Assembly (NCBI GenBank): GCA_031279895.1
Contig: JAITHR010000024.1
Coordinates: forward strand, 1-11,665
Source of the DNA: Spirochaetaceae bacterium
Lineage (GTDB): Bacteria; Spirochaetota; Spirochaetia; Treponematales; Breznakiellaceae
Length of the DNA: 11,665 nucleotides
Direction: 5' to 3'
Shown here one piece after another: positions 1 to 11,665 of the stretch. The notes beneath the pieces were generated by a model. It had not been told where the DNA came from. It did no database searches and was given only the letters and a program-made list of their open reading frames with translations. Every line of letters begins with the position of its first letter. Position 1 is the first letter of the stretch. The position numbers were made by a program, and so were the translations under genes.

Positions 1-446
1 GAAAAGAAAACGAGGAACTGCGGGACAACTTCCTGAGAAAGGCCGCGGAGTTTGAGAATTTCCGCAAGCGCATGAACAAAGAAAAACAGGAAGCCATTGA
101 TTACGCCAACAGGGATCTCCTGCTGGATATTATCCAGATAATAGACGATTTTGAGCGGGCGATAAAATCCGCCGAAATCTCCAAAGACTTTTCCAGCCTC
201 TACGAGGGGATTACCATGATAGAAAAGCGCCTCAGCTCCCAGCTTGAAAACAAATGGGGGCTTAAGCGCTTTGATTCCGCAGGCGAGCCTTTTGACCCGA
301 ACCGCCATGAAGCTATAGGCGTGGAAAAATCACCGGACGTATCCGAAGCGGTGGTGCAGGAAGACTTTATCAAAGGCTATACCTTAAAAGAGCGGGTTAT
401 ACGGGCCGCCAAAGTCAAGGTTCTCATGCCTGACCGCGACGGATAA
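1..446 (+). CDS. grpE: GrpE nucleotide exchange factor for DnaK (5' end cut by window edge)
   Basis: GrpE is the cytoplasmic homodimer that releases ADP from DnaK. The reading frame is already open at base 3 and reads through LRKAAEFENFRKR, the conserved end of the long GrpE dimerisation helix. The true start therefore lies upstream of the window, and the ATG at 72 is an internal methionine. The C-terminal half carries the family signature GEPFDPNRHEAIG and ends in a beta-rich head (YTLKERVIRAAKVKVLMP). About 147 codons are visible, and the missing part should be a short N-terminal stretch of the coiled coil. It lies 69 bases before dnaK on the same strand, the usual heat-shock operon order. 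Any HrcA gene or CIRCE operator would be upstream and out of view. The identification is secure. Confidence 0.95.
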   Translation, partial: KENEELRDNFLRKAAEFENFRKRMNKEKQEAIDYANRDLLLDIIQIIDDFERAIKSAEISKDFSSLYEGITMIEKRLSSQLENKWGLKRFDSAGEPFDPNRHEAIGVEKSPDVSEAVVQEDFIKGYTLKERVIRAAKVKVLMPDRDG

Positions 447-459
447 GTCAACGTGGAAA

Positions 460-477
460 AAAAGCCATGAGGCTTTT
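460..477 (+). other. small hairpin in the grpE-dnaK gap
   Basis: A 7-bp stem AAAAGCC/GGCTTTT closes a 4-base loop (ATGA), and the 3' arm ends in four T. It resembles a weak intrinsic terminator or an RNA processing site. It could lower or uncouple dnaK expression relative to grpE. No promoter is evident between it and dnaK, so read-through is expected. The role is inference. Confidence 0.35.
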
Positions 478-515
478 GTAATTAAAAGAACATCTGGCAA
501 GGAGTTTTATAGAAT

Positions 516-2417
516 ATGGGAAAAATAATCGGTATTGACTTGGGTACCACCAATTCGTGCGTATCGGTGCTTGAAGGCGGCGAGCCTATCGTTATCCAGA
601 ACTCGGAGGGCGGACGGACCACCCCTTCTATCGTGGGTTTTACCTCCAAAGGAGAGCGGGTTATAGGCCAGCCCGCGAAAAACCAAATGATTACCAACCC
701 GGAGAATACGGTTTATTCTATCAAGCGCTTTATGGGGCGCCGGTATTCAGAGGTGAGCAACGAAATGAAGCTGGTTCCCTACGAAGTGATGGAACAGGGC
801 GACGACGTGCGGGTGGATATTGACGGAAAGAAGTATTCCCCCCAGGAGATTTCCGCCTTTGTGCTGCAAAAGATGAAGAAGACAGCCGAGGATTATCTGG
901 GCGAGAGCGTTACCGAAGCGGTGATTACGGTGCCGGCGTACTTTAACGACGCCCAGCGCCAGGCCACCAAAGACGCGGGAAAAATCGCCGGCCTTGACGT
1001 GAAGCGCATCATTAACGAGCCTACCGCCGCGTCATTGGCCTTCGGGTTCAATAAAGATCAGAAAAAAGAGAAGACCATCGCGGTCTACGACCTTGGCGGC
1101 GGCACCTTTGACATTTCGATTTTGGAGCTTGGGGAAGGGGTCTTTGAGGTCAAGTCAACCAACGGGGACACCCATTTGGGCGGAGACGACTTTGACCGCC
1201 GGATTATGGAGTGGCTTATCGCCGAATTCAAAAAAGATTCGGGGATTGATTTGGGGCAGGACCGGATGGCCCTCCAGCGCCTGCGGGAATCGGCGGAAAA
1301 GGCGAAAATCGAGCTTTCCGCCATGCAGACCACCGAGATAAACCTCCCCTTTATCACCGCGGATCAGAGCGGCCCCAAACACCTCCAGAAGAGCCTTACC
1401 CGCTCGAAGTTCGAGCAAATGGTGTCGGATCTTCTTGAGCGCTCCAAAGAGCCCTGCAAGAAAGCCCTCACCGACGCGGGCCTCACTGCGGAACAGATTG
1501 ACGAGGTAATTCTGGTGGGCGGCTCCACCCGTATTCCCGCGGTTCAGCAGATTGTGAAGGACCTCTTTCGGAAAGAGCCGAACAAGGGGGTCAACCCGGA
1601 CGAAGCGGTGGCAATCGGCGCGGCCATTCAAGGCGGTATTCTCGGGGGGGACGTGAAGGACGTGCTTCTTCTGGACGTAACCCCCCTGTCCTTGGGGATA
1701 GAGACCTTGGGCGAGGTTATGACCAAACTCATCCCCCGCAACACCACCATTCCCACGAGAAAAAGCCAGATATTCTCCACCGCCGCAGACGGCCAGACCG
1801 CGGTTTCCATACAAGTGCTGCAAGGGGAGCGGGAAATGGCGAACCAGAACCGTCCGCTTGGCCGGTTTGACCTGGTGGGCATTCCGCCCGCGCCCAGAGG
1901 GGTTCCCCAGATTGAGGTTACCTTTGATATTGACGCCAACGGCATTGTCCATGTTTCCGCCAAGGATCTGGGAACCGGCAAGGAACAGAAAATCCGTATT
2001 GAGAGTTCCTCCGGCCTTTCCGACACGGATATTGAGCGCATGGTGAAAGAGGCGGAGGTCCACGCCGAAGAGGACAAGCGGGAGCGGGAAAAGGCCGAGG
2101 CGCGAAACGAGGCGGACACCATGATCTACAGCACCGAAAAGAACATCAGGGATCTGGGGGACAAGGTAAATGACGGGGATAAGGCGAAGGCAGAGGATGC
2201 TATCGCGGATCTCAAGCGGGTTTTAGAGAGCGGGGATACGCAGGCCATTAAAGAGAAAACCGAAGCCCTGAAACAGGTATCCTATAAGATCGCCGAAGAG
2301 GTGTATAAACAAACCCAGTCCCCCCAGCAGGGTCCTGACGGGTCCGGCGGCGCGGATCAGAGCGGCGGAACCAGGACCGCCGAAGACGTTGATTACGAAG
2401 TGGTCAACGATAAATAA
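516..2417 (+). CDS. dnaK: Hsp70 chaperone DnaK
   Basis: DnaK is the ATP-driven chaperone that binds exposed hydrophobic stretches of client proteins, working with DnaJ and GrpE. It has 633 residues, the usual length. The ATPase domain opens with [18 protein letters not shown] and contains [30 protein letters not shown] (around residue 190) and [12 protein letters not shown]. The interdomain linker [16 protein letters not shown] leads into the substrate-binding domain, then a charged helical lid and a Gly/Gln-rich disordered tail ending [11 protein letters not shown], close to the usual EEVD-like bacterial ending. The start at 516 is set by AAGGAG about 11 bases upstream and by the family N-terminus. 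It lies between grpE and dnaJ (26-base gap), so it is almost certainly co-transcribed with them. Nothing is truncated. Confidence 0.98.
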
Positions 2418-2443
2418 CGAGAAAACGAGAAAAGGGTGATATT

Positions 2444-3565
2444 GTGGCAAAACGCGATTATTACGACGTGTTGGGCGTTCCCAAAACCGCAACCAAAGAT
2501 GATATAAAGAAAGCATACCGGAAACTAGCCATCCAATATCACCCGGACAAGAATCCGGGAAACAAAGAAGCGGAGGATCGCTTTAAGGAGGCCACCGAAG
2601 CCTACGAGATTCTCTCTGACGACCAGAAGAAATCCGCCTACGACAAGTTCGGGTTTGCCGGCATCGAGGGGATGAACAGCGGAACCCGTAACTGGAGCGC
2701 GTTTCATGACTTTGGTGATATATTCGGCGGCGAGGATTTAGGCGGCATTTTTGATACCATCTTCGGCGGCGGTTTCGGGGGCCGCCGCGCTTCCGGCGGC
2801 GCCAGAGCCGGCGCGAGTCTTCGGTACGACATTGAAATCACCTTTAAGGATTCGATTTTCGGAACGAAAGTGGAGATCCAGTATTCCCGAAATGAAACCT
2901 GCCCGTCATGCAAAGGTTCCGGCGCCGCAAGCGGGACCGGCAAGAAGGTCTGTTCCGCCTGCGGCGGGAGCGGTCAGGTGCGGCACAGCCAGGGCTTTTT
3001 CTCCGTAGCCTCCACCTGTCCGACCTGTAGCGGGGAGGGACACATCATCGAGCATCCCTGCAAGGACTGCGGCGGTTCAGGTGCGCAGAAAAAGCGCCAG
3101 AAAATCGCCGTAACCATTCCCCCGGGGGTGGAAAACGGCAAACGGGTGGTCATCAAACAGCAGGGAGACGCCGGCACAAACGGCGGCGCCGCCGGGGACC
3201 TCTATGTGTATATCCGCGTCAAACCCCACGAATACTTTGAGCGTCAAGACTCGAACCTCTACTGCGCGGTGCCCGTCTCAATCACCCAAGCGGCCATGGG
3301 CGCGGAGATTCAGGTTATGACATTAGACGGCAAAGCCAAAGTCAAAATCCCCCCGGGCACGCAAAACGGCGCCATGATCCCCATCAAAAACGAGGGCGTA
3401 CCCACAGGCGGGGGAAGGCGGGGGAGCCTGTATATAAAAATTATGATCCAGATTCCGACGAAACTAAGCAAACGGGGCAAAGAACTCCTGGAAGATTTTG
3501 CTAAAATCGAGGGAGAAGACACCTCGCCCAAACCAATACCCCTATCGGATCTTGCGGGACGGTAG
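2444..3565 (+). CDS. dnaJ: Hsp40 co-chaperone DnaJ
   Basis: DnaJ delivers clients to DnaK and stimulates its ATPase. The 373 residues show the full type I architecture: a J domain (about 1-70) with the HPD triad at residues 33-35, and a Gly/Phe-rich linker (about 72-125) including GGGFGG. Four CxxCxGxG zinc-finger repeats follow, with cysteines at 153/156, 170/173, 192/195 and 206/209. The third reads CPTCSGEG, so its second Gly position is normal. After these come the C-terminal beta domains ([19 protein letters not shown]). Translation starts at GTG 2444, chosen because [12 protein letters not shown] is the canonical N-terminus and AAAGGG lies just upstream. It is the last gene of the grpE-dnaK-dnaJ block. 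The next gene converges on it after 19 bases, with no clear terminator between them. Confidence 0.97.
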
Positions 3566-3584
3566 CGTTTAGGACAGGGACGCC

Positions 3585-4484
3585 TCACTTCTTGTTGTGC
3601 AGCGGCGCTTTCAAGGGGCGGATCCCCCCGCGGCTCCCGAAGAAACGGATTAGAACCGCCGGAACATCGTCTTGGGTGCAGAGGTCGAGAAAAGACGCCC
3701 CCAAACGGCGGCATACCCCCTGCCACCCGTCGCGTCTGTCGCGGTGCCAGTCGGACCAGGCGGCGCGGAACTCCGCAAATCCGGTAGGAACATGGTAGGA
3801 GCGTCCGGTCTCAGGATCTTCAAGGGCGATAAGCCCTTGATACGCCATATCCGGCGGCTCCCCTATCCTTATGGCGATAACGTCATGTTTCCGGCACAGG
3901 CCACCCAGCTCCTGTTCCCACTGAACGCTGAGAAAATCTGAAATAATCACGATGAGGCTCCGCCGTTTCAAGAGCCTTCCCTGTCCCGCAAGGGCAACGC
4001 CGAGGTTGCTGCCGGCGCCGCCGCCGTTATCAATCGAGAGCGCGGCGCTTATCATGGCCATAATATGCGCCCTCCCCTTTCTGGGGGGGAAAACTTTGAT
4101 AATCCCGCGGTCAAAGAACAGCGCCGCTACCCGCTGTCCGGCGCGTTCCGCTGAAAACGCGATCAGAGTCGCCGCCAGAAGGCCCTGATCGGCGCGGCGC
4201 GTCGGGCTGCCGCAATACATCGACGCGGAACAGTCCAAAACAAGAGAAACCGTGAGTTCCCGCTCTTCCCGATACATTTTTACATAGGGCGTCCCGAAAC
4301 GGGCGCTTACATTCCAGTCAATAGCGCGAATATCATCGCCGCGTTCATAGTGCCTCACCTCATCCGCCTCAATGCCCTGTCCCTTGAAAGCCGACCGGAA
4401 ATCACCGGAAAGCAAATCTTCCGCAAGAACCGCGGCAATAAGGGGAAAGGTAGTAATTTTTCGCAAAAGCTCGTGCCGGTCCAT
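3585..4484 (-). CDS. DUF58 family protein with vWA-like MIDAS motif
   Basis: DUF58 proteins are usually encoded beside a MoxR-type AAA+ ATPase and vWA membrane proteins; their molecular role is poorly defined. The 299 residues are typical. The family core is clear: GQGIEADEVRHYERGDDIR followed by IDWNVSARFGTPYVKMY (about residues 35-70), then LVLDCSASMY with the DxSxS metal-site pattern at D84/S86/S88. No transmembrane segment is obvious, so it is probably cytoplasmic. The ATG at 4484 is preceded by GGAG about 5 bases upstream, within a small duplicated GGAGATAC sequence. It converges with dnaJ and diverges from the A+T-rich island. No moxR gene lies on its upstream side within the window, so it is an orphan or was separated from its partner. 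The family call is firm and the function is open. Confidence 0.88.
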   Translation of the reverse strand: MDRHELLRKITTFPLIAAVLAEDLLSGDFRSAFKGQGIEADEVRHYERGDDIRAIDWNVSARFGTPYVKMYREERELTVSLVLDCSASMYCGSPTRRADQGLLAATLIAFSAERAGQRVAALFFDRGIIKVFPPRKGRAHIMAMISAALSIDNGGGAGSNLGVALAGQGRLLKRRSLIVIISDFLSVQWEQELGGLCRKHDVIAIRIGEPPDMAYQGLIALEDPETGRSYHVPTGFAEFRAAWSDWHRDRRDGWQGVCRRLGASFLDLCTQDDVPAVLIRFFGSRGGIRPLKAPLHNKK

Positions 4485-4598
4485 CGTATCTCCGTATCTC
4501 CTCCCGCCACCGGAACCATACGGGAAATCCCGCGTTCCCGCAACCCCCGCGAGCAGGGTCTTTCTTTAAGTATGGGCATTTCTAAAAAAACAGTATAC

Positions 4599-4616
4599 TA
4601 TAATCGGTCAACCGAT
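4599..4616 (+). promoter_or_regulatory. promoter -10 box with overlapping palindrome ahead of the A+T-rich island
   Basis: A perfect TATAAT sits at 4599-4604. No good -35 box is seen at the expected spacing (4576-4581 reads GCATTT). The palindrome ATCGGT-CA-ACCGAT (4603-4616) overlaps the end of the -10 box and the predicted start of transcription near 4611. Another short palindrome, AGTATACT, lies at 4592-4599. This would suit a repressor-controlled or activator-dependent promoter for the three genes that follow. The leader would be about 23 bases and includes the GGGAG ribosome site at 4623-4627. The sequence match is direct; its regulatory role is inference. Confidence 0.55.
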
Positions 4617-4633
4617 GATTAAGGGAGTTTTAT

Positions 4634-5149
4634 ATGAGAAAGTTCGCTATGTGTTCTTTGATAGTAAACGTTTGTTCCACACTTTTTTCACAAACCTCAA
4701 TTAGTAAAATAGTATTGGATAATTTCTGTGAATACCGCGGGGAAATAACGGATTATTTTTCTTATTATTACAGAGAGGATTATTCAAACGATATGTTATA
4801 CTATAATGGCCGGTTAATGACGATATTCGGAAATATACTGGATCTCAGAATGATTTCAGATGAAATAATTGATTTTATCATAGCGTTGTACCATAAAACA
4901 GTGGCATTAGAAGTACCGGATGAAGATAAAGACCTCTATATTGAGACCGGATTAGGGGAAAACGGGCATGAATTGTATACCAAGATTCTCTCGATTATGT
5001 ATTTTATGCATTTGGAAGATAATATAAGTATTTTTTCTCAGGATGATCAGAAAATAGTAAAAAGAAGCGTACATAAATTGAAAAAATTATTCAGCCAGGC
5101 GGAATGGGATATAACGGTTAGCTATTTCAGAGCAAAATATAATACATGA
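4634..5149 (+). CDS. unrecognised 171-residue protein, first gene of the A+T-rich island
   Basis: I do not recognise a family. The gene is intact, starting at ATG 4634 with GGGAG 6 bases upstream. Its base composition is far more A+T-rich than the flanking chaperone and polA genes, which suggests horizontal acquisition. The first 20 residues (MRKFAMCSLIVNVCSTLFSQ) have a basic start and a hydrophobic stretch and could be a weak signal peptide or simply the first helix. The rest is acidic, aromatic and mostly helical in character (DYFSYYYREDYSND, DEIIDFIIALYHKT, QKIVKRSVHKLKKLF). Its stop codon overlaps the ATG of the next gene (ATGA at 5146-5149), so the two were translationally coupled. Because the third gene of this block is Imm1-like, an immunity protein for a polymorphic toxin is a reasonable guess, but only from context. 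Confidence 0.7.
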   Translation: MRKFAMCSLIVNVCSTLFSQTSISKIVLDNFCEYRGEITDYFSYYYREDYSNDMLYYNGRLMTIFGNILDLRMISDEIIDFIIALYHKTVALEVPDEDKDLYIETGLGENGHELYTKILSIMYFMHLEDNISIFSQDDQKIVKRSVHKLKKLFSQAEWDITVSYFRAKYNT

Positions 5150-5663
5150 ACGAATGAGAAGCGATCAACGAAATCCTAAAAAGAATAGACCGTTATTATC
5201 GAACATTAAAAGGGAATAATAATTTACTTGATTTTTTAAGGATAGAATTAACGTGTATCAATGAAGCGTTGGATTTAATTGATTTAAGTATAGTGCCTTT
5301 ACCTAAAGAATATATAAATGAATGCAGACATACTGTTTATAAGGCGCTGGCAGATAATAACTATAAAGAGATTACCAAAAAATTACACGCGGAAATAGGA
5401 GATGAAATTTTCAAAACAAAAAGTTATATACAAATGTCTCACTATGAACGCTCTGTCTATGAGGCGTTTATGCTTTTGTTTCCCCTTGAGATTGAAGCCG
5501 GTGATCTAATGATAGAAATATTTACCGGTGTTTTTTTGAAATGTTCCTTAGATAAGGAAAAAGATTTTTTACAAATACTGGAAAAGTATTTTGGGAACAG
5601 CGCTTTTCGCCGAAATTGAGCGTCGTTGCGGAGGGGTTTGACAGCCGCTTTCTTGAGAAATGA
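5146..5663 (+). pseudogene. unrecognised ~172-residue protein, broken by a TGA at codon 4 and a late frameshift
   Basis: The ATG at 5146 overlaps the previous stop (ATGA). The frame reads M-N-E, hits TGA at 5155-5157, then stays open to 5619 with convincing protein-like sequence (EAINEILKRIDRYYRTLKGN). A TGG-to-TGA change would explain the stop. The first in-frame alternative start is TTG 5269, which would drop about 41 residues and has no good ribosome site. Near 5590 coding character moves to the frame that is one base earlier, giving EQRFSPKLSVVAEGFDSRF and a stop at 5661-5663. One lost T in the TTTT run at 5589-5592 would restore it. The restored stop again overlaps an ATG (5660), which supports the reconstruction. 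The product would be about 172 residues, mostly helical and A+T-rich in codon use, with no recognised family. A shortened functional protein from TTG 5269 (116 residues) cannot be excluded. Confidence 0.65.
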
Positions 5664-6038
5664 TTAACAGGTACACGCATTGTTTATTGATGATTTTGAC
5701 GGAGAAACGGTAATACGTTCTCAAAAAGAAATTATTGAACTACTGAAAAAGCGCCCGGCTTTTAATGCAAATCATTTTATTTTTACATTTGCCGAGAACG
5801 GAAATTAACGGCGTTTGTAAAAGATGATTATGGTATCGTGTATTATCTGGATAAAAACAGATCGTTTGTTTCAAAAGGAAATAATACCGGCGTGGAAACA
5901 TTTTATGAGAATAAAAGCGGCGCGACAGTTGAGTTGGCAAGGGAAAATATACTGTCCGTTGAATGTCTGGAAAAATGTGTCGTAGAATATTTTGCCACAA
6001 ACGAATGTCCAAAATGTATTGAATGGGATGAACTATAA
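5660..6038 (+). pseudogene. Imm1-family immunity protein, frameshifted
   Basis: Imm1 proteins are cytosolic antidotes encoded next to polymorphic (Rhs/CDI-type) toxins. The sequence shows the family layout in two frames: HALFIDDFDGETVIRSQKEI and onward (5674-5805), then KLTAFVKDDYGIVYYLDKN and the hallmark ending FATNECPKCIEWDEL (5802-6038). Imm1 members characteristically end with a ...GERPxxxEW-like motif. Two single-base losses in A runs repair it: one near 5665-5667 gives an N-terminus MIKQVHALFIDDFDG from ATG 5660, and one at 5802-5804 joins ENG to KLTAFV. The repaired gene has exactly 127 codons, and its ATG overlaps the repaired stop of the preceding gene. As it stands, translation from 5660 ends after 17 codons. 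A 66-residue fragment from GTG 5838 is the longest remaining piece. Family assignment is by motif memory. I see a decaying gene, or less likely sequencing error. Confidence 0.75.
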
Positions 6039-6041
6039 CGG

Positions 6042-6068
6042 AAAGCTCCGCTGCCTCCGTCGGGCTTT
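6042..6068 (+). terminator. weak candidate terminator after the immunity cluster
   Basis: AAAGC at 6042-6046 can pair with GCTTT at 6064-6068, extended by one wobble and one C-G pair across a loop containing CTGCCTCC. Only a short T-rich stretch (TTTGTTCTT) follows. It sits 4 bases after the Imm1 stop. Support is limited. Confidence 0.25.
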
Positions 6069-6116
6069 GTTCTTGACGGAAAACAGGGGGGTATACTGGC
6101 TGCGAACGGGGGAGCG

Positions 6117-6386
6117 ATGAACAGGGAGCCGGACATATTCGAGCGCATCGGGAAGCTGTTTGCCGAACAGCCTAAGTATTTTGGGGTCTTTGTGATTGTG
6201 GCCGGCGCGTTTATGGTTGCCGCGGCCCTTGGGAACTGGGACTGGGTTTTCCGGGGGTATAGTTACAACACGGAAAAGATAGAGGGAACGGCGAATAGGT
6301 GGGGCCGGGGCTTTGCCCGGCTGAAATTGGGAGGCGGCGGGTTTCTGTGCGTTATCGTCGGAATTGGGTGTTTGGCGGTGTTGTAG
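6117..6386 (+). CDS. small two-helix membrane protein, probably Imm17-like immunity protein
   Basis: The 89 residues begin with an amphipathic acidic/basic segment (MNREPDIFERIGKLFAEQP). A hydrophobic helix follows (about 22-42, FGVFVIVAGAFMVAAALG) and runs straight into NWDWVF. Then come a basic linker and a second helix at the C-terminus (FLCVIVGIGCLAVL). Two membrane helices with N-W-D-W just after the first, a short basic loop and a very short tail match my memory of the Imm17 immunity family of polymorphic toxin systems. Imm17 proteins are usually shorter at the N-terminus. The ATG has GGGGGAG upstream, though only 2 bases away. Composition is G+C-rich and host-like, unlike the preceding island. 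A TATACT at 6092-6097 could be a -10 box, but TTGACG at 6073-6078 is only 13 bases away from it. A generic small membrane protein is the alternative. Confidence 0.6.
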   Translation: MNREPDIFERIGKLFAEQPKYFGVFVIVAGAFMVAAALGNWDWVFRGYSYNTEKIEGTANRWGRGFARLKLGGGGFLCVIVGIGCLAVL

Positions 6387-6391
6387 GCTGG

Positions 6392-6565
6392 CAGCCTCCG
6401 GCTGTTTCATAAGCGTCATGCCTCGCGCCCCGAACAACGCAGCCTCCCGAACCACCGGAGGCTGCGCGAGCGTAGCCGCGCCTCAACAGCACTGACTCGC
6501 TCACCGGACACGGTGTTGCACCACTCGGAAACAACAGGCGGCCCTGCCGGAACAGCCGGAGGCTG
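6392..6565 (+). repeat. hairpin-ended MITE/REP-like element, copy A (174 bp)
   Basis: The left end CAGCCTCCGGCTGTT and right end AACAGCCGGAGGCTG (6551-6565) are perfect 15-bp inverted repeats. Each end folds by itself into a 5-bp stem with a TCC or GGA triloop. Inside lie a second hairpin (GCAGCCTCC at 6439-6447 with GGAGGCTGC at 6457-6465) and blocks shared with copy B near polA in opposite orientation. One block is identical over 28 bases (6468-6495 versus 11324-11351), and others are GCGCCCCGAACAACG and CAACAGGCGGCC. It begins 5 bases after the stop of the Imm17-like gene and encodes no transposase, so if mobile it is non-autonomous. Confidence 0.75.
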
Positions 6566-6716
6566 GACTCTACCCGCCGGCGTTTGAACTCTACCCGCCG
6601 GCGTTTGGACTCTAAACGCCGGCGTTTGGACTCTAAACGCCGGCGTTTGGACTCTACCCGCCGGCGTTTGGACTCTACCCGCCGGCGTTTGAACCCTACC
6701 CGCCGGCGTTTGAACC
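6565..6716 (+). repeat. 21-bp tandem array A, seven full units
   Basis: Seven consecutive 21-bp units start at 6565, 6586, 6607, 6628, 6649, 6670 and 6691. Each runs from G(G/A)ACTCTA through a CCC or AAA triplet to CGCCGGCGTTT, and a fragment GAACC ends the array at 6712-6716. Units 3 and 4 share the AAA variant and 5 and 6 are identical, as expected if neighbouring units duplicated recently. There are no spacers. Because 21 is a multiple of three, several frames stay open (heptapeptides such as KRRRVES or DSTRRRL). I see no start signal or stable frame that argues for translation. The array begins on the last base of repeat element copy A. Confidence 0.92.
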
Positions 6717-6809
6717 TGAAAATACGTCTCAACAACACCACGTTTTGCCGGGGATTTCGCGCTGAAACCACGGTTTTGCGGGTCAAAACACCCCTTAACC
6801 GCCTCCGAC
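6717..6809. other. non-coding spacer between array A and the next repeat element
   Basis: No gene is supported here. The stretch contains two similar short blocks, CCACGTTTTGCCGGG and CCACGGTTTTGCGGG, about 36 bases apart, and ends with CCTCCGACC, a degenerate version of the element hairpin. Confidence 0.4.
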
Positions 6810-6977
6810 CCGTCTCCGACGGTTTCATAAACGTCATGCGCCGCGCCTCAAAGCGGACGACGACTGCTAACAGGCGCCGTCTCCGACGGTTTCAAAAGCC
6901 TCACGCGAAGCGGCTCTAAGCGGACGACGACTGCTAACAAGCGCGGCACGGGAAGCGTTTAAAACAGCCGGAGGCTG
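6810..6977 (+). repeat. hairpin-ended element copies C and D, with a 67-bp tandem duplication
   Basis: Two head-to-tail 67-bp units run from 6811 to 6877 and from 6878 to 6944. Each opens with the hairpin CCGTCTCCGACGG followed by TTTCA(T/A)AA(A/G)C and ends with GCGGACGACGACTGCTAACA. The block closes with the opposite-orientation end CAGCCGGAGGCTG at 6965-6977, preceded by GAAGCGTTTAAAA. The whole block thus has the same inside-facing end structure as copy A, but the two ends use different stem sequences (CCGTC/GACGG and CAGCC/GGCTG). No coding capacity is supported. Confidence 0.7.
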
Positions 6978-7094
6978 CGGAGACGGCGGAACGCGGTAAA
7001 CCGGGCGGCGTCCGCTTAGAGGCGCGGTGTGGTACGCGGACAGTCGTTGTTCGGGGCGCGGCGCGGGAAGCTTTTGTGCCGCCGCCGCCGGCGG
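6978..7094. repeat. degenerate fragments of the same repeat family
   Basis: This stretch has no gene. It contains GTTGTTCGGGGCGCGGC (7048-7064), which is also found in copy B at 11411-11427, next to GCGGACAGTC, which resembles the GCGGACGACGACTG block of copies C and D. It ends in the G+C-rich run GCCGCCGCCGCCGGCGG just past the stop of the convergent zinc-ribbon gene. That run can fold but lacks the T run expected of a terminator on the minus strand. Confidence 0.45.
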
Positions 7095-7256
7095 TCAGTC
7101 GAATTTCGGAAGTTCGCTCTGTTTCGGCTGTTCCAGATCTTTGCGCTCAAAGATTTTCCGGTTGCACATCGGACATTTCCAGACCGTTACCAGCTGGCCG
7201 TCTTCCTGAAAGGTTTCCACTTTTTCCATAGGAATATTGCAAATGGTACATTGCAT
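7095..7256 (-). CDS. small zinc-ribbon protein (53 residues)
   Basis: Two CxxC pairs, C3/C6 (CTIC) and C28/C31 (CPMC), are 21 residues apart, with a basic stretch after the second pair (CNRKIFERKDLEQ). This is the pattern of a single zinc ribbon. The start at ATG 7256 is chosen over the upstream ATGs because AAAGGAG lies about 9 bases before it, and the first cysteine pair then sits right at the N-terminus as is common in such proteins. The upstream 36 residues of the open frame are low in credibility. It is divergent from fliS, 235 bases away. Similar short zinc ribbons act as nucleic-acid or protein binding modules; nothing here decides which. No specific family name can be given. Confidence 0.75.
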   Translation of the reverse strand: MQCTICNIPMEKVETFQEDGQLVTVWKCPMCNRKIFERKDLEQPKQSELPKFD

Positions 7257-7326
7257 CTCAAACTCTCCTTTTTCAACGCCGCGCCGGAGCGCGAATACGC
7301 TCGTTGGTTTCGTATTGGTTTCGTAC

Positions 7327-7355
7327 ATAGTACCGTGCGGCGCGGTTTTTAGCAA
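7327..7355 (-). promoter_or_regulatory. candidate sigma-70 promoter of the zinc-ribbon gene
   Basis: On the minus strand TTGCTA (7355-7350) and TACTAT (7332-7327) are separated by exactly 17 bases, each matching consensus at 4 of 6 positions. An 11-bp direct repeat TACGAAACCAA, present twice in tandem (7325-7304), follows immediately downstream of the -10 box and could be an operator or a leader element. Spacing is good and the boxes are moderate. Confidence 0.4.
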
Positions 7356-7404
7356 GGCGGCCATCGAAATGTCCGCCGGAGGGTATAGGCAAAAAACTTT
7401 GCGT

Positions 7405-7431
7405 TAGGTTATAATAAAACTATGCCGATAA
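7405..7431 (+). promoter_or_regulatory. candidate sigma-28 (FliA) promoter of fliS
   Basis: GCCGATAA at 7424-7431 matches the sigma-28 -10 consensus at all eight positions. The expected -35 region 11 bases upstream reads TAGGTTAT (7405-7412), a partial match to TAAAGTTT. Transcription would start near 7438, about 54 bases before fliS. A TATAAT at 7410-7415 offers a sigma-70 alternative, but it lacks a recognisable -35 box. Confidence 0.5.
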
Positions 7432-7491
7432 AAAAACCGTACACCTTGTTACACAGTAACGAAATATTTTATTTTTACGGAGGGGATTATT

Positions 7492-7938
7492 TTGGCGTAC
7501 ACCAATGCGTTATCCGCATATAAAGAAACGCGGGTTAAGACCGCAGGGCAGGGGCAGCTTATTATGATGCTCTATGATGAGGCGGTAAAACAGTTGGATC
7601 GGGGTTTGGACCTCTTAAAAAAGAACAGCAAAGGCAAAAAGGATCCGGGAAGAATCGAGGAAATAACCAAAGCGCTCCTTAAAACCCAGGAAATCATCAC
7701 CGAACTGTCGGTGTCTCTGGATTTTGAAAAGGGCGGGGAAATCGCCAAGAACCTTTTTTCCCTGTACAGCTGGTTTAACCACGAGATTGTGGAGGCGGAC
7801 ATCAGTAAAGACATGGAACGGGTGGCCAATGTTCGCGCCATGCTTAACGATCTCAGGACCGTCTGGGGGGAAGTTACCGCCAAAGCCCCGCGGGAAAACA
7901 TGGAAAGACCCAGAAACGGAATAAATATCGCCGGATAG
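7492..7938 (+). CDS. fliS: flagellin export chaperone FliS
   Basis: FliS binds flagellin in the cytoplasm, keeps it from polymerising and hands it to the export gate. The 148 residues contain the family pattern: an N-terminal tyrosine/ETRVKTA segment, GQLIMMLYDEAVKQLDRG (about residues 22-39), a central helix LLKTQEIITELSVSLDFEKG and the C-terminal helix VANVRAMLNDLRTVWGEV. Translation begins at TTG 7492, chosen because GGAGGGG lies 6 bases upstream and MAYTNALSAYKETRV is a normal FliS N-terminus. It is followed after 9 bases by another helical protein, likely in the same transcript. The candidate sigma-28 promoter fits a late flagellar gene. No flagellin or fliD gene is nearby in this window. 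Confidence 0.92.
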   Translation: MAYTNALSAYKETRVKTAGQGQLIMMLYDEAVKQLDRGLDLLKKNSKGKKDPGRIEEITKALLKTQEIITELSVSLDFEKGGEIAKNLFSLYSWFNHEIVEADISKDMERVANVRAMLNDLRTVWGEVTAKAPRENMERPRNGINIAG

Positions 7939-7947
7939 CGTCTTGAA

Positions 7948-8403
7948 ATGAAAGAACAGGATTTCCTAAAAGCCGCTACACCGGAGGCCCGCGCCGCCAT
8001 AACGCGGCTTCGGGAACTCCTCGGCGCCCAGCGCGATACCTTGCGCACGTGCTTAAGCGCCCTTGCCAAACAAAAAGAAAAAATAGAGCAGAACCAGGGG
8101 GAAGACGCGCTTTTTCACGCGGAGCTTCTCGAACAAGCCATGAGGGACATTCTGGCAGTCCAAAAGGTCATACAGCCCCTTATGGCGCGTTTCCCCTGCC
8201 GCACAGAACCGGAAATCCGTGCGATAACCCGAAACATCCGCGACATTCAGGAAGAAGTGCGGGCGCGGGCGCGGGAAAACACGGAGCTTCTTGGGAAGCG
8301 GCGGGCGTTTCTCGCCGCCGAAATCCAAAAGATACAAAAAAACCCCCTGCGAAAGCGAATGTCCCCCCATGCGCCGCCCTCGATGATAGACATGGAGATC
8401 TAA
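7948..8403 (+). CDS. helical coiled-coil protein next to fliS, possibly a FlgN-like chaperone
   Basis: The 151 residues are almost wholly helical, with heptad-like leucines and alternating charges (ITRLRELLGAQRDTLRTCLS and LAKQKEKIEQ, then IRDIQEEVRARARENTELLG). The tail ending SPHAPPSMIDMEI looks disordered. Size, helix pattern, the asparagine-leucine-leucine segment near the end (ENTELL) and the position right after fliS are what one expects of FlgN, the export chaperone for hook-filament junction proteins. FlgN sequences diverge widely and I cannot confirm the family by eye. The start at ATG 7948 lies 9 bases after the fliS stop without a strong ribosome site, suggesting translational coupling. 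A flagellar role is inferred from context. Stop to polA start is 44 bases. Confidence 0.6.
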   Translation: MKEQDFLKAATPEARAAITRLRELLGAQRDTLRTCLSALAKQKEKIEQNQGEDALFHAELLEQAMRDILAVQKVIQPLMARFPCRTEPEIRAITRNIRDIQEEVRARARENTELLGKRRAFLAAEIQKIQKNPLRKRMSPHAPPSMIDMEI

Positions 8404-8447
8404 GCGCCGACCGGGGGACGCGGACTTTTCGCACGGGAAGGACACAC

Positions 8448-11231
8448 ATGAAACACACGACAAGCGGGCAGGCGAAACCGCCGCTCTATCTCCTCGACGC
8501 CTACGGGCTTATTTACCGCGCCTACCACGGCTTTGCCGATAGCCCCTTGCGTAACCGCGAGGGAAAGAATATCTCCGCGCTGTTTATCTTCAGCCGTACC
8601 GTTCTGAACCTCGTGCGTAAAGGCGCGCCTTCGGCGGGACCGGACGGAACCCTCAGTGAGGCGCTCCAAAAACCGCTGCGCCTTGCGGCGGTATTCGATT
8701 CGCGGACCCCGACCTTTCGGCACGCTATTTCGAGTACCTACAAGGCGAACCGGGAAAAAACCTCCGCTGACCTCCACGAGCAGATACCGCTTATCGAAGC
8801 GTTTCTCGACGGACTTGGGGTTCCCATGCTGCGCCGCGACGGGTATGAGGCGGACGATATTATCGCGACCATGGCAAGCCGATGCAAAGAAGACGGGCGG
8901 GAGTGTTATATTCTTTCTTCCGACAAGGATATGCTCCAGCTGGTGGGAAACGGGATTTACGTCATTGACACGGGAAAGGGCGCCGCGGACTATACGGTGC
9001 TGGGGCCCGAGGCGGTAAAGGCCAAATGGGGGGTGCCGCCTGAGAAGATGCTGGACTTTTTCTCCCTTATGGGAGACGGCGCCGACAACGTGCCGGGGGT
9101 TAAAGGCATTGGGAAGACCCACGCCGCGAAACTCATAAACCGGTACGGCTCCCTTGACGGCATCTACGCCAATATCGCCGGTATCGAAGGGGCCTTAGGC
9201 AAGTACCTGCATAACGATCGGGATCCGGCATACCTTTCCAAATCCCTCGTGGCCCTGGACCACGAGGTTCCCCTTGTGTTTAACGGGAAAGCGGATTTCA
9301 CCCTTGACGATCTTTCGGTGGAAAACCTCCGTCCCGCCGAGGGTGCGGCGCTGCTCTTCCGTAACGGCATCACGAAGATGGCGCGGGAACTAAGCGGGGA
9401 CTCCCAGGCGCTACAGGAAGAGCCGGTTTCATCGGATCCGGCGTTTCTGGGACCCGGAACCTACACCGCGCTCCTTGACGCGGAAGGTTTGGAAACCATG
9501 CTGCGCGAAGCGCGCGCCCAAGGGTTTGTCGCGCTGGATTTCGAGACCGATTCCCTTGACCCCCGGCGCGCCGAACCGGTGGGGGTGGCGCTGGCGCTCC
9601 GCATGAAAGAGGCGGTCTACGTTCCCCTGGCGCCCCACGGCGGAACCGCGCCGTTTGTTGATCCTGCCACGGTTCGGGGCCTTTTGGCGCCGCTCTTTGC
9701 CGATCCCGCCATGACCGTCATCGCCCATAACGCCAAATACGACTACGCGGTATCCCGCCACTGGGGAATCCCGCGGTGGACGTGCGGGATCTGGGACACG
9801 ATGGTCGCGGCATGGGTGGTTGACCCCGATCGGAACGGCTATTCCCTTGATTCCCTTTCCCGCCTGTACTTTGGCTACACCGCGAAAACGTACAAGGAGG
9901 TGGTGCCGAAGGGCCGTACCTTTGCCGCGGTATCCCTCGAAGAGGCCGTGTCTTACGCGGCGGAAGACGCGGACTTCTGTCTGCGGGCGCGGTTTTTTCT
10001 TGAGCCGCGCCTTGAGCGGGCCGGTGCCGGGGATCTTTTTCTCAAATTGGAAATGCCCCTGCTCCCTGTTCTCGCCGAGATGGAGGGGGCGGGCATCAGG
10101 ATTGAGAAAGGGACGCTGGAGTCTTACGGGCTTGAGTTATCCAAAGAGATCGCCCGCGTTGAGGGCGAGACGTATCGCGTGGTGGGTCATCCTTTTAATC
10201 TGGCGTCTACCAAGCAGTTACAGGAGGTACTGTTTACCGAGCGCGGTCTCAAGACCGGAAGGAAGACCAAAACCGGCTACTCCACCGACGAAGAAGTGCT
10301 GGCGGAACTGGCGCTTACCGACGAGGCGCCGGCGCTTGTCCTGCGCTACCGGACCCTGACGAAACTCAAGTCAACCTATGTGGACGCGCTCTCCGATCTT
10401 GCCGATCCGGAGGGGCGGCTCCACACGAGTTTTATCCAGACCGGAACCGCCACGGGCCGGCTTTCCAGCCGCCAGCCGAACTTGCAGAATATTCCGGCGC
10501 GTGGCGATGAGGGGCGCCGTATTCGGGAGGCCTTCGTAGCCAAGCCCGCGCACCTCCTTATATCGGCGGACTACCGTCAGATAGAGCTGGTGATTTTGGC
10601 GCATCTTTCCGGGGACGAGAATATGGCGGCTGCCTTCAAAGCCGGAAAGGACGTGCACGCCGGAACCGCGTCCCTTATTTTCAATGTTGACGAGGAGGCG
10701 GTGAGCCCCGAACAGCGCCAGAGCGCGAAGGTGATTAACTTCGGGGTGATGTACGGCATGAGTGCCTTTCGGCTCGCTAACGAGCTGGGGATAAGCCGCG
10801 CCGACGCCGCGCTCTTTATCGACACGTATTTCAAGACGTATCGGGGTATTCGGGAGTATATCGAGAGCCTGATACGCGCCGCGGAGACGTCGGGCTACGC
10901 TTCCACGATTTTCGGGAGGAGGCGGTATATTCCGACTATCAATTCGCGTAACAAGACGGAGCGGGCCGCGGCGGAGCGGGTGGCGGTGAACACGCCTATT
11001 CAGGGTTCCGCGGCGGACATTGTGAAAACGGCTATGCTGGGGGTGGATCGGGCGCTTACCGCCGCCGGTAGCCGGACGCGCCTGCTTTTGCAGGTGCATG
11101 ACGAGCTTATTCTGGAGTCTCCCCAGGAGGAGGCTGCGGACACTGCGCGTCTTATACAACAGGAGATGGAAAACGCGGTGGCGCTCTCCGTCCCGCTCAG
11201 CGTCAAAGTAGTAATCACCAACCACTGGTAG
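8448..11231 (+). CDS. polA: DNA polymerase I
   Basis: This 927-residue repair and Okazaki-maturation polymerase has all three domains. The 5'-nuclease spans about 1-300: LLDAYGLIYRAYHG, YEADDIIATMA, SSDKDMLQL, MGDGADNVPGVKGIG. The 3'-5' exonuclease keeps its metal and tyrosine residues: D364/E366 in LDFETD, N428/D432 in HNAKYD, Y503/D507 in SYAAEDAD, so proofreading should be active. The polymerase domain has motif A at D708 (DYRQIELVILAHLSGD), motif B with R757, K761 and F765, and motif C QVHDE at 882-886. Motif A differs from the common DYSQIELR at residues 710 and 715. The frame is open upstream to 8049, but ATG 8448 is chosen because it has GGGAAGGA before it and gives the standard N-terminus. 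The upstream part overlaps the preceding gene. A repeat element begins 22 bases after the stop. Confidence 0.97.
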   Translation: MKHTTSGQAKPPLYLLDAYGLIYRAYHGFADSPLRNREGKNISALFIFSRTVLNLVRKGAPSAGPDGTLSEALQKPLRLAAVFDSRTPTFRHAISSTYKANREKTSADLHEQIPLIEAFLDGLGVPMLRRDGYEADDIIATMASRCKEDGRECYILSSDKDMLQLVGNGIYVIDTGKGAADYTVLGPEAVKAKWGVPPEKMLDFFSLMGDGADNVPGVKGIGKTHAAKLINRYGSLDGIYANIAGIEGALGKYLHNDRDPAYLSKSLVALDHEVPLVFNGKADFTLDDLSVENLRPAEGAALLFRNGITKMARELSGDSQALQEEPVSSDPAFLGPGTYTALLDAEGLETMLREARAQGFVALDFETDSLDPRRAEPVGVALALRMKEAVYVPLAPHGGTAPFVDPATVRGLLAPLFADPAMTVIAHNAKYDYAVSRHWGIPRWTCGIWDTMVAAWVVDPDRNGYSLDSLSRLYFGYTAKTYKEVVPKGRTFAAVSLEEAVSYAAEDADFCLRARFFLEPRLERAGAGDLFLKLEMPLLPVLAEMEGAGIRIEKGTLESYGLELSKEIARVEGETYRVVGHPFNLASTKQLQEVLFTERGLKTGRKTKTGYSTDEEVLAELALTDEAPALVLRYRTLTKLKSTYVDALSDLADPEGRLHTSFIQTGTATGRLSSRQPNLQNIPARGDEGRRIREAFVAKPAHLLISADYRQIELVILAHLSGDENMAAAFKAGKDVHAGTASLIFNVDEEAVSPEQRQSAKVINFGVMYGMSAFRLANELGISRADAALFIDTYFKTYRGIREYIESLIRAAETSGYASTIFGRRRYIPTINSRNKTERAAAERVAVNTPIQGSAADIVKTAMLGVDRALTAAGSRTRLLLQVHDELILESPQEEAADTARLIQQEMENAVALSVPLSVKVVITNHW

Positions 11232-11253
11232 CGCCCCGTCTCCGCAGCCTCCG

Positions 11254-11456
11254 CCGTGTCCCACGGTTTCAGCATGGCCGCCTGTTGCTTCCAAACGGTG
11301 CGACACCGTGTCCGCCGGGCAAATCAGTGCTGTTGAGGCGCGGCTACGCTCCGCGCCGGCGGGTCGCGGCTTGGGAGCCGTGCGTTGTTGTGCGTAGTAA
11401 GGGGCTTGTCGTTGTTCGGGGCGCGGCCAAGACGCTTATGAAACCGTCGGAGACGG
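11254..11456 (-). repeat. hairpin-ended MITE/REP-like element, copy B (203 bp), inverted relative to copy A
   Basis: The ends are CCGTGTCCCACGGTTTCA (11254-11271) and TGAAACCGTCGGAGACGG (11439-11456), inverted repeats differing at two positions. The changes fall in the stem of each terminal hairpin (CCGTG/CACGG versus CCGTC/GACGG), so both still pair. Internally it shares a 28-base identical block and several shorter blocks with copy A. It also contains a separate hairpin ACGGTG-CGA-CACCGT (11295-11309). It lies just past the polA stop and, like copy A, carries no transposase. The few G+C-rich bases between polA and this element (CGTCTCCGCAGCCTCCG) are further fragments of the family. Confidence 0.75.
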
Positions 11457-11464
11457 CCCGGAAC

Positions 11465-11665
11465 GATTCAGTTTTATCCTGATATGATTCAGTTTTACTC
11501 TGGAAAGATTCATTTCCGCCCTGGAAAGATTCATTTCCGCCCTGGAAAGATTCATTTCCGTCCTGGAAAGATTCATTTCCGCCCTGGAAAGATTCATTTC
11601 CGCCCTGGAAAGATTCATTTCCGCTCTGGAAAGATTCATTTCCGCTCTGGAAAGATTCATTTCCG
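11465..11665 (+). repeat. 21-bp tandem array B, nine full units plus a partial unit cut by the window edge
   Basis: Units start every 21 bases from 11465 to 11633 and a 12-base partial unit begins at 11654, so the array continues past the window. The core unit is GATTCATTTCCG(C/T)(C/T)CTGGAAA without its last base shown here differing only at the two marked positions. The first two units are diverged (GATTCAGTTTTA). Units with the same variant lie side by side. Several frames are open because the period is seven codons (for example SRAEMNL on the minus strand), but no start signal supports translation. The sequence is unrelated to array A although the period is the same. Confidence 0.92.

Follow-up and report, generated by a model that had tools for sequence, protein, structure and literature searches.

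The A+T-rich genes described here lie beside chaperone and flagellar genes of a spirochaete and raise the question of whether they are antidotes kept against toxins that other bacteria make. DddA and SsdA are deaminase toxins, which mutate or kill bacteria nearby; DddA has been used as a base editor, and the immunity protein DddI binds its toxin. A sequence-only reading had proposed an orphan immunity cluster of three genes. Collectively, our results point to a heterogeneous polyimmunity (orphan immunity) locus of small size that was probably gained by horizontal transfer and is decaying in its A+T-rich part, a reading that we consider likely.

The window, by which we mean the whole stretch of 11,665 nucleotides analyzed, is the entire contig G000:C172 of a draft genome (1.88 Mb, 292 contigs, 74.7% complete). 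Flanking genes presumably include the end of grpE, dnaK, dnaJ and polA. Pfam searches added a DUF58 gene on the opposite strand (PF01882) and fliS (PF02561), together with a FlgN match and a small zinc-ribbon-like gene that both scored under cut-off. Two 21-base tandem repeat arrays with differing units occur at 6564-6712 (7.1 copies) and 11500-11665 (7.9 copies), the latter reaching the contig end, and a 67-base unit is present twice at 6810-6944 and, in diverged form, a third time at 6392-6458. The features of the locus itself are as follows.

4634..6038, no strand assigned: A+T-rich island with genes 1-3 (G+C, GC3, codon index)
4634..5149, forward strand: gene 1, 171 aa, intact, with an apparent signal peptide and an all-helical model (open reading frame, relatives, alignment, model)
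5146..5619, forward strand: gene 2, a broken helical protein and possible SsdAI-type antidote (TGA at codon 4, 5155-5157)
5680..5805, forward strand: gene 3, N-terminal piece (the first of two) of a DddI/Imm1-type antidote, with TTG at its start (6u08_B, NF051843)
5802..6038, forward strand: gene 3, second piece, in the other frame, rest of the DddI/Imm1-type antidote (6u08_B, NF051843, PF14430)
6117..6386, forward strand: gene 4, 89 aa, intact, Imm17-like, of host-like composition (PF15562, homologues, composition)

The sharp drop in base composition claimed by the sequence-only reading was borne out. G+C content was 33.6% in the island versus 56.8% in the remaining window, and across 150 island-free windows of 1405 bp it ranged from 51.7 to 61.9%, with 0 under 51.7%. 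GC3 was 0.24-0.35 in genes 1-3 versus 0.58-0.72 in the window's other genes. A codon-adaptation-like index agreed (0.51-0.54 versus 0.69-0.78), the index having been trained on seven flanking genes, so that the other genes partly score themselves. G+C and codon adaptation both set the island apart, and the G+C profile across the window was not uniform. The island is probably foreign, acquired by horizontal transfer. A repeat search of the window found no direct repeats bounding the genes, and a hairpin scan for attC-like sites, which does not discriminate, yielded a single weak candidate inside the island. Between genes 2 and 3, roughly 60 bases (5620-5679) have 51.7% G+C inside the A+T-rich island; a 15-codon frame at 5616-5663 spans most of this stretch and overlaps the gene 2 stop.

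Genes 1-3 had been described as same-strand genes with overlapping stop and start codons. They do share a strand, and the gene 2 start overlaps the gene 1 stop by ATGA at 5146-5149, but gene 3 is clear of gene 2 (homology starting at ~5680-5683 versus a stop at 5619). Nor are they three working genes. Gene 2 meets an in-frame TGA at codon 4, the next ATG, GTG or TTG in frame being at 5269, and gene 3 is divided between two frames. As assembled, two of the three island genes are broken and gene 1 is the sole open one. Because genes 2 and 3 in this state would yield no full proteins, function of the A+T-rich part has probably been lost, unless the lesions are assembly errors.

Homology makes the orphan immunity reading of gene 3 (Imm1/DddI) well supported. 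The first piece aligned to residues 2-41 of the 123 of DddI (PDB 6u08 chain B; E 8.6e-9, query 5668-5805) and the second to residues 45-123 (E 1.4e-15). The NCBIfam DddI model NF051843 matched the first piece with E 7.3e-11 (42.3 bits) and the second with E 2.5e-14 (53.4 bits), both far under the equivalog cut-off of 200 bits; by these alignments, gene 3 is a DddI relative outside that equivalog. The second piece alone passed the Imm1 cut-off (PF14430; 24.4 bits versus 22.4), confirming the Imm1 features earlier noticed in this gene. In a genome search this second piece scored 22.8 bits, also over the Imm1 cut-off; 3 of 14 control genomes rang, 0 of them over cut-off. The DddI model matched only the window's own genome among 195 family genomes, and that genome plus G249 among 392 drawn from the phylum. 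No DddA-type toxin gene was recognized beside gene 3 in the window.

Gene 4 lies outside the 4590..6040 interval to which the sequence-only reading was confined, and its composition is host-like (G+C 0.563, GC3 0.711, codon index 0.727). Against Imm17 (PF15562) it scored 22.1 bits, under the cut-off of 25, and its homologues in G146 (30.5 bits) and G087 (26.1 bits) scored over it. According to PMC3482391, Imm17 has two transmembrane helices, with WxW and R in the stretch that joins them; it is present in heterogeneous polyimmunity loci and, in contrast to most immunity proteins, may act at the membrane. Compared by eye with that description, the gene 4 sequence has WDW and R lying between its two hydrophobic segments. 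An orphan immunity reading of gene 4 as a putative Imm17 is supported. Including its own, 3 of 195 family genomes contain gene 4. The G087 homologue precedes a 97-residue ORF of 27% G+C. A lone JetD-like gene, a Wadjet component, is found near the Imm17-like gene in G146 (L028:5967-7229), and no other Wadjet genes were recognized by eye in that stretch.

Structure prediction gave gene 2 seven helices and no strand. Its best fold match was the antidote complex 7jtu (SsdA/SsdAI), well above the next entry and at 10% identity. Sequence comparison with SsdAI gave no match at E ≤ 10, and searches of Pfam and NCBIfam assigned no sequence family. SsdAI, which PMC7901873 describes as exclusively alpha-helical and establishes as an inhibitor of its own toxin SsdA, may be a kin of gene 2 in fold, and an immunity function for gene 2 is moderately supported, by fold only. 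Intact relatives of gene 2 exist (P0015 and P0016). Gene 2 may represent a new antidote family, none of the families searched having shown sequence kinship to it.

Gene 1 is different. Besides the window's own fragment, it has 12 relatives, all metagenomic and 60-75% identical, covering 95-99% of it in 10 cases and 87% and 68% in the other two. Those that keep the N-terminus share a hydrophobic, signal-peptide-like start when the alignment is inspected by eye, and the product is apparently secreted. The predicted structure is all helix (mean pLDDT 82.7). As the sequence-only reading had supposed for the first two genes, no known family was matched: for the 171-residue product of gene 1 no Pfam or NCBIfam family scored over cut-off and no PDB entry matched its model at Foldseek E ≤ 0.001. 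The accompanying suggestion of new immunity proteins holds moderately for gene 2, through its fold, and is not supported for gene 1, because its distant relatives in three genomes (G090, G066 and G008) have no recognized toxin alongside. Their neighbors, read by eye in the stretches examined, are a TPR-like gene, a regulator and small genes whose products look secreted. In G066, a pair of such small genes (L006:3477-4442), with G+C contents of 27% and 40%, adjoins the relative. An alignment search found gene 1 in 3 of 390 order genomes, its own included. A single-sequence search found it in 3 of 98 family genomes, again including its own, the other two at only 26-28% identity. Gene 2 and the DddI-like gene each occurred in the window's own genome alone among 195 of the family. 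The island genes did not show up as conserved housekeeping genes in the family genomes searched.

The orphan immunity cluster proposed earlier therefore stands for gene 3, extends to its neighbor gene 4, is moderately supported for gene 2 and is not supported for gene 1. Two unrelated immunity families are supported (Imm1 and Imm17), gene 2 contributing a fold only and gene 1 none. Under the polyimmunity reading, the product of an unbroken gene 3 would be a DddI-type protein of the cytoplasm, binding an incoming DddA-like dsDNA cytosine deaminase and blocking it. An unbroken gene 2 would probably encode a helical protein of the SsdAI type, plugging an SsdA-like ssDNA deaminase at its active site. 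The product of gene 4 would be Imm17, a membrane protein with a possible action at the membrane. With the matching toxin absent at the locus, protection would be directed at the toxins of neighbors, the orphan antidotes binding delivered effectors.

A narrower possibility, which we advance tentatively, is that the island was a defense operon specialized against DNA cytosine deaminases. SsdAI-type gene 2 would counter attack on ssDNA and DddI-type gene 3 attack on dsDNA, together guarding against mutagenic attack by neighbors, with gene 2 as the founder of an antidote family. If true, an orphan locus against both substrate types would suggest that deaminase toxins press on the community, the host lineage itself showing none, and gene 2 would supply a new BaDTF2 deaminase inhibitor.

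We think it unlikely that the locus is mixed foreign cargo, in which gene 3 is the sole true immunity gene of an A+T-rich insertion, genes 1 and 2 are unrelated to it, and a resident Imm17 gene happens to be adjacent, with no common defensive purpose. The apparent secretion of gene 1 and the settings of its distant relatives, which are not recognized as immunity settings, agree with such a mixture, as do the missing sequence family of gene 2 and the host composition of gene 4. However, genes 1 and 2 share an ATGA overlap, the antidote complex stands out among the fold matches of gene 2, and the Imm1 and Imm17 families lie within 80 bases of each other.

Similarly doubtful, and bearing on the decay part of the polyimmunity reading only, is that the genes are intact, form a working orphan immunity operon, and merely appear broken through assembly or sequencing errors. 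The assembly is a draft, and residues of gene 2 past its stop are still 60-70% identical to relatives; if the decay is real, this identity implies that it is recent. Against error, two lesions fall within ~650 bp of island while longer host frames on the same contig are open.

That the locus is the immunity end of a polymorphic toxin locus, its toxin lost or on another contig, is improbable: the incomplete, fragmented draft and the Rhs cores in 32 of 195 family genomes would allow it, but no toxin was recognized in the window, none of 195 family genomes yielded a DddA-like domain (a weak absence, as no control genome rang), Rhs cores were found in 0 of the 6 genomes of the genus, its own included, and several unrelated antidotes side by side fit an orphan array better. 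Nor were homologues seen directly after toxin genes, no toxin being recognized in the related loci read, where most genes were judged by eye only.

How such antidotes spread is hinted at by G249, a genome of the same order, which has two DddI-like genes. One (L054:7448-7831) sits between two repeat copies in a stretch with 8 repeat cores versus 0.33 expected. The other (L053:7288-7803) adjoins a fragment that matches integron integrases over their C-terminal part (region L053:6743-7803), in a stretch with 4 cores versus 0.33 expected. These repeats are candidate attC-like elements. The L054 gene alone passed the Imm1 cut-off, the L053 gene having no Imm1 match, and no toxin was recognized beside either. 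DddI-like antidotes possibly spread as integron cassettes, and the position of these genes among integron-type repeats suggests one such route.

Among known systems, gene 3 resembles DddI, named DddAI and the immunity determinant of DddA in PMC7901873, in the alignment of both its pieces, and differs in being split over two frames, in having no toxin partner nearby and in its score far under the equivalog cut-off. Gene 2 is all-helical in its model, like SsdAI (PDB 7jtu, by inference chain B), but is of ~157 versus 193 residues, has its early stop, shows no sequence match and lacks a nearby toxin. Gene 4 matches Imm17 in its segments and motif and through its homologues, and falls short in its own score. 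Chromosomal integron cassettes of Treponema, reported in PMC3607928 as the only spirochaete clade with integrons, are paralleled by the G249 genes at attC-like repeats and an integron-integrase fragment; the window, in contrast, has 0 copies of the G249 repeat core, and its genes 1 and 2 overlap. Orphan immunity arrays (rAID) of Bacteroidales, as established in PMC12247911, likewise hold orphan genes thought to protect against neighbors' toxins, but concern T6SS among gut Bacteroidales and other families, and no recombinase was seen in the window. The established heterogeneous polyimmunity loci (PMC3482391) similarly place unrelated immunity families adjacent on one strand with no toxin recognized, whereas this locus is short, has two broken genes and an unexplained gene 1, and shows no recognized recombinase in the window. 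Among the matches listed in a search of open-licence literature with few terms, there was no DddI gene in an integron and no locus pairing antidotes to both DNA deaminase kinds. The kind of locus is already known; its combination of two antidotes against deaminases may be new.
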